A DNA stretch of 54,140 nucleotides from positions 1 to 54,140 of the forward strand of contig JAPONS010000007.1 of assembly GCA_026713825.1 (NCBI GenBank), read 5' to 3'. The notes under the pieces were generated by a model that did not search any database, was not told the DNA's origin, and saw only the letters and a program-made list of their open reading frames with translations. Numbering within the stretch: position 1 is the first letter of the stretch; each line of letters starts with the position of its first letter. The position numbers and the translations under genes were made by a program. This document shows, in pieces, positions 1 through 54,140 of this stretch. This stretch comes from Chloroflexota bacterium. Its GTDB lineage: Bacteria > Chloroflexota > Dehalococcoidia > Lucifugimonadales > UBA1127.

Positions 1-1
1 G

Positions 2-301
2 AGCTACAACTACTCGGGGATCAACAACTTCCCGCTGCAGGACATCTGCCAGATCGAGGACCAGGGCGGGCCGATCATGGACCGGACGCGGGAGCGGCTG
101 ACAAGCCAGGACACGCTGAACATCCACATCCGGCACCAGCTGATCAAGGCGGCCCGCGACCTGCAGGAAGGGCAGGAACCGGCGGCCCCCCACCGGCCGG
201 AGTTGTTCAAGGTGCGAAGCGGCAACGTCTCGGCGCCAAAGGACAAGCCGATGATGGAGATCTTGCGAGAGGCGCTGAAGGACCTGGTCCCGACGACATA
301 G
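2..301 (+). CDS. Rieske non-heme iron oxygenase, alpha subunit (C-terminal end only)
   Basis: Only the last 99 codons lie in the window; the frame is open from base 2 to the TAG at 299-301. The residues QDICQIEDQGGPIMDRTRE followed by a region matching L-x-x-x-D-x-x-x-I-x-x-R-x-x-L are the usual tail of phthalate 4,5-dioxygenase-like ring-hydroxylating oxygenases, after the iron-binding catalytic domain. The Rieske centre and the iron ligands lie outside the window and cannot be checked. It shares strand with the transporter operon that follows 65 bases later, so a joint role in taking up and oxidising an organic substrate is plausible but inferred. Confidence 0.72.
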   Translation, partial: SYNYSGINNFPLQDICQIEDQGGPIMDRTRERLTSQDTLNIHIRHQLIKAARDLQEGQEPAAPHRPELFKVRSGNVSAPKDKPMMEILREALKDLVPTT

Positions 302-366
302 AGTCAGGGACTATTCCTACTGGACACTCTTTAACACGGCACACAGATAGAGGCGGGGGGCGAGTA

Positions 367-741
367 TTGACGAAATACGGGAGCGTTTACTTGTCAGCCC
401 GTCATATGCGAAGGCCGGAACTTCTGGTAGCTCGGGAGCGGTTGGAGGCGGCGGGCCTCAAGGTGACCTCCCGTTGGCTCGACGGCCTGGGCCAGTCCGG
501 CAACATCGCGCAGATGTCACGGGAGGACATCGAGCAGTCCGACGTGTACATCCTGCTCGGCGACGAGCGGGGGGACAGCGGACACCGCCATGTGGAGTTC
601 GGCATTGCCATGGCGTTAGGCAAACCAATCATTGTGGTGGCCCCTGAGGCGGAGAATATCTGGCAACGCCTGCCGGGGGTCACCGTCGTCCAGGGGTGGG
701 AAGAGGCCTACATACTAGCAGGAGGGGGATTACAGTCATGA
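367..741 (+). CDS. Nucleoside 2-deoxyribosyltransferase-like protein
   Basis: A 124-residue protein of the nucleoside 2-deoxyribosyltransferase fold, which cleaves or transfers deoxyribose between bases. The N-terminus reads VYLSARHMRRPE, and the segment GHRHVEFGIAMALGKPIIVV (residues about 77-96) is the family signature with the putative nucleophilic Glu in H-V-E-F-G. The start is a TTG at 367 preceded by the purine-rich run aggcggggggcgag. The stop overlaps the next gene by four bases (ATGA at 738-741), so it is translationally coupled to the substrate-binding lipoprotein. That link with a transporter is unusual. Members of this family also act as nucleotide-metabolite hydrolases, so the substrate is open. 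Confidence 0.7.
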   Translation: MTKYGSVYLSARHMRRPELLVARERLEAAGLKVTSRWLDGLGQSGNIAQMSREDIEQSDVYILLGDERGDSGHRHVEFGIAMALGKPIIVVAPEAENIWQRLPGVTVVQGWEEAYILAGGGLQS

Positions 742-2576
742 AACGGCGGATCATGCGCGCGTTCATAATCTTTGGGGCTCTGCTTATGCTGCTCTCGTTA
801 GTGGCAGCTTGTGGTGGGGATGACGACGACAATGGCACGACGTCCACCACCACCGACTCGTCTTCCACGACGGCTGCAGCAGTCCCAACGACAGCCGCAG
901 CGATGACGGACACCGGCAGCGCCGCCCCGGCGGCGGACGCCATGGAGTCGTTCCCATCTGCGGTTGCGGAAGGGCAGTACAAATTGGAGCCGGATGAGGG
1001 CATTCCTCAATACGGCGGTTATCTCCAGCTGAGCGCCGGCGAGGACCCGAGGTCCTTGAACTTCCTCGACAACGTCTCCGCCGGAACCGGAGGAGTGTTG
1101 CAGGGGGTCTACGACCGGCTGGTTATCTGGAAGTTCGAGGGTGGCGAGAGAACGTGGAAGGAGATCGCCCCCGGCATTGCCGACAGTTGGACAGTGAGCG
1201 ACGACGGAACGCAGTGGACGTTCAAGCTGCGTGATGACGTCGTGTTCCACGACGGCACGCCGTTGACCTCCGCGGACGTCAAGGCCACCTACGACCACTA
1301 CGTTGCGTCCGCCGCTGGCGAGATTGATTTCCGTCCGCCCGCTCGGTCGTACGTGGGTCCCTTCGTCGAGACCGTCGAAGCCCCGGACGATTACACCGTG
1401 GTGCTCAACCTGAACGCGCCGGCTGCGGTGTTGCTCCAAAACCTGTCTGCTGCATGGGCGAACATCGTCTCCAAGAAGGACATTGACGAGAACGGCTTGG
1501 AATGGTTCGTCACCAACTCCAACGGAACCGGCCCCTTCCAGTGGGTGCCTGATAAGTGGGAGCGCGGCGTCAGTTTCGAGCTTGAAAAGAATGAGAACTA
1601 CTGGCAGGATGGGCTGCCCTACCTGGACGGCAAGCGGTACACCATCATTTCGTCTTCCTCGCTGCTCCGGGCGGCCTTTGAGACCCAGGCCATTGACGTG
1701 ACCACCGCCGCTGGCGTCGGAAACGTCGACGAGATTCTTAGCAAGCTCGGCGACAAGGTCCGCGTCGTTGAGGGCCCCGGTGGTTCGCCCGCCTGGGTCA
1801 TGTTGAACACGACCAAGCCGCCATTTGACGACGTCCGTGTCAGGCAGGCCATCTACTTGCTGATTGACCGTGATGAACTGGCAAGCAAGATGCTGCAGGG
1901 AGCCCCGGGCTTCATCGGTACGTGGTTTGAGCCCAACACCTTCTCGGGCGGCTACGGCACGTCTCTGGACGAGTTGAGGCAGTCGGACCCGTCTTACATG
2001 ACTGACAAGACGCAGGCGATTGCGCAGGCCACTCAGCTGTTCGCAGCGGCCGGCGTTGACCCCAGGGGCATCGAGCTGACGGTCATTTCACGGGGCAACT
2101 CGCCAACCGCTTCCACGTTCCTCGGAGGCCAGGTCCTGTCGCAGCAGCTGTCCGAGGTGGGCTTCGACGTCGAGTTTAGCGCCCAGGAGTCATTGGCTGC
2201 GGTCGAGGCGCTCAGGTCCGGCGAGGGCTGGAACGCCACCGTCTACACGAGCGCGCTCCCGTACCCGGCGCCTGAGTCCATGCTGAACCGGTACTTGTCC
2301 AGCACCGGCCAGCGGAACTACTCGGGCCTGGTCGATGACACCATCGACACTCTGGCTTTGAGTATCACCAGCGCCACCAGTGAGGAAGAGAGGCGCCAGA
2401 ACATTACCGCGCTTGAGAATTACCTCAGGGAAGGCAAGAACGCCATGTTCTTCGTCTACTTCGGTGGCGTGCAGTTCCTGGAGCAGAGCTACGTCCACGG
2501 CCGCCGCTTCGTCTCCTCCTGGTTCGCGCAGTACGACGAGCGGACGTGGGTCGATGAGAATTCGCCAACGCGCTAG
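738..2576 (+). CDS. ABC transporter substrate-binding lipoprotein, family 5 (peptide/opine type)
   Basis: This 612-residue lipoprotein captures a substrate outside the cell for the ABC importer encoded downstream. The start is ATG 738 with the strong site ggaggggg at 720-727; the longer open frame from 696 lacks a sensible signal sequence. The N-terminus MKRRIMRAF, a hydrophobic stretch and the lipobox V-A-A-C (Cys at about 27) mark lipidation. A D/S/T-rich linker follows (residues 30-60), then the SBP_bac_5 domain with typical segments such as ADSWTVSDDGTQWTFKLRDD and VVFHDGTPLTSADV. Length is within the family range. It leads the importer genes, although an SDR gene separates it from the permeases. 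Substrate class (peptide, opine, glycoside) cannot be read from sequence. Confidence 0.9.
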   Translation: MKRRIMRAFIIFGALLMLLSLVAACGGDDDDNGTTSTTTDSSSTTAAAVPTTAAAMTDTGSAAPAADAMESFPSAVAEGQYKLEPDEGIPQYGGYLQLSAGEDPRSLNFLDNVSAGTGGVLQGVYDRLVIWKFEGGERTWKEIAPGIADSWTVSDDGTQWTFKLRDDVVFHDGTPLTSADVKATYDHYVASAAGEIDFRPPARSYVGPFVETVEAPDDYTVVLNLNAPAAVLLQNLSAAWANIVSKKDIDENGLEWFVTNSNGTGPFQWVPDKWERGVSFELEKNENYWQDGLPYLDGKRYTIISSSSLLRAAFETQAIDVTTAAGVGNVDEILSKLGDKVRVVEGPGGSPAWVMLNTTKPPFDDVRVRQAIYLLIDRDELASKMLQGAPGFIGTWFEPNTFSGGYGTSLDELRQSDPSYMTDKTQAIAQATQLFAAAGVDPRGIELTVISRGNSPTASTFLGGQVLSQQLSEVGFDVEFSAQESLAAVEALRSGEGWNATVYTSALPYPAPESMLNRYLSSTGQRNYSGLVDDTIDTLALSITSATSEEERRQNITALENYLREGKNAMFFVYFGGVQFLEQSYVHGRRFVSSWFAQYDERTWVDENSPTR

Positions 2577-2634
2577 CGTGCGCGCCGACAGTTAACAGAA
2601 GACTGTTTGAAGTCTGATACTAAAGGGGGGCGTC

Positions 2635-3462
2635 ATGGCTCGTCTTGAGGGAAAGGTCGCTCTTGTAACGGGCTCCGGACCCAACATCGGCAGCGGCCTC
2701 GCCTACGGTCTGGCCATGCATGGCGCCAAGGTGGCATGCAACGACCTGAGCCCGGAGGCGGCGGAGAAGGCCGCGGAGCGTATCCGGGCCGATGGCGGCG
2801 AGGCCATGGCGCTCCCTGGCGACGTTACGAACGAAGAAGAAGTCCGGGAGTACGTCCGGAAGGTTGAGGACGAGTGGGGCAAGATCGACATTCTCGTCAA
2901 CAACGCGGCAATCCTGGGCGGACGGGGCGTGCTCGAGTACGCCTATGACGCCTACGAGCGGCAGGTGCGCGTCATCACCTCCGGCAACTTCCTGAACACC
3001 AAATACGTGGCCCACTCGATGATCGAGCGGGGCATACGCGGCAGCATCATCTGCACCCTTTCGACGGCCGCATGGTCGGGCACTGGAAGCGTGGGCTACT
3101 GCACGGGCAAGGGCGGCATCGTGAACTTCATCCGCTCGTGCGCCGTTGAGCTTGCACAATACGGCATTCGCGTAAACGGGTTCACGCCCATCGCCACCCA
3201 GCCTGACAACCCGGAGATCGTGGAGCAGTGGAACGAGCGGCAGGCGCAGGCCGGAGGCGGATCTCGCCAGCTGTTCACCCCGATGGGTCGGCAGCCAACC
3301 CCGACCGACTACGTGCCCGCCGTCGTGTTCCTGGCATCCGACGAGTCGCTGATGATTTCCGGGATCGACATCAAGATCGATGGTGCGGCGAGTTCGAAGC
3401 ATTGGCGCTGGCAGGGCCCCGACATAGAGGCGCCTCAACCGATTTCCGTCTGGGGACTGTAG
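2635..3462 (+). CDS. Short-chain dehydrogenase/reductase (SDR)
   Basis: A 275-residue NAD(P)-dependent oxidoreductase. The nucleotide-binding loop is TGSGPNIGSG (residues 12-21), the NNAA motif follows at about residue 88, and the catalytic Tyr and Lys sit in Y-C-T-G-K (about 155-159) with Ser in the LSTAAWSG stretch upstream. The start ATG 2635 has aaggggggcg just before it. It is inserted between the substrate-binding lipoprotein and the permease genes, all on the same strand, which suggests it acts on the imported compound. The long C-terminal tail (HWRWQGPDIEAPQPISVWGL) after the usual end of the Rossmann domain is not typical of FabG-like members. Confidence 0.86.
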   Translation: MARLEGKVALVTGSGPNIGSGLAYGLAMHGAKVACNDLSPEAAEKAAERIRADGGEAMALPGDVTNEEEVREYVRKVEDEWGKIDILVNNAAILGGRGVLEYAYDAYERQVRVITSGNFLNTKYVAHSMIERGIRGSIICTLSTAAWSGTGSVGYCTGKGGIVNFIRSCAVELAQYGIRVNGFTPIATQPDNPEIVEQWNERQAQAGGGSRQLFTPMGRQPTPTDYVPAVVFLASDESLMISGIDIKIDGAASSKHWRWQGPDIEAPQPISVWGL

Positions 3463-3517
3463 CTGCCGCTAGACACAAGCGTTTCACCAGTCTTCAACCA
3501 ATGGGGGTTGCTTGGGA

Positions 3518-3544
3518 CGCTGACACGGGTATCCTGTGTCAGCG
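3518..3544 (+). terminator. Stem-loop between the SDR and permease genes
   Basis: A perfect 9-bp inverted repeat, cgctgacac and gtgtcagcg, encloses a 9-base loop. It is followed by a T-rich but interrupted stretch (cttgttattct). It may work as a partial terminator or as an mRNA-stabilising hairpin that sets different expression for the lipoprotein/SDR genes and the membrane components. No run of five Ts follows, so full termination is unlikely. Confidence 0.45.
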
Positions 3545-3596
3545 CCAGTCTTGTTATTCTGCGTGAAGACACATTTGGCGGTAGAGGAAGCGGTCA

Positions 3597-4553
3597 ATGC
3601 GCGAGTACATAGCGAAGCGTGTTCTGCTGATGGTGCCCACTGCCATTCTGGCAACGCTCATCGTCTTCACTCTGATGAAGATCGCGCCGGGTGACCCTGC
3701 AACCGCAATTCTTGCCGACCTGGACGTAATCAGCCAGGAGGCGGAGGCGGAAGCGCAGATCCGGGCGCAGCTCGGGCTGGACAAGCCTCTGCCCATTCAG
3801 TACATCAACTGGCTTGGCTCCGTTGTGCGCTTCGAGTTTGGCGAGTCCATCTGGCAGTACCGCCCGGTCCGGGACATCGTGCTCGAGCGGCTGCCGAGGA
3901 CGCTCGAGCTGGGCGCGCTCATCGTGCTCCTGACCGCAATATGGGCCGTGCCGGGCGGCATTATCTCGGCCGTGCAACACAATAAGTTAACGGACCAGGT
4001 GCTGCGGGTCTTGAGCATTTCCGGGCTGAGCATCCCCAACGTGTGGCTGGGAACGCTCGTCATATTCGTCCTGGCCGCGTACTTCAACTGGATCCCATCG
4101 CTTCGCTGGCACAGCCCCACGGAGGACCTGGGTGCGAACCTCTCGCACATCATCTTTCCCGCGATCATCGTCTCGTCCTCGACCGGCGCGTCGATCCTGC
4201 GCATGACGCGCAGCCAGATGCTGGAGGTGCTGCGGGAGGACTACGTGCGCACGGCCCGCGCCAAGGGACTCGGCTTCCAGATGGTCCTCATACGCCACGC
4301 CCTGCGAAACGCACTCCTGCCCGTGCTGACGCAGTTCGGGGGTCTCATGGGCGTCATGGTCACCGGCGTCGTGGTGACGGAGACGATCTTCCAGGTGCCG
4401 GGCATGGGCAGGGCGATGGTGGAGGCCATCGGAAACAGGGACTATCCCATCATTCAGGGGTTGGTGCTGCTCAATATCGCGATGGTGCTGATGATCAATC
4501 TCATTGTTGACCTGTTGTATTCGGTCATTGACCCACGCATCCGTTACTCGTAG
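3597..4553 (+). CDS. ABC transporter permease, DppB/OppB type
   Basis: A 318-residue inner-membrane permease of the peptide/nickel importer class. It starts with a TM segment (VLLMVPTAILATLIVFTLMK), has the periplasmic loop with LPIQYINWLGSVVRFEFG, and carries the cytoplasmic EAA-type coupling helix around EDYVRTARAKGLGFQMVLIR that contacts the ATPases. About six membrane segments are visible. It ends with the typical YSVIDPRIRY. The start ATG 3597 is preceded by gaggaag. It is followed 19 bases later by the partner permease. Confidence 0.92.
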   Translation: MREYIAKRVLLMVPTAILATLIVFTLMKIAPGDPATAILADLDVISQEAEAEAQIRAQLGLDKPLPIQYINWLGSVVRFEFGESIWQYRPVRDIVLERLPRTLELGALIVLLTAIWAVPGGIISAVQHNKLTDQVLRVLSISGLSIPNVWLGTLVIFVLAAYFNWIPSLRWHSPTEDLGANLSHIIFPAIIVSSSTGASILRMTRSQMLEVLREDYVRTARAKGLGFQMVLIRHALRNALLPVLTQFGGLMGVMVTGVVVTETIFQVPGMGRAMVEAIGNRDYPIIQGLVLLNIAMVLMINLIVDLLYSVIDPRIRYS

Positions 4554-4572
4554 TACGTGAGGGAGCCGGCGC

Positions 4573-5478
4573 ATGGCGATGGAAGGTGACGCGGCTGCTG
4601 TCAGGGCGGAGGAAGGAATCGTCCTGCGGACGCAACCGTCCTTTACAACGAAGCTGGCCCGATGGTGCCGGAAGAACCCCGTCGGCGTCGTTGGGTGGGT
4701 GCTGATTATGATCCTTCTGGCCATGGCGGCGTTCGCGGACGTGGCGTCCACCCACGAGCCCAACAACCTCGCCGGCAACATCAACGAGTTGCCGACGTCG
4801 ACGCACTACCTGGGGACCGACCTCGTTGGCCGCGACATCTTCAGCCGGCTGCTTCACGGTGCACGGGTCTCCTTGGCCGTCGGGTTCTGGGCGGTGTTCA
4901 TGGGCGTCACAGCGGGCCTCCTGCTGGGGCTCGTCAGCGCGTACGTGGGAGGGGTATTCGACCTGCTCATGCAGCGGCTCGTGGACGCGAACATCGCCAT
5001 ACCGGGCATCGTGCTGGCGTTGGTGATCGTCGCCGTGCTGGGGCCGAGCGTCACGAACGTGATCATCGCCCTTGCCGTCAACTATATCTCGACGTCCGCG
5101 CGGGTGACGCGGTCCGTGGTGCTGCGGGAGAAGGCGCGGGTGTACGTCGAGGCGGCAAGGTCGCTTGGCGCTTCCAGCACCCGCATCATGTTCCTGCATG
5201 TGCTGCCCAACTCGATATCGCCGTACCTGGTTCTGGTCAGCGTTTCCATCGGCAGCGCCATCATCGGCGAGGCGTCCCTGAGCTTCCTGGGAGCGGGCGT
5301 CGGCGCCGACACGGCGTCCTGGGGCTCGATGCTGTCGACGGCGGCGGCGCGTCCTTACGACGTGTCCTGGACGCTGGCCCTGGCCCCGGGAATGGCCATT
5401 GCCCTGGCGGTGCTGGGCTTCAACCTATTCGCCGACTCGCTGCGGGACACTTTGGACCCGCGGCTGCGGAACCGGTAA
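4573..5478 (+). CDS. ABC transporter permease, DppC/OppC type
   Basis: A 301-residue second permease subunit. After a short cytoplasmic N-terminus comes KNPVGVVGWVLIMILLAMAAF, the first TM segment. The motif HYLGTDLVGRDIFSRLLHGA (about residues 78-97) is the hallmark of DppC-type permeases, and the coupling helix VYVEAARSLGASSTRIMFLH with the following PN is clear. It ends DSLRDTLDPRLRNR, as most family members do. The start ATG 4573 has gggag seven bases upstream. Confidence 0.92.
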   Translation: MAMEGDAAAVRAEEGIVLRTQPSFTTKLARWCRKNPVGVVGWVLIMILLAMAAFADVASTHEPNNLAGNINELPTSTHYLGTDLVGRDIFSRLLHGARVSLAVGFWAVFMGVTAGLLLGLVSAYVGGVFDLLMQRLVDANIAIPGIVLALVIVAVLGPSVTNVIIALAVNYISTSARVTRSVVLREKARVYVEAARSLGASSTRIMFLHVLPNSISPYLVLVSVSIGSAIIGEASLSFLGAGVGADTASWGSMLSTAAARPYDVSWTLALAPGMAIALAVLGFNLFADSLRDTLDPRLRNR

Positions 5479-5570
5479 GGCGAGATGCGCAATCGCTCGA
5501 CCGGGGCCGCGTTGGTCAGCGCTTTGCCGCCGGCGCGGGGGTCCGAGACACAAAGAATGGATGAGCGTGC

Positions 5571-6572
5571 ATGAACCTTCTGGAAGTGAAGAACCTCTCG
5601 ACTTACTTCTTCCAGGAAGACAGCACCGTGCGAGCGGTGGACGACGTCAGCTACGACCTGGAGGAGGGCGAGACGCTGGCGCTGGTGGGCGAGAGCGGCT
5701 GCGGCAAGAGCGTCAGCGCCCTCTCCATCATGAGGCTCGTCCCTGACCCGCCTGGCCGCATCGTCAACGGCGAGGTGATCTTCAACGACATAGACCTGGT
5801 CCGGCTCTCCGAGCAGCAGATGCGGACGGTGCGTGGCCGGGAGATCGCCATGATCTTCCAGGAGCCGATGACCTCGCTGAACCCGGTGCTGACCATCGGC
5901 CGCCAACTGACGGAGGCGCTGGAGCTGCACCTGGGGATGACCAGCTCCGAGGCGCGGAACCGGGCAGTCGAGCTCCTCGACATGGTGGGCATTCCGGAGG
6001 GCCGGCAACGGCTGAAGAGCTACCCGCACCAGTTCAGCGGCGGCATGCGCCAGCGCGTCATGATCGCGATGGCCCTGAGCTGCAACCCCAAGCTGCTGAT
6101 CGCCGACGAGCCCACGACGGCGCTGGACGTCACCATCCAGGCCCAGATCCTCGAGCTCGTCCAGGAGTTGTGCAAGGAGCTTGGCACGGCGGTCATTCTG
6201 ATCACCCATAACTTGGGCGTCGTGGCGCGGTACGCCCACCGGGTCAACGTCATGTACGCCGGGAAGATCATCGAACGGGGACTGGCCCGCGAGATCTACC
6301 ATGAGCCGTCGCACCCCTACACGCTGGGCCTGCTGCGTTCGGTGCCGCGTCTGGACGTGACGCGGAGGGAGCGCCTCGAGGCCATCGAGGGCCTTCCGCC
6401 CGAACTGGACCTTCTGCCGAAGGGCTGCGCCTACTATCCGCGGTGCCCTTTCCGCATGGACCGGTGCCTGGAGGAGGTGCCGCCCCTCGAACCCGTCGCC
6501 GGGGGCCACCTGGCGGCGTGCTGGGCGAGCGAGACCGTTTACCAGCTCGCAAAGGGAGCACAGCAGCGATGA
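5571..6572 (+). CDS. ABC transporter ATP-binding protein, DppD/OppD type
   Basis: A 333-residue ATPase. Walker A is GESGCGKS (residues 40-47), the Q-loop lies in [12 protein letters not shown], the signature is FSGGMRQRV, and Walker B is [12 protein letters not shown] with the H-loop ILITHNLG. The C-terminal oligopeptide-transporter extension carries the four spaced cysteines ([15 protein letters not shown] ... AACWA) that bind an iron-sulfur cluster in studied relatives. A 92-base gap separates it from the permeases; no obvious strong ribosome site is seen before ATG 5571. The stop overlaps the next start (ATGA). Confidence 0.92.
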
Positions 6573-7594
6573 CTGAAATGACTGCAGCGGCGCCCGCCAA
6601 CGGCCACCCGGCCGACCCGCGCGACAACATTCTGGACGTGCGCAACCTCAAGATGTACTTCCCCATCACGTCCGGATTCATCCTCCAGCGCAGGGTGGGC
6701 GACATCAAGGCTGTGGATGACGTCAGCTTCTTCGTCCGGCGCGGCGAGACGCTGGGACTGGTGGGTGAGAGCGGATCCGGCAAGACCACCATCGGTCGCT
6801 GCATCCTGCAACTGGAGAAGCCGACGCAGGGCGAGGTGATGTTCGAGGGCACGGACGTCACCAGAGTCAGCCGGGAAGAACTGCGAGCGCTCCGCCGCCG
6901 CATTCAGATCATCTTCCAGGACCCCTACAGCTCCCTGAACCCGCGAATGAAGGTCCTGAACATCGTCGGCGAAGCGCTGACCATTCATAAACTGGTCAAG
7001 AGTAGGCGAGAGTACCGGCTGCGTGTTGGTGAGCTGCTGCAGCAGGTGGGGCTGAACCCGGAGATGGCCAACCGCTACCCGCACGAGTTCAGCGGCGGGC
7101 AGCGGCAGCGCATCGGCGTGGCGCGGGCGCTGGCCGTGCAGCCTGAGTTCATCGTCGCCGACGAGCCTGTTTCGGCGCTGGACGTGTCCATTCAGGCGCA
7201 GCTCATCAACCTGCTGAAGGACCTGCAGCAGGACCTGGGGCTCTCGTACCTGATGATTGCCCATGACCTGGCCATCGTGCGGCACGTGTCGGACCGGATC
7301 GCGGTGATGTACCTCGGCAAGCTGATGGAGGTGGCCTCCTGGACCGACCTCTACGAGACGCCCCTGCATCCGTATACGACGGCGCTGCTCTCTGCGGTCC
7401 CGATTCCGGACCCGGACATCGAGTCGGAGCGGGACCGCATCATCCTGCAGGGCGGCATCCCGAGCCCCGCGAACCCGCCGTCCGGCTGCGTGTTCCACAC
7501 CCGGTGCCCCATGGCGATCGACGAGTGCAAGACCATCGTCCCGGAGCTGCGGGAGATCACCCCGGACCACTGGGCCGCCTGCATCCGCGTGTAG
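6569..7594 (+). CDS. ABC transporter ATP-binding protein, DppF/OppF type
   Basis: A 341-residue partner ATPase. The start ATG 6569 overlaps the stop of the previous gene and follows aaagggagc; a longer frame from 6443 is only the antiparallel shadow of the upstream gene end. Walker A is GESGSGKTT, the signature is FSGGQRQRI, Walker B is [12 protein letters not shown], and the H-loop is LMIAHDLA. The C-terminal Cys cluster ([15 protein letters not shown] ... WAACI) is present. Together with the upstream genes this completes an SBP, two-permease, two-ATPase importer. Confidence 0.92.
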
Positions 7595-7650
7595 GCGGTA
7601 CGCGGCGGCGCTCCAAGCACGTCTCAATCCAGAATTGGAGGTAAGGAGCC

Positions 7651-8454
7651 ATGAAGAGAGAGTGGGAAGAGGTCAAATACCACGTGGCGGTAGCCAACCG
7701 CATCCTGGCGGAAACCGGCTTGGCGGCCGGGTTCCGGGCGTCCCTCGGCCACGCCAGCCTGCGCCTGCCAACGGACCCGGACAAGTTCATCGTCAAGGGA
7801 CGCGGCTACGAGGTCGACGCCCTCTTCAGCATCACGCCGGAGCAGATGATCGTCTGCGACCTGGAGGGCAACAAGGTGGACGGGCCCCTCGGCACCACCC
7901 AGTGCATGGAAGTAAAGATGCACTCCTGCATCTACAAGTTGTACCCCCACGTGAAGTCCGTTGTCCACGTTCACCCCCACTACACCATCCTGGCGACGAC
8001 GCTGCGCAAGCGGCTGCGCCCCATGAACCAGGAAGGCATCCAGCTTGTGCGCAACGAGCTTCCGGTGTGGGACCACGTGAAGACCGTCCAGACCGACGAC
8101 GAGGGCATGGAGGTCGCGGCCCTGCTGGGCGACGGCAAGGCCATTCTGCTTCGCGGGCATGGCGCCACGACCGTGGGCAATTCCCTGGAAGAGTCTGTGA
8201 TGAACATGCTCCAGCTGGAGGAGCAGGCCAAGATGAACTACTGGGCCTACTCCGTCGCCGGCGAGGATCATGCGTACATCGAGGACGCGCTCATCGACGA
8301 GATGACGAACCGCACACCGGCCCACGAGCTCCCGCACTTCAAGCCTTACATGCCCGCGGGTGGGCGCGCTCCACGCGTCGGAGGGGTCTGGGAGTACTAC
8401 ACGCGGCTGGTCACCGGCGATCCGTCGGCGAATCCGCCTATCAGTCCGCTGTAG
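7651..8454 (+). CDS. Class II aldolase/adducin family protein
   Basis: A 267-residue protein of the class II aldolase/adducin fold, whose members include fuculose-phosphate aldolase and sugar-acid decarboxylases. Zinc ligands are visible as HVHPHY (two His, about residues 109-113) and in LLRGHGA (about 168-173), and EVKMH supplies the usual Glu region. The substrate-binding loop that is often S-G-N-x-S reads LGHAS here, as in many uncharacterised soil and marine members. The start ATG 7651 follows ggaggtaaggagcc. As the last gene of the importer run it may process the imported compound; the reaction is not known. Confidence 0.83.
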   Translation: MKREWEEVKYHVAVANRILAETGLAAGFRASLGHASLRLPTDPDKFIVKGRGYEVDALFSITPEQMIVCDLEGNKVDGPLGTTQCMEVKMHSCIYKLYPHVKSVVHVHPHYTILATTLRKRLRPMNQEGIQLVRNELPVWDHVKTVQTDDEGMEVAALLGDGKAILLRGHGATTVGNSLEESVMNMLQLEEQAKMNYWAYSVAGEDHAYIEDALIDEMTNRTPAHELPHFKPYMPAGGRAPRVGGVWEYYTRLVTGDPSANPPISPL

Positions 8455-8500
8455 GCAGCGCTTTCGGTCTCGGCCGACTACAACGCCGGATGACGTCTGA

Positions 8501-8704
8501 GGCTGGCCGAACGTCACGCAGGCGACGGTCTCCGTTGGCGACATTGTCTTCTGTGTGGAAGTCGAGCGGGACATACTCTCGCTGACGACAGCGGGGCAAT
8601 CGCCGCTCGTACTCACCATCCTGGAGACCAACCTCGGCGGCAACGGCTATCCGGGGCTGGAGGTGCTGGGGCGGATGTGGGGGGAGGGCGCATTGCGACG
8701 GTAG
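8501..8704 (+). pseudogene. 3' gene fragment of unknown family
   Basis: An open stretch of 67 codons between TGA 8498-8500 and TAG 8702-8704 has protein-like composition (for example SPLVLTILETNLGGNGYPGL then EVLGRMWGEGALRR) and high GC3 like the backbone. No ATG start or ribosome site precedes it. It reads like the C-terminal part of a longer gene whose front is missing. The last codons overlap the left arm of the 14-bp inverted repeat that bounds the accessory block, so it may have been cut when that block arrived. I do not recognise the family. Confidence 0.4.
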
Positions 8705-8712
8705 TGTTACAG
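8699..8712 (+). repeat. Left arm of 14-bp inverted repeat bounding the accessory block
   Basis: The sequence cggtagtgttacag is found again, inverted and without mismatch, at 10918-10931. The next three inner bases match at two of three positions. The two arms enclose about 2.2 kb of lower-GC DNA with genes unlike their neighbours. No transposase is encoded between them, and no flanking target duplication was seen. Confidence 0.6.
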
Positions 8713-8713
8713 T

Positions 8714-8742
8714 TTGACACACCCCGTTCTGTTTGATGAGCT
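8714..8742 (+). promoter_or_regulatory. Candidate sigma-70-type promoter for the 51-aa ORF
   Basis: TTGACA (8714-8719) lies one base inside the left repeat arm. The hexamer 17 bases further, tgagct, is a poor -10. The 51-aa ORF starts 18 bases after it. The -35 is perfect but the -10 is weak, so this is tentative. Confidence 0.35.
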
Positions 8743-8760
8743 TACGAGGTTCAGGAGGGA

Positions 8761-8916
8761 GTGAGGGCGAAGAGCATAAAGGCGAAGCCGAAGCGTCCCA
8801 AGAATGCAATGGGCGCTGCCGTGATTGTAGCCAAGATCATCACGGGGGAAATAGAGGAAGAGCCCACGACGCGGTTCATCGTGGAAGTCGTGCCGGAGCC
8901 GCCACCCAAGAAGTAG
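8761..8916 (+). CDS. Small basic hypothetical protein (51 aa)
   Basis: GTG 8761 follows aggagg at 8753-8758 (spacing only two bases). The product has a Lys/Arg-rich N-terminus (MRAKSIKAKPKRPKNAMG), a short hydrophobic stretch (AAVIVAKIITG), an acidic patch (EIEEEPTTRF) and a Pro/Lys tail (VPEPPPKK). A good intrinsic terminator begins 11 bases after its TAG, and a possible promoter lies upstream, so it looks like a one-gene transcription unit. The family is not recognised. The low-complexity ends suggest nucleic-acid or membrane contact, which is speculation. Confidence 0.5.
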   Translation: MRAKSIKAKPKRPKNAMGAAVIVAKIITGEIEEEPTTRFIVEVVPEPPPKK

Positions 8917-8926
8917 AATCTCAGGA

Positions 8927-8967
8927 AGATACTCCCCGGCTAGGAAGCGGTCGGAGAGTATCTTTTT
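8927..8967 (+). terminator. Intrinsic terminator after the 51-aa ORF
   Basis: The arms agatactccccg (8927-8938) and cggagagtatct (8952-8963) pair over 11 of 12 positions around a 13-base loop and run directly into TTTTT. It closes the small-ORF unit and isolates it from the structured leader downstream. Confidence 0.8.
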
Positions 8968-8990
8968 GTGTGGGTGATACCCTCCTCGGT

Positions 8991-9019
8991 TTGACATACA
9001 CCATGCGGATTGCTAGCCT
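8991..9019 (+). promoter_or_regulatory. Candidate promoter for the coiled-coil/peptidase operon
   Basis: TTGACA (8991-8996), a 17-base spacer, then TAGCCT (9014-9019), which keeps the T-A-n-n-n-T positions. Transcription would start near 9026, exactly at the first base of the structured leader's outer stem. That coincidence supports the assignment. Confidence 0.6.
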
Positions 9020-9025
9020 GACCTA

Positions 9026-9146
9026 GCTCTGACAAGCCAACGCAGTCGCTTTGTGTCTGCGAGTGGGGCCTTTATGCCCCCTTGCGGTGCAAAGACAGGG
9101 TGACGGCGGCTTGTCAGAGCATGGCCCTAACTCTTCCGCAAGGGGG
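9026..9146 (+). promoter_or_regulatory. Structured 5' leader with ribosome-site sequestration
   Basis: Four elements alternate. A: gctctgacaagcc (9026-9038) pairs perfectly with ggcttgtcagagc (9108-9120). B: cccccttgcgg (9077-9087) pairs perfectly with ccgcaaggggg (9136-9146), and that second arm contains the ribosome site of the gene starting at 9152. Inside A/A' are two more hairpins, cgcag/ctgcg (9041-9061) and ggggc/gcccc (9065-9080); the latter uses the same Cs as B. The order A-B-A'-B' permits a pseudoknot or a switch between an open and a closed ribosome site. I could not match it to a known riboswitch class. A ligand, protein or temperature signal are all possible. Confidence 0.65.
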
Positions 9147-9151
9147 TTCCT

Positions 9152-10390
9152 ATGTCTCGCCGTACCGTCATTGCCGTTGCCTGCGTCTCCGGCTTACTTG
9201 TCCTGCTGCTGTTCTCTGCTGTAGGCTACCTGTGGACACAGCGCGCCTCTCTCACTGCGGAGCTGGCCGTAACTACGGCCATGCTCACAAATACCAAGGA
9301 TGATTTGGCGCAAACCGAGACCATTCTCCAGGAGACCAAAGACGTCCTGACGTCGACGGAGACAACTCTAGGCGAAACGCAGGCCACGCTGGATGACACC
9401 CGGGCGGACCTAGTGCAGACCCGTACAGATATGAACGAGGTCACAGAGGAACGTAACGCCGTAGCCGAGCAACTGACCCAAACCCAAGAGGAGCGGGACC
9501 GCTACCAAGCAGAGGCGCACCGCCTCTCCACGGCTAACAAGATGTTGACCGACGAGAAACGCACCCTCACCCATGAGAAGATCGTGCTCCAGGGGCAGCA
9601 TGACCACCTGCAGCAGCAAAATGGTGCGCTTCTTACGAGCAACGAACGGATGGAAGCCCGTGTAGACGTAGCGGAACGGGAACGAGATACGGCGCGCCGT
9701 GACCTGACGGAGTTGCGCGCCTCTATGGGCAGCGTCCAAGAGCTGGAGCGCAGAGCCAGTCGGATACGCGCGGAGATCTCCGTGCTGGAGGACCGGCGCA
9801 AGCCCCTCATCCTCTCCGCTAACGACACCTACGTGACCGGCTTCCAATGCACGGGCAGCATGGAGCCGCGCCTAACCTGCCTTGACGAGGCGGAGTTCCT
9901 GGCGGACTTCCAGCCAGAGAATATCACCCTGGGCGCCTCCATCAGCTTCAGAAGCCGCGCGTGCTGGAGCGATGCCCCGCCGAATGCAAACACAATGCAT
10001 CGGGTTGTGGATATCCGGTACAGCTCCGGCGCCTACTACTTCTGGCCAAAGGGGGACGCCAACCTGAGCGGCGACTGTTGGGTTCCCCATACCGCAGTCA
10101 ACGGCTACATCATTGCAATCTTCAAGAACACACGGCCGGAGAACGCGGAGCTGCGGAACAACGTGAACACGGCCAAAGCCCGCCTAGTTGTCGCGTATGA
10201 CGCTGCCATTGCCCACCGGGAAGCGAATGGGTGCCACAACCCCGATGTGGTTTGCTACTTCTCCGGCACTGCGTACACGAAGTGGATGCAATTAGATCGG
10301 GCATGGAAGGATGCGTGGAACTACTACGACTGTTGGTATCAGAACGCCGTGGACTCCAAGTATCCGGGGCACATTCCACATACCTGCTAA
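9152..10390 (+). CDS. Membrane-anchored coiled-coil protein with C-terminal Sec11-type signal peptidase (S26B) domain
   Basis: A 412-residue protein. Residues 6-27 form one TM segment (TVIAVACVSGLLVLLLFSAV). Residues 30-215 are a long E/Q/T/R-rich coiled coil. From 228 a domain matches the Sec11/SipW family of signal peptidases: TGSMEP with the nucleophile Ser236, LGASISFRS, MHRVVDIRY with the general-base His283, and PKGDANLSGD with Asp302 and Asp308. All catalytic positions of the Ser-His-Asp type are kept. Eight cysteines in the exported part suggest disulfides. Known signal peptidases have the Ser right next to the membrane; here about 200 residues of coiled coil lie between. The tail (326-412) is not recognised. 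Its ribosome site is inside the leader's B stem. GC is about 55%. Confidence 0.75.
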   Translation: MSRRTVIAVACVSGLLVLLLFSAVGYLWTQRASLTAELAVTTAMLTNTKDDLAQTETILQETKDVLTSTETTLGETQATLDDTRADLVQTRTDMNEVTEERNAVAEQLTQTQEERDRYQAEAHRLSTANKMLTDEKRTLTHEKIVLQGQHDHLQQQNGALLTSNERMEARVDVAERERDTARRDLTELRASMGSVQELERRASRIRAEISVLEDRRKPLILSANDTYVTGFQCTGSMEPRLTCLDEAEFLADFQPENITLGASISFRSRACWSDAPPNANTMHRVVDIRYSSGAYYFWPKGDANLSGDCWVPHTAVNGYIIAIFKNTRPENAELRNNVNTAKARLVVAYDAAIAHREANGCHNPDVVCYFSGTAYTKWMQLDRAWKDAWNYYDCWYQNAVDSKYPGHIPHTC

Positions 10391-10401
10391 GCGGGGAGGA
10401 G

Positions 10402-10674
10402 ATGGTGGACGACCCGAACACGAACATTGAGGCTGCAGGAGTAACGCCGTGGGCTATCGCACTTTTCACGATTGCCTTGGCAGATGGGCTGTTGGATGCT
10501 GAGGAACGGGGTGTTCTTGATGCAGCGGAATGGACAAGGCAAGTCGAGGCGCTACTAATGCCGCAAGTACGTTCAAATCCTCGTCTGACAGCAGAAGACG
10601 TGTCCAATGTGGAGCGTCTTTTTGCCCAGCTTCAGGCAGTGCTAGTGCGCCGTAGACGACGTCCGAAACCCTAA
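10402..10674 (+). CDS. Small TerB-like hypothetical protein (90 aa)
   Basis: It starts 12 bases after the coiled-coil gene stops, at ATG 10402 (or GTG 10405) directly behind ggggagga, so it is probably translated from the same mRNA. The segment ALFTIALADGLLDAEERGVL resembles the TerB helix pair (A-x-x-x-A-D-G-x-x-x-x-x-E). The second half, with QVEALLMPQV and VERLFAQLQAVL, is helical, and it ends RRRRRPKP. The protein is shorter than full TerB domains, so the link is suggestive only. Function is unknown; it may partner the membrane peptidase next to it. Confidence 0.55.
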   Translation: MVDDPNTNIEAAGVTPWAIALFTIALADGLLDAEERGVLDAAEWTRQVEALLMPQVRSNPRLTAEDVSNVERLFAQLQAVLVRRRRRPKP

Positions 10675-10752
10675 GCCTTGGCAATAACATAGTTTCCTCG
10701 TATATTTTGGCAAACGTATCCATGGGTTCCTCCGATCCAAGACTACCAAATG

Positions 10753-10780
10753 TTGCTTTTCGTTCAATTTCAGCTATAAT
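10753..10780 (+). promoter_or_regulatory. Candidate promoter with consensus -10
   Basis: TTGCTT (10753-10758), a 16-base spacer and a perfect TATAAT (10775-10780). The expected transcription start falls at or next to GTG 10787, which would give a leaderless mRNA for the 41-codon ORF there. Confidence 0.45.
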
Positions 10781-10786
10781 TCCTAT

Positions 10787-10912
10787 GTGAATCAACTACC
10801 ACGAGACAAGCCCATCCACATGAGCATCGGCCTTCTGACGACTCCCGCGATGGTGGCGGGCCTCATAGACCACCCGCTCACGTGGAAGTGGTTTCTCCAA
10901 AGACTGCCATAA
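10787..10912 (+). CDS. Possible leaderless small ORF (41 aa)
   Basis: GTG 10787 to TAA 10910-10912 encodes MNQLPRDKPIHMSIG then LLTTPAMVAGLIDHPLTWKW and a basic end FLQRLP. No ribosome site exists, but a consensus -10 seven bases upstream would place the 5' end of the mRNA at the start codon. The ORF ends six bases before the right arm of the bounding repeat. There is no known family; it may be a chance frame. Confidence 0.3.
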   Translation: MNQLPRDKPIHMSIGLLTTPAMVAGLIDHPLTWKWFLQRLP

Positions 10913-10917
10913 CGAAG

Positions 10918-10931
10918 CTGTAACACTACCG
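10918..10931 (-). repeat. Right arm of 14-bp inverted repeat
   Basis: ctgtaacactaccg, the exact inverse of 8699-8712. It marks the right edge of the block containing the 51-aa ORF, the peptidase operon and the small leaderless ORF. A new transcription unit with its own promoter starts 15 bases beyond it. Confidence 0.6.
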
Positions 10932-10945
10932 GTTGGCGTACTCTA

Positions 10946-10974
10946 TTGACAGAATTTCAGAACACATGTACGGT
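10946..10974 (+). promoter_or_regulatory. Candidate promoter for the 90-aa ORF at 11005
   Basis: TTGACA (10946-10951), a 17-base spacer and TACGGT (10969-10974, T-A-n-n-n-T kept). The layout equals the candidate at 8991 and places the start about 24 bases before the ribosome site of the next gene. Confidence 0.55.
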
Positions 10975-11004
10975 GAACGAAACTTAACGGTGAAGGAGTC
11001 TACA

Positions 11005-11277
11005 ATGAGAATACCGAGGGACGGAATTCGCCAAGAAACTGACGGCCAAAGACTTGCCCACGAGATGCACGAGAGTCTTGAGGCTGAACAGCGGGCCAAG
11101 GAGAAGTTAGTCGTCGACTCACCTTGTGCCACAATTCTCCAGACTGAAATTGTGCTTGGGCCTGACGGGAATCTCACCAGCACGCTGGAAGAGTGGCTTT
11201 TGGCAGAAGAACGCGCGAATCAAGCATTTGCTGCATACGAAAGGTATTGTGACCAACAGGACGGGCGCCATCCATAA
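11005..11277 (+). CDS. Hypothetical protein (90 aa)
   Basis: ATG 11005 has an ideal ribosome site, aaggag at 10993-10998; the frame is open further upstream but without a site. The protein is acidic, charged and mostly helical (GQRLAHEMHESLEAEQRAKE, then LEEWLLAEERANQAFAAYER), with a short middle segment ILQTEIVLGPDGNLT that could be a beta hairpin. No signal or TM segment is present. The family is not recognised. GC is about 50%, as in the accessory block to its left, so it probably belongs to the same acquired DNA. Confidence 0.6.
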   Translation: MRIPRDGIRQETDGQRLAHEMHESLEAEQRAKEKLVVDSPCATILQTEIVLGPDGNLTSTLEEWLLAEERANQAFAAYERYCDQQDGRHP

Positions 11278-11364
11278 AGCCGTTCCGCCCGGAAGCAATT
11301 TCAGTGGCGAAGTCTAGGAATCACAAGACGGGGCAACCAGGAGGTTGTCCTTCTGTTCGGGAGA

Positions 11365-11390
11365 CCCTTCGACGGGCTCAGGGCAAACGG
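11365..11390 (-). repeat. Dispersed short repeat, copy 1
   Basis: On the minus strand this reads CCGTTTGCCCTGAGC then CCGTCGAAGGG, 26 bases. It matches copies at 41031 and 46502 (two to four differences) and an elongated version at 38236. This is a short non-coding repeat scattered through the window. It lies in the convergent gap between the 90-aa ORF and an amidohydrolase. Confidence 0.7.
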
Positions 11391-11419
11391 GCAGGTGGAG
11401 GCGGGTGGCTGGCGTCGGG

Positions 11420-11462
11420 GTTCCTGCCCCCGTATCGGGGTGCGGGGCAGGCTTCGCAGGAA
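11420..11462. repeat. Nested hairpin in a convergent gap (possible two-way terminator)
   Basis: The outer arms gttcctg/caggaac enclose the inner arms cctgcccc/ggggcagg around cgtatcggggtgc. Both strands form the same structure. It sits between two convergent genes and 12 bases after the stop of the amidohydrolase on the minus strand, so it may stop or protect transcripts from both sides. No T run follows on either strand. The sequence style is that of another dispersed palindrome family. Confidence 0.5.
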
Positions 11463-11474
11463 CGAGGGAAGGGG

Positions 11475-12596
11475 TTACACCTTCAGGTTGAAGCACCGCG
11501 ATGGGTTGTCCCACAGGAGCTGCTTCATGAAGCCGGGCGTGACACCCTCGACGCTGGTCAGGATGTCCAGCCCGCGCGGGAAGTCCATCATCGCGTCCCT
11601 GTGCGGGTAGTCCGACGCCCACATGGTCACGCCGCCGCCCAGCGAGCGCTCGATCATCGGCAGCGCCTCCTCGCCCGCCTCGCAGGAGACAAACGCCTGG
11701 CCGCGCCGGAAGTACTCGGACGGCTTGTGCGCGCCGCCGTAGCCCTCGTTCAGCATCGGGTTGGACACCTGCTGGTCCAGCCGCTCCATCCAGTAGGGCA
11801 GCCAGCCCGCGCCCGACTCGAGGAAGGACACGGTCAGCTTGGGGAAGCGGTCGAGGACGCCGCCGCTGGTCATTGCGAGGCACGCAGCCATCTGCTCCAT
11901 GGGGTGGCACGCCGCGTGGTGCGCGAAGTGCGTGTTCACCCGCCCCTGTGGGAACCACGGCAGCCGGTTCTGGATGCCCTCGTGTACCGAGATGTTGACC
12001 CCGTACTCCTCGGCGATGGCGTAGATGGGGTCGTACGCGCGGTCGGACATGAGGCGGCCCATGTGCGGGTTCGGGCGCCAGAAGATGCCCACCATGCCCA
12101 ACTCCGTCGCGCACCGCCGCAGCTCCTGCGCAGCCAGCTCGATGTCCTGGAGCGGCAGCAGGCAGACGCCCTTCAGCCGGTCCGGGTTGTGTGACATAAA
12201 GTCGTACAGCCAGTTGTTGTACGCCCTGCACATGGCCGCAGAGAGGTCAGGGTCAAGAGTGTCTCCCCAGGTGGCGTAGAGGCCGATGCCCGTGAAGCAT
12301 ACGGCGATGTCGACGCCCTCGGCGTCCATGTCTTCCAGGTACGCCTGCGGCTCGAAGTTGTGCGTCATGCCGTGCTTGAACTGCTTGCGCCAGATGGGGT
12401 CCGTCGCCATGCCGGCCCCGGGCGAGCCGAGCGAGTCGTCGTTCTGCAGCACGCCGCCGATGCGCGTGGCCAGCGTGAACCGTCCGCCCATCTGCACGTT
12501 GTAGTGCTGGAACCGCTTCTCCAGGTAGTTGTCCCACATGTCGATGGGCTCGACGACGTGGCGGTCGCAGTCAATCGTCTTGAATCCGGCTTTCAT
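11475..12596 (-). CDS. Amidohydrolase-2 family metal-dependent hydrolase
   Basis: A 373-residue TIM-barrel protein of the ACMSD/amidohydrolase-2 family (COG2159), whose members hydrolyse or decarboxylate small cyclic and carboxylic compounds. Metal ligands: D-x-D-x-H in IDCDRHVVEP near the start, His in NISVHEG, the histidines in THFAHHAACH, and the late Asp in MWASDYPHRD. The start ATG 12596 follows gggagggaccacc on the minus strand. The gene is single in its unit but shares about the same architecture with 20481-21617, pointing to a paralogous set. The substrate is unknown. Confidence 0.85.
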   Translation of the reverse strand: MKAGFKTIDCDRHVVEPIDMWDNYLEKRFQHYNVQMGGRFTLATRIGGVLQNDDSLGSPGAGMATDPIWRKQFKHGMTHNFEPQAYLEDMDAEGVDIAVCFTGIGLYATWGDTLDPDLSAAMCRAYNNWLYDFMSHNPDRLKGVCLLPLQDIELAAQELRRCATELGMVGIFWRPNPHMGRLMSDRAYDPIYAIAEEYGVNISVHEGIQNRLPWFPQGRVNTHFAHHAACHPMEQMAACLAMTSGGVLDRFPKLTVSFLESGAGWLPYWMERLDQQVSNPMLNEGYGGAHKPSEYFRRGQAFVSCEAGEEALPMIERSLGGGVTMWASDYPHRDAMMDFPRGLDILTSVEGVTPGFMKQLLWDNPSRCFNLKV

Positions 12597-12655
12597 GGTG
12601 GTCCCTCCCAGGCAGTGAAGATACGGGGCAGGGTTGCGAGTGTCAACCGCGAGAG

Positions 12656-14014
12656 CTACGGCTTGCGGCGGCGCGCCAGCAACCCCACCAGCAGCAGCGC
12701 GGGCACAGCAACCGCGAGATCCAGCCCACCACCCTCGGCGCGGTTGCAGCCGCCGGCCTGCGTCGACTCCGGCTCCGTCGCGACGGCCGGTGACGCCGCA
12801 TCCGACCGCTCCCCGGGCGCGGCGGTGGGAAAGGGCGTCGAGCCCACGCCGAAGGGCACGAGCGTCGCTCGCGGGATGGGCGTGGGCAGCGCCGAGCGGC
12901 TAGGCGTCGCCGCGAGTGGAATCGCGCCGATGCGCGTCCTCCACTCCTGCTCGATCCCAGTGCGGTCGATGCCGTAGGAGGCCATCAGCGCCTCGTCGAT
13001 GGGTGCGCCGTCGCGCAGCTCCCGGAGCAGGTCCTGCAGCGGCCCCTCGCCGTAGGTCTCAATCATGTAGGTCACGACGCTCTCGGACTGCCCGTACATC
13101 AGCAGGGCGTCCTCCGGCCTGCCAGGCGGGCTCGTGAGCGAGGTGAGCGGGAGCAGCGTGTTGTCGTAGAGGCGCCGGGAAAACACGTTCTCGAAGCTGA
13201 AGCTTGGGAAGGGGTTGGCATACTCGGCGAGCCCCTCATTCAGCCAGGCGGGCACAGAGCGGGCGCCTCGGCCGACGGCGAACCGCATGAGGAAGTGCAC
13301 CGTCTCGTGGGCCGCCACGCCCTCCACATCGGGGTTGCCGCCCAGCAGCAGCACGACGCCCGTGTCGCCGAAGGAGACGCCCTCCGTGACCAGCGTGCCC
13401 TCCTGCACCTCGCTCCGCGGAGGCAGTGCATCGCGCATGTCCCCGATGCTGTTGTACACCGTGAGCCGCAGCGTGTCCCGCTCCTCGACGCCCATGAGCG
13501 CGCCCATGCGCTCGAGCGCCTCCTGCGCGGCCTCCAGCGCGCGCCGGGCACGGCCCTCCTGCCCGCCGTAGTGGAGCAGGTACACGCCCGGCGCGTCGAT
13601 ACGCGACCACTCGAAGCGCGGGTCCAGGAAGATGGTGCGCTCTGGCTCGGACGCGATGACGTTGCCCGCTGCGTCCGTCGCCTCCACGGAGTACTCGATC
13701 TCCGCGCCGGGCGGGATGTAGCGCGCGGCCGTGTCCGTGCGCACCAGCAGGCTTGTCGTCACGCGGCTCGCCGGGTCGAACTCCAGCGGCGCGTTGCGCG
13801 ACACCTGCTCCCCCAGCACGCGGAACCGCAGCCGCGCCTCGACGATCTCAACCGGCGCGTCCAGGGTAATGTCAAAGCGAAGGCCGTCAGGGAATTCGGT
13901 TTGGGGTTGGATGGTGAATTGCACGCCGACTTGCGCGGATGCCGTGTTGGCGCTCGACAGCACAAGCGCTGCGGCAAGCAGCGGGACAGCGAGAAGAAGG
14001 AGAGTGCGGCGCAT
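12656..14014 (-). CDS. Secreted, membrane-anchored metalloprotease of the MA (gluzincin) clan
   Basis: 452 residues. An N-terminal signal peptide (RRTLLLLAVPLLAAALVLSS then ANTASAQ) is followed by a beta-rich region (30-150). The peptidase region has VAAHETVHFLMR, an H-E-x-x-H zinc site at about residues 244-248, and WLNEGLAEYA, whose Glu is the third ligand. A Pro/Thr/Ser-rich stalk follows, then a C-terminal TM segment (LDLAVAVPALLLVGLL) and ARRRKP, the layout of a protein tethered to the outside of the membrane. It starts six bases after the thioredoxin-fold selenoprotein gene, so the two are co-transcribed, and a redox link to an exported protease is conceivable. Confidence 0.85.
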   Translation of the reverse strand: MRRTLLLLAVPLLAAALVLSSANTASAQVGVQFTIQPQTEFPDGLRFDITLDAPVEIVEARLRFRVLGEQVSRNAPLEFDPASRVTTSLLVRTDTAARYIPPGAEIEYSVEATDAAGNVIASEPERTIFLDPRFEWSRIDAPGVYLLHYGGQEGRARRALEAAQEALERMGALMGVEERDTLRLTVYNSIGDMRDALPPRSEVQEGTLVTEGVSFGDTGVVLLLGGNPDVEGVAAHETVHFLMRFAVGRGARSVPAWLNEGLAEYANPFPSFSFENVFSRRLYDNTLLPLTSLTSPPGRPEDALLMYGQSESVVTYMIETYGEGPLQDLLRELRDGAPIDEALMASYGIDRTGIEQEWRTRIGAIPLAATPSRSALPTPIPRATLVPFGVGSTPFPTAAPGERSDAASPAVATEPESTQAGGCNRAEGGGLDLAVAVPALLLVGLLARRRKP

Positions 14015-14020
14015 TCGGGG

Positions 14021-14776
14021 CTAGCGGCCGAAGATGCTGGTGGGGCCGCCCGCGGCGTCGCCGCCCGATGGCTTGCCCTTCTCTTCCAGCAGGTCTTCCT
14101 GCCCAACGACGCTCAGCATCTTTTGCAGCAGGGTCCGCTCGTTCACGGCGCCCAGCACTTCCGAGACGCCGTTGATGATGGTCTTGGGTACAGCCCGGAC
14201 CTGATGGATCTGCGAGAGGTGGGGGAATTCCTGCGCCTCGACCACCTCCGCCTGCACCATGGGGGTCTCCATTGCCATTGCGTGCGCCAGCCTGGCGACG
14301 ACAGGGCAGTGCGGTCAGGTAGGTGTCACGAAAACCTGCAGCTGCACCGGTTTCTCCAGCCGCCGGAGCGCCTTGCGCGTCGTCAGCTGCAGAGGGCTGG
14401 TGCCCTTGGCCGCTGCGATGATGTCCTCGATGAGCGTCATGACCTCGTAGCCGGCCGGGATGCCGTAAAAGCGGAGGTTGGAGGACTCTTCGCCCTCGCC
14501 ATGGAGCGTGATGCACGGCACCCGCTCGACGCCGTGCTCGCGGGCGGCGTCGGCGTCGGCGTAGAAGTCCTTGACGGTCAGGTGCACGTGCTTCGACGCG
14601 GCCGCCACCTCGGTGAGGAACTGCTCCGTCTGCGGGCACGTGGGGCACTCGCGGCCGGGCAAAATGAGGCCGCCGACGTTGCGCACGGTGTAGAGCGTCA
14701 TGCTGACGTCGCGCTTCACGTCCTTCCTGAAGCGCGCCTCCAGCGCCTTGCGGTCCTGATCAGAGAGAAGGGGCAT
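14021..14776 (-). CDS. Two-domain thioredoxin-fold disulfide oxidoreductase, probable selenoprotein (in-frame UGA)
   Basis: Read with TGA at 14317-14315 as selenocysteine, the protein has 251 residues and two thioredoxin folds as in PDO/glutaredoxin-like proteins. Domain 1 (about 1-120) carries GRECPTCPQTEQ and the cis-Pro site ERVPCITLH. Domain 2 begins VQLQVFVTPT, then Sec154, then PHCPVVARLAHAMAM: the family's CPxC active site with U in place of the first Cys. The frame after the UGA is fully coding, including the second cis-Pro site VRAVPKTIINGV. A SECIS-like hairpin starts 14 bases past the UGA. It lies 14 bases after recA and six before the membrane protease. The alternative is a nonsense mutation or base error. 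Confidence 0.78.
14281..14300 (-). promoter_or_regulatory. SECIS-like hairpin in the coding region
   Basis: On the minus strand CGTCGCCA-GGC-TGGCG-c-ACG folds as an eight-bp stem with one bulged C and a GGC loop. It begins 14 bases after the UGA. Bacterial SECIS elements are short hairpins placed right after the UGA with a G at the start of the loop, so position, size and loop all agree. It was found by eye only. Confidence 0.6.
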
Positions 14777-14790
14777 AGTGCACCTGAACC

Positions 14791-15846
14791 TTAAGCGTTT
14801 TCCTCTTCTTCCGGCGGGTCGGCGTCGCCGAGGCCGTTGGTGACGAGCTCGACGGTGGGCTCCGCCGCCGCGCGAATCAGCTGCTCGATCTCGTTGGCGG
14901 TCTCCGGGTGGTCGCGCAGGAAGTCCTTGGCGGCCTCGCGCCCCTGTCCGAGCCGCATGTCGCCGTAGGAGTAGAAGGCCCCGCTCTTCTTCACGATGTT
15001 CTGGGCCGCGCCCAGGTCGAGCAGGTCGCCCTCCTTGGTGATGCCATGGTTGAACATGATGTCGAACTCCGCCACGCGGAAGGGCGGCGCCACCTTGTTT
15101 TTGACGATGCGGGCCCGCACCCGGTTGCCCAGCACCTCGGTGCCGTGCTTGATGCCTTCGATGCGGCGCACGTCGATGCGGACGGACGAGTAGAACTTGA
15201 GCGCGCGTCCGCCCGGTGTCGTCTCCGGGTTGCCGAACATGACGCCCACCTTCTCCCGGAGCTGGTTGATAAATACGACCACGGTGTGGGACCGGTTGAT
15301 GGACGCCGTCAGCTTCCGCAGCGCCTGCGACATCAGCCGCGCCTGCAGGCCGACGTGCGTATCGCCCATATCGCCTTCCATCTCAGCGCGCGGCACGAGC
15401 GCGGCAACGCTGTCGATGACGACGATGTCGACGGCGCCGCTGCGCACCAGGTAGTCGGTGATCTCGAGCGCCTGTTCGGCGAAGTCGGGCTGCGAGATGA
15501 GCAGTTCGTCGACGTTGACGCCGATGCGCCCGGCGTAGGACGGGTCGAGCGCGTGCTCGGCGTCAATGAACGCCGCGACGCCCCCAAGGCGCTGCGCCTC
15601 CGCGACGATGTGCAGCGTGAGCGTCGTCTTGCCCGACGCCTCCGTGCCGAACACCTCGACCACGCGGCCCCTCGGCACGCCGCCGACGCCCAGCGCCAGG
15701 TCGAGCGCCAGGGAGCCGGTTGGGATGGCGTCCTTCTCCATCCTCGCCGCGACCTCGCCCAGCCTCATAATGGAGCCCTTGCCAAACTGCCGTTCTATGT
15801 GGCTCATTGCCACGTCAAGGGCCTTTTGCTTCTCAGCAGTGGTCAT
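14791..15846 (-). CDS. recA: Recombinase RecA
   Basis: 351 residues. It begins [20 protein letters not shown] then [11 protein letters not shown]; Walker A is GTEASGKTT, followed by [11 protein letters not shown], the DNA-binding loops ([14 protein letters not shown] and [20 protein letters not shown]) and the acidic tail EEEENA. It mediates strand exchange and SOS induction in the cytoplasm. The start is ATG 15846 behind gaggtg; the open frame continues upstream to 16785 but that part is antisense to bioY. The thioredoxin-fold gene and the protease follow closely, so recA heads a three-gene run. Confidence 0.97.
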
Positions 15847-15881
15847 GCACACCTCAGTCTGCGGCGGGTGAAATTGGGGGT

Positions 15882-15911
15882 ACTCTAGTCTCCCCCATTC
15901 TACACCGTCAA
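15882..15911 (-). promoter_or_regulatory. recA promoter with overlapping inverted repeat
   Basis: On the minus strand TTGACG (15911-15906), an 18-base spacer and TAGAGT (15887-15882). The -10 lies inside ggggg-N11-ccccc (15876-15896), an inverted repeat that could be an operator (possibly for LexA) or an RNA hairpin. No known LexA box was recognised, so control is unproved. Confidence 0.5.
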
Positions 15912-15975
15912 GGGTCGCACGGCGTGGTTTCTCGGCATGTAATGAGCACGTTTTGCCGACATGGCCGTCTGCGCG

Positions 15976-16005
15976 TTGACACGGCAGGGAACCCAAACCT
16001 AGACT
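15976..16005 (+). promoter_or_regulatory. bioY promoter
   Basis: TTGACA (15976-15981), an 18-base spacer and TAGACT (16000-16005), ending 31 bases before the bioY start. It is divergent from the recA promoter. No BirA-type palindrome was seen. Confidence 0.5.
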
Positions 16006-16035
16006 CCCACCCAGACAACACCTAAAGGAGTCCAT

Positions 16036-16722
16036 ATGCAAGCCGCAGCCAACCCCCGGACCCTCATCGACGCCATCGTCCCGCACTACCGGCCCGACGA
16101 CCGCGTCTACGCCATCGCCCGCGACATCGCGATCATGGTGGGCTTCGCTCTCTTCGTGTCGCTCTGCGCACAGATCGCCATTCGACTGCCCTGGACGCCC
16201 GTGCCCATTACAGGGCAGACCTTCGCCGTTCTGGTGACGGGCGGCGCGCTGGGCGCGTGGCGAGGCGCTGGTTCCCTGACCATCTACATGCTCATGGGGA
16301 GCATGTGCATGCCGGTTTTCGCGCCGGGGGCTGAGGCAACAGGAGGCGCCTGGGACGCCCACTTTATCCTGCCCTGGAGCGGCTCCTGCGGGTTGGTCTG
16401 GAGCCTGTCCAGCGGCGGCTACATCGTCGGCTTCATCGCGGCGGCTGCCCTCGTCGGCTGGCTGGCCGAGCGAGGATGGGACCGCAAGCAGTGGGTCCAC
16501 CTCTCCATGTTCCTCGGTAACGCCGTCCTCTACATCCCCGGCCTCATCTGGCTCAACATCGACGCCGCCGACGGCGACTGGGCCAAGACCCTCGAGTGGG
16601 GCCTGTACCCCTTCATCGTAGGTGACATGATGAAGCTCTTCCTCGCATCGCTGACGCTGCCCGCGGCGTGGGTGCTGGTGGCCAAGCTGCGCGGGCGGGG
16701 AGATGGCGGAGGCGATACCTAA
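16036..16722 (+). CDS. bioY: Biotin transporter BioY (ECF substrate-binding component)
   Basis: A 228-residue integral membrane protein with about six hydrophobic segments. The diagnostic stretch [20 protein letters not shown] and the following G-x-x-x-G-x-x-x-x-x-x-Y ([15 protein letters not shown]) are those of BioY. It takes up biotin alone or with ECF ATPase and T subunits, none of which is in this window. The start ATG 16036 follows aaaggagtccat. It has insertions after the fourth segment ([18 protein letters not shown]) compared with the shortest homologues. Likely a single-gene unit. Confidence 0.9.
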
Positions 16723-16797
16723 GGCAAAGTAATTGTGATCGCGTTCGGTCCTCGCTAAAGTGCGATGGGGTTTGCGCATTCGCAATTTGCTTTAGGT
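16717..16797 (+). promoter_or_regulatory. Inverted repeat and promoter before the DUF4258/DUF2283 pair
   Basis: acctaaggcaaagtaattg (16717-16735) and caatttgctttaggt (16783-16797) are imperfect inverse copies of each other. Between them lie TTGTGA (16733-16738), a 17-base spacer and TAAAGT (16756-16761). An operator flanking a promoter would suit self-control of a toxin-antitoxin-like pair; this is inferred. Confidence 0.4.
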
Positions 16798-17059
16798 GAC
16801 AGATTCAATGGAGTTGGTCTTTTCTGAACATGCCGAGCAGGTGATTGTTGAGCGGGAGATCTCCCTCGAGTGGATTGAATCAGTGTTGAATGAGCCCATA
16901 CTGCGCGTGTCCGACGGCAGGGACCCGGATGTGGAACTCTTCTATCGTCGTATTCCGGCCTTTGGCGACCGGGTATTGAGGGTCGTAGTGAACACCAACG
17001 TTGCGCCGTGGAAAGTAGTGAGCGTATTCTTTGATAGGAACGCTGGAGGACGGCTATGA
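16796..17059 (+). CDS. DUF4258 family protein
   Basis: An 87-residue protein with the DUF4258 pattern: F-S-x-H-A near the start (LVFSEHAEQVIVEREIS), then W-I-E-S-V-L-N-E-P and the C-terminal strand pair RVLRVVVNTNVAPWKVVSVF. DUF4258 shares the small RelE-like fold and often stands next to DUF2283, as here. The start is GTG 16796 or, equally likely, ATG 16808; no good ribosome site decides. The stop overlaps the DUF2283 start (ATGA). A toxin role is only suggested by the pairing. Confidence 0.75.
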   Translation: MTDSMELVFSEHAEQVIVEREISLEWIESVLNEPILRVSDGRDPDVELFYRRIPAFGDRVLRVVVNTNVAPWKVVSVFFDRNAGGRL

Positions 17060-17256
17060 AATTGAGCGTGGATAAGGCCGCAGACGCCCTCTACTTGCGC
17101 TTGGACGAGTCCAAGATTGTGGAGTCGGAAGAGGTGTCGCCCGGCGTTGTGCTGGACTACAACGCGGACAATGAAGTTGTGGGCGTGGAGCTGCTTCGTC
17201 TCTCAAAGCGCTCTCAGACGTTGAATCTCTCCTCTGTCCTCTTTGAGACGGCCTAG
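17056..17256 (+). CDS. DUF2283 family protein
   Basis: 66 residues with the full DUF2283 signature: VDKAADALYLRLDESKIVES, the P-G-V-V-L-D-Y block, and VVGVELLRLSKR. Such proteins are small, dimer-forming and usually follow a DUF4258 gene; the two here overlap by four bases and so must be co-translated. The predicted role is antitoxin or partner of the upstream protein, by context only. The ribosome site ggagga lies inside the upstream gene's end. Confidence 0.8.
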   Translation: MKLSVDKAADALYLRLDESKIVESEEVSPGVVLDYNADNEVVGVELLRLSKRSQTLNLSSVLFETA

Positions 17257-17265
17257 TCGCCGAGC

Positions 17266-17472
17266 ATGGATTCTGCCATGGCGCGAATCACAATTGACAA
17301 AGAGGACGTCGCCTGTGCGAAGACTATGCGCCGTTACGGTTTCGCGACCAAAGAAGAGGCCGTGAGCTTCGCATTGAGGAAGCTGGCTGAGGAGCCGATG
17401 TCGCTTGACGAGGCGCGCGCCATGTGAGGTTCCGGCTGGGCCGGCGATTTAGCTGCATTGCGAAGCGACCGT
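17266..17472 (+). pseudogene. VapB-type antitoxin, broken by an in-frame TGA; no VapC
   Basis: ATG 17266 (or 17278) opens MARITIDKEDVACAKTMRRY then GFATKEEAVSFALRKLAEEP, the DNA-binding half of VapB. A TGA stops it at 17425-17427, after ARAM. The same frame then continues GSGWAGDLAALRSDR, which is the conserved VapB C-terminus that normally reads (R)GSGWEGDLDxMRxDR and binds the VapC toxin. So an Arg codon (CGA) has probably become TGA. The natural stop is gone too: the frame runs on into the next gene. No PIN-domain toxin follows. A remnant of a toxin-antitoxin pair. Confidence 0.75.
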
Positions 17473-17502
17473 CTTTCGTCCAATCAAAAGGGGGCCCACG
17501 CC

Positions 17503-18594
17503 ATGCCCTACCGCACGGACCACGTCGGCAGCCTGCTCCGACCCGAGCGGCTGCTCGTCGCACGGGAGGCGTTCAAGGCCGGCCGCCTGCCCCTCGAAGA
17601 TCTGCGTGCCGTCGAGGACGAGTGCATCCTTGAGGTCTTCCAGCGCCAGAAGGACATCGGCATAGAGGTGTTCTCGGACGGCGAGTTCCGCCGCCAGTCG
17701 TACACCACGGACCAGTACGAGGCCATCGAGGGATTCGCCCCGGAGTACCCCAAGGCGCCGAGTACGCGGCCGGACGGCACGGTGGTGACGGTGCAAATGC
17801 ACACCAAGCCGGTCGTCGGCAAGCTTCGTCAGCTACGCCGGCTCACGGAGCACGAGTCGTCCTTCCTCCTCGCGCACGCGCCGCGTCCGTTCAAGGTCAC
17901 CATGCCGACGCCGGTGCGCGTCCCCGCCTCGCAGCCCAACATCCCCGCGCCCTACGCGAGCCTCGCCGAGATCAATGAGGACATCACCGCCATCTTCCGC
18001 GACGAGATGGTCGCGCTGGCCGACGAGGGTGTGACGTACCTCCAGCTCGACAAGGTGCCCACGCGCTTTGTCGACCCGGAGGCGCGGGACGCGATGCGCG
18101 CGCAGGGGCTCGACCCGGACGCGGAGTTCGCGGCGGAGGTCGCGCTGGAGAACCAGTGCTACGACGCAGCCCGGCGCGAGGGCGTGACCTTCGCCATGCA
18201 CTTCTGCCGCGGCAGCCGCACGTGGTGGCAGGGCGGCGCGGGCGCCTACGACGCCATCGCGGAGCAGGCCTTCGGTGACCTGCACGCCGACCGCTTTCTG
18301 CTGGAGTACGACACGGAGCGGGCCGGCGGCTTCGAACCCCTGCGCTTCGTGCCGAAGGGCAAGTTCGTGCACCTGGGGCTGGTCAGCACCAAGAACGGCG
18401 CGCTGGAGGACCAGGACGCGCTCCTCCGCCGCATCGACGAGGCGTCCAGGCACATAGCTCTTGACCAGCTCGGAATCGGCCCGCAGTGCGGGTTCCAGGG
18501 AGCGTCGGAGCGTGACGGCGCGCACATGACCATGGACGAGCAATGGCGCAAGCTGGAGCTCATCGTGGACACCGCCCGCAAGGTCTGGGGCTAG
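17503..18594 (+). CDS. MetE-like (cobalamin-independent methionine synthase C-terminal domain) protein
   Basis: 363 residues, a single UROD/MetE-like barrel rather than the double-barrel MetE. It opens PYRTDHVGSLLRPERLL, typical of the YxjG/YxjH-like group. The zinc ligands of the MetE core are visible: H and C in FAMHFCRG, Glu in LLEYDTE, and a late Cys in GPQCGFQG. The start ATG 17503 follows aaaaggggg. Such proteins transfer methyl groups from folate or other donors to thiols; single-domain members in catabolic genomes may act on other methyl donors. It ends three bases before the convergent membrane protein gene. Confidence 0.82.
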   Translation: MPYRTDHVGSLLRPERLLVAREAFKAGRLPLEDLRAVEDECILEVFQRQKDIGIEVFSDGEFRRQSYTTDQYEAIEGFAPEYPKAPSTRPDGTVVTVQMHTKPVVGKLRQLRRLTEHESSFLLAHAPRPFKVTMPTPVRVPASQPNIPAPYASLAEINEDITAIFRDEMVALADEGVTYLQLDKVPTRFVDPEARDAMRAQGLDPDAEFAAEVALENQCYDAARREGVTFAMHFCRGSRTWWQGGAGAYDAIAEQAFGDLHADRFLLEYDTERAGGFEPLRFVPKGKFVHLGLVSTKNGALEDQDALLRRIDEASRHIALDQLGIGPQCGFQGASERDGAHMTMDEQWRKLELIVDTARKVWG

Positions 18595-18597
18595 GGG

Positions 18598-19308
18598 CTA
18601 CCCCGAGCCGGCCGTCGCATCGCCGTGGTTCGAGGCACGCGCGTCGAGCGCTCTTCGGATGAACGCCGCCCCCACGACCACCAACCAGACAAGAAACAGC
18701 ATCCCCACCGCACGGTGTACAACCGTGGCGGCGTCCCACCAGATGAACTGCATGGCGAATCCCAGGACCGCTGACACCAGCGCCACGTAGCGAACAATCG
18801 ATCCGGACGACCACTGAGCAAAGGAGGCGAATACAAGCGCGCTCCCTGCAACCGAAAACCCGGCCTTGCCCATGACCCACCGCACGTGATACGCCGCCTC
18901 CGCCGTGGCAGGTGCCTCGACGCCCGAGTCGAGCGATGGGTGGAGTGCGATCACCGTGGCAGCCGCTCCCGAAACAACCGTCAAGCCGCCGGACACCATG
19001 AACAGGTAAGCTGCCGCTGAATTGGCGCCATGACCGTTCGATGCCCCCGCCTTCAGCATGTACCAGCCCGCAACAAGCAGGGTTACGCCGGACGCCATAC
19101 GGGCTAAGGCTGTAATGCCGAACAGCTCACGGTTCTCAGCCACGGACCGCAGCGACTCCGCGATGGTTGCCTGGTCCGTGTCGGAGGAAACGCGCGCAAC
19201 GACCATCACCGCCGTCGCGGCGGCGGTCAGCAGCAACCACACACCCGCTCGCCGAGCGGCGCGGTGGCGAGCCGAGTGAGGCATCGCTCCTTCGACGTGG
19301 CTGGACAT
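18598..19308 (-). CDS. Six-TM integral membrane protein of unknown function
   Basis: 236 residues with about six hydrophobic helices: AGVWLLLTAAATAVMVVARV, LARMASGVTLLVAGWYML, YLFMVSGGLTVVSGAAATVI, FSVAGSALVFASFAQW, YVALVSAVLGFAMQFIWW and a last one, GMLFLVWLVVVGAAFI, with a basic end. No catalytic motif is evident and the family is not recognised. It starts six bases after the threonine aldolase gene ends, so it is probably the second gene of that unit. The start at 19308 or the internal ATG at 19284 (behind gaaggag) are both possible. Confidence 0.6.
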   Translation of the reverse strand: MSSHVEGAMPHSARHRAARRAGVWLLLTAAATAVMVVARVSSDTDQATIAESLRSVAENRELFGITALARMASGVTLLVAGWYMLKAGASNGHGANSAAAYLFMVSGGLTVVSGAAATVIALHPSLDSGVEAPATAEAAYHVRWVMGKAGFSVAGSALVFASFAQWSSGSIVRYVALVSAVLGFAMQFIWWDAATVVHRAVGMLFLVWLVVVGAAFIRRALDARASNHGDATAGSG

Positions 19309-19313
19309 CGCCC

Positions 19314-20357
19314 CTACGCCGCGGCCGCTGCCAGCGCGGCCTCGCGGATCCCCTCCAGCGCGTCGTCGATGTCCTCCGCGTTGATGCCGTAGTGGGTGAC
19401 CATGCGCACCTTGGGCGCGCCGGACGACGACGCCAGCCCCCCCGCCTCGGCCAGCTTGGCCATGAAGGCCGCATGCGGGCCGCCCACCCACTCGAAGATG
19501 ACGATGTTCGTCTCGATGCGCTCCGGGTCAATCGAGATGCCCGGGATGCCCGCCAGCCCGGCCGCGAGCCGCTTGGCATTCTGGTGGTCCTCGGCCAGCC
19601 GCGGCACCATCGACTCGAGGCTCACGATCGCCGCCGCGGCGATGACGCCCGATTGCCGCATGCCGCCGCCCAGCATTTTGCGCCACATGCGGGCGTTGGC
19701 AATGAAGTCGGCCGGGCCGCACAGCGCGGAGCCGATGGGCGCGCTGAGGCCCTTCGAGAAACAGAACGTCACAGAGTCCGCGTGGCCGGCCAGGACGTCG
19801 GCGGGGACCTCCTGTGCTACGGCGGCGTTGAAGATGCGTGCGCCGTCCAGGTGCAGCGGCAACCCGTGCCCGTGGGCGACGTCCGCCACCGCCTTCGTGT
19901 CCGATGGCGAGAGCGCTGCGCCGCTGCACCGGTTGTGCGTGTTCTCCAGCGTCACCAGCCCCGTCGGCGAGACGCCCGGGCGGTACGCGCGGAAGGCGTG
20001 TTCGATGTCGTCCGGGTCCAGCCTGCCGCGCGCGTCGTTGGGCACGGCGCGCAGCAGCGTCCCCGCGATGGCCGCGCTCCCCGCCGACTCGTGCCAGAGG
20101 ATATGCGCCTCGGAGCCCAGGATCACCTCGTCCCCGCGGTCGCACCAGCCCAGCACGGCCAGCAGGTTGCCCATGGTGCCGCTGGACACGTAGACCGCGG
20201 CCTCCTTGCCCATCCGCTCGGCGGCCATGGCCTCCAGGCGCTTCACCGTGGGGTCATCGCCCAGGACGTCGTCGCCCACCTCCGCCTCCGCCATCGCGCG
20301 ACGCATCTCTGGCGTCGGGTGGGTCACCGTGTCGCTGCGCAGGTCGATCGTCCTCAT
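19314..20357 (-). CDS. ltaE: Low-specificity L-threonine aldolase
   Basis: 347 residues, a PLP-dependent enzyme that splits threonine and allo-threonine to glycine and acetaldehyde. It begins [20 protein letters not shown], the family hallmark, followed by [12 protein letters not shown]. The PLP lysine lies in [14 protein letters not shown], with [10 protein letters not shown] upstream. The start is the ATG at 20357 behind ggag; two earlier in-frame ATGs lack a site. Full length for the family. Confidence 0.93.
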
Positions 20358-20480
20358 GGCACGCTCCATGTTGTGATTGGCGTAGCCGCGACTGTCATCG
20401 CGCCCACCAGACATTATAGCGAGAGCCGAGGCCACTGCAGCCCCGGCCCTCCGGGTTTCGAGTGAAACCGCTGCGCTCGA

Positions 20481-21617
20481 CTACGCCGTCAGGTTGTAGA
20501 AGGCCTTGGCGTTGTCGTGCGTGATCTTCTGCCGCATCTCGTCCGAGAGGTGGGCCATCTCCCGGTCCACCACGGCCATCGAGTTCGGCCACGTGCTGTC
20601 CGGGTGCGGGTAGTCGGACGCCCACATCATGTGCCCCTCGCCGAAGAAATGAATGAGGTTCAGGCCCACCAGGTCCTGCTGGTAGGTGGCCCACACCTGC
20701 TTCTTGAAGATTTCGCTCGGCCACCTGGTAAGCGGGTAGTTGTCGGCGCCCCGCCGGTCGATTGCCTGGTCCATCCGGTAGTCCATCTCCTGCACCTGGA
20801 ACGGGATCCATCCCGTGCCCGACTCGGCGAGGCAGATGCGCAGGTTGGGGCGCCGCTCCAGCACACCGTAGCTGAAAAGGCCGATGAACGGCGCGAAGAA
20901 CACCGTCGCGCCCTCCCCGAGGCCCATGCCGAACGCCGGTTTCCGCGTCTCCTCCTCAGGCGACGTCCGCGACATGAAGCTGCCCGACCGCCCCGGCCCG
21001 CCGACATGGTAGTTGACCGTGATGTTGCTGGCCTCCGCCGTGTCCCAGAAGACGTCCCAATCGGGCTGGTACATGTGGCTGGACACCGTGCCGACCAGGA
21101 AGTTGACCTGCCGGATGCCCATCTCGGCGCAGCGGAGCATCTCCGCCGTCGAGCCGTCGGGGTCGTCCGGCAGCAGCTGCGCGACGACCCGGAACTGGTC
21201 GGGAGCCGACGCCTCGAACTCCGCCGCCCAGTCGTTGTACGCCTGAATGACGGCGATGCCCAGGTCTTTGTCCTCCAGCCGCATCCCGAAGATTGGCGGG
21301 TACATGACGGAGAACTTCACGCCGTCCCGCTCCATGTCCTCCAGCCGGAGCTCGGTGGTCGTCGGCCGGGCGCCGTAGTTGCCGTCAAACGGGACGCGGT
21401 CCAGCGCCACCTTGATGCGGTTCTTGTCCTGGTACCACCGGCCGCGCCGCCAGTCTCCCCAGACTGCGCCGTCGCAGACCCACATCTCCTTGCCGTTGCG
21501 CTCCTCCACCTTCGGGCCGCGGTCCTTGTACTTGGCGGGAAGCCGCTCCAGGAACAGGTCCGACGGCAGATACCCCAGGTCGATGTGGTCGTCTGCGGAA
21601 ATCATCTTCGCAGCCAT
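20481..21617 (-). CDS. Amidohydrolase-2 family protein
   Basis: 378 residues. It begins MAAKMISADDHIDLGYLPSD, with the metal-binding D-x-H at the end of the first strand; NYHVGGPG, LAESGTGWIP and MMWASDYPHPD mark the remaining barrel ends. It belongs to the same family as 11475-12596 and shares the ESGxGWxP and W-A-S-D-Y-P-H blocks. It has a 35-residue insertion after strand one (EERNGKEMWVCDG and on). The start ATG 21617 has gagga eight bases upstream; the open frame to 21731 is not needed. A degradative role is assumed, the substrate is unknown. Confidence 0.83.
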   Translation of the reverse strand: MAAKMISADDHIDLGYLPSDLFLERLPAKYKDRGPKVEERNGKEMWVCDGAVWGDWRRGRWYQDKNRIKVALDRVPFDGNYGARPTTTELRLEDMERDGVKFSVMYPPIFGMRLEDKDLGIAVIQAYNDWAAEFEASAPDQFRVVAQLLPDDPDGSTAEMLRCAEMGIRQVNFLVGTVSSHMYQPDWDVFWDTAEASNITVNYHVGGPGRSGSFMSRTSPEEETRKPAFGMGLGEGATVFFAPFIGLFSYGVLERRPNLRICLAESGTGWIPFQVQEMDYRMDQAIDRRGADNYPLTRWPSEIFKKQVWATYQQDLVGLNLIHFFGEGHMMWASDYPHPDSTWPNSMAVVDREMAHLSDEMRQKITHDNAKAFYNLTA

Positions 21618-21783
21618 CGCTCTATTCCTCCATGTCCGAGCCTCGAATGTCCCGGACCCTGCTCGATAGGATATTGAGAGTGCGGATTGTTGTATCACGC
21701 TTGTCGCCCCACGCGCAAGCGCGGCCCGCACGATGCCCTCTCGCCCGTGCGCGAGGGCGGATGGGCCACCGGGCTTGAGTTTT

Positions 21784-21792
21784 TGCTACAAT
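21784..21792 (+). promoter_or_regulatory. alaS extended -10 promoter
   Basis: TGC-TACAAT, an extended -10 without a clear -35. The same form occurs before sucC (minus strand, 34884-34876) and tRNA-Ala (TGC-TATAAT, 50751-50759). The start of transcription would be near 21799, giving a leader of about 40 bases with no T-box room. Confidence 0.55.
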
Positions 21793-21838
21793 TGAGGCGT
21801 TGTGCGCCCAACGGCGACATCCTCTGAAACTGCCGGCA

Positions 21839-24800
21839 ATGGAGCAACCAACGCGGATGCGAAGCGTCGACGAACTGAGACAGGGGTTCCTGGACTACTT
21901 TCAGGAGCGCGGCCACCTGGTGGTGCCGAGCTCCTCGCTGGTGCCCGCAGGCGACCCCACGCTGCTGCTGACGACGGCCGGCATGGTGCAGTTCAAGCCC
22001 TACTTCCTCGACGAGGCCGCCGCGCCGCGCAGCCGCATGACCTCCGCGCAGAAGTGCTTTCGCACCACCGACATCGAGGAGGTGGGCGACCACAAGCACC
22101 TGACCTTCTTCGAGATGCTGGGCAACTTCTCCGTCGGCGACTACTTCAAGCAGGGCGCCATCGAGTTCGCGTGGGAGTTCGTCACCAAGCATTTGGAGCT
22201 GCCGCCAGAGAAGCTCTACCTGACCGTCTACACGGACGACGACGAGGCCGAGGCCCTGTGGCGCGACACCTCCGGCACGCCGCCGGAGCGCATGTACCGC
22301 TACGGGGCGAGCGACAACTGGTGGGGGCCGCCCGGCGCCGAGGGCCCCTGCGGCCCCTGCTCCGAGCTCCACTACGACTTCGGCGAGGCGCTCGGCTGCG
22401 CGCCGCTGTCGCCGCCGGCGGAGGTCGCCGCGTGGGTCGCCGCCGGTATGAAGCCCGAGGACCAGCCCGGCTGCCACCCCAACTGCGACCGCTGCGAGCG
22501 GTTCGTGGAGTTCTGGAACTTGGTGTTCATGCAGTTCTACCAGGACATCGAGGGACAGTTGAGCCCGCTGCCAAAGCCCAACGTCGATACCGGCATGGGG
22601 CTGGAGCGGATAGCCATCATCAAGCAGGGCGCCAGCAACATCTACGATACCGACCTCTACCAGCCCATCATCGGTAAGGTGGCCGAGCTTGCCGGCGCGC
22701 GCTACGGCGCGTCGCACGACACCGACGTGCCCATGCGCGTCGCCGCCGAGCACACGCGCGGCGCCGTCTTCCTCATCAGCGACGGCGTCATCCCCGGCAA
22801 CGAGGGCCGCGGCTACGTGCTGCGAAGGCTCGTGCGGCGAGCCGTCCGCTTCGGCCGGAAGCTCGGCCTGACGGACCCCTTCCTGACGGAGGTCTCTGAT
22901 GTCGTCATTGAGCGCATGGGCGGGGCGTACCCGGACCTGGTCCAGAACCGCGAGTTTATTCTGCGGGTGATTACTCTTGAGGAGGATCGCTTTAGAGAGA
23001 CCGTTGAGAGGGGCATTGGCGTACTAACTGGAATGCTCACATATCGCAACCAACATAAGGGAGCCATTCCTGAAATAATTGAGTTCGCTAATCTCCGAAA
23101 TCCTGGTGCAGAGAATGCTGCTTCTGTGCTGGAAGCGTATGGTTTCGTGGCCTATGATCCTGAAGCACCATCTGAGGAGCGACATGGCCAAGAGATAGCT
23201 GCGAACGCTGTATCAGAGTTGGCGTTTGAGACGTTTAACAGCATAGAGCGTGGCGAGGAAAGCGAAACGGCGGAGTGGGCCAAGTTATTGTCTCACTGGG
23301 GCGATTCCGTTAGTGGGGGGGAAGCATTCTATTTGTATGACACCTACGGCTTTCCTGTGGAAGAAACTGTGGAGATCGCCCAAGAGCACGGTCTGACCGT
23401 CGACATAGATGCGTTCGAGCAGCACATGGAGGCGCAGCGCGAGCGGGGCCGCGCGGCCACCGAGGCCCGCCTTGGCGGTGGCGGCGAGGCCAAGATCTTC
23501 AGGTACCGCGACCTCGGCGTCGGCCGCGTCACCTTTGTTGGCTACGACCGCCTGTCGCAGCAGTCGGAGGTGCTCGCCCTGCTTACGCCCGACGGCGACG
23601 CCCTCGACAGCGCGGAAGCCGGGCAGGACGTCGAGGTGGTTCTTCGCGAGACCCCCTTCTACGCCGAGGGGGGCGGCCAGGTCGGTGACACCGGCGCCAT
23701 TCTGTCCCTCCGCGGCCACGTCGACGTGTCGGACACGCAGTCGCCCATCGACGGGCTCATCGTCCACAAGGGCCGCGTCCGCAGCGGCGCAATCGCGTCC
23801 GGCGACGAGGTCGAGGCCCGCGTTGACCGCGAGCGGCGGATGGACGTCGCCCGCAACCACTCGTCCACGCACCTGCTGCATGAGGCGCTGCGCCGCGTCC
23901 TCGGCAGCCACGTGCGGCAGGCGGGCTCGCTGGTCGCGCCCGACCGCCTGCGCTTCGACTTCACCCACCTGCAGGCCATGACGCCCGAGGAGGTCGGCGA
24001 GGTGGAGGCGCTCGTCAACGAGCAGGTCCGCCGCAACGCCGCCTCCGTTCGCAACGAGCTCACGTACACCAGCGCGCTGGAGCACGGCTACCTCGCCTTC
24101 TTCGGCGACAAGTACGGCGAGACGGTGCGCGTCATCGACATGGGCCTCGACGACCCGGACGCGTCCAGCGCCGAGCCCTTCAGCCGAGAGGTCTGCGGCG
24201 GCACCCACCTCGATCGACCCGGCGAGGTCGGCCTGTTTCTCATCACGAGCGAGAGCTCCATCGGTTCCGGCATACGCCGCGTGGAGGCCGTGACCGGGCG
24301 CGCAGCCGAGGCGATGGCGCGCAGCAGCCTCGCGACGCTGGAGTCGGCGGCCCAGCAGCTCGAGACCACCCCCACGGACATCGAGACCCGCATCGAGGCG
24401 CTGAAGGCCCAGCTCGACGCCGAACGCCGCCGCGCCGAGTCACTGGAACGCGCCAACGCCCGCGCCGAGGCCGGCGGACTCGTGTCTGAGGCGCAGGATG
24501 TCGGTGGTGTCAACGTCGTCTCGGCCAGAGTAACCGCGCCCTCGGCGGACGTGCTCCGCGAAATGGCTGGCCACCTCCGCGACAGGCTCGGCAGCGGCGT
24601 CGTCATGCTGGGCGCCGTCGCCAATGAAAAGCCCATGCTCATCTCGATGGTGACGCCGGACCTGGTGGAGCGCGGACTGAACGCCGCGTCGCTGGTCCGC
24701 GAGGCTGCCGCCGTCGTCGGTGGCGGAGGCGGCGGCAAGCCCGACATGGCGCAGGCCGGCGGCTCCAGGCCGGACAAGCTGGACGAGGCCCTCGCGCTTG

Positions 24801-24841
24801 CGCCTCAACTGGTTGGCAAGGCGATAGGCCAGGGTGGATAA
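21839..24841 (+). CDS. alaS: Alanyl-tRNA synthetase with a low-GC internal insertion
   Basis: About 1000 residues, against about 875 in E. coli. Class II core: LTTAGMVQFKPYF, KCFRTTDIEEVGDHKHLTFF and VDTGMGLERIA. The editing domain has NHSSTHLLHEALRRV and VCGGTHLDRPGE (H-x3-H and C-x3-H zinc site), and a C-Ala domain follows. Between ERGIGVLTGML and GGEAFYLYDTYGFP about 75-80 extra residues (about 401-491) replace a linker of roughly a dozen, in DNA of 40% GC. The start is ATG 21839, with ATG 21857 or TTG 21800 as alternatives. It charges tRNA-Ala; one such tRNA lies at 50770. Confidence 0.95.
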   Translation: MEQPTRMRSVDELRQGFLDYFQERGHLVVPSSSLVPAGDPTLLLTTAGMVQFKPYFLDEAAAPRSRMTSAQKCFRTTDIEEVGDHKHLTFFEMLGNFSVGDYFKQGAIEFAWEFVTKHLELPPEKLYLTVYTDDDEAEALWRDTSGTPPERMYRYGASDNWWGPPGAEGPCGPCSELHYDFGEALGCAPLSPPAEVAAWVAAGMKPEDQPGCHPNCDRCERFVEFWNLVFMQFYQDIEGQLSPLPKPNVDTGMGLERIAIIKQGASNIYDTDLYQPIIGKVAELAGARYGASHDTDVPMRVAAEHTRGAVFLISDGVIPGNEGRGYVLRRLVRRAVRFGRKLGLTDPFLTEVSDVVIERMGGAYPDLVQNREFILRVITLEEDRFRETVERGIGVLTGMLTYRNQHKGAIPEIIEFANLRNPGAENAASVLEAYGFVAYDPEAPSEERHGQEIAANAVSELAFETFNSIERGEESETAEWAKLLSHWGDSVSGGEAFYLYDTYGFPVEETVEIAQEHGLTVDIDAFEQHMEAQRERGRAATEARLGGGGEAKIFRYRDLGVGRVTFVGYDRLSQQSEVLALLTPDGDALDSAEAGQDVEVVLRETPFYAEGGGQVGDTGAILSLRGHVDVSDTQSPIDGLIVHKGRVRSGAIASGDEVEARVDRERRMDVARNHSSTHLLHEALRRVLGSHVRQAGSLVAPDRLRFDFTHLQAMTPEEVGEVEALVNEQVRRNAASVRNELTYTSALEHGYLAFFGDKYGETVRVIDMGLDDPDASSAEPFSREVCGGTHLDRPGEVGLFLITSESSIGSGIRRVEAVTGRAAEAMARSSLATLESAAQQLETTPTDIETRIEALKAQLDAERRRAESLERANARAEAGGLVSEAQDVGGVNVVSARVTAPSADVLREMAGHLRDRLGSGVVMLGAVANEKPMLISMVTPDLVERGLNAASLVREAAAVVGGGGGGKPDMAQAGGSRPDKLDEALALAPQLVGKAIGQGG
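22965..23345 (+). other. Low-GC patch and insertion inside alaS
   Basis: Line 23041-23100 has 24 G/C of 60 (40%), against 44 of 60 (73%) at 22741-22800. Codons end mainly in A/T here and in G/C on both sides. The patch covers the extra residues (TYRNQHKGAIPEIIEFANLR ... AEWAKLLSHWGDSV) plus the start of the conserved block after it. The reading frame is kept. This looks like a transferred segment or an insertion with its flank. Confidence 0.75.
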
Positions 24842-24894
24842 TTTCCCTGCTGTATCAATGCGGCGCGTTCGCGTGTATTCGGGGGTTAGTGGAC

Positions 24895-25545
24895 ATGAGC
24901 GATTCGTTGATTGCGTTGGCGGTCTTTGAGGGCTTCTGGGGCCAGGTGTTTGAGTACTGGCCCTTCTTCCTCACTGTGGGAGCCACCCTCATATTCGGCG
25001 GCATCTCCATCCTGATGGACCTGTGGTGGCGAAAGACCCTTCCGCCGCCGGAGGGCGCCATGCCCCGCGTCGAGATTCCCCTCGACCCGCGCGTCCCCTA
25101 CCGCCGGTGGATCAGCCGCGGGCGGACCATGATGCGGTTCGGTCTGGGTATCGGGGTCTTCTTCGCCCTCATCTATGCCTCCTTCGCCATCAACCCCCAG
25201 GGCATCAACGACCAGTTTGCCCTGCAACAGGACCGGGACCCCGAACTCGTCAGGGGGTCGCTTATTGCCCTTGCCGCGATGATCTTCGGTTACCTGGCGA
25301 CCGTATTCCTGCGCGACAAGCCGTGGACCCAGACGTGGGCCCTCCTGCCCGTGCCCATCGTGGCAATGGTCGGCCCGTGGCTGTTTACCGGCGACATAAC
25401 CAAGCTGTACGCCAGCACGGGTGTGGTGGGCACCCCATGCCTGTTCGCCGCTCTTGGCTGGGCCTACACCTACTACGGTCTGCAGGGCCTCCGCAATCTG
25501 CAGCGCGCGCAGACCAGCGCCGCCCCCGCTGCGGACAGCGGCTAA
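24895..25545 (+). CDS. Integral membrane protein of unknown function
   Basis: 216 residues (start ATG 24895; GTG 24889 is also possible behind ggggg). Hydrophobic segments: YWPFFLTVGATLIFGGISIL, FGLGIGVFFALIYASFAI, GSLIALAAMIFGYLATVFL, TWALLPVPIVAMVGPWLF and a last one around GTPCLFAALGWAYTYYGL. Between TM1 and TM2 a basic, Pro-rich cytoplasmic loop occurs. The family is not recognised. It sits between alaS and ruvX, four bases before ruvX, so it is likely in one operon with them. Confidence 0.6.
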   Translation: MSDSLIALAVFEGFWGQVFEYWPFFLTVGATLIFGGISILMDLWWRKTLPPPEGAMPRVEIPLDPRVPYRRWISRGRTMMRFGLGIGVFFALIYASFAINPQGINDQFALQQDRDPELVRGSLIALAAMIFGYLATVFLRDKPWTQTWALLPVPIVAMVGPWLFTGDITKLYASTGVVGTPCLFAALGWAYTYYGLQGLRNLQRAQTSAAPAADSG

Positions 25546-25549
25546 CGCT

Positions 25550-25963
25550 GTGGCCCGCGCACTGGGCCTTGACGTGGGTGATCGCCGCATCGGCGTCGCC
25601 CTCAGCGACCCCACGGGCACCCTCGCGACGCCCCTCGCCGCCATCGACCGGCGCGCCGCGCAGGGCGGCATCGAGACCGTCGCCAGACTGGCCCGCGAGA
25701 ACGACGCTGAGGCCATCGTAGTCGGCATGCCGTTTTCGCTGGACGGCAGCATCGGCCCGCAGGCGCAGGCCGTGCAGTCCTTCCTTGAGGCGCTCCGCGA
25801 GGCCTGCCCCCTGCCCTTCCACACCGTCAACGAGCAGTACACCTCGGCGGAGGCCGAGCGCCGCCTGCGCGACGTGGGCGTCGAACCCTCGCGGGACCCC
25901 GGCCGCGTCGACGCCCTCGCCGCCGCCATCATCCTGCAGGAGTGGCTGGACACCGGGCGGTAG
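25550..25963 (+). CDS. ruvX: Putative pre-16S rRNA nuclease / Holliday junction resolvase-like YqgF (RuvX)
   Basis: 137 residues, standard length. It begins ARALGLDVGDRRIGVALSD, the RNase H-fold motif with the first catalytic Asp; VVGMPFSLDGSIGPQAQAVQ is the second block, VNEQYTSAEAERRL the third, and R-V-D-A-L-A-A-A-I-I-L-Q-E-W the last, with its Asp. The start is GTG 25550, four bases after the previous stop. The alaS-yqgF neighbourhood is widespread in bacteria, which supports the call. Confidence 0.92.
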   Translation: MARALGLDVGDRRIGVALSDPTGTLATPLAAIDRRAAQGGIETVARLARENDAEAIVVGMPFSLDGSIGPQAQAVQSFLEALREACPLPFHTVNEQYTSAEAERRLRDVGVEPSRDPGRVDALAAAIILQEWLDTGR

Positions 25964-25986
25964 ATACTGGACGCCGGGACCTCTCC

Positions 25987-26015
25987 TTGAAGCCCCGATA
26001 GGGCTTTGCTACACT
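25987..26015 (+). promoter_or_regulatory. gatCA promoter
   Basis: TTGAAG (25987-25992), exactly 17 bases, then TACACT (26010-26015) preceded by TG one base upstream. The predicted start near 26022 lies 31 bases before gatC. Confidence 0.65.
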
Positions 26016-26052
26016 GGATACTGTTCCCGTAAACGCTTTCATGGGGGATTTC

Positions 26053-26343
26053 ATGGCCCTTTCACGCGAGGAAGTGCTCCACTTGGCCGACATCTACCAC
26101 ATCTACCTCTCCGACGATGAGGTGGAGGTGATGCGCGAGCAGCTCGCCAGCATCCTGGAACAGTTCCAGGTCCTGAGCGAGCTCGACACGGACGACGTCA
26201 CCCCTACGAGTCATTCGGTGCCGCTCACGACAGTCATGCGGGAGGACGTCCCTCGTGACCCCTACAGCACAGAACAGGTGCTGAGCAACGCCCCCGATAC
26301 CTACGGACAGTACTTTCAGGTACGCACGGTGCTGGAGGACTAG
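26053..26343 (+). CDS. gatC: Aspartyl/glutamyl-tRNA amidotransferase subunit C
   Basis: 96 residues. It begins [20 protein letters not shown], then EEV-type helices, [20 protein letters not shown] and [18 protein letters not shown], matching GatC throughout. GatC holds GatA and GatB together in the complex that converts misacylated Glu-tRNA(Gln) or Asp-tRNA(Asn). The start is ATG 26053, with ggggga just before; ATG 26041 is an alternative. The stop overlaps the gatA start by one base. Confidence 0.92.
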
Positions 26344-27806
26344 TGGAACCCTTCGACCTCACTATCCACGAGGCCCGCGCCCTGCTGGACTCCCGCCAAC
26401 TCTCCGCCGCCGAGCTCACGGAGGCCGTGCTGGGACGCATCGAGGCCGTTGAGCCGCAGGTGGGCGCCTTCGTCACCCTGACGGAGGACATCGCGCGCGA
26501 GGCCGCCGCCGCCGCCGACCGCAGCATTGCAGGCGGCGCAACGACGCCCCTCACCGGCATCCCCATGCAGATCAAGGACGTCATGTCCACCCGGGGGATC
26601 CGCACCACCTGCTCCTCGCGCATCCTGGAGAACTTCGTCCCGCTCTACAACGCCACGGTCGTCGAGCGCCTCTACGAGCGCGGCCCCGTGCTCATGGGCA
26701 AGGGCAACATGGATGAGTTCGCCATGGGCTCGTCGACGGAGAACTCCGCTTTCCACGTCACGCACAACCCGTGGGACCTCGACTGCGTGCCCGGCGGCTC
26801 CAGCGGGGGCAGCGCCGCGGCCGTAGCGGCCGGCGAGGCCTTCTTCTCCCTCGGCAGCGACACCGGCGGCAGCATTCGCCAGCCGGCCGCCCTCTGCGGC
26901 ATCACCGGCCTCAAGCCCACGTACGGTCTTGTGAGCCGGTTCGGTCTCGTGGCCTTCGCCAGCTCGCTCGACCAGATTGGCCCGCTGACCAGGGACGTGG
27001 AGGACTGCGCGACGGTGTTGAACGCCATCGCCGGCCACGACCCGCGCGACTCGACGTCCATCCCCGGCGGCCGTCCCGACTACACGGCCGCGCTCACCGG
27101 CGACATCAAGGGCATGCGCCTTGGCATCCCCCGCGAGTATTTCGGCGACGGCATCGATGCCCCCATCGACGCTGCCGTGAAGCAGGCGATCGGCGTGCTG
27201 CGGGACGCCGGCGCCGTCGTGGAGGAGTGCTCGCTGCCGCTAACGTCGTACGCCCTCGCCGTCTACTACATCATCGCTCCGTCCGAGTGCTCCACCAACC
27301 TCGCGCGCTACGACGGCGTGAAGTACGGCTACTCCGTCGACGACGCCTCGACGGCATGGGAGACGCAGGAGCGGACCCGGTCGCGCGGGTTTGGCCCGGA
27401 GGTGAAGCGGCGCATCATGCTCGGCACCTACGCCCTCTCCGCCGGCTACTACGACGCCTACTACCTGAAGGCGCTCAAGGTGCGCACGCTGATCCGCCGG
27501 GAGTTCGAGGAAGCGTTCTCGCGTTTCGACGCGCTGATCACGCCGACGACCCCGACGGTGGCCTTCCGCATCGGCGAGAAAACCAACGATCCCGTCGCCA
27601 TGTACAAGAGCGACGTGCTGACAATCCCGGTGAACATCGCGGGCATCCCGTGCATCTCGGTGCCGTGCGGCTTCTCGGAGGGCCTGCCCATCGGCATGCA
27701 GGTCATGGGCCCAGCCCTCGGCGAGGAAACAATCCTGCGCATCGCCCACGCCTACCAGCAGGCCACTGACTGGCACACGCGCCGCCCGGAGGGGCTTGGG
27801 GGTTAG
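26343..27806 (+). CDS. gatA: Aspartyl/glutamyl-tRNA amidotransferase subunit A
   Basis: 487 residues, full length. The amidase catalytic triad is visible: Lys in [14 protein letters not shown], the first Ser in [16 protein letters not shown] and the nucleophilic Ser in [15 protein letters not shown]. Typical ends [13 protein letters not shown] and [19 protein letters not shown] are present. It releases ammonia from glutamine for GatB. The start is GTG 26343 inside the gatC stop. GatB does not follow; a convergent NYN gene is next, so gatB must lie elsewhere. Confidence 0.94.
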
Positions 27807-27808
27807 AG

Positions 27809-28360
27809 TTACGACATGAGAACCGAGTCGATGAATTCTTGGGAAATCGGCACTCGCTCGTCAGCTTCCTGCCAGAGATCAGAATGAAACGTGTTCCCGT
27901 GATACAGCCGTATCAAAACGCCTTCACCTTTGGCTGCAGAAATTGCGGGAATAAAGTCGCTGTCACCTGCAACGATGATCGCTTCTTGGATAGTTTGTTT
28001 GGCTGCCAATAGAACTAAGTCCACTCCTAGCAAGATGTCCACTCTTTTTTGTTCGAATCTGTATGTTCCCGTCGAATCCGGACCTCTACGTGCAAGCCTA
28101 CCCAACCTAACTGCATAGCGCGGTAACCGCTCCAAAGCGTCAAAGAATTTGCGCTGCGCAGAGTATCGCCGCCTCTCGTCCTCAGTCGGCGGATTGCTTT
28201 GGTACACTGGGCAGTCATAGTAGTAGGTTCTTAGAATTTCTGAATCTGCCGCGAGTTTTCGGGACAAGGCCAGATAATCCACTTTGGCTCCCGCAAATTG
28301 CTCCTTCAGTACGTTTAGGAAGTAAGCGGCATCGATGAAAATGGCAACTCGATTTGGCAA
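27809..28360 (-). CDS. NYN domain (PIN-like) RNase
   Basis: 183 residues. It opens MPNRVAIFIDAAYFLNVLKE, the LabA/DUF88-type NYN start with the first acidic residue; VDILLGVDLVLLAAK and IIVAGDSDFIPAI supply the other conserved Asps. Such proteins are single-strand RNases or RNA-binding factors. The start is a TTG at 28360 because gggagg lies six bases before it; the first possible codon is TTG 28378. GC is about 43% (27961-28020), unlike its neighbours, so it was probably acquired. A terminator-type hairpin ends 16 bases before the start codon. It meets gatA tail to tail with two bases between. Confidence 0.85.
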   Translation of the reverse strand: MPNRVAIFIDAAYFLNVLKEQFAGAKVDYLALSRKLAADSEILRTYYYDCPVYQSNPPTEDERRRYSAQRKFFDALERLPRYAVRLGRLARRGPDSTGTYRFEQKRVDILLGVDLVLLAAKQTIQEAIIVAGDSDFIPAISAAKGEGVLIRLYHGNTFHSDLWQEADERVPISQEFIDSVLMS

Positions 28361-28376
28361 GATCGACCTCCCACAC

Positions 28377-28416
28377 AAAAACAGTGGGATGCGTCAAAAT
28401 GTCCGCATCCCACTGT
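28377..28416 (-). terminator. Intrinsic terminator or attenuator between the MFS gene and the NYN RNase
   Basis: A perfect 13-bp inverted repeat, acagtgggatgcg (28381-28393) and cgcatcccactgt (28404-28416), with a ten-base loop. On the minus strand it runs into TTTTT. It stops transcription from the MFS gene, 112 bases upstream. Only 16 bases lie between it and the NYN start codon, so a promoter after it has no room; the RNase would be made only by read-through, or from a promoter overlapping the hairpin. Confidence 0.85.
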
Positions 28417-28527
28417 CGTACATAACAACCTGACGTGCGCATGCGCGGACGCCAGGGAATATCACATAGCCATCATATCACTGGGGCCGGAGATGTCAAC
28501 CTCCCAATAATCCGTGACTCTGCCCTA

Positions 28528-29763
28528 TTACACCCGCCCGCCCCGCCACCGCGTCTCCGGCGCGAACAGCATGATGAGCAGCGCGCTCGCCGCCAACCAC
28601 GCCGCCACGACAACGAACGTCCCAGAAAAGCTCCAGAACTCCGCCATCCCGCCGACGGCCAGCGGCGCCACAAATCCGCCCGCCGCCTGGAAGAGCGACC
28701 ATACGCCGAGGAACGTCCCCCGCTGCTGCGCCGGTGAGATGTCCATGGCGTAGGTCTGCGCCGTCCCCTGGCTCATGCCCCACGCGACGCCGTACACGGA
28801 CACCATGATCAGCAGCATCGTATAGTTATCGCCGTGGCTCAGCAGGTACGCCGACACCGCCAGCAACACGAGCCCCGGGACCAGCGCGAACTTCCGCCCG
28901 TACCCGTCGCTCACCATGCCGCTCGGGAATGCCACGAACACGGAAATCAGCCCGCCAAGCCCGATGAGCGTCCCGATGCTCGCCTCGTCAAGGTTCGCCA
29001 GCTCCTGCGCGTAGATGGGCAGCAGCCCGCTGAACACCCCCTGCCCCATCATGCTCACCGCGAAGGTCGCAAGTATCACGAGAATGAACGCCCGCGACAG
29101 GAACGGCCGGAGGGTTTCGAGGTTCAGCCGCATCGGCCGCCGCCGGGCCGCGCCCGCCTGGTCCTCCGCGCGGCTCTCCTTGATCAGATACAGCGCCATG
29201 AAGAGCGTCACGAATTTGGCGACCCCGTTGACGAGGAAGATGGTCCTGATGTCGAAGAACGCCGCTATCAGCGCGCCGAGGAGCGGCCCCGTAACCTGTC
29301 CGGCTCGCATGGACATGCCCCGCATGGCGACGACACGCCCGCGAACGTGCGGCTCGGTCACGTCCGCGATCAGGATGTTGGCGCTGGTGTTCCACATGGC
29401 GATGCCGATGCCGCCAATGAACTCCAGCACGAAGAACTCCATGTAGGAGGTTGCGAAGTAGGACAGAATGCCCGTGGCCCCACGTATGCCGGCGCCGATT
29501 ATGAGCAGCGGCCTGCGCCCCCATCGGTCGGTCATGAAGCCGGTGATCGGCGAGGCCACCAGCCGCGCGATGGCGCTGAAGGCGAGCAGCACGGTGACCA
29601 GGAAGAGGCTCTGCTCCAGTTCAAAGGCAAAGAGGGGGCGTGCCAGGTTCTGCGCCCCCGTTCCCGTGCCCCAGACCAGGAATGCGGCATAGATGGGCAG
29701 GGTGCGCGCGCTGAAAACGCCCGACGAGCGGGGCCGCGGTGGCGGAGGGTGTGCGTCTGCCAA
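28528..29763 (-). CDS. MFS transporter
   Basis: 411 residues, about twelve TM segments. The MFS loop motif between TM2 and TM3 reads GFMTDRWGRRPLLI, and its second-half counterpart is GMVSDGYGRKFALV. A basic cytoplasmic loop (RAEDQAGAARRRPMRLN) separates the halves. The group resembles drug/metabolite exporters. The start TTG 29763 has no ribosome site and is uncertain; the mature first TM begins TLPIYAAFLVWGTGTG. A strong terminator lies beyond its stop. Confidence 0.85.
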   Translation of the reverse strand: MADAHPPPPRPRSSGVFSARTLPIYAAFLVWGTGTGAQNLARPLFAFELEQSLFLVTVLLAFSAIARLVASPITGFMTDRWGRRPLLIIGAGIRGATGILSYFATSYMEFFVLEFIGGIGIAMWNTSANILIADVTEPHVRGRVVAMRGMSMRAGQVTGPLLGALIAAFFDIRTIFLVNGVAKFVTLFMALYLIKESRAEDQAGAARRRPMRLNLETLRPFLSRAFILVILATFAVSMMGQGVFSGLLPIYAQELANLDEASIGTLIGLGGLISVFVAFPSGMVSDGYGRKFALVPGLVLLAVSAYLLSHGDNYTMLLIMVSVYGVAWGMSQGTAQTYAMDISPAQQRGTFLGVWSLFQAAGGFVAPLAVGGMAEFWSFSGTFVVVAAWLAASALLIMLFAPETRWRGGRV

Positions 29764-29805
29764 AGTGGGAGAAGTATAGCGCGGCCCGCGCCGGGATGCG
29801 CGGAA

Positions 29806-30228
29806 TTACCCTATCTCGCCCACCAGCTCCCGCACGCGCTCATGGATGACGTCGAATATGTTCCACGCGGCGTCCGGGTGGTCGACCGGGTCCGGCAAGT
29901 CCCAGATCGTGAGCTTGCCCGACTCCGTGAGGAACGCCGGGACCTCCTCCGTCGGCAGGATGGCGACGATCCGGTCCGTCGCCGCGACGAGCTCGGGCGT
30001 GATCTGCGTCCGCTCCTTCTCCGAGATGTCGATGCCCCGCTCCAGCAGGTACGGCAGCGAGTGCCGCGAGTTGTCCTTCATCTTGGCCGACGCCGGCTTG
30101 TTCCGCGCCATCTCCTCGTCGACCCGCAGCCCGCTGCTGCACACCTCATGCTGCGAGAGCTGCTCGAAGTAGGCCTCCGCAACCTGGCTCCGGCCCACAT
30201 TGGCCTGGCAAACGAACATAACGAGCAT
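29806..30228 (-). CDS. Low-molecular-weight protein-tyrosine phosphatase / arsenate reductase-like protein
   Basis: 140 residues with the LMW-PTP fold. It starts MLVMFVCQANVGRSQVAEAY, where C-Q-A-N-V-G-R-S is the phosphate loop (C-x5-R-S). The general-acid loop is WDLPDPVDH. LMW-PTPs and ArsC-type arsenate reductases share these features; the additional resolving cysteines of ArsC are not evident, apart from one Cys at VCSSGLR. A phosphatase is therefore slightly more likely. Confidence 0.8.
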   Translation of the reverse strand: MLVMFVCQANVGRSQVAEAYFEQLSQHEVCSSGLRVDEEMARNKPASAKMKDNSRHSLPYLLERGIDISEKERTQITPELVAATDRIVAILPTEEVPAFLTESGKLTIWDLPDPVDHPDAAWNIFDVIHERVRELVGEIG

Positions 30229-30298
30229 ATCAGTTGTTCCTCACTCGGCGTTGAGACCCCGGCCCTATTGTATCGCGGAAGTCGCTGCCCGGAATGCC

Positions 30299-30820
30299 CT
30301 ACACCTCATCGAGCGCCGCCGGCCATCGCAGAGGCCCATGAACACCATCCAGCGCGCCGGGAGCCAGTTCCATGACCATCTTGCCCTCGTCCGGTCCGCT
30401 GTAGTCCATGGTGATGCCCTGCGCGCTCGCCAGAACGAACCCGAAGCGTGGATAGTAGCTGGGGTGCCCAAGCACCGTCAGAATGCGATGTTCCAGCCTC
30501 CGGCAGGCGTCGAGGCCATCCCAAACAAGGCGTGTCCCAATGCCCTGGTTCTGCCATGCCGGCACGACGCCGAGCGGACCCAGCATCAGCGCGGGCACGT
30601 CGCCGGAGGACGTTTCGACGTGTACAGGACTGAAGAGAATGTGTCCGACAACCTCCCCCTCGGCTACGGCAACCAGGGCGAGATCCGGCGTGTAACCGGG
30701 CTCGTTGCGCAGCAGCTCCGTGAGCCCCGCGACGTCCTCGTCGGGAAAGGCCAGCGTAAGCGCCTCACGAATGGCGGGGTAGTCCTCAGGCCCCTCCGGC
30801 CTCACGACGATGGAAGTCAT
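30299..30820 (-). CDS. GNAT family N-acetyltransferase (paralog 1)
   Basis: 173 residues. The acetyl-CoA loop is WQNQGIGTRL in the LGPLGVVPAWQNQ context, preceded by VVGHILFSPV (beta-4) and followed by VLGHPSYYPRFGF, the marks of YhbS-like N-acetyltransferases. The acceptor is unknown. It lies six bases after the related gene 30827-31357 and shares most blocks with it, which indicates tandem duplication. Confidence 0.85.
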   Translation of the reverse strand: MTSIVVRPEGPEDYPAIREALTLAFPDEDVAGLTELLRNEPGYTPDLALVAVAEGEVVGHILFSPVHVETSSGDVPALMLGPLGVVPAWQNQGIGTRLVWDGLDACRRLEHRILTVLGHPSYYPRFGFVLASAQGITMDYSGPDEGKMVMELAPGALDGVHGPLRWPAALDEV

Positions 30821-30826
30821 GGCCTG

Positions 30827-31357
30827 CTACTCCTCTCCAAACAATGGCGAGAAATAGACCATGCCCCGCACGCCATCGAGCGCGCCGGGCACAAGTTCGA
30901 CAATCATGCGCGATTGCTCCAGCCGGCCGATCGACATCTCGATGCCAAGGGGTCGTCCCCGCTGGAAGCCAAAGCGCGGGTAGTACGTCGAGTGGCCGAT
31001 GACCACAGCGATGCGGTGCCCCAGCCGCCGGCACGCCTCCAGCCCCTCTTTGCCAAGCTGCGTCCCGATGCCCTTCTGCTGCCAGTCGGGGTGCACTGCC
31101 AGTGGCCCGAGCGACTTTACCGGCACTGCGCCGGAATCCGTCTCGATGCGCGCGTCGGTGAACATAATGTGACCAACGATCGCCCCGTCCACCTCGGCAA
31201 CCAGCGACAGCTCGGGGGTGTAGCCCGGCTCGCTGCGGAGCGCCTCGATGAGGTCGGCTATGCTCTCTTCGTCGTCTTGGAACGCCATGTCGGCGACTTC
31301 CCTCACAGCGGGGAAATCGTCAACGGTCTCAGGCCGCACAATCAGTTTCTCTAGCAT
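30827..31357 (-). CDS. GNAT family N-acetyltransferase (paralog 2)
   Basis: 176 residues, with the same order of blocks as the neighbour: IVRPETVDDFPAVREV, EPGYTPELSLVAEVDGAIVG, SLGPLAVHPDWQQKGIGTQL and IGHSTYYPRFGFQRG. The CoA loop is Q-Q-K-G-I-G. Divergence from the other copy is large outside these blocks, so the duplication is old. The start ATG 31357 follows aaaggagaac on the minus strand. Confidence 0.85.
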   Translation of the reverse strand: MLEKLIVRPETVDDFPAVREVADMAFQDDEESIADLIEALRSEPGYTPELSLVAEVDGAIVGHIMFTDARIETDSGAVPVKSLGPLAVHPDWQQKGIGTQLGKEGLEACRRLGHRIAVVIGHSTYYPRFGFQRGRPLGIEMSIGRLEQSRMIVELVPGALDGVRGMVYFSPLFGEE

Positions 31358-31377
31358 GTTCTCCTTTGAGCCGGGGG

Positions 31378-32553
31378 CTACGCCTCCGCTTGTGCTGCCC
31401 GTCGGCGACGGCCAATGTAGCCCCGTACGCCCACCGCGATTATAGCCAGCAGCAGTGCTCCCAGCACGGCGATGGCGGCCACCACGAAGATCCAGGAGTA
31501 GTCCGGCTCCTCCAGCGTGACGAAGATCTCGGAGCTGGGCTTCCGCTCCTCACCCCCGTTGGCGTCCAGCACCGGCTCCCGGATCGACTTCTCGTCCACG
31601 TCCCCCACGCGCTCCAGTTCGTTCAGCACCGTGCGGAAGTCCGCGTAGAAGACTCGGGCCTCGACGTTGGCACTTCGACCGTCGTCGTTGTCGAAGATCG
31701 TGCCCCCGCGGATCTCGCCGTCGTACGAGGCGATGATCCGGCGGACGGTGTCGAGGCTGCCCTGGACGTCGTCAACGGTGATCCGCAGATCCCCGAAGGG
31801 CTTCTCGACGAAGGGCCCCTCCTCCGGCACCAGCTCCACCCAGATGGTGGACAGGTCCACCTGCCTCGACAGGAAGTCCAGCCTTCCCTCGTACCGCTCG
31901 ATGTCCGAGCGTACGCGGGCCAGCTCCCGCTCGATGGTGAGAACGTCGCTGACGGAGGTGGCGCGCCCCAGCAGGTTCAGGAAGCTCTGTTCCTCCCGCT
32001 TGGCGCTGTTGAGCCTCGCCTCCAGGTCGATGAACTGCTCGGAGACGTCCTCGCTGCCCTGGTGCTCGTTCAGCACCTCGCCCAGCTCCCGGATGCGGTC
32101 GTACGCCGACGCGAACTGGCCCTGGGGCACCCGGATGGTCAGCGATGCCCGGCTGAATTCGTCCCCACCGCTGCTCGACAGCACCTCGACATAGCCGCCC
32201 ATGCTCTCTGCTAGAGCCTCCACCGCCGTGACGGCGCTCTGTACGTCATCCACCTCGACGGTGATATTGCCCGTGGAGATGATCTTCCGGTCCGAAATCT
32301 GCAGCGCCCCGCCGGCTTCCCCTGTTGCGTTGCCGTCGGCAAACGCCTTCTCCATCGCCGCCTCCGGCTGCATCGCCGCGGGAGCGGTGGGCGCGGACGC
32401 CATCGCCATTGCGGTATCTTCCGTCGCGAAGTCGAACGAATCAGCGGAGGTTGATGCGGTCGTGAAGCCCCCTTCTTCAGAGTCGTCTCCGCTGCATGCG
32501 GAGACTGCCAGCAACACAAGGATTAGCGCGATGACGGTGATGAAGCGAGCCAT
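31378..32553 (-). CDS. DUF4349 domain lipoprotein
   Basis: 391 residues. The lipoprotein signal ITVIALILVLLAVSAC gives the lipobox V-S-A-C, followed by an acidic, Ser/Thr/Ala-rich linker. The DUF4349 region begins RKIISTGNITVEVDDVQSAV with GGYVEVLSSS, continues with LTIRVPQGQFASAYDRIREL and a coiled coil (ARLNSAKREEQSFLNLLGRA ... LTIERELARVRSDIERYEGR), and ends in a TM segment (IFVVAAIAVLGALLLAIIAV) and a basic tail. The start ATG 32553 follows ggagga. Anchored at both ends to the membrane; function unknown, possibly envelope stress or polymer sensing. Confidence 0.82.
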   Translation of the reverse strand: MARFITVIALILVLLAVSACSGDDSEEGGFTTASTSADSFDFATEDTAMAMASAPTAPAAMQPEAAMEKAFADGNATGEAGGALQISDRKIISTGNITVEVDDVQSAVTAVEALAESMGGYVEVLSSSGGDEFSRASLTIRVPQGQFASAYDRIRELGEVLNEHQGSEDVSEQFIDLEARLNSAKREEQSFLNLLGRATSVSDVLTIERELARVRSDIERYEGRLDFLSRQVDLSTIWVELVPEEGPFVEKPFGDLRITVDDVQGSLDTVRRIIASYDGEIRGGTIFDNDDGRSANVEARVFYADFRTVLNELERVGDVDEKSIREPVLDANGGEERKPSSEIFVTLEEPDYSWIFVVAAIAVLGALLLAIIAVGVRGYIGRRRRAAQAEA

Positions 32554-32700
32554 GGGGTGTGTCCTCCAATTCGGAATAGCCTTCCCTAATTGAGACGCGG
32601 TTGGGACGGGCACGGTTCCGAATGCGGGTCGTAAGGGGCCCCTCGCAGGGCGCCATTGTTGTCCAATGGGACAGAAAGTTGGGGCGAATCTACGAGACGA

Positions 32701-33582
32701 CTACCCTCCAAGCACGCTTTGAATCGTCGTCCCGATGTCCGCCGGCGACGGGATGATCGCCGCCCCGGCGTCCCGCAGTGCCGCCACCTTGTTCTCCGCG
32801 CGCGCCGCCGAGCCCGTGATGATCGCTCCCGCGTGCCCCATGCGCTTCCCTGGAGGTGCGCTCTGCCCGACGATGAGCGACGCCACCGGCTTCGTCATTT
32901 CCGCCTTGATGTACTCCGCGGCCTCCTGCTCCTTCGTGCCGCCGATCTCGCCGATGAGCACTACCGCGTCCGTCTCCGGGTCCTCGTTGAACAGCCGCAG
33001 CACGTCCACAAAGGTCGTCCCGCTCACCGGGTCGCCCCCGATGCCGACGCAGCTCGACTGCCCGATCCCCAGCGCCGATAGCTGCCCAACCGCCTCGTAC
33101 GTCAACGTCCCGCTGCGCGAGACGACCCCGACGCGCCCCGGCGTGTGAATCGCCCCCGGCATGATGCCGACCTTGCACCGCTCGCCCGGCGATATGAGCC
33201 CCGGGCAGTTCGGCCCCAGCATCCGCGTGCTCGACCCCTCGAGCGCCCGCGCCACCGGCACCATGTCGCGCGGCGGGATCCCCTCGGCGATGGGCACCAC
33301 CAGCGCCACGCCCGCGGCCGCCGATTCCAGGATGGCGTCCGCCGCCAACGGCGCCGGCACGAAGATCAGGGACACGATGGCCCCCGTCTCCCGCACGGCC
33401 TCCGCCACGGTGTCGTACACGTTGATGTCCGTCTCCGCGAACTTCTGCCCGCCGCGGCCCGGCGTCACGCCGGCCACCACGTTCGTGCCATACTCAATGC
33501 ACCGAAGCGTGTGGAAGCTGCCCTCGCGGCCCGTGATGCCCTGCACCAAGACTCTGCTGTTCCTGTCTACCAAGATGCTCAT
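32701..33582 (-). CDS. sucD: Succinyl-CoA synthetase, alpha subunit
   Basis: 293 residues. It begins [35 protein letters not shown] is the CoA site; [10 protein letters not shown] and [12 protein letters not shown] follow; [11 protein letters not shown] holds the phosphorylated His. It forms the catalytic half of the TCA enzyme that makes ATP or GTP from succinyl-CoA. The start is ATG 33582; the longer frame has no site. It follows sucC by 84 bases on the same strand. Confidence 0.95.
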
Positions 33583-33666
33583 GCGTTGCCTGCTCCAAGT
33601 CTGGTCTGATTGAGTCGCTGACCGCACGGCCACAGGGAAGACGAAGGCCGGGCAGTCCGAAGGCGC

Positions 33667-34818
33667 CTACGCCGCGCGCAGCGCCTCCGCCGTGTCCTTG
33701 AGTGTCTCAACGACGGTCACGTCGAGGCCCGAGTCCAGCAGTATCTGCCTGCCCTCCTCGACGTTGGTGCCCAGCATCCGCGCGATGATGGGCGCCTTAG
33801 ACCCCGTGTCCTCGTACGCGCCCACCAGCCCCCGCGCCAGCACGTCGTTGCGCAGGATCCCGCCGAAGATGTTGACCAGCACCCGCTTCACATTCGGGTC
33901 GGAGAGCAGGATGCCGACTGCCGCGCGGATGCGGTCCTCGTCTGCGCCGCCGCCCACGTCTAGGAAGTTGGCGGGCGAGGCCCCCACCGCCGTCACGATG
34001 TCCATCGTCGCCATTGCCAGCCCCGCGCCGTTCACCAGGCACCCAACGTCGCCGTCCAGCCGCACATAGATCACGCCGATGTCGTGCGCCCGCGATTCCA
34101 GCGGGTCCTCCTGGCTGGCGTCCCGCAGGTCCGTCAGGTCCTTGTGGCGGAACATGGCGTCGTCATCCAGGTTCAGCTTGGCGTCCACCGGCAGCACGCG
34201 GCCGTCGCCCGTGACCACCAGCGGGTTGATCTCCACCTGGGAGCAGTCCAGGTCCGTCATCAGCTTGTACAGCTTCACAATGAGGTCCGCCGTAGGCCGC
34301 ACCAGCTCGGCCGGCACGCCCATGCCGTAGGCCAGCGCGCGCCCCTGGAAGGGTTGCAGGCCAACGGTGGGGTCGACGACGGCGCGAATGATCTTCTCCG
34401 GCGTCTCCTCGGCCACCTCCTCGATCTCCATGCCGCCCGCCGCGCTCGCGATGACCACTGGCCGCCGCTCGCTCGGGTCGAGCACGATGGCCACGTACAG
34501 CTCCTGCGCGATGTCCATCGTCTCCTCGACCAGCACGGAGTTGACGGGCACGCCCTCCGGGCCTGTCTGGAACGTCACCAGTTGCTTGCCGAGGATGCTC
34601 CCGGTGAACTCCGCCGCGTCGTCCGGGTTGTCGACGACCTTGACGCCCCCCGCCTTGCCCCGCCCCCCGGCGTGCACCTGCGCCTTGACGACGACGCTGC
34701 CGCCAAGCTCCCCGGCGACCTTCCGCGCCTCATCTGGCGAGGCCGCCATGCCGCCGCGAGGCACGGGAATGCCGTACTTGGCCATAAGCTCCTTGGCCTG
34801 ATACTCATGGATCTTCAT
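33667..34818 (-). CDS. sucC: Succinyl-CoA synthetase, beta subunit
   Basis: 383 residues. It begins MKIHEYQAKELMAKYGIPVP with the ATP-grasp domain (SVVVKAQVHAGGRGKAGGVK) and the C-terminal ligase domain (NFLDVGGGADEDRIRAAVG and VNIFGGILRNDVLA). It provides nucleotide and succinate binding for SucD. Promoter TGC-TACAAT is found 58 bases upstream. Length and blocks are standard. Confidence 0.95.
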   Translation of the reverse strand: MKIHEYQAKELMAKYGIPVPRGGMAASPDEARKVAGELGGSVVVKAQVHAGGRGKAGGVKVVDNPDDAAEFTGSILGKQLVTFQTGPEGVPVNSVLVEETMDIAQELYVAIVLDPSERRPVVIASAAGGMEIEEVAEETPEKIIRAVVDPTVGLQPFQGRALAYGMGVPAELVRPTADLIVKLYKLMTDLDCSQVEINPLVVTGDGRVLPVDAKLNLDDDAMFRHKDLTDLRDASQEDPLESRAHDIGVIYVRLDGDVGCLVNGAGLAMATMDIVTAVGASPANFLDVGGGADEDRIRAAVGILLSDPNVKRVLVNIFGGILRNDVLARGLVGAYEDTGSKAPIIARMLGTNVEEGRQILLDSGLDVTVVETLKDTAEALRAA

Positions 34819-34875
34819 ACGGACTCCTTCACAAAGCCGCGCCCGGCAACGCTATGTATTGCGGGCGCGACGGCT

Positions 34876-34884
34876 ATTGTAGCA
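34876..34884 (-). promoter_or_regulatory. sucCD extended -10 promoter
   Basis: TGC-TACAAT on the minus strand, identical to the alaS element. No good -35. The transcript would start about 50 bases before sucC. Confidence 0.5.
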
Positions 34885-34962
34885 CAGGGGTAAGAATTGC
34901 TGGAAAATGGTCGAAGGAGCGCCTTGGTTGGGGCCGAACAGGTGAATTAACCTCTAGAAGCT

Positions 34963-35724
34963 ATGTACCTCACCTATTTCGACGAATCGGGCGACGCAGG
35001 CGTCACCAACTCCCCGACTGATTGGTTTGTCCTCAATGCGGTGTTGGTGCACGAGACGGTGTGGCTAAAGTCACGAGCTTCACTTGTCGCACTCCGTCGG
35101 AACTTGCGTGCCAAGTATCGGCTTTCTTCAAGGGACGAACTAAAGGCCATTCACTTCAGGAATGGAAGGGGGGCGTTTCGTTCTCTTGGCCTTGGCCGCG
35201 TACGGCGAATGCAGATATATCATGAGATTCTAGCAGCGGAATTTCAGCTTGGGATCCAAACATTTTCGATTGCTGTAGCGAAGCGCCGAGCAGCACAAGA
35301 AGGATGGGACCCAAGATACGCAGCGTGGGCCTTTGGTTTGCAGGCGCTAAGTCAATTCTGCTTGGAACAAGATGATTGGGCTGTGCTCTACCCGGACGAG
35401 GGACACGGAAACTTCATTCGGCGTTGTGTCAGGGATTTAAGGCGTGAAGGCAAGACATCGTTAAGCCTGAGTCCTATTGCCGTTCCTCTGTCAATAGAGC
35501 GCATACTTGAGGATCCAAGCGATAGACACTCCCATGACTCATATTTTGTTCAGCTAGCAGATTTGAATGCATATGCGGCCCACAGAGCACCTGGAATCGA
35601 TGCAGGTGCAAGGGGGACAGATAGGCTCTGGGAGTCATTGAACGGTGCGGCTGGTGACCCAAGAATTCGAGAAGTCAATACAGACAATACTGGAGCAGTT
35701 GGCATCCTTACCTTTCCCAAATAA
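34963..35724 (+). CDS. DUF3800 domain protein
   Basis: 253 residues. It opens MYLTYFDESGDAGVTNSPTD, where Y-F-D-E-S-G-D is the DUF3800 hallmark (RNase H-like fold); the C-terminal part has YFVQLADLNAYAAHRAPG, with the family's conserved Q-x-A-D. DUF3800 genes are frequent in mobile and defence-linked DNA, but the role is not settled. GC is about 45% (35221-35280) against 70% nearby, so it was probably acquired. It stands alone between sucC and the thiolase operon. No clear ribosome site precedes ATG 34963. Confidence 0.82.
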   Translation: MYLTYFDESGDAGVTNSPTDWFVLNAVLVHETVWLKSRASLVALRRNLRAKYRLSSRDELKAIHFRNGRGAFRSLGLGRVRRMQIYHEILAAEFQLGIQTFSIAVAKRRAAQEGWDPRYAAWAFGLQALSQFCLEQDDWAVLYPDEGHGNFIRRCVRDLRREGKTSLSLSPIAVPLSIERILEDPSDRHSHDSYFVQLADLNAYAAHRAPGIDAGARGTDRLWESLNGAAGDPRIREVNTDNTGAVGILTFPK

Positions 35725-35750
35725 AAAAGCCCTGCGGCAACCGCAGGGCT
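35722..35750 (-). terminator. Intrinsic terminator of the CoA-transferase/thiolase operon
   Basis: agccctgcgg-caa-ccgcagggct, a perfect ten-bp stem with a three-base loop, followed on the minus strand by TTTTTT. It serves the minus-strand operon that ends at 35851 and lies directly against the DUF3800 stop codon. Confidence 0.9.
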
Positions 35751-35850
35751 TGGAACTGTCACACACTAGCAGAGGCCAGTGATTAGACAGTGCCTTCAGT
35801 TTACACACACATCATCGCCTCGTCAACTGCCGTGTCTGACTACTTCCCCC

Positions 35851-36273
35851 CTACCCCGCGGGCTTGAACTTCGGCAGCGTGATCTCCTCCGTCACGTCCT
35901 CGAAGACCACCTCCACCGGCATGCCGACGTGGATCGCCGACGGGTCCGGCTCCACCTCCACCAGGTTTGTCGGCATCCGCGGGCCCTCCTCCAGGTCGAC
36001 GATCGCGACCACGAAGGGCGCGTCGTCGCGGAACGCCGGCGTCGGCGCCCGGTGCACGATCGCGAAGGTGTGCAGCGTGCCCTTGCCGCTCGCCTGCACC
36101 CACGTCGTATCGCGTGAGAAGCATATGGGGCAGATGTCGCGAGGGTAGAAGTACGCCTGGTTGCAGTCGTTGCAGGAGCGCAGCCACAGCTCGTGTTCCT
36201 TGGTCTTCTCCCAGTAGAAGTCGGACTCCGGCTGCGGTGTTGGTAAAGGCTTGCTGTATGGCTGCTGCGTCAT
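35851..36273 (-). CDS. DUF35 (Zn-ribbon/OB-fold) acyl-CoA-binding protein
   Basis: 140 residues. The N-terminal helix is followed by a zinc ribbon (RSCNDCNQAYFYPRDICPIC: C-x2-C ... C-x2-C) and an OB-fold domain (GKGTLHTFAIVHRAPTPAF, PFVVAIVDLEEG, GMPVEVVFEDV). Such proteins form complexes with thiolase-like enzymes (as ChsH2 with Ltp2 in steroid degradation). It lies 41 bases after the thiolase-like gene on the same strand, the expected pairing. Confidence 0.88.
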   Translation of the reverse strand: MTQQPYSKPLPTPQPESDFYWEKTKEHELWLRSCNDCNQAYFYPRDICPICFSRDTTWVQASGKGTLHTFAIVHRAPTPAFRDDAPFVVAIVDLEEGPRMPTNLVEVEPDPSAIHVGMPVEVVFEDVTEEITLPKFKPAG

Positions 36274-36313
36274 CGTTGTCTCCGTTGCTTCGATTTCGTG
36301 TCCGCGATGTCCG

Positions 36314-37456
36314 CTAGTCCCGCGCGAGCGCCACCGTGCCCGTCGACGACAGCGCGCCGCCCGTGCCGTTGACGAGCGAGATCCCGCAGTCCGGCACCTG
36401 CCGCTCGCCGCACTCGCCCCGCAGCTGCCGCACCGCCTCGATGATGAGGAAGATGCCGTACATGCCGGGGTGCGTGTAGCTCAATCCGCCGCCGCTCGTG
36501 TTCATCGGGAAGTCGCCGCCCGGCGCCGTCCGCTGCCCGGCGACGAAGTCCGGGCCCTCGCCCGGGCCGCAGAAGCCGAGCCCTTCCAGCGTGATGAGCA
36601 CCGTGTACGTGAACGAGTCGTAGATCATCGCCAGGTCGATGTCGCCGTGCGTCAGCCCCGCCATGCTCAGCGCCGCCGGGCCCGTGTGCCGCGACACCGT
36701 CGACGTCAGGTCCGGCATCGTCGAGATGCCCAGGTGGTCGTGGCTCTCCGCCGCGCCGAGCACCCACACCGGCGGCTTCTTTGTGCTGCGCGCCCGCTCC
36801 GCCGACGTGACCACCACCGCGGCCCCCGCGTCCGTCACCAGGCAGCAGTCGAACAGGTGGAACGGCCAGGCAATCCAGCGCGAGTTGTGGTAGTCGTCGA
36901 ACGTCATCGGGTCCTTCATGGCCGCCTTGGGGTTCATCAGCGCCCACTTCCGCGTCGAGACGGCAATCTCCGCCAGCGCCTGCCGGGTGCGCTCCTCGCC
37001 GTACTGGTGCATATAGCGGGTGGCGGCCATCGCGTAGTTGATGGGCTGGCCGATGAACCCGTACGGAATCTCGTACTGCAGCGTCGGCATGATCGGGTCC
37101 TGCGGCACGGGCGCGCGGCTGCTGCGGCCCGCCTGCCCGTGCGTGATGAGCGCCACCTCGCACCACCCCGCGTTGATGGCCGCCACGGCGTGCGCGATGT
37201 GGATGATGAACGACGACCCGCCGACCGTTGTGCTGTCCGTGAAGCGCGGCTTGATGCCCAGGTAGTCCCCGGTCATGTACGTCGAGTAGCCCGCCGTGAA
37301 CAGCCCGTCCACGTCGCTCTTCGACAGCCCGGCGTCATCCAGCGCGTTGGCCGCCGCCTCCATGTGGTGCTGCAGCGACGACTTGTTCGGCACCGTCCCG
37401 ATTTCGTCGGACTCCGCCACCCCTACGATGGCGGCAGTTCTGGAGAGGTCTGCCAT
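36314..37456 (-). CDS. Thiolase-like protein lacking the usual nucleophilic Cys
   Basis: 380 residues of the SCP-2/acetyl-CoA acetyltransferase type. It begins MADLSRTAAIVGVAESDEIG. Where thiolases have N-x-C-S-T/S-G, this reads TTVGGSSF, so by eye the acyl-accepting Cys is a Gly. The later N-x-x-G-G blocks are present as NTSGGGLSYTHPGMYG, with the His retained, and the end has PDCGISLVNGTGG. The same kind of loss is seen in thiolase-fold aldolases such as Ltp2 that work with a DUF35 partner. The start ATG 37456 follows aaggag. It is third in the scoA-scoB-thiolase-DUF35 order. Confidence 0.82.
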   Translation of the reverse strand: MADLSRTAAIVGVAESDEIGTVPNKSSLQHHMEAAANALDDAGLSKSDVDGLFTAGYSTYMTGDYLGIKPRFTDSTTVGGSSFIIHIAHAVAAINAGWCEVALITHGQAGRSSRAPVPQDPIMPTLQYEIPYGFIGQPINYAMAATRYMHQYGEERTRQALAEIAVSTRKWALMNPKAAMKDPMTFDDYHNSRWIAWPFHLFDCCLVTDAGAAVVVTSAERARSTKKPPVWVLGAAESHDHLGISTMPDLTSTVSRHTGPAALSMAGLTHGDIDLAMIYDSFTYTVLITLEGLGFCGPGEGPDFVAGQRTAPGGDFPMNTSGGGLSYTHPGMYGIFLIIEAVRQLRGECGERQVPDCGISLVNGTGGALSSTGTVALARD

Positions 37457-37482
37457 ATGCGCTCCTTGCACTCAGATTCGTT

Positions 37483-37502
37483 GTTCCCGCGAAGGGGGGA
37501 AC
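37483..37502. repeat. Short palindrome in an operon gap
   Basis: gttccc-gcgaaggg-gggaac, a six-bp stem between scoB and the thiolase-like gene. It resembles the widespread ttcccgcgaaggcgggaa type of dispersed palindrome. It may mark a repeat family distinct from the CCGTTCG type. Confidence 0.45.
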
Positions 37503-37536
37503 CCCACCGCTAGCCGTGCCGTCGAAGGGCGCGACC

Positions 37537-38217
37537 CTACGCAACCCGCAACTCCTTCAGGTCAGGCGAGATGGTCAGCGTCGCCTCCGTGACGGCTTGC
37601 ACCTCTTCCGGCGTGTAGCCGGGCGCGACCTCCCGCATGAGGAACCCCTCGGGCGTGATGTCGAAGAGGCCCAGGTTGGTCACCACCTTGGTGACCACGC
37701 CCACGGCGGTCACCGGCAGCGTGCACCGTTTCAGCAGCCGCGGCGCACCCTCGCGCGTCGTGTGCTCGAGCGCCAGGAACACCTGCTTCGCGCCCACCGC
37801 GAGGTCCATCGCCCCGCCGATGCCGCCGCCCTTGCGCCCGGCCGTCTTCCAGTTCGCGAAGTCCCCGTTCTCCGCCACCTCGTACGCGCCCATTACCGTC
37901 ACGTCGATGTAGCCCGAGCGGATGAGCGAGAACGAGTCTGCGTGGTGGATGATGGAGGCGCCCTTCACCAGCGTCACGTGCTGCCCGCCCGCGTTCACCA
38001 GGTGGATGTCCTCCTCGCCCTCCGGCGAGAGCGGCCCGTAGCCGATGACCCCATTCTCCGACTGAAACAGGATGTCCGTGTCGCCGAAGTCGTAGTTGGA
38101 GCACAGCGTCGGCATGCCCACGCCCAGGTTCACCACCCAGCCGTCCTGGAACTCCATGGCGATGCGGTTGCACATCGTCTGCCGGTCCAGCGGCGTCTTT
38201 TCTTCAGCCATTGCCAT
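37537..38217 (-). CDS. scoB: 3-oxoacid CoA-transferase, subunit B
   Basis: 226 residues. The catalytic Glu lies in the SENGVIGYGP motif, and WVVNLGVGMPTLCSNY precedes it; GRKGGGIGGAMDLAVGAKQV is the usual CoA-transferase I block. With subunit A it moves CoA from succinyl-CoA (or another acyl-CoA) to a 3-oxoacid or related acid. Start at ATG 38217 or 38211. It follows scoA after an 80-base gap that contains a dispersed repeat. Confidence 0.9.
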   Translation of the reverse strand: MAMAEEKTPLDRQTMCNRIAMEFQDGWVVNLGVGMPTLCSNYDFGDTDILFQSENGVIGYGPLSPEGEEDIHLVNAGGQHVTLVKGASIIHHADSFSLIRSGYIDVTVMGAYEVAENGDFANWKTAGRKGGGIGGAMDLAVGAKQVFLALEHTTREGAPRLLKRCTLPVTAVGVVTKVVTNLGLFDITPEGFLMREVAPGYTPEEVQAVTEATLTISPDLKELRVA

Positions 38218-38235
38218 CCTCGCTGCGCTCAGCGT

Positions 38236-38270
38236 CCGTTCGTCCTGAGGGAAATCGAAGGGCGAACGGA
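38236..38270. repeat. Dispersed short repeat, copy 2
   Basis: ccgttcgtcctgaggg then aaatcgaaggg, followed by cgaacgga, so the ends tccgttcg and cgaacgga form an eight-bp stem. It sits between scoA and scoB inside one transcription unit and may act on mRNA folding or stability. Confidence 0.65.
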
Positions 38271-38297
38271 CCCTGCTATATGAACCTGTGCTGCCCC

Positions 38298-39020
38298 CTA
38301 CGCTCGCCGGTTCGGAGTGTCCCAGATCCCCTCCGGCGGCGGCGGTATCTTCACGACTCGATCTACCACGATGCCCGGCGTGTGGATGCTGTCCGGGTCC
38401 AGCTCGCCCAGCTCCACGATGTCCTGCTCGACCTCAGCGATCGTGATCTTCGCGGCCATGGCCATCACGGGGTTGAAGTTCCGCTGCGACCGCCGGAACT
38501 GCAGGTTGCCGAAGGTGTCCGCGCGGTACGCCCGCACGAAGGCGTAGTCGGCGTGCAGTGGGTACTCCAGCACGTAGGTGCGCCCGTTGAAGACGCGGTG
38601 CTCCTTGCCCTCGGCCGTCTCCGTCCCGACGCCCGTGGGCGTGTAGAACGCCGCGACGCCCGCGCCCGCAGCCCGCATACGCTCCGCCAGCGTACCCTGC
38701 GGCACCAGCTCAGCCTCCACCTGCCCCTGCTCGTTCAGCTTCTCGAAGAGATTTGCCCGCGACGGGTGCGGCGCGGCGCTGAAGGCGCAGACCATCTTGC
38801 GGATTTGCCCGTTCTCCACCAGCTTGCCCACGTCGACGACCTCGCCCTGTCCGCCGGTGTTGTTGGAGATGCCCGTCAGGTCCTTCGCGCCCTGCCGCAC
38901 CAGCGCCATGATGAGGTTCCTCGGCACCCCGATGCCCGCGAAGCCTCCTGACATGAACGTCGCGCCGTCCGGCACGTCGGCGACGGCCTCGTCGAAGCTC
39001 GCATAGACCTTGTTCTTCAT
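38298..39020 (-). CDS. scoA: 3-oxoacid CoA-transferase, subunit A
   Basis: 240 residues. It begins MKNKVYASFDEAVADVPDGA with the glycine-rich FMSGGFAGIGVPRNLI; LTGISNNTGG, PQGTLAERMRAAGAGVAAFY and TPTGVGTE are standard for OXCT-type alpha subunits. It is the first gene of the operon; the rich GC strand upstream (39021-39203) shows no clear promoter. It supplies activated acids to the thiolase/DUF35 pair downstream. Confidence 0.9.
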   Translation of the reverse strand: MKNKVYASFDEAVADVPDGATFMSGGFAGIGVPRNLIMALVRQGAKDLTGISNNTGGQGEVVDVGKLVENGQIRKMVCAFSAAPHPSRANLFEKLNEQGQVEAELVPQGTLAERMRAAGAGVAAFYTPTGVGTETAEGKEHRVFNGRTYVLEYPLHADYAFVRAYRADTFGNLQFRRSQRNFNPVMAMAAKITIAEVEQDIVELGELDPDSIHTPGIVVDRVVKIPPPPEGIWDTPNRRA

Positions 39021-39203
39021 AGCCGCACAGACTCCATGCGTAGGAAAATTCGGATTGCGGGCTCATTCTAGCATAGGCGGGTGTCGTGTCCAGCACAGCC
39101 CCGCCACTGACGGTGCGCGCTCCGCCGTTCAGGTGTAAACTGACGGGCGTCGACGAGGCACTCTGGCGCCTCCACGTCGGCGTCAACGACAAGGAGCAGA
39201 GCA

Positions 39204-40058
39204 ATGGCAACGCGTACCCCCATCATCGACTCCCAGGTGCATTCCTACGAGCGTAACAGCCCCGAACGCCCCTGGGTCGGCAGCCTCGACGGCCCCGCCG
39301 AGATCAACGGCGACCAGATGGTCGAGGCCATGGACGCCGCCGGCGTCGACGCCGCGCTCCTCGTCTCGCCCTACTCCATGTACCGCTTTGACGGCACCTA
39401 CGCCCTTGAGGTTGGCGCGAAGCACCCGACACGGTTCGGCCTCATCAAGCCCTTCGACCCCCACTCCGAGTCCGTCGAGGAAGACGTTGTCGAGTGGGTC
39501 CGCAACCCGGGCGTTGTCGGCGTCCGCCTCATGCTCACCCGTGCGCCCTATGAGGAAGGCGACCCCGGCATAGACCGCCTCTTCGACGCCGCCGGACGGG
39601 CCGGCGTGCCGCTGAACGTCATGGCGTCCGGCCAGCTGCCCCTCTTCCGCACCTACGCGGAGCGCCACCCGGACACCCAGCTGGTCATCGACCACGTCGG
39701 TCTGGTCACGTACAACTATCCGCCCATCCCGGACGAGCCCTTTGCGGACATCCCTATCGTCGCCTCCCTCGCCGAGCTCGACCACATCGCCATCAAGATC
39801 TCCGCGGCCTGCACGCTGTCCCACGAGCCCTTCCCGTACCCGGACATCTGGGAGCCCCTGCGAATCCTGTTTGACGCCTTCGGCATCGACCGCTGCATGT
39901 GGGGCACCGACTGGACCCGCACCGTCGGCCTCCTCACCTACAAGCAGGGCGTCGACGCCTTCCGCGTGGCCGACGAGCTCTCGGACGCGGAGCGCGCCGC
40001 CCTCATGGGCGGCACCCTGTCGAAGATCTACAGCTGGTCCCCCGGCGCGCCAGCCTAG
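39204..40058 (+). CDS. Amidohydrolase-2 family protein (COG3618-like)
   Basis: 284 residues, shorter than the two paralogs in this window. It begins RTPIIDSQVHSYERNSPERP, where the first metal His lies in D-S-Q-V-H; LVIDHVGLVTYN and MWGTDWTRTVGL mark the later barrel ends with His and Asp. The group includes lactone hydrolases of sugar or aromatic pathways. The start ATG 39204 follows acaaggagcagagca. A single-gene unit facing away from scoA. Confidence 0.82.
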   Translation: MATRTPIIDSQVHSYERNSPERPWVGSLDGPAEINGDQMVEAMDAAGVDAALLVSPYSMYRFDGTYALEVGAKHPTRFGLIKPFDPHSESVEEDVVEWVRNPGVVGVRLMLTRAPYEEGDPGIDRLFDAAGRAGVPLNVMASGQLPLFRTYAERHPDTQLVIDHVGLVTYNYPPIPDEPFADIPIVASLAELDHIAIKISAACTLSHEPFPYPDIWEPLRILFDAFGIDRCMWGTDWTRTVGLLTYKQGVDAFRVADELSDAERAALMGGTLSKIYSWSPGAPA

Positions 40059-40376
40059 CCCATCGCTACGCCCTGACACAGCTCACTTGCCCGAACGTCG
40101 CGGCGCCCGCTACGTTCACTGCATGGCAAACGCTGCACGCCCTTACGTAACGGTTGGCATCGCCAAGTGGCCCTCAGGTTATGTGGATGCAGGCGAGCTC
40201 GATGCCAACGCGATCTCTCGTCCCGCCAGGGTGCCGGTGCGGCGGGTCGGTGAGGAGGTTGCACCTCAAGAAAAAATCTTTGTCTTGTAGCTGAAATGTG
40301 CCGTGTTGGCTACAGATCCTGTCAGGTTGTTTTGCCGCTGCCTCGGCGTTGCCGGGAAGGACTGCCCGGCGGTATC
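40059..40376. other. Intergenic region without a supported gene
   Basis: It lies between convergent genes. A frame from ATG 40123 to TAG 40290 could encode 55 residues (MANAARPYVTVGIAKWPSGY and on) but has no ribosome site and no known family. No terminator, repeat or RNA gene was recognised here. Confidence 0.5.
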
Positions 40377-41690
40377 CTACCCCGCGACCGCCTCGCTCGC
40401 CGTGCGTTGCCGCCTCGGCGGCGCCGCCAGGAACACGACGCCCGCCGCGAGAACCCATGTGAACGTCGCCAGCAGGAACGCCTCGCGGTACGTGCCGAAG
40501 ATGTCGAACATCCCCGCGATCAACAGCGGGCTCACGGCGCCGCTCAGCGTCACGAAGGGCCGCAGGACGCCGTTGATCGCCCCCAAGTTCTGCCTGCCGA
40601 AGTAGTTCGCGATGATCAGCGGGCGCATGATGAAGAACCCGCCCAGCGCCAGCCCGTGCGACGCCCCGGCAATGATGAGCGTCGGCACATTGGTGATGTT
40701 CAGGAACAGCATGATGCTCACCGCCGTCAGCAGCGCTTGGATCACCAGCAGGTAGCGCACCGGGTACCGCTCGGCCACCACGCCCCACACCAGCCGGACG
40801 CTGATGGAGCACACGCCGTACGCCGTCGCCGCCCACGCCCCGACGGCCGGCGAGAACCCGATGTCCTCAAAGTACGGGATCCAGTTGGCGTGAAAGCCGC
40901 CCATGCCCAGCATGGAGAGGAAGAACGCCAGGATCAGCAGCCAGAAGGCGTACGTGCGCATCGCCTGTCGCCGAGTGAAGCTCTGCTCCGCCCTCGACGC
41001 GATGCGTCGTTCGCCCTGCGCCGCCCCCGCCCGTTCGCCTTGAGCCTGTCGAAGGGTCGCCGGTTCGGGCTCCCTCGCGCCGTCGGGCAGCAGTCCGATG
41101 TCCTCGGGCCTCGACCGCACCATCAGCGCCAGCGGCACCATGATCGCCATCGACCCAATGCCGAGGACCACCCAGGCGTCGCGCCAGCCCACCAGCGTGA
41201 TGATGCCGTGGACCAGGAAGGGGAAGAACAGCGGCCCCATCGCCGTGCCGGTGGAGGCAATCGCCACGGCCCGCCCGCGCATGCGCACGAACCACTTGGG
41301 CACGATGGCCACCGTCAGCATCTCCGCGCCGCCGACCATCGTGAGCGCCCCCAGCGCGCCGAACAGCACGTAGAAGAGCACGATGTTGTCGACCCACTTG
41401 AGGGTGATGAGCGAAAAGCCCATGGTGAGGCCGGTGAGCAGCATGAGGATGCGGGGGCCGGAGCGGGTGTCCTGCATCGGCCCGATGAAGGGCGAGAGGA
41501 CGCCCCCCACGATGGCCCGCAGCGTGAACGCCCCAAAGAAGGCGGAGCGCGCCCAGCCGAGCTCGTCCGTCATGTGCGACGCGAAGACGCTGGCGCCCCA
41601 GACGCTCCCGCCGCTCTGCACGGCCCCCGCGAGGATGGATGCGATGACCACCAACCAGCCGTAGAAGAACCGTGGCCGAGGATTGCGCAT
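40377..41690 (-). CDS. MFS transporter with a dispersed repeat in its central loop
   Basis: 437 residues, twelve hydrophobic segments in two sets of six. First half: RFFYGWLVVIASILAGAVQS and on, typical of monocarboxylate/oxalate-formate-like MFS members, with VRMRGRAVAIASTGTAMGPL after TM4. The central cytoplasmic loop contains PATLRQAQGERAGAAQGERR, which is the in-frame translation of a copy of the dispersed repeat (41031-41056) and a partial second copy. The start ATG 41690 follows aaggggacgc. The loop tolerates the insert since both halves stay in frame. Confidence 0.87.
   Translation of the reverse strand: MRNPRPRFFYGWLVVIASILAGAVQSGGSVWGASVFASHMTDELGWARSAFFGAFTLRAIVGGVLSPFIGPMQDTRSGPRILMLLTGLTMGFSLITLKWVDNIVLFYVLFGALGALTMVGGAEMLTVAIVPKWFVRMRGRAVAIASTGTAMGPLFFPFLVHGIITLVGWRDAWVVLGIGSMAIMVPLALMVRSRPEDIGLLPDGAREPEPATLRQAQGERAGAAQGERRIASRAEQSFTRRQAMRTYAFWLLILAFFLSMLGMGGFHANWIPYFEDIGFSPAVGAWAATAYGVCSISVRLVWGVVAERYPVRYLLVIQALLTAVSIMLFLNITNVPTLIIAGASHGLALGGFFIMRPLIIANYFGRQNLGAINGVLRPFVTLSGAVSPLLIAGMFDIFGTYREAFLLATFTWVLAAGVVFLAAPPRRQRTASEAVAG
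41031..41056 (+). repeat. Dispersed short repeat, copy 3, inside a coding sequence
   Basis: ccgttcgccttgagcc then tgtcgaaggg, three differences from the copy at 46502 over 26 bases. A fragment (cgttcgccctg) lies 24 bases before it. Translated on the minus strand it gives T-L-R-Q-A-Q-G-E-R in the loop of the MFS carrier. Confidence 0.75.
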
Positions 41691-42005
41691 GCGTCCCCTT
41701 CGGTGTAGCTGCGGGCGTCGGAGCTGTCGGCGTCGGCACGCCGACGGGCGGTAGCTAGGGAGTGTATGGGGGTGGGGGCAGGGGCGTCAAATGGGGGGGA
41801 GGACGGGACAAGAATCTATGTCGAGGGTATTGACTTTTGGGTACAGTGAGGATTACAAGAATAAAGCATGGCGATGTTAAGAGCGGTTGTTACGTCCGAA
41901 GAAGCCGAGAGTACTGGCATCGTCTCTGCCGTCCCCCAAGAAGGCTTATCTAGACTTATCCTGTGAGTGAGGCACACTGTCTAAAGGGGGCATGCCATCT
42001 GCCCG
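41691..42005. other. Intergenic region entering the restriction-modification island
   Basis: The GC content falls sharply after about 41810. It holds one candidate promoter at 41830 (listed separately) and a 32-codon frame (41868-41966) without a ribosome site. No boundary repeat or integrase was found. Confidence 0.5.
41830..41859 (+). promoter_or_regulatory. Candidate promoter of vsr and the methyltransferase gene
   Basis: TTGACT (41830-41835), an 18-base spacer and TACAAG (41854-41859). The leader to vsr would be about 140 bases long, long enough for control elements, none of which I could identify. Confidence 0.45.
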
Positions 42006-42416
42006 TTGAGCCGCAGTGAAAATATGAAGAGAATCCGGGCTTACAACACGACGCCGGAGTTATCTGTTAGAAAACTGCTTCATGGGCTTGGGTATCGCTT
42101 CCGGCTCCACAGAAGTGATTTGCCAGGTCGCCCGGATGTCACTTTGTCTCGCTATCGAGCGGCACTTTTTGTCAATGGGTGCTTTTGGCATGGGCACGGC
42201 TGTAGACGGGGTCGAATGCCTAAGTCAAATCTGTCTTACTGGTTGCCTAAGATCCAAAGAAATCAGGAACGCGATCGCAAGAATTACGATGCCTTGATTA
42301 AGTCTGGGTGGAATCCCGTCATTGTGTGGGAGTGTGAGGTGAAGGATCAGGATTCGCTGAAGAATCGGCTGCAGGTTACCTTACAGAGGTCGCAAGGGGA
42401 GGCTAGAGCATCGTGA
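42006..42416 (+). CDS. vsr: Very-short-patch repair endonuclease Vsr
   Basis: 136 residues. The family start R-S-x-x-M-x-x-I (SRSENMKRIRAYNTTPELSV), DLPGRPDVTLSRYRAALFVN, GCFWHGHGC with zinc-binding residues, and the end GWNPVIVWECEV are all present; the catalytic Asp is in R-P-D-V. It nicks next to T:G mismatches that arise when 5-methylcytosine deaminates. The start is TTG 42006 since it keeps the conserved R-S motif; ATG 42024 would lose it. It overlaps the methyltransferase start by four bases, as expected for a functional pair. Confidence 0.92.
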   Translation: MSRSENMKRIRAYNTTPELSVRKLLHGLGYRFRLHRSDLPGRPDVTLSRYRAALFVNGCFWHGHGCRRGRMPKSNLSYWLPKIQRNQERDRKNYDALIKSGWNPVIVWECEVKDQDSLKNRLQVTLQRSQGEARAS

Positions 42417-43387
42417 GCCCCTCAACATATACGTTGGCATCATTCTTTAGTGGGATCGGCGGTATTGAGTTAGGGTTTGAGTTGACCGGAGCTTACCAAA
42501 CTGTCTACCAATGTGAGATTGACAGCTTCTGTAGGTCTTTGCTGGAACGACACTGGCCCGAAGTATGGCGAACACAAGACATCAGGGAGATTCGAAATGA
42601 AGACTTACCAACTGCCGATGTCTGGGTTGGAGGTTTCCCCTGCCAAGATGTCTCTCTGGCAGCAATGGGCCCAAGAGCAGGGCTTGGAGGAAAGCGTTCT
42701 TCTCTCTTTTTTGAATTTTATCGCTTACTTAGAGAAGGACGCCCCAGAGTTTTCGTCATCGAGAACGTTCCAGGTTTGCTATCTAGCCACTCAGGGCGAG
42801 ACTTCGGAATCGTCATCCGGTCGTTGGCCGAACTCGGGTATGGCGTGGGATGGCGTGTGCTTAACAGCAAGAACTTCGGAGTCCCCCAATCTCGCCAAAG
42901 AGTCTATATTGTTGGATGTCGTGGAGACTGGAGAGGTCCCGGACAGATACTTTTTGAGCCCCAACGCAGCCAAGGGAATGATTCGACGGGCCGACCGAAT
43001 GGGGCGGAACCTGTTTCCCCCTTTAAGAAGATCTTTGGAGATCTTATCAAGGGGCCAGTTGTTCAAGGAATAGCCTATTGCCTTTATGCGTGCTCAGCTA
43101 GGCATACGGGGACAGACTGGAGTCGCACGTATGTGAGTTACCCGGATGGAAGAGTACGAAGACTAACGCCGTTAGAGACGGAAAGGGTACAAGGTTTTCC
43201 TGACGGTTGGACAATGCCTGAAGATGCTTATGGTGACCCAGACAAGCTTGATAGCTTGAGATATCATGCGCTGGGCAATGCAGTTACAGTCCCGGTGGCC
43301 CAATGGCTTGCTACGAGAATAGCGCATTATCTGTACCAATCTGCTACACCCTTGATGCAAGAAGAAGAAGCGCCGGCAGCTGTATAG
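42413..43387 (+). CDS. DNA cytosine-5 methyltransferase
   Basis: 324 residues. Motif I FFSGIGGIELGFE binds AdoMet; motif IV VGGFPCQDVS has the catalytic Cys; motif VI is VIENVPG; motif VIII is QSRQRVYIV; motif X is GNAVTVPVAQW. The target-recognition stretch between VIII and IX is short (about 80 residues) and has no known specificity. The start is GTG 42413 in the vsr stop. GC is 45% in 42481-42540. With the endonuclease gene on the opposite strand it forms a type II system. Confidence 0.94.
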   Translation: MSPSTYTLASFFSGIGGIELGFELTGAYQTVYQCEIDSFCRSLLERHWPEVWRTQDIREIRNEDLPTADVWVGGFPCQDVSLAAMGPRAGLGGKRSSLFFEFYRLLREGRPRVFVIENVPGLLSSHSGRDFGIVIRSLAELGYGVGWRVLNSKNFGVPQSRQRVYIVGCRGDWRGPGQILFEPQRSQGNDSTGRPNGAEPVSPFKKIFGDLIKGPVVQGIAYCLYACSARHTGTDWSRTYVSYPDGRVRRLTPLETERVQGFPDGWTMPEDAYGDPDKLDSLRYHALGNAVTVPVAQWLATRIAHYLYQSATPLMQEEEAPAAV

Positions 43388-44566
43388 CTAAATCATGTCT
43401 AACTCCTGGTTAAGCTGCTGAAGCAGGGATTGGTTGGGTCTGGCAGCAGCCTCTACAGGTAGTCTTCCTTCCGGAATTGGGCCAATATGGTCCTTCAAAC
43501 ATTCGAGACTAAAGGCTGGCACTTCTTGGATGAAGTAGTCGCTTATGTCTCCGGGGACTTCGACCGAGAATTGACCATGATTTGCGGTTATGCGAATTAA
43601 ACCCTCGTCAAATGCCCAATGGTGAAGTTTACATAGACAAATTCCATTGAAGACAACATCAAGTTCATACTCTGACCAAGGCAATATGTGCGCGGCGTCG
43701 ACACCAGGTAGCCGATTCCTTTTTGTTGCTGGCAAGTGTCGACCACAGACCGCACAAGTGGAGTTATAGGCCTTCCTTACTAGTGCCCTGAATTTTGCGC
43801 TGGCTGCTCCCCGACTGTTAGCCCACCGTTTCCATTCTCTAATGACCCTTCGCCGTAGTTCGGGCTCTTCGGGATCAATATCATTCATATGTGACAAAGG
43901 CTCAGGCACTTCAAGCTCAAGAACTTGGGTCAAGTATTGGAGAACATCTGTGCCTCCACTATAAGGAAGGCCAAGGTCACTTGCCTGTTCAGAAATTAAT
44001 TCCTCTAAGGAGGTTACGACACGTTCAGTTGAGGTACCTACAGGGGTAGGTGATTGTATGGATGATTCGTGCTCTGCAAGCAGCACTGCAACATCATCCG
44101 GCAAATGGGTTTTCTTATCCCAAACATTCTTCAGTGCCGCTAAACGCTGTTCAAGGTGTAACTCGTCAGCCTCAAACATCTGGTTGCGTAGAGTAATCGT
44201 ATCCAATCGAAGTGTTGCCTTGTCCACAGCAAGCTCAACTTCGGCAACCTGCAAATGGTCAATGGCGTATTGATTACGTCTAACGACCGGGGTTCCGCCA
44301 CCCAGGCTATTGTTTGCTCTGACAGGGTGAGGGAGTAGGAGAGCAGCTGCAACTTGGCGTTGGATCTGAATTCCGCTGTTCTCAATTCTCCGTATACGTA
44401 GCTTGCCTCCTTGTTGACGTAATTCGGTTGCAGTATCTAGGGTAAGTCCTCCTCCGAGGGCCAAATGAATCCTTCGCCCTACAATGTCATGAGGAGTAGT
44501 GCCATTGCACTCTTCACTGATTTCGTATTCGCCCCTTCCCCCACTCGTCCTTCTACTGATACGCAT
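43388..44566 (-). CDS. HNH restriction endonuclease
   Basis: 392 residues. The C-terminal HNH domain reads CAVCGRHLP, DAAHILPWSEYE, NGICLCKLHHWAFD, with the zinc cysteine pairs and the catalytic H-N-H. The N-terminal 230 residues (YEISEECNGTTPHDIVGRRI and on) are not recognised and may hold specificity. The gene is tail to tail with the m5C methyltransferase, with no base between the stops. The start ATG 44566 follows gggag; TTG 44602 is less likely. A type II restriction enzyme is the simplest reading; a methylation-dependent nuclease is the alternative. Confidence 0.82.
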   Translation of the reverse strand: MRISRRTSGGRGEYEISEECNGTTPHDIVGRRIHLALGGGLTLDTATELRQQGGKLRIRRIENSGIQIQRQVAAALLLPHPVRANNSLGGGTPVVRRNQYAIDHLQVAEVELAVDKATLRLDTITLRNQMFEADELHLEQRLAALKNVWDKKTHLPDDVAVLLAEHESSIQSPTPVGTSTERVVTSLEELISEQASDLGLPYSGGTDVLQYLTQVLELEVPEPLSHMNDIDPEEPELRRRVIREWKRWANSRGAASAKFRALVRKAYNSTCAVCGRHLPATKRNRLPGVDAAHILPWSEYELDVVFNGICLCKLHHWAFDEGLIRITANHGQFSVEVPGDISDYFIQEVPAFSLECLKDHIGPIPEGRLPVEAAARPNQSLLQQLNQELDMI

Positions 44567-44783
44567 TTTGCTCCCGTCACATGCTTTCTTTGGTGCAACC
44601 AATTCTAGATGGATGCCGATTCAGAAACGATTCCTTTACGGCAACCGGGTCAAGTGAAAGTTAACTGTTGCAGGGTCTCGAGTGCAAGAAGCATCTCTTG
44701 CACTGAATGGATGCACCCCTTCCCCCACTCGCACACATCCCCTATAGTCCACCCAAACGCACTCTCGCCGCAGGAGGCCCGAC

Positions 44784-46478
44784 ATGGCGACCACGCCCCA
44801 CGGTCAGCTCTTCGCGTCCAACCGGCCCGTCGTCATGGGCCGGCGGGGCATGGTGTCCAGCGGTCACCCGCTGGCATCGCAGGCCGGCATCTCGACGCTG
44901 CAGCGGGGCGGCAACGCCGTCGACGCCGCGCTGGCCGTCGCCGCGGCCGTCAGCGTCGTCGAGCCCCTCATGTCCGGCATCGGCGGCGACGGCTTTATCA
45001 TGGTCTACACCAGCGCGGACGACGCCCTGCAGGTAATCAACGCCACCGGCTCCGCGCCCTATGAGGCCACGCTGGAGCGCTACCAGGCCACCGGCATCCC
45101 CATGAAGGGCGTCCTCTCCACCTCCGTGCCCTCGCTGCTCCGAGGCTGGACGGCGATGCACCAGCGCTACGGCACGCTGCCCCTGTCCGACGTCCTCGCC
45201 CCCGCCATCGACCTCGCGGCCAACGGCTTCCCCGTGTCGCACCTGCTTGCGAAGAACATCGCCGAGGACCCGGTGCTCACCGTCTTCCCCACGTCGGCGG
45301 CGGTCTACGCGCGGCAGGGCCGGCCGGTTCGCGCCGGAGAGATGCTCTACCAGGAGGACCTCGCCCGCACCTTCGAGCGCATCGCCGCCGAGGGCGAGGG
45401 CGTCTTCTACGAGGGCGATGTCGCCGAGGAGATCGTGCGCTTCATCGAGGAGCAGGGCGGGCTGATCACGATGCGCGACCTCGCCGACCAGCGCGCCCGC
45501 TGGTCTGACGCCATCTCGACGACCTACCACGGCCACACCGTCTACGAGGCCCCGCCCAACTCCAGCGGCCACGTGCTCTTGCAGGAGCTGAGCCTCGCCG
45601 AGCAGTTCGACCTCCGCGCCCTCGGCTGCAACACCGCCGAGAGCGTCCACGTCATGGTGGAGGCCAAGCGCCTCGCCTTCGCCGACCGCGAGGTCTACAT
45701 GGCCGACCCGGAGTGGGTGGAGGTGCCCGTCCCCGGCCTGATCTCAAAGGAGTACGCCGCCGAGCGCGCCAAGCTCATAGACCCGGCCCGCGCCATGGAC
45801 GGCGTTCCGCACGGCGACCCGTGGCGCTACCAGGGCTCGCAGCCGCCGAGGGCCACGGCAGGCGTCTCCGCGCCGCGTGAGGACACCACCTGCTTCTGCG
45901 TCGTCGACCAGTGGGGCAACGCCGTCTCCATGCTCCAGAGCCTGCAGACGGCCTTCGGGTCCAGCATTATCGCGGGCAACACCGGCGTGCTGCTGAACAA
46001 TCGCATGACCTACTGGCACCTGGATCCGAACCATATCGACGTCCTGGAGCCCGGCAAGCGCGTGCGTCACACGATGAACCCGGTCATGGTCTTCAAGGAC
46101 GCCGACGAAGGCCGCAAGCTCGCCCTCGTCTGCGGCACCCCCGGCGCCGACACCCAGGTGCAGACCAACTTCCAGGTCGTCACCCACGTCCTCGACTTCG
46201 GCATGACCGTCGCCGAGGCCGTCGAGGCCCCGCGATGGCGGCACGTGCAGGACGGCACGGAGTCGACGATACCGCACACCGCGCCCGACGAGCTCCGCAT
46301 GGAGGGCCGCTTCCCCGCCGAGGCGCTCGACGGCCTCCGCGGCCGCGGCCACCCCGTCTCAGTCATCGGCGACTGGGCGGCCACCGGCAGCGAGGTGATG
46401 ATCCAGGTGGACACGGAGACCGGCGCCCTCTACGGCGCGGCGGACCCCCGTCGCGACGGCTACGCAGTAGGGTGGTAG
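44784..46478 (+). CDS. Gamma-glutamyltransferase family protein
   Basis: 564 residues, an Ntn-hydrolase made as a precursor. GNAVDAALAVAAAVSVVEPL and MSGIGGDGFIMVY mark the large subunit, and the autoprocessing site is EDTTCFCVVDQWGNAVS; the nucleophile is the Thr of D-T-T, and the next residue is Cys where most members have His. No signal peptide is evident, so it is probably cytoplasmic. The start ATG 44784 follows caggaggcccgac. It may cleave gamma-glutamyl amides or act on related amides such as in cephalosporin-acylase-like members. Confidence 0.88.
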   Translation: MATTPHGQLFASNRPVVMGRRGMVSSGHPLASQAGISTLQRGGNAVDAALAVAAAVSVVEPLMSGIGGDGFIMVYTSADDALQVINATGSAPYEATLERYQATGIPMKGVLSTSVPSLLRGWTAMHQRYGTLPLSDVLAPAIDLAANGFPVSHLLAKNIAEDPVLTVFPTSAAVYARQGRPVRAGEMLYQEDLARTFERIAAEGEGVFYEGDVAEEIVRFIEEQGGLITMRDLADQRARWSDAISTTYHGHTVYEAPPNSSGHVLLQELSLAEQFDLRALGCNTAESVHVMVEAKRLAFADREVYMADPEWVEVPVPGLISKEYAAERAKLIDPARAMDGVPHGDPWRYQGSQPPRATAGVSAPREDTTCFCVVDQWGNAVSMLQSLQTAFGSSIIAGNTGVLLNNRMTYWHLDPNHIDVLEPGKRVRHTMNPVMVFKDADEGRKLALVCGTPGADTQVQTNFQVVTHVLDFGMTVAEAVEAPRWRHVQDGTESTIPHTAPDELRMEGRFPAEALDGLRGRGHPVSVIGDWAATGSEVMIQVDTETGALYGAADPRRDGYAVGW

Positions 46479-46501
46479 ACTGCGCCCAGGGACAGACATA
46501 A

Positions 46502-46527
46502 CCGTTCGCCCTGAGCTTTTCGAAGGG
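46502..46527 (+). repeat. Dispersed short repeat, copy 4
   Basis: ccgttcgccctgagct then tttcgaaggg, followed by cacgaacgga (46531-46540), so the ends ccgttcg and cgaacgg can pair. It sits in the 83-base gap between the gamma-glutamyltransferase and VOC genes. Confidence 0.75.
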
Positions 46528-46561
46528 TTGCACGAACGGACCGGACAATGGAGGTGACGAG

Positions 46562-46945
46562 ATGCAGCAGACGGAGATGCAGATCAAGACCACGGGCATT
46601 GACCACGTGGTGCTGTGGGTCAACGACCTGGAGCGGGCCAAGGCGTTCTACGTCGACCTGCTGGGGATGACGGTGAACCATGAGGGCGGGGGCAATTGCT
46701 TCCTCTGGTGCGGCAACGACCAGGTGGCGCTGTTCAAGACCCGGGGAGGCGCGGTCACCGAAGGCGGCATTGAGCTCAACCACATGGCCCTCAAGATGGC
46801 GCCGGAGTCCTACGAGGCCACCAAGGCCCGCCTGGAGAACGCCGGCGTCTACGTCCACGGCCGCCCCGGCGACGACACCTGCATCTACTTCGACGACCCG
46901 GACGGCCACGGCCTTCAGCTCCTCTACAAGGGGTATGACGGGTAG
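46562..46945 (+). CDS. VOC (glyoxalase/bleomycin-resistance) superfamily protein
   Basis: 127 residues, one VOC unit. It begins with the H in GIDHVVLWVNDLERAKAFYV, has IELNHMALKMAPE in the middle and DTCIYFDDPDGHGLQLLYKG at the end, so the metal ligands H ... H ... E/Q can be assigned, with the last position being Q. It may be a glyoxalase, dioxygenase or resistance protein. The start ATG 46562 follows ggaggtgacgag. It meets the phosphatase gene tail to tail, six bases apart. Confidence 0.83.
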   Translation: MQQTEMQIKTTGIDHVVLWVNDLERAKAFYVDLLGMTVNHEGGGNCFLWCGNDQVALFKTRGGAVTEGGIELNHMALKMAPESYEATKARLENAGVYVHGRPGDDTCIYFDDPDGHGLQLLYKGYDG

Positions 46946-46951
46946 GGGGGC

Positions 46952-47497
46952 TTAGGCGGTCGGCTCGCCCCAGTTGCGCACATAGTCGTGCTGCTCGTCC
47001 GTCTGTGGCGTCCGCAGGATGCGGGCCGACTTCTCGGCGCCCTGCCACCACTCGGCGATCAGCGCGAGTGCATCCTCGCCCGTGTGCCCGTGGCGCACCA
47101 GCCAGCACCCGACGGTCGTGCCGGTGCGTCCGACCCCCGCGAGGCAGTGCACGTACACCGTCTCGCCGGCGTCGATGGCATTGTCAATCGAGTCAAGGAT
47201 GCCCGTCATCTGGCCCGGTGAGGTCGGGATGTCCATGTCGATGATGGCGTGCCGCTCGTACCCAACTACTACTCCCCTGCGCCGTGCCTCTTTCACAAGG
47301 TCGTAGGTGTAGGGCTTGTTCGCACCCCTCTCCGTCAGGTCGACGAAGTGCGTGACCCCTGCATTGAGGAGCGCGTGCATGTTCTCCAGCGACGGGCGGC
47401 GCGGGGTCATTCCGGGGTATTCGCCTGCCAGGAAGCGGCCGGGGATCACCCAGTAGCTGTTGGCGATGGGGCGGACCAGCGTCTCGACTGTGGGCAT
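46952..47497 (-). CDS. Dual-specificity/tyrosine phosphatase-like protein
   Basis: 181 residues. The phosphate loop is VHCLAGVGRTGTTVG (H-C-x5-R-T, Cys at about residue 118). Upstream, GVTHFVDLTERG is the usual DSP strand, and DMDIPTSPGQM holds the general acid. It is about the size of eukaryote-like DSPs and of inositol or RNA-cap phosphatases. The start ATG 47497 has gaggagg eight bases upstream; the longer frame would run through the tRNA gene. The substrate is unknown. Confidence 0.83.
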   Translation of the reverse strand: MPTVETLVRPIANSYWVIPGRFLAGEYPGMTPRRPSLENMHALLNAGVTHFVDLTERGANKPYTYDLVKEARRRGVVVGYERHAIIDMDIPTSPGQMTGILDSIDNAIDAGETVYVHCLAGVGRTGTTVGCWLVRHGHTGEDALALIAEWWQGAEKSARILRTPQTDEQHDYVRNWGEPTA

Positions 47498-47651
47498 GTT
47501 GCCTGCCTCCTCTTGTACGGATGTGCGCACTCCTGCTTCTAGTGTGACGCACGAAAGGGGCCGGTCAACGAACGGAACGTTAACGTATGACGAAATCAGT
47601 AAAAAGGTGAAAGTCTGTGAAGTGAAATGCTCATGGCCGAGGGCTGCTGCT

Positions 47652-47739
47652 TGGCGGAGGGAGTGGGATTCGAACCCACGGTGAGTTGCCCCACACCTGT
47701 TTTCAAGACAGGCGCCATAGTCCGCTCGGCCATCCCTCC
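47652..47739 (-). tRNA. tRNA-Ser (anticodon UGA)
   Basis: The acceptor arms GGAGGGA and TCCCTCC pair fully, followed by G and an encoded CCA (47654-47652). The anticodon stem-loop is CTGTC-TTGAAAA-CAG with anticodon TGA, and the TPsiC arm is GTGGGTTCGAATCCCAC. The long variable arm (GTGTGGGGCAACTCAC region) fits serine. The gene lies 48 bases after serS on the same strand. It is not the selenocysteine tRNA, since that would carry anticodon TCA and a longer acceptor arm. Confidence 0.95.
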
Positions 47740-47787
47740 GCGTTGCGGCCCCGGTCCAGCCTGGCCCGCTCGCCCTCGCCGCGCGCG

Positions 47788-49077
47788 TCACACGATCGTG
47801 TCCGCGCCGATGTACGGGCGCAGCGCCGACGGCGTCTCGATCGTCCCGTCCTCGCGCTGGTACGTCTCGATCACGGCGATGATCACCCTCGGCAGCGCCA
47901 GCCCCGAGCCGTTCAGCGTGTGCGGGTATTGGGGCCGCGCGCCCGCCTCCGGCCGGTAGCGAATATTCGACCGCCGCGCCTGGAAGTCCGTGCAGGTCGA
48001 GCATGAGCTCACCTCCAGCCACTCCTCGCAGCCCGGCGACCACACTTCGATGTCGAACGTCATGGCAGACTGGAACCCCATGTCGCCCGCGCACAGCGAC
48101 AGCACCCGGTGCGGCAGCTCCAACCGCCGCAGCAGGTCCGACGCGTCCTCCACCAGCGATTCCAGTGCGGCCTCCCCCTGCTCCGGCTCCACAAGTTGGT
48201 ACATCTCCACCTTGTTGAACTGGTGGACGCGCTTGATGCCCCGCGTGTCGCGGCCCGCGGCGGCCTTCTCACGGCGAAAGCATGGCGTCTGCGCGACGTA
48301 CTTGATCGGCAGCGCGTCCGGCCCCAGGATCTCGTCCCGGTGCAGCCCCGTGAGCGCGACCTCCGCCGTCGGAAGCAGCCACAGGTCCTCCTCCACGTCG
48401 CGGTACAGGTTGTCGCCGAACTTGGGCAGGTTGCCGGATCCCAGCATCACCTGCTCGCGCACCATCGCGGGCAAGGCCATCTCCGTGTAGCCGTGCTCAC
48501 GCGTGTGCACGTCCAGCATCCAGCTGATGAGCGCGCGCTCCAGTCGAGCGGCCGGGCCCGTCAGCACATAGAAGCGCGCGCCCGACAGCTTGGCCCCGCG
48601 TTCCATGTCGATGATGCCCAGCTTCTCGCCCAGGTCCCAGTGCGCCAACGGCGTGAAGCCGTACGACCGAGCCTCACCCCACGAGTTGGCGACGGTGTTC
48701 GCTGACTCGTCGAGGCCGTCCGGCGTCGAGTCCAGTGGCAGGTTGGGTAGCTCCAGCATGAGCGTCTCGATGGTCGCTTCTGCCTCTCGAATGGTCTCGC
48801 CAAGGGCCTCCACCCGCTCGTTGACTGTCTGCGTCTCCGACCGAAGCTCCTCCAGCCGGGCCGGATCACCGCCGCCGCTGCGGGAGGCCGCCATGAGCTG
48901 CCCGAACTCGCGGCTCAGTTGGTTGTGCGTCGCCCGGAGCGTGTCGCGCTCTGTGACGGCGGCACGGCGCTCCTCGTCCATCCGCAGCAGCTCCGCGAAG
49001 TCCGGCTCCTCCCCACGACGCGCGAGTGCGGCCGCGACCTCGTCGGGCGCTCGGCGGATTTGGTCGATGTTCAGCAT
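47788..49077 (-). CDS. serS: Seryl-tRNA synthetase
   Basis: 429 residues, normal length. It has the N-terminal coiled-coil arm (LLRMDEERRAAVTERDTLRA and on), then class II motifs: motif 2 TPCFRREKAAAGRDTRGIKR and motif 3 near LNGSGLALPRVIIAVIETYQ. VEVSSCSTCTDFQARRSNIR-like blocks are exact for SerRS. It charges the tRNA-Ser encoded right behind it (and the other serine tRNAs and tRNA-Sec of the cell). Confidence 0.97.
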   Translation of the reverse strand: MLNIDQIRRAPDEVAAALARRGEEPDFAELLRMDEERRAAVTERDTLRATHNQLSREFGQLMAASRSGGGDPARLEELRSETQTVNERVEALGETIREAEATIETLMLELPNLPLDSTPDGLDESANTVANSWGEARSYGFTPLAHWDLGEKLGIIDMERGAKLSGARFYVLTGPAARLERALISWMLDVHTREHGYTEMALPAMVREQVMLGSGNLPKFGDNLYRDVEEDLWLLPTAEVALTGLHRDEILGPDALPIKYVAQTPCFRREKAAAGRDTRGIKRVHQFNKVEMYQLVEPEQGEAALESLVEDASDLLRRLELPHRVLSLCAGDMGFQSAMTFDIEVWSPGCEEWLEVSSCSTCTDFQARRSNIRYRPEAGARPQYPHTLNGSGLALPRVIIAVIETYQREDGTIETPSALRPYIGADTIV

Positions 49078-49240
49078 GGCTGCAGGCGGTCCTTCGGTTG
49101 GGATTGGGGCGAAGATGGAAGTGCGTCAATTAATCATAGCTTGGCGGCCACGGTGGTGGAAGAGGGCGGGCCTTTGCGGCACACGGCGCGAACCCGGTGC
49201 GTCGCGGCGCTCTCAATGACTAGCCCTTGCCTGCAAAGCC

Positions 49241-50656
49241 CTACAGCGCCGGCGTCCGCTTGTGCCAGTCCGTGCTTTGCTCGTAGGCGTGGGCAAGCCG
49301 AAGCAGGGTTCCCTCAGCGAAGGGCTTGCCAACAAGCTGGAAGCCGATGGGCATGCCCGCCGACGTAAAGCCGCAGGGCACCGAGATGGCAGGAAACCCC
49401 GTCAGGTTGAACGGCTGCGTGTACCAGGTGACCGCCGTCCGCAGGTCCATATCGGTGCCGCCGACGGTTACCCGGTCTTGCCCGATAGGCGGCGCCGTCA
49501 GCGGCAGCATCGGCAGCGCCAGTGCGTCGAATTCCGCCATGGCCGCCAGAAGCTGCCCGCGTATCCGCGACTGCGCCTCCCGCGCGAGGATGTAGTCCGT
49601 CGCGGTGTTGTTGCGCCCGCCCGACAGCCGTCCGAAGACGTCCTCGCCGTAGTCGCCGGAGCGCGCATCGAGCCACTCCCGGTGGTACGCTGCGGCCTCC
49701 GACGAGATGATGACGAAGTTGTGCGGCAGCGCGTCACGCAGCAGTGGAAGCTCCACCGGGTCGACGAGCGTCGCGCCGAGGCTGCCCAAGTGCGCGAACG
49801 CCTCCTCCACTGCCTGCTCTAGCTCGTCGTCCATCGGCAGCCGGTAGTCGCCGCGCACCACGCCGATGCGCAGGCCCCCCGCCCCTCCGGCCATCGCGTC
49901 GAGGAAGTTGGGCACGGCCGCGTCGACGCTGTTGGGGTCGAGCGCGTCGTAGCCCGCGATGGCCTGCAGCACAACGGCCGCGTCGGCCACGCTCCGGGTC
50001 ATCGGCCCCACGGTGTCCAGCGACGTCGAGAGCGGCAGCACGCCGCGCTTGCTGACCCGCCCGTACGTCGGCTTCAGCCCGACTATGCCGCAGAATGCCG
50101 CGGGTATGCGGATGGAGCCTCCTGTGTCGGACCCCAGCGTTGCGGCGCAGAGGCCGGCGGCCATGGCCGCGCCGGACCCGCCGCTGGAGCCGCCGGTCAC
50201 GCAGTCCGTGTTCCACGGGTTTCGCGCCGGCCCATAGTGGGCGTTGTTGTTTGTGATGCCGAAAGCGAACTCGTGCATGTTGAGCTTGCCCAGCAGCACG
50301 GCCCCCGCCTCTGCGAGCTTGGCCGCGGCGGGGCAGTCCTCGTCCGGCACGTTCTCCGCCAGAATCTTGCTGCCGCCGGTGGTGGGGATGCCCGCAGTGT
50401 CATAGAGGTCCTTCAGCGCGATGGGAATGCCGTGCAGCGGCCCGCGATTCCGCCCCGCCGCGATCTCCGCCTCCGCCTGCCGCGCTCGCTCCATCGCGAG
50501 GTCGCCGGTGACGGTGATGTAGGCGTTGATGCGCGGCTCCAGCGCCTCGATTCGCTCGAGGTATGCCTGCGTCATCTCCACGGGCGAGATCCGCCCGGCG
50601 GCGATCTCCCCGCTGGCCTCTGCGACGCTGAGCAGGTGCAGTTCCGTCCCGGGCAT
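49241..50656 (-). CDS. Amidase signature family protein (GatA-like)
   Basis: 471 residues. The triad is visible: Lys in GIPIALKDLYDTAG, Ser in TGGSSGGSGAAMAAGL and Ser in [17 protein letters not shown]. It is related to GatA at 26343 but has no GatC next to it, and the C-terminal half differs (EFDALALPMLPLTAPPIGQD). A catabolic amidase is more likely than a tRNA amidotransferase. The start ATG 50656 follows gaggagg; the longer frame to 50689 is not needed. Single gene. Confidence 0.87.
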   Translation of the reverse strand: MPGTELHLLSVAEASGEIAAGRISPVEMTQAYLERIEALEPRINAYITVTGDLAMERARQAEAEIAAGRNRGPLHGIPIALKDLYDTAGIPTTGGSKILAENVPDEDCPAAAKLAEAGAVLLGKLNMHEFAFGITNNNAHYGPARNPWNTDCVTGGSSGGSGAAMAAGLCAATLGSDTGGSIRIPAAFCGIVGLKPTYGRVSKRGVLPLSTSLDTVGPMTRSVADAAVVLQAIAGYDALDPNSVDAAVPNFLDAMAGGAGGLRIGVVRGDYRLPMDDELEQAVEEAFAHLGSLGATLVDPVELPLLRDALPHNFVIISSEAAAYHREWLDARSGDYGEDVFGRLSGGRNNTATDYILAREAQSRIRGQLLAAMAEFDALALPMLPLTAPPIGQDRVTVGGTDMDLRTAVTWYTQPFNLTGFPAISVPCGFTSAGMPIGFQLVGKPFAEGTLLRLAHAYEQSTDWHKRTPAL

Positions 50657-50750
50657 GGCGTTCCTCCTCATTGGACGACTCGCGCCCAAGCATAGGATGG
50701 CGCGCCCTTGGGTGGCAAGACGCGGCGAGTGCCGTCGCGTGGCGGAGTCG

Positions 50751-50759
50751 TGCTATAAT
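50751..50759 (+). promoter_or_regulatory. tRNA-Ala promoter (extended -10)
   Basis: TGC-TATAAT with a perfect hexamer. Transcription would start three to four bases before the tRNA 5' end. It is the same TGC-TAnAAT form as before alaS and sucC. Confidence 0.7.
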
Positions 50760-50769
50760 TTGGAGTCGA

Positions 50770-50845
50770 GGGGATATAGCTCAGCTGGAAGAGCGCTGCG
50801 TTCGCAACGCAGAGGTCGGGGGTTCGAATCCCCCTATCTCCACCA
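50770..50845 (+). tRNA. tRNA-Ala (anticodon CGC)
   Basis: The acceptor GGGGATA pairs with TATCTCC, keeping the G3-U70 pair that defines alanine tRNAs. The anticodon stem ctgcg/cgcag holds loop TTCGCAA with anticodon CGC (codon GCG). The TPsiC arm is GGGGGTTCGAATCCCCC. CCA is encoded (50843-50845). 73 bases plus CCA. Confidence 0.96.
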
Positions 50846-51405
50846 CCGGCCAATCCTCGCCCATCCCTCATTGGCCCAGGAATCCCCTATTTTGTAGCTG
50901 AGAAACGCCAAAGTGGTACTCTGTCGTGTCCCATGCATCCCCCAAGTTTCCACGTCAAGTGTGGCAATATATGTGGGAACGGATCACGACGGAGGGGGAT
51001 GCCATGGCACTCTTGGCGACGCGGCTGAGGGCGCGGCGCTTGTGGGTAAGCTGAACGGTGTTGAGGACCAGGACGGCATCGTGACTCCCGCAGCCCGAGG
51101 ATCTTCGGCTCGCAGCGGGAACGACTCTGCAAGCAGGTCGTGTATACATGCCGGCATTCGCGACCGGCGCCCTTGCTTGCCTTAGTCGTCACCCTCGCCA
51201 AGGGCGAAGGGTTCAACATGGCCGTCCAATCGACCGCTTCCAAGTGTTCCGAAATGAATTTGTGTGGTGGACCCATTGTGAAGATACCGATGATCCAGAC
51301 GCCTCAGGCGCCATGCCCCAAATGACTCCGCCTCTGCTTCTGCGCAGTGATTCCTCTTGCCGTGCCCGTCAAACGGGCTGCGCGCGCTCCCTTCCGCCGG
51401 CCTGG
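50846..51405. other. 560-base region without a supported gene
   Basis: Six-frame reading gives only short frames with no ribosome site or known family, and base composition is a little below the backbone. Inverted arms or copies of the tRNA 3' end were not found. It may be worn-out DNA behind the tRNA. The end of the region holds the 3' end of the alpha/beta hydrolase transcript. Confidence 0.5.
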
Positions 51406-52314
51406 TCAAAGCTTCGGCAAGTGTAAGAGGAACTCGCGGAGCGCCCTGGCGCACTCCTCCGGCTTCTCCAGGGGCAAAAAATGCGTGGTATCGGGGAGGA
51501 AGTCGTAGTGGACTATGGCGACGTCGCTCAGGTCCAGCGTGGGGAGGTAGGAGTACGGCAGCGTGGGGTCAGCGCCAATGACCTTGAGGGGACAGCGCAT
51601 CGCCTCGAAGTCTACGGCAAGGAAGAAGATTCTCGCGTAGTCGATAATCTGTGCCTCGTACTCCGGCGGACACCGCAGATCGAAGCCCTCCCCATCCCTG
51701 CTTTCCCGAAGGGTTGCCTTTGCGATGAGGTCATGGGCCTCGGGCGCCATGCGCTGGAAGGCGGGGATATAGGGCAGGATGGAGGAAAACTCGTCTGTGG
51801 TGCGAAAGCGCGATGTCCGGCGGCGGACCATTGCGGCAGTGCGGATCGCAACTCCGTCGAATTGCTCATCGGACACGTTGGGCTTCCGCAGGGGAGGGTC
51901 GTACAGTATCAGGGCTTCGTATCCGCTTCCCATGGTGGATGACAGGAGCGCTGCAATTGACGACAGGGAGTGGTAGACGCCGATCTTGGGCTTCTTTCCA
52001 AAGCCCTCGTCAACGGCCTCAAGAATGCGGTCATGATCATCGACCAGCGTGGGCACGTTGTGCCGGTCAAGCGAAGTCAGTTCGTTCCAGCCGTGGTTCC
52101 GCAAGTCGTAAATGATAACGTCGAACTCGTCTGTCAGCAGGGACCAGAAGGGATAGTAGAGGTCGGTTGCCAGGCCGTTGCCATGAGACAACACCAGCCG
52201 CTGGCCGTCCGGGTTGCCGTGGCGCCGCACGATGATTGTGGTATCGGCATCCACGGGAACGCCCACCGTCTCCAACGGTTCAGGAACGTCCCACACAAAT
52301 TCCGCTTCTGTCAT
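51406..52314 (-). CDS. Alpha/beta-hydrolase fold protein
   Basis: 302 residues. LVLSHGNGLATDLYYPF is the oxyanion-loop block, VIIYDLRNHGWNE follows, and the nucleophile elbow reads GVYHSLSSIAAL, where H-S-L-S replaces the usual G-H-S-M-G. The last catalytic His is in DTTHFLPLEKPEE, with an Asp candidate in VIGADPTLPY. It stands first downstream of the PPTase/ACP/PKS genes on the same strand, so a thioesterase or product-processing role in polyketide synthesis is a reasonable guess. Confidence 0.75.
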   Translation of the reverse strand: MTEAEFVWDVPEPLETVGVPVDADTTIIVRRHGNPDGQRLVLSHGNGLATDLYYPFWSLLTDEFDVIIYDLRNHGWNELTSLDRHNVPTLVDDHDRILEAVDEGFGKKPKIGVYHSLSSIAALLSSTMGSGYEALILYDPPLRKPNVSDEQFDGVAIRTAAMVRRRTSRFRTTDEFSSILPYIPAFQRMAPEAHDLIAKATLRESRDGEGFDLRCPPEYEAQIIDYARIFFLAVDFEAMRCPLKVIGADPTLPYSYLPTLDLSDVAIVHYDFLPDTTHFLPLEKPEECARALREFLLHLPKL

Positions 52315-52355
52315 CGTTGTGCCTGTTCTCCACCCATGGAAGTGGGTCTGCCGTG

Positions 52356-53123
52356 TCAGGCCTGACGCAACTCCTCTTGAGCGGCATGTGCGGTCGGCGA
52401 GGTTGCCCGCTCCCTGCCGGGCGCCATCTCATGCGCAATCGCGGCCGCGAAGTCTATTGTGCCCAAGTCTTCCACCCACCACCGGACTGTCGGCAGGTGG
52501 GGGAAACTGAATACTGCCCCTGGGTCGCCCTGAAGCAGAGAGGCGGGCACCTGAAAGGTCGCAACGTCCAGGTAGAGCCCGGTGCCGAGGGCTTTGACGA
52601 GGGCCTCCTTCACGGTCCCCAGCCGGTAGAATCGCTCCACCTTCACATGGCCTGCCGCTGACGCCATCGCAGCCCGCTCGTCCCGCCCGAAAACCGTCTC
52701 GGCCAGCCCGTCCAGGTCGCGCTTGTCCGAGCGTTCCTCCACGTCGATGCCGATCTGCCCTTCGGAAGCCAGCGCAATCAGCCCGTGACGCCCGCTATCG
52801 CTGACGTTGAAGTGCATCGCCGCGGGGGAACCGCACACGACGGCGTAGGGCTTGCCGTGATCCGCGGTCTCGAATGAGAGGTCCGCGTTGCCGCACGACA
52901 GCCGCTCACAGAGGAGGGACCGGAGCGCGGCGCGCAGCAGGGTGTACCGCCGGCTCGATTCCGGGAAGACGTACCGCGCGGCGCGGGCATGCTCGTGATC
53001 ATCCAGCCACGGGCCCGCCAATGCCTCCCGGGCGCCGTCGAGCGCAAGGTCGACGTGGAAGACATCAGCGCCGCCGATCTCCCGGAACGGGCGCCACCAC
53101 TGTTGGGCCGCCGGAATGCGCAT
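52356..53123 (-). CDS. 4'-phosphopantetheinyl transferase, Sfp type
   Basis: 255 residues. The two family motifs are visible: Q-I-G-I-D-V-E-E-R (IGIDVEERSDKRDL) for Mg-CoA binding, and FYRLGTVKEALVKALGTGL (W/F-x-x-K-E-A-x-x-K-A-x-G). It loads the pantetheine arm onto carrier proteins; the ACP gene lies just upstream. The start is taken as ATG 53123: a TATAAT lies eight bases upstream on the minus strand, so the mRNA would be nearly leaderless; ATG 53132 overlaps that box. Sfp types serve PKS/NRPS carriers. Confidence 0.87.
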   Translation of the reverse strand: MRIPAAQQWWRPFREIGGADVFHVDLALDGAREALAGPWLDDHEHARAARYVFPESSRRYTLLRAALRSLLCERLSCGNADLSFETADHGKPYAVVCGSPAAMHFNVSDSGRHGLIALASEGQIGIDVEERSDKRDLDGLAETVFGRDERAAMASAAGHVKVERFYRLGTVKEALVKALGTGLYLDVATFQVPASLLQGDPGAVFSFPHLPTVRWWVEDLGTIDFAAAIAHEMAPGRERATSPTAHAAQEELRQA

Positions 53124-53265
53124 GGACCGCATTATAGCGGGTGCGGGCGGCAGCGCCTCATGCACATCAAGCGCCCGTCGCACCGGCCTCTGGGCTTGCT
53201 GCAGCGTTCCATTCCGCTTCACTTCGAGGGGCCGTGCGACGGGCATTCGCTTGCCTGCGTACAGG

Positions 53266-53511
53266 TTAGGCCGCTTCCTTCTCCAAGTACTCGATCACGT
53301 TCGCGAGGGTCTGGAAATTCTCGCAGTCGCCCGCGCTCATATCGAGGTTGAACTCCTGCGCCACGACCTTCATGAATGCGACGAAGTCGACCGAGGACAC
53401 GCCCGCGTCAGCCAGGCTCTTGTTCGCGTCCAGTTCCCGGCCGATGGGTCGGCCTTCGACCTCCAGGTTCTCGTCCACAAGCTTCCTGAGACGTTCTTCT
53501 ATCGTTGCCAC
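53266..53511 (-). CDS. Acyl carrier protein
   Basis: 81 residues. It reads ATIEERLRKLVDENLEVEGR, then LDANKSLADAGVSSVDFVAF with the pantetheine Ser in the S-S-V-D context (usually D-S-L-D), and the helix ANVIEYLEKEA at the end. The start is GTG 53511 behind aaagggggg; ORF finders extend it to 53577 without a site. It stands alone between a PKS gene end and a PPTase gene, and it has its own promoter. A carrier for the adjacent synthase is the best guess rather than the fatty-acid ACP. Confidence 0.87.
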   Translation of the reverse strand: MATIEERLRKLVDENLEVEGRPIGRELDANKSLADAGVSSVDFVAFMKVVAQEFNLDMSAGDCENFQTLANVIEYLEKEAA

Positions 53512-53548
53512 AACATTACCCCCCTTTGTTTCATCAGAATGCCAGTTT

Positions 53549-53577
53549 ATCCTACCTGAACGGATATACGTGGTCAA
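53549..53577 (-). promoter_or_regulatory. Promoter of the acyl carrier protein gene
   Basis: On the minus strand TTGACC (53577-53572), 17 bases, TAGGAT (53554-53549). The start would be near 53542, 31 bases before the GTG. It implies that ACP can be made apart from the PKS upstream. Confidence 0.6.
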
Positions 53578-53662
53578 CGTTCATTTGCTCTGGGACTGCC
53601 TTGTATGCTCTGTTCGTGTCCTCCTTCCACAAGCGTTGAGTAATCCGTTGCGCGCCGTGGTC

Positions 53663-54140
53663 TCAACGGCTCTGCACCCACAGGCTCCGGCGCTGGAAGG
53701 CGTAGCCTGGTATCGACACCCGGCGGCGCGTTTCTCCCGCGAACAGCCCGGCAAACGCGACCGACGCCCCCGCCTCGTACGCCCGCGCAACGGCGTCTGG
53801 GAAGCTGCTCGAACGGTCGACGAAGGTGGCCGCCGCCGCGTCCGGGCCGCCGCTCGGCCACTGCCCTGCGGCCGTGCCTGCACCGTCCGAGCCGCCGATC
53901 TCGGCCACCAGCTCGACGCCCGTGCCCGCGAGCGCTTCAAGGCACGTCTCGAACGCCGCCGTGTCGCCGGTCAGCTTCCGCCAGTGCGTGTTGTCCAGGA
54001 TGTCGGACGGCTGGAGGACGACGCCCGTCACGCTGCTCACCATCGTCGTCGAAGGCCGGTTGACGGCGACTTGCGGCAGGGCGGCCTCGGGGCCGCTGAG
54101 GGCCACCGCGAGCCGCAGCCCGTCTTCCAGGCTGAGGGCC
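53663..54140 (-). CDS. Type I polyketide synthase, C-terminal part of an acyltransferase-containing protein (5' end outside window)
   Basis: 158 codons are visible. The order is ALSLEDGLRLAVA (the helix after the AT active site), VNRPSTTMVSSVTG, NTHWRKLTGDTAAFETCLEA, VELVAEIGG and the post-AT linker VSIPGYAFQRRSLWVQS, then the stop. Only about 25-30 residues separate the first two blocks, against roughly 110 in complete AT domains, so the AT seems shortened. The protein ends right after the post-AT linker, with no reductive domain or ACP; a free ACP gene follows 152 bases later. Confidence 0.8.
   Translation of the reverse strand, partial: ALSLEDGLRLAVALSGPEAALPQVAVNRPSTTMVSSVTGVVLQPSDILDNTHWRKLTGDTAAFETCLEALAGTGVELVAEIGGSDGAGTAAGQWPSGGPDAAAATFVDRSSSFPDAVARAYEAGASVAFAGLFAGETRRRVSIPGYAFQRRSLWVQSR

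Follow-up and report, generated by a model that had tools for sequence, protein, structure and literature searches.

Pseudoknot translational riboswitches (SAM-II, SAM-V, SAM/SAH and preQ1) are the first of two described groups to which the RNA considered here can be likened. In the parts of the sources available, they are H-type pseudoknots with strands in the order A-B-A′-B′, they control translation, and their ribosome site falls within or next to the 3′ strand; helix P1 in the SAM-V structure is four base pairs long (PMC6061858). The second group comprises the 5′-terminal stem-loop stabilisers of ompA and vacA, in which, according to the accessible portions of two papers (PMC3997798; vacA, PMC4843948), a stable hairpin at the transcript start, with the ribosome site downstream, stabilises the mRNA. 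Structured RNA motifs have also been reported from Chloroflexi, namely Chloroflexi-1 (RF01698) and pan (RF01749), in the excerpted text of PMC2864571.

Architecture and predicted fold of the leader

The window, that is, the whole stretch of 54,140 nucleotides that was analysed, carries an RNA leader with the strand order of the riboswitches and, if the predicted transcript start is right, a terminal hairpin like that of the stabilisers. The earlier note had described here a 13-bp and an 11-bp helix interlocked as A-B-A′-B′, with the ribosome site inside B′; both statements hold, the interlock occupying 9026-9146. The layout, its conservation and covariation, and its place between promoter-like boxes and a start codon are direct observations. 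The features are as follows.

8922-8968, + strand: terminator-like hairpin with T run (-25.4 kcal/mol), just upstream, which sets the transcript apart
8991-8996, + strand: -35 box TTGACA (6/6), read from sequence; TTGAC is similarly placed in L025, L118a, L118b and L103
9014-9019, + strand: weak -10 box TAGCCT with TGC before it, which puts the transcript start at about 9026
9026-9038, + strand: A, 5′ strand of the clamp, GCTCTGACAAGCC; predicted first transcript base; 13/13 pairs covary
9057-9069, + strand: P, local partner of B, which resembles B′ (CTGCGAGTGGGG / CCGCAAGGGGG)
9077-9087, + strand: B, anti-ribosome-site strand, CCCCCTTGCGG, complementary to both P and B′
9108-9120, + strand: A′, 3′ strand of the clamp, perfect 13 bp with A
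9121-9135, + strand: A′-to-B′ spacer, 15 nt
9136-9146, + strand: B′, CCGCAAGGGGG, containing the ribosome site AAGGGGG (9140-9146)
9138-9149, + strand: conserved 12-mer GCAAGGGGGTTC, overlapping B′
9152-10390, + strand: downstream gene (412 aa) with a membrane segment, a coiled coil and an ER/archaeal-type signal peptidase-like domain

B/B′ is a perfect 11-bp helix (12 bp if one G·U is included), and the ATG at 9152 lies 5 nt downstream of the ribosome site. The promoter-like boxes are 17 nt apart and TAGCCT ends 6 nt upstream of A. That A opens the transcript is a prediction from sequence alone: the boxes place the start at about 9026 and a TAnnnT box occurs at most 16 nt upstream of A in five of the six leaders compared below, the window included (no transcript data), but the consensus promoter scan of the window does not contain the TTGACA/TAGCCT promoter. 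The terminator-like hairpin at 8922-8968 is also not among the terminators listed by the scan.

The 95 nucleotides from 9026 to 9120 fold as a single rod of -60.3 kcal/mol (z -8.15; 0/200 shuffles as low), the most extreme of 5404 windows of 100 nt in 54 kb and the second in the 454 kb examined. Within this rod B pairs with P. A small hairpin at 9065-9080 had been said to compete for B; this hairpin is the tip of a larger one at 9057-9087, which has -19.9 kcal/mol and occupies all of B. Forcing B/B′ without a pseudoknot costs 15 kcal/mol in the window (-52.0 vs -67.4). Perfect inverted repeats of at least 13 bp within 120 nt occur only twice in the window, so that A/A′ is rare; 11-bp inverted repeats are common (eight other places). 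Shuffling the tail while keeping the ribosome site yields a B/B′ helix of 11 bp or longer in 156 of 4000 trials (3.9%), whereas shuffling the whole tail yields one in 1 of 4000; the likeness of P to B′ is matched by 21 of 500 shuffles. On the window alone B/B′ is therefore doubtful, since it is close to the chance level when shuffling preserves the ribosome site; this doubt is settled by the retention of the helix in five other leaders. An upstream ORF at 9074-9103 (MPPCGAKTG) was rejected, as its ribosome-site duplex reaches -6.6 vs -5.7 kcal/mol for the random control and the loop ATG is absent in L118a, L118b and L186.

The surrounding DNA has features of its own. A 17-bp inverted repeat (94%) at 8699-8715 and 10915-10931 brackets the leader and its gene, and exact occurrences of its pattern in the genome are confined to these two places. 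G002, a close relative (96.5% DNA identity on the left), lacks 8522-11475, and homology of the RidA-like gene tail to G001 stops near 8698; together with the inverted repeat, the G002 gap and the G001 homology end may mark the ends of a transposase-less cargo element. A putative transposase remnant at 10784-10909 was discarded: relatives were absent from 39 other genomes, it belongs to no Pfam family, and plasmids gave only matches with E above 1. Two REP-like repeats at 11352-11475 have dozens of copies in this genome, G001 and G002. No DNA match to 8699-10931 was found in plasmids and phages, and viral contigs matched neither of two patterns nor the protein.

Related leaders, covariation and downstream genes

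Searches of the relatives' genomes found no DNA-level homologue of the leader; a single weak match in G259 is short and lies at the start of the gene. Searches of this kind are blind to an RNA in whose clamp every letter changes. Six leaders from four genomes are nevertheless available: the window, L025, the pair L118a and L118b in G014, and the pair L103 and L186 in G018 (L118a and L103 are the same loci as L049 and L050, respectively). L025, from a Chloroflexi MAG, was found by protein homology (35% protein identity); the fold in front of one of its candidate starts reaches z -4.8, and its leader combines a 13-bp clamp of other letters, the loop TTATGCCCCC and a B′, GCCGCGAGGGGG, that precedes a GTG start. 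L049 and L050, whose genomes represent two other families of the window's order, were found with E 4.6e-4 and 0.013 by R1, a single-sequence covariance model built from the window alone; neither this route nor the protein search nor the 12-mer count below presupposes the layout. The layout of L049 was then flagged by a scan for B/B′, and that of L050 was recognised on inspection of the other R1 matches. L118b and L186 came from layout scans of fetched DNA (1.2 Mb of G014, 0.8 Mb of G018), with the caveat that these scans did demand both helices. R1 missed L025, L118b and L186; its matches L051, L052 and L053 had no such layout on inspection. No layout copy occurs in the 0.416 Mb of G002 scanned.

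A relaxed layout scan, with 43 real vs 37 control rows, is not specific on its own; members are set apart only by the shared 12-mer. The exact 12-mer has five occurrences in 2.64 Mb of fetched DNA (duplicates excluded; loci repeating identical DNA were skipped here and in the layout scans), and all five lie within the layout: each has a 13-bp A/A′ whose end is 13-15 nt upstream, together with a complementary B and a TAnnnT box. Among 39 looser matches, 38 reach no more than 9.0 and the 39th, L025, reaches 12.5; 12 of 1499 random control positions reach at least 11.5. The loose matches L106 and L187 have neither clamp nor B.

Most relatives of the peptidase gene lack the leader RNA. Sixteen leaders of the gene family were folded first, and 14 of them gave z between -1.62 and +1.49; the two exceptions were the window (z -5.27) and L021. 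L006, L012, L013, L017, L020 and L023 were not in this first set; a second set comprised L013, L017, L023, L025 and L027, and L006 and L012, which are truncated by the end of the contig, were left out of all folding. The labels L014/L024, L010/L026 and L003/L020 denote the same genes. L021 was not counted as a leader because its hairpin (z -6.98) sits within the 3′ end of an upstream ORF. This hairpin (L021:1106-1162) has perfect 20-bp arms, the ORF is small and Cys-rich, and another copy of the peptidase gene starts 33 nt downstream; a near copy of the stretch after the hairpin recurs before the next gene at L021:2561. A further long hairpin, at L078:17826-17925 (z -6.2), lies between two G002 ORFs, directly before an ORF start.

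Homologous leaders and covariation had been named in the earlier note as the check on its reading, and the six leaders provide it. The alignment blocks were delimited manually, and a single bulged base was taken out of L025 and of L186; MAFFT alignments A3 and A4 fail to align the clamp and were excluded from the pair counts. All A/A′ cells (100%) are paired, and 13/13 of its pairs show compensatory change. B/B′ is paired in 65 of 66 cells (98.5%), the single mismatch being in L103, with compensatory change at two of its 11 pairs and eight invariant; one of the two covarying pairs is common to both G014 copies. Over the whole structure, 99.3% of 144 cells are paired, both sides change at 15 of 24 pairs, and no shuffle in 500 equals any measure. 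The covariation score of 0.853 is likewise reached by 0/500 shuffles and falls to at most 0.169 when the structure is slid by 1-3 columns. Two covarying interlocking helices whose 3′ strand carries the ribosome site, as expected of a pseudoknot translational riboswitch, are thus present, the support for B/B′ resting on two pairs.

The A′-B′ spacers measure 15, 19, 15, 15, 15 and 13 nt, and B′ lies 5-12 nt upstream of ATG, GTG or TTG. The rod has z from -5.8 to -8.0 and is the lowest-energy fold in 6/6, with B′ outside it. Every leader keeps a local hairpin on B. P is B′-like in three of the six, with no mimicry in L025 or L186.

In the window, the signal peptidase-like domain of the downstream protein has Ser236, His283 and Asp302, invariant in 10 relatives. 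The protein matches the profiles SEC11C (2.1e-6) and TIGR02228 (6.4e-5, under its cut-off) and no Pfam family. This coiled-coil, ER-type signal-peptidase-like family occurs in 12 of 98 genomes searched, with several diverged copies per genome and seven matches in this one. Five of the six downstream genes begin with a hydrophobic (membrane or export) segment. The six comprise two signal-peptidase-like proteins, two lipoproteins with LLAIGC and LLGGC, which we take to be lipobox motifs, one small membrane protein and one unclear case; no convincing gene follows L118a. No shared metabolic role is apparent among them. The importance of the peptidase to the leader is not shown, and the same RNA precedes other exported-protein genes.

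Proposed partner exchange and rival explanations

The reading we prefer, to which we give a probability of about 60%, is that the leader is a new translational RNA with an A/A′ clamp, in which B chooses between P and B′. Transcription would start at the first base of A, and A and A′ would form a clamp of about 13 bp maintained in every state; A/A′ is indeed compatible with both the rod and the pseudoknot. In the putative ON state, B would pair with P, its neighbour on the upstream side, so that the rod runs unbroken and the ribosome site stays free. In the putative OFF state, B would pair instead with the downstream B′, and the resulting H-type pseudoknot on the clamp would bury the ribosome site. 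The balance between P and B′ would control how the following gene, which in most cases encodes an exported or membrane protein, is translated, and may be shifted by a ligand, a protein, the ribosome or temperature. The switch or pseudoknot layout proposed earlier is supported by the six covarying leaders as regards conservation of structure; switching itself remains inferred, as do the occurrence of both states, which of them is ON, and the trigger.

Energies of clamp plus B/B′ against the free fold are -67.7/-67.4, -63.9/-66.8, -60.2/-67.3, -55.5/-60.1, -61.5/-62.5 and -64.0/-60.1 kcal/mol for the six leaders, that is, differences from -3.9 to +7.1 kcal/mol. These values carry no pseudoknot penalty; a real one would add several kcal/mol. 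Because the two forms are close in energy without it, partner exchange is plausible, but the rod is probably, on these models, the ground state. Several facts speak against a switch: the rod has the better nearest-neighbour energy, imposing B/B′ without a pseudoknot costs 10-16 kcal/mol in 6/6, and P is transcribed ahead of B′.

The window alone, where the rod wins on energy and the leader has no DNA homologue, argued for a plain 5′-terminal hairpin that protects the mRNA and keeps the ribosome site unstructured, B/B′ being a by-product of P imitating that site. The lowest-energy rod of all six leaders, with B′ outside, fits this explanation, as does the stabilising action of 5′ hairpins mentioned above. 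However, it accounts neither for the conservation of B and the 12-mer nor for the paired changes in B/B′, and in L186 B/B′ is kept though P is unlike B′; we regard it as unlikely. Less likely still is that a protein (a translational repressor, a ribosomal factor or a secretion factor) recognises a fixed pseudoknot or rod, with no partner exchange. This would agree with the conserved letters of B and B′ and with the spacer of 13-19 nt (15 in 4/6), a length which, by inference, also suits a strand crossing the clamp, but the local hairpin on B is kept as well in every leader. The leader might instead act as DNA or stand apart from the gene, as a mobile hairpin, a recombination site or a small RNA of its own. 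This explanation could draw on the position of the window copy inside the 17-bp inverted repeat, in DNA absent from the close relative, and on the lack of a clear gene behind L118a, but is very improbable, since the arms differ wholly between copies, B′ precedes a start codon, folding is better on the + than on the - strand in 6/6, and the scan of the window has no + strand terminator-like site after the rod. The near-identical genomic copies expected of a MITE or REP hairpin are also lacking, with one match in its own genome and none in 97 relatives.

On the partner-exchange reading, a broader hypothesis may be put forward tentatively, at less than even confidence. A new class of translational switch in Dehalococcoidia would tune a regulon whose members are exported and membrane proteins, a signal-peptidase-like enzyme among them. 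It would do so by changing the partner of the anti-ribosome-site strand while the 5′ clamp stays fixed, and it may sense the state of the envelope or of secretion.

Relation to known RNA classes

The earlier note could match the leader to no known class, and Rfam release 15 agrees, without a match at any of the six leaders, Chloroflexi-1 and pan included. At the gathering cut-off it returned only tRNAs; relaxing the limit to E 5 gave two weak matches, both well short of their own cut-offs. No paper title describing the leader was found in a partial literature that excluded supplements, so that absence from print is not established. Since the same layout in different letters precedes other exported-protein genes in relatives, the leader probably represents a type of RNA control element not described before.

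Hiding of the ribosome site is already known as translation control; the leader class falls in no Rfam family. The exported-protein genes that it precedes are unrelated to one another and come from at least three families of a single order, few members of which are in culture; for this reason its regulon and trigger could expose an unseen envelope-wide control. The model is concrete: a 13-bp clamp, an 11-nt exchange strand and a near-fixed spacer.

Compared with the pseudoknot riboswitches, the leader has a clamp of 13 bp rather than the four base pairs of SAM-V P1, its A varies freely, no conserved ligand core is seen, and its genes encode exported proteins rather than one pathway. Unlike the ompA and vacA stabilisers, it has a second conserved helix that joins the inside of the hairpin to the ribosome site. 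By analogy, the pseudoknot riboswitches of the SAM-V type appear nearest to it in working, and the 5′ stem-loop stabilisers nearest in place.

Follow-up and report, generated by a model that had tools for sequence, protein, structure and literature searches.

The solved protein disulfide oxidoreductase (PDO) structures to which the gene described here is related, namely PDB 1a8l and 1j08 (titled protein disulfide oxidoreductase / glutaredoxin-like protein), 2ayt and 2hls, are built of two fused thioredoxin folds. The Dehalococcoidia protein shares this architecture, whereas the structures have Cys at the site where it is predicted to have selenocysteine (Sec). TIGR02187 proteins that contain Sec in a UxxC motif have been listed as a selenoprotein family (PMC1794560, 2006; PMC9312934; PMC13188914), and later inventories link the Sec family to TIGR02187 with UxxC (PMC9312934; PMC13188914). 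The Sec TIGR02187 family is also present in Asgard archaea, where a fresh origin from Cys forms has been proposed (PMC11227280). Regarding the selenoproteins of Chloroflexota, no paper on point was found among the open-access papers searched, absence from which is no proof.

A PDO gene with an in-frame UGA at its second active site

The gene is located in a 54,140-nucleotide stretch (the window) of contig JAPONS010000007.1 from a Chloroflexota bacterium of the class Dehalococcoidia (GCA_026713825.1), whose genome comprises 2.64 Mb in 114 contigs and is 96% complete. The features of the locus are the following:

12656 to 14014, minus strand: Peptidase MA superfamily gene, directly downstream of the PDO gene with a 6-nt gap (PF13485, 98.5 bits)
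14021 to 14776, minus strand: PDO gene with two thioredoxin-fold domains (translation, profile and structure homology; 251 residues if UGA is Sec)
14180 to 14191, minus strand: second cis-Pro motif V-P-K-T, Val196-Thr199 (translation; kept in relatives)
14282 to 14299, minus strand: putative SECIS hairpin, core region, 16-33 nt downstream of the UGA (fold, synonymous conservation, compensatory pair)
14315 to 14317, minus strand: in-frame UGA at codon 154, the first position of the C-terminal UPHC site (translation; same alignment column in 34 genes)
14633 to 14647, minus strand: CPTCP motif of the N-terminal domain, Cys44-Pro48 (translation; second redox-active dithiol by homology to PDOs)
14791 to 15846, minus strand: recA, directly upstream of the PDO gene with a 14-nt gap (PF00154, 445 bits; RecA_C, 84 bits)

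Re-translation of the minus strand gave a frame of 251 codons running from the start ATG (14776-14774) to the terminal stop TAG (14023-14021), with the TGA at 14317-14315 as its sole internal stop. The coordinates reported in an earlier note on this DNA, which had proposed a selenoprotein, were all right. As that note had also read it, the UGA stands in place of the first Cys of the second CxxC, within T-P-T-U-P-H-C-P, the active-site motif of the second thioredoxin domain, and the second cis-Pro region, RAVPKT, is intact; the first domain retains RECPTCPQ. The standard-code ORF listing at this locus contained the 153-aa front part only. NCBIfam TIGR02187 ("PDO_seleno_TRX, protein disulfide oxidoreductase") was matched with 228.4 bits against a cut-off of 185, the alignment covering positions 2-208 of the 209-position model, and Pfam Thioredoxin_3 was matched twice. 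The best solved-structure matches were 1j08 (E 1e-30) and 1a8l (E 4e-30), in both of which CPYC aligned exactly with the UPHC of the PDO. Two thioredoxin folds, a C-terminal CxxC with Sec/Cys first and the cis-Pro are all recognizable in the translation, which places the predicted protein in the PDO family on its sequence.

The gene had been assigned to a recA operon, and this is supported as adjacency, recA (start codon inferred at MTTAEKQ) ending at 14791 on the same strand, 14 nt from the PDO ATG. The same arrangement was found in eight genomes of three families, source genome included. The Peptidase MA gene adjoins the PDO gene far more widely; the two run in the same direction within the order and converge in other families of the class. 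Because the adjacency to recA is narrow and that to the Peptidase MA gene much wider, the recA link is probably one of operon convenience rather than a sign of a role in recombination.

Selenocysteine machinery and distribution of the UGA among relatives

The source genome encodes SelA (544 bits), SelB (347 bits) and SelD (380 bits) together with a tRNA-Sec (68.5 bits, over the cut-off) whose anticodon was confirmed as tca (UCA) by ARAGORN; all the components of the Sec pathway that the earlier note had named for verification were thus found. RF2 is encoded as well, hence UGA is still normally a stop in this organism and a simple reassignment does not apply. A thioredoxin reductase is also encoded, at C57:8416-9312. 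The SelD of this genome carries one TGA, in HCAGUAAKF (L019:1531-1533, G000:C17), and is itself a selenoprotein with a SECIS-like GG-loop hairpin after the UGA.

The survey covered the genus, family and order with 79 genomes, the source genome among them. A clear PDO was detected in 35 of them, with the UGA in 24 and without it in 11. An over-cut-off tRNA-Sec accompanied the UGA in 23 of the 24 UGA-bearing genomes of the order, the one in which it was not found (G062) being fragmented and 84% complete. Since 68 of the 79 relatives have a tRNA-Sec, this gene does little to tell UGA genomes from Cys genomes. The same mixture of UGA and non-UGA PDO genes was obtained in a class-wide sample of 294 genomes, and plasmid records yielded distant matches only, among them AhpF and thioredoxin-like genes.

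When 58 genes were aligned, all 34 UGAs fell in one column, in which the other 24 genes have Cys (23 genes; TGC in 19 and TGT in 4) or Ser (one gene; TCG), in line with the earlier statement that known relatives have Cys at this site. The aligned relatives displayed no scatter of other stops. Random stops in close relatives, which the earlier note would have counted against a selenoprotein, were therefore not observed, UGA being confined to this one codon. Independent assemblies share the UGA; among them, an uncultured Dehalococcoidia chromosome in a single contig (OX638292.1) encodes a 95% identical PDO protein with the TGA and the same neighbours. Within the genus, dN/dS ranged from 0.02 to 0.29 after the UGA and from 0.05 to 0.15 before it. 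From the low values after the UGA it follows that the 3' part is maintained as protein under purifying selection, and the claim that the frame is coding on both sides of the TGA was borne out by this selection and by the 251-residue frame itself.

On the PDO tree, 11 Sec/Cys label changes are needed, at least six of which are forced by well-supported branches; the tree was midpoint-rooted, giving no direction of change, and the Ser row was grouped with Cys. Hence, the Sec/Cys state of the PDO has switched repeatedly.

Several individual genes were also of note. Two UGA-containing PDO genes each were present in G008 (L043 and L054, near-identical) and in G025 (L041 and L055, divergent). The gene with Ser (TCG) at the Sec/Cys position (L053) belongs to a genome with a tRNA-Sec (G018), and UGA is present in its congener L046; the redox residue may have been lost recently. 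In one Cys form (L057, from G059), a TAG is present four codons into the matched region, and probably lies upstream of the real start.

A constrained hairpin downstream of the UGA

The bacterial SECIS model describes a loop of 3-9 nt with G in the first two positions, an upper stem of 4-16 bp (PMC13188914 Fig. 2), a UGA-loop spacing of 16-37 nt and a folding energy of at most -7.5 kcal/mol (PMC13188914). The hairpin predicted by RNA folding after the PDO UGA has a GGC loop (14292-14290) on a CGCCA/UGGCG stem, in which C14284 is bulged out 3' of the loop. It resembles the published model in its 3-nt loop, whose first two bases are G, its distance of 22 nt from UGA to loop, its upper stem of at least 5 bp and its energy below -7.5 kcal/mol, and differs from it by its 3' bulge. 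The constrained-fold criteria derived from this model, which replaced a stricter checker passed by 5 of 26 UGA genes, accept the PDO hairpin; since 54% of control codons and 24 of the 27 Cys relatives pass as well, they are non-discriminating alone. The bulged hairpin with a GGC loop announced in the earlier note was thus recovered as a predicted fold, whereas its energy provides weak evidence, being no better than that of shuffles in this GC-rich sequence (z 0.8 over 42 nt).

What makes the hairpin convincing is the comparative evidence, i.e., the synonymous conservation, the Arg codons of the loop and a compensatory pair. In UGA genes, the synonymous conservation z at codons +6 to +10 reached 4.4, 9.3, 6.1, 3.2 and 4.3, with a maximum at +7, and the same codons were much less constrained in Cys genes. 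Besides, the Arg of the hairpin loop is encoded in UGA genes by AGG (21), CGT (8) or CGG (3) and never by CGC, the codon found in 12 of the 20 Cys genes (Fisher p 6e-7, a value that, like the shuffle p-values for the hairpin codons, ignores shared ancestry). Elsewhere, CGC is the commonest Arg codon (132 of 346 in the first 26 UGA genes). The stem pair 18-30 (14297 with 14285) joins the third base of codon +6 to that of codon +10, and is a standard pair in 32 of 34 UGA genes vs 16 of 24 Cys relatives. It is mostly G-C, with G-U in two genes and C-G in four genes of two families, including the source gene. Hence a compensatory change from G-C to C-G has affected the stem, the source gene being involved, and the constraint on this region acts at the RNA level. 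In the SelD gene of the same genome, a hairpin of similar form follows the UGA at 20 nt, with a GG loop closed by A-U.

Decoding of UGA 154 and comparison with known systems

Taken together, the PDO gene very probably reads UGA 154 as Sec, the predicted nucleophilic first residue of the C-terminal CxxC. The earlier designation of a UxxC thioredoxin-fold oxidoreductase, PDO/glutaredoxin-like and with Sec, is strongly supported by the Sec machinery, the UGA/Cys column and the hairpin constraint. The standard code and the presence of RF2 would favor the UGA being a true stop, leaving a one-domain protein of 153 residues followed by a decaying remnant or by a separately started C-terminal fragment. 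However, the purifying selection 3' of the UGA and the alignment of 34 UGAs in one column, with no other stops scattered around, make this very unlikely. Besides, the post-UGA part begins mid-domain at the catalytic motif, while PDO structures are matched end to end, and past the UGA no ATG occurs before residue 167, beyond the active-site residues.

A sequencing or assembly error that made TGA from a Cys codon would require a single base change from TGC or TGT, and MAGs appear to make up most of the genomes. Nevertheless, the same TGA occurs in many genomes, including the single-contig chromosome, and TGA and Cys genes use different codons in the hairpin; such an error has next to no probability and is, for practical purposes, refuted by the shared column. 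The frame is also open if the UGA is read through as Trp, Gly or Cys, by reassignment or by a suppressor tRNA. This is extremely unlikely in a genome with the full Sec machinery and RF2, at a position that is Cys in relatives, and with a like UGA, among the genes examined, only in SelD, itself a classical selenoprotein.

If UGA 154 is read as Sec, the hairpin 16-33 nt after the UGA would recruit SelB with Sec-tRNA(Sec), so that, through SelB, codon 154 would be decoded as Sec and translation would not terminate there. By analogy with the thioredoxin-fold family, Sec154 would make the attack and Cys157 would resolve it, and this pair would perform thiol-disulfide exchange. Electrons would probably pass between the N-terminal CPTC site, a thioredoxin reductase and client disulfides, the thioredoxin reductase of the genome being a plausible electron source in view of what is known of the family.

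The underlying principle is not new, but a well-supported set of Sec PDOs in Dehalococcoidia with repeated Sec/Cys exchange is apparently undescribed. These data correct the likely annotation of the PDO gene and its relatives, cut at the active site by the standard code, and put a selenium-dependent redox enzyme on record across an uncultured group, on whose selenoproteome no study was found among the papers searched. The Sec and Cys forms and the one Ser form among close relatives represent a usable natural experiment on Sec gain and loss. We consider it about an even chance that Sec is the prevailing state of the PDO in one Dehalococcoidia order with repeated Sec/Cys exchanges, that a compact SECIS type, its GG loop closed by an A-U pair, is common to PDO and SelD in this lineage, and that Sec gain and loss can be traced. 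If true, Sec gain and loss and the synonymous RNA signature could be followed stepwise within one gene family.

Regarding known systems, the N-terminal domain of AhpF has a double-thioredoxin architecture like that of the PDO (weak matches to 1zyn and 1hyu), but AhpF differs by its flavin reductase domain and its size (521 residues in 1hyu vs 251 here). An identity as AhpF was rejected since the PDO is devoid of a flavin/pyridine nucleotide reductase domain and TIGR03140 was matched at 67 bits vs a cut-off of 503. The "new selenoprotein" of the earlier note holds for the gene and the lineage and fails as a family, Sec TIGR02187 having been known since 2006 and the model already being named PDO_seleno_TRX; the PDO adds a further member to a known selenoprotein family, and "new selenoprotein family" would be wrong. 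Its likeness to ABB15282.1, a known Sec member, is drawn through the family model and the UxxC motif only. With the known Sec AhpF-N/Grx-like family (2006), it shares the NCBIfam model, the UxxC motif type and the bacterial Sec system; the Sec members described so far come from Carboxydothermus, Symbiobacterium and Asgard archaea, whereas the present one comes from Dehalococcoidia and stands beside recA.

Follow-up and report, generated by a model that had tools for sequence, protein, structure and literature searches.

How does the gene of an essential aminoacyl-tRNA synthetase come to carry, in frame, a stretch of DNA that looks foreign to the rest of it, and does that stretch alter the enzyme? 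The question is raised by a gene in the 54,140-nucleotide stretch of DNA analysed here (the window), which is carried by the metagenome-assembled genome G000. The gene matches the alaS equivalog model TIGR00344 (E=3e-256, 852.8 bits against a cut-off of 457) as well as the Pfam families of the class II core, i.e., tRNA-synt_2c (PF01411), tRNA_SAD (PF07973), and DHHA1 (PF02272), and on both counts it is the gene for alanyl-tRNA synthetase (AlaRS). The coordinates of its parts are given in Table 1.

Table 1. Parts of the alaS gene in the window.
Feature	Position	Strand	Basis
alaS, alanine--tRNA ligase	21839..24841	+	ATG at 21839 (start codon inferred); ORF open from 21779
Imported low-GC tract (insert and both shoulders), probable	22953..23410	+	Identity drop against G002; GC3
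Left conserved anchor EEDRF	22979..22993	+	Alignment of 118 alaS genes of the order
Insert proper, 94 codons, cassette type A1	23021..23302	+	Absent in G001-G003, non-homologous in G004; homologues elsewhere
Right shoulder: conserved protein, replaced codons	23303..23410	+	Codon comparison and informative sites
YDTYG peptide; Tyr-Asp reads G3-U70 of tRNA-Ala	23336..23350	+	Alignment to A. fulgidus AlaRS (3wqy)

A replaced tract within alaS

The reading frame is uninterrupted across the patch, as the original prediction had it, and the GC content of 40% that it gave for positions 23041-23100 is exact. GC is 50% over 22965-23345, while the flanks, put at 73% by the prediction, measure a little less, 68% (21839-22949) and 71% (23411-24841). 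By codon position the patch compares with the rest of alaS as 0.60 to 0.70 (GC1), 0.45 to 0.46 (GC2), and 0.46 to 0.93 (GC3). Along the gene GC3 is 0.94 before 22950, 0.58 at 22950-23020, 0.46 at 23021-23302, 0.56 at 23303-23410, and 0.91 thereafter. Chance is no explanation for the patch: when the ORFs with 200 or more codons in 323 kb of the G000 genome, 185 in all, were scanned in 40-codon windows, the lowest GC3 fell here.

Four species of the same genus (g1), G001 to G004, were available for comparison. The closest, the one-contig genome G002, is about 92% identical to G000 over most of alaS and lacks the insert. The slot, defined as the stretch between EExxF and LYDTYGFP, spans 112 residues in G000 and 31 in G002, a difference of 81 that agrees with the 75-80 extra residues predicted. 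The slots of G001 and G003 are also without insert and that of G004 is a different one, 133 residues long. The frame of the G001 gene (L031) is broken near both ends in its contig, probably by assembly errors. Against G002 the identity falls from 90% to 46% at 22953 (lnL gain 34), and on the right identity alone places a weak change point at 23335 (43% inside, 83% outside, lnL gain 8), beyond which low GC3 extends to about 23410. The limits first proposed, 22965-23345, thus locate the patch but draw its edges slightly too narrowly. In the right shoulder the genus motif GFPVEET is kept in different codons, and G000 reads VEIAQEHG like G003 and G004, where G001 and G002 read QDIARERG. At sites where G001 and G002 agree and differ from an agreeing G003 and G004, G000 joins the latter pair at 12 of the 21 that lie in the patch and at 16 of the 180 that lie elsewhere (Fisher p=7e-7, with window limits set by eye). 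Because shoulder codons and informative sites have switched too, the patch is a replacement tract and no clean insertion. The sites resembling G003 and G004 could be shared ancestral states or the result of convergence in base composition.

Very probably the patch is a recombination import, and the slot that received it serves the order as a site for interchangeable cassettes. The pattern suggests that homologous recombination with a lower-GC, divergent alaS would have exchanged about 450 bp of the gene, that the crossovers would have taken place in or near the conserved slot flanks EExRF and LYDTYGFP, and that the import would have delivered a helical type A1 cassette of about 80 residues. 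The sharp change of identity and of nearest relative at breakpoints that marks a mosaic gene is seen, at sequence level, in G000 against G002, in the informative sites, and again in the pair G060 and G061 (see below). The donor was probably a lower-GC relative, although VEIAQEHG may alternatively be the ancestral state. Over the 155 residues of the patch the best match, in G079, reaches 56% identity, and the homologues found are distant. A donor search that covered 250 genomes from the order and 393 from the class yielded no close candidate, and one scan of viral contigs with the patch gave no match.

Two other sources of a foreign-looking tract were considered. A chimera created during assembly or binning is a natural concern for a metagenome-assembled genome in 114 contigs that stems from a single assembly. 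However, the two joins fall inside a single gene, keep its frame, and occupy homologous positions, the shoulders bear sequence of the genus type (PVEET), and the same pattern is met independently in G079, G060, G227, G085, and others, including the single-contig genome G230, and we consider a chimera very improbable. A mobile protein-coding element, be it an intein, an in-frame palindromic element or another selfish insert, would be in frame, patchily distributed and of foreign composition, just as the patch is, but its shoulders would be cleanly interrupted and not replaced. No second copy of the insert was found in the G000 genome, no inverted or direct repeats were found in it or bounding it, no Pfam or PHROG family matched it at E<=10, and Rfam gave no match at E<=1 over positions 21400-25200; an RNA element and a known inserted domain were thereby rejected as well. 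An intein was specifically rejected as the insert ends in LLSHWGDS-VSGGEAF, which lacks the C-terminal His-Asn (followed by Cys, Ser, or Thr) needed for splicing, and a Rickettsia-type palindromic element was rejected on its single copy and the lack of a palindrome or repeat. A mobile element is therefore extremely unlikely.

The type A1 cassette in other families and orders

The A1 cassette has the consensus GMxxYRxxHxxAIPEII.F...ENA..LEqyGFv and is found in six families when that of G000 is counted, the others being f14, f41, f13, f7, and f18. Homologues are carried by G079, G204, G017, G011, and G060, and in other orders by G318, G579, and G454. Separate trees of insert and core had been proposed as a check, and the two differ. 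In the core tree, built from alaS without the slot, G000, G079, G204, and G060 each fall among members of their genus or family, and G017 stands next to G052 of the same family; G011, as the sole f7 genome sampled, has no family partner there. The Dehalococcoidales record L136 falls within a group of genomes from other orders of the same class, and on this position the class is taken to be Dehalococcoidia. In the insert tree A1 sequences from six families and from other orders cluster together, with support of 94/92 without G060 and 91/86 with it. Forcing the f41 inserts into one clade is rejected with the insert columns only (p=0.014) and gives p=0.054 when the shoulders are included.

A clean parallel to G000 is G060, which carries A1 where G061, G062, G064, G065, and the sampled neighbouring genera do not. 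G060 and G061 are neighbours in the core tree, and windows along alaS show their proteins to be 80-100% identical; the replacement is confined to the part that begins immediately behind EEERFYEA and runs to LYDTYGFP. Within it the shoulder residues of G060 switch to the type of the other A1 carriers (YDRGAEILGGM, SGHEAFFLYDTYGFP). A separate observation concerns the right shoulder of G079 (L166). It has the genus g1 motif GFPVEET, in contrast to GFPKELT in the congener G018; the A1 tract of G079 may have come from a g1-like donor.

It is conceivable that A1 was instead inherited vertically from an ancestor of the class and then lost many times or diverged past recognition, its low GC being due to weak constraint or to codon selection at a domain boundary. 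A-type inserts do pass down vertically in f28 and in part of f41, the A1 tree is poorly resolved, and the three sequences from other orders can be held together. On the other hand, vertical descent does not account for the gap around G060 or for the replaced codons in the conserved shoulder of G000. Relaxed constraint was rejected as the source of the low GC because variable and poorly conserved positions of alaS outside the slot in G000 keep a GC3 of 0.89-0.92. Inserts shared within a genus are also far less GC-poor than unshared ones. We therefore regard vertical inheritance as improbable. A situation in which all close relatives carry the same insert in high-GC codons, which had been named as the result that would make it an old family trait, was looked for and not found. 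The predicted fragment, recombined from another lineage's AlaRS, is supported by the four congeners that lack this insert, the replaced shoulders, and the homologues in other families and orders.

Turnover of the slot across the order

The slot comparison took in 118 alaS genes of the order, representing about 40 families, and slot length ranges from 27 to 145 residues. Outgroup slots that could be read, from other phyla and from Dehalococcoidales (L136, L140), are about 35 residues or less; no slot could be read for L142, L144, L145, and L149, and for L152 a wrong left anchor accounts for the apparent 68 residues. Those of the 75 genome contig matches whose slot was readable, mostly from Firmicutes, Actinobacteria, and Dehalococcoidales, showed no long insert. 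The trait seems to be concentrated in this order, since open frames of alaS in a phylum-wide sample are mostly near 860-950 residues, frame length serving as a proxy for the slot. Among same-genus pairs in which both members have an insert, 52 of 128 show no detectable homology between the two (BLAST 1e-4, half coverage), a count inflated by fast divergence, e.g., in G146 within g67; in a further 24 same-genus pairs one member only has an insert. The fewest changes on the 118-gene tree are 52 for insert type, 19 for presence, and six for A1. Across the order the slot thus behaves as an interchangeable cassette site, as congeners hold unrelated inserts or none. Since the cassette is exchanged between lineages, its suggested use as a lineage marker is contradicted.

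Exchange may not be limited to different cassette types. The congeners G164 and G163 (L184, L185) and G162 and G161 (L191, L194) have similar cores (dN 0.03 and 0.05, respectively) and the same insert type, with insert dN values of 0.61 and 0.74, and such strongly diverged alleles suggest that allelic exchange takes place too. Two alaS-like matches were found in each of G242 (contigs C9 and C20) and G705 (contig C1), and duplicate copies of this kind could act as donors within the cell.

Composition provides a measure of time. For GC-rich genomes with a sampled congener, the median GC3 deficit is -0.39 for inserts that are not shared within the genus (n=14) and -0.11 for those that are (n=26; Mann-Whitney p=1e-6, related genomes not being independent). 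In sporadic carriers, variable and poorly conserved positions outside the slot have a GC3 of 0.73-0.82, compared to an average of 0.48 in the slots. This contrast fits a recent import followed by amelioration. Where dN/dS could be computed between congeners it was 0.06-0.40 for inserts and 0.02-0.15 for the core, and cassettes are thus constrained by purifying selection, less so than the enzyme core.

One may speculate that the turnover is itself selected. AlaRS would then be the target of a phage protein, a toxin or an antibiotic, and the slot would be swapped for escape, which is compatible with recombination import. In favour of such diversifying selection are a turnover so extreme that insert type changes at least 52 times on the 118-gene tree and the closeness of the insert to the tRNA-reading peptide. 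However, dN/dS is below 1 within cassettes, no attacker of the site is known, and the turnover is also fitted by neutral recombination at a tolerant surface loop, and we consider this possibility unlikely. The same doubtful standing is given to the more specific proposal that the slot is a dedicated diversification site, its turnover driven by conflict with an AlaRS binder (phage protein, toxin, or natural inhibitor) and supplied from a class-wide cassette pool.

Position beside the tRNA-reading peptide and relation to known systems

The insert is located in the tRNA-recognition domain, outside the editing domain and upstream of the peptide that reads G3-U70. Tyr449 and Asp450 of the A. fulgidus enzyme contact G3-U70 (PMC6451123). 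Residue 499 of the G000 protein aligns with residue 448 of A. fulgidus AlaRS (3wqy), so the Asp of LYDTYGFP corresponds to Asp450; 12 residues separate the insert end from it. An AlphaFold2 model built with 17 insert-free homologues has a helical insert that prolongs the helix at residues 365-412 (pLDDT of the block 58-82) and superimposes on E. coli AlaRS (3HXU) with Z 47.4 over 424 aligned residues, leaving the insert over. The insert is thus predicted to be helical and to extend the helix by which the chain leaves the tRNA-recognition domain. Folding the insert and short flanks from the single sequence gave a model of too low quality for use (pLDDT 54).

All three tRNA-Ala genes of G000 (TGC, CGC, and GGC) have G3-U70; the CGC gene lies on the same contig as alaS, at window positions 50770-50845. 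The acceptor stems of the TGC and CGC genes are identical to those of the insert-free G002, the comparison covering these two as the GGC gene of G002 is a pattern match only. Similarly, G060 and G061 have acceptor stems in common for the two tRNA-Ala genes read. A changed tRNA identity was rejected on these grounds, and as the insert is outside the editing domain the predicted effect on tRNA or editing behaviour found no support. We suggest, with moderate confidence, that the enzyme largely tolerates the cassette as a folded helical appendage, rather than using it as an altered tRNA-reading element. The near-invariant Asp of LYDTYGFP is itself replaced in five insert carriers, which read LASTYGFP (L049 of G053), LYTTYGFP (L003 of G054 and L205 of G221), LYATHGFP (L173 of G213), and LYATYGFP (L176 of G223); the tRNA-Ala genes read from these genomes retain G3-U70.

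Informational enzymes such as aminoacyl-tRNA synthetases (aaRS) are common clock-like markers. In this large uncultured order, of which the genomes searched represent 97 genera, one internal slot of AlaRS that lies beside the reader of the key alanine identity pair has undergone replacement again and again, which calls for caution in using the region in trees or as a signature indel. GC amelioration may in turn serve as an internal dating signal for transfer below the level of the gene. The question that follows is for what reason exchangeable helical cassettes are tolerated, or wanted, at this place in an essential enzyme. A literature search among open-licence papers found no report of the slot.

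The enzyme as a whole is like that of E. coli (3HXU, TIGR00344), but neither E. coli AlaRS nor the readable AlaRS of other phyla has the helical stretch of about 80 residues present in the tRNA-recognition domain of G000. Rickettsia palindromic elements are in-frame inserts in proteins and likewise add a segment to a housekeeping protein, but the G000 insert is unrepeated in its genome, non-palindromic, and comes with its shoulders. Mosaic genes formed by intragenic recombination (e.g., PMC4437187) resemble alaS in having a conversion tract with breakpoints inside the gene; here the gene encodes an essential housekeeping enzyme and the tract falls in a recurrent cassette slot of variable length. 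Also similar are the laterally transferred aaRS and 'homeoalleles' (PMC3191353), in which divergent aaRS sequence has moved between lineages. The likeness lies in the exchange of aaRS sequence between lineages, and the difference is that in alaS an internal segment only, not the whole gene, is exchanged, and this repeatedly at one slot.
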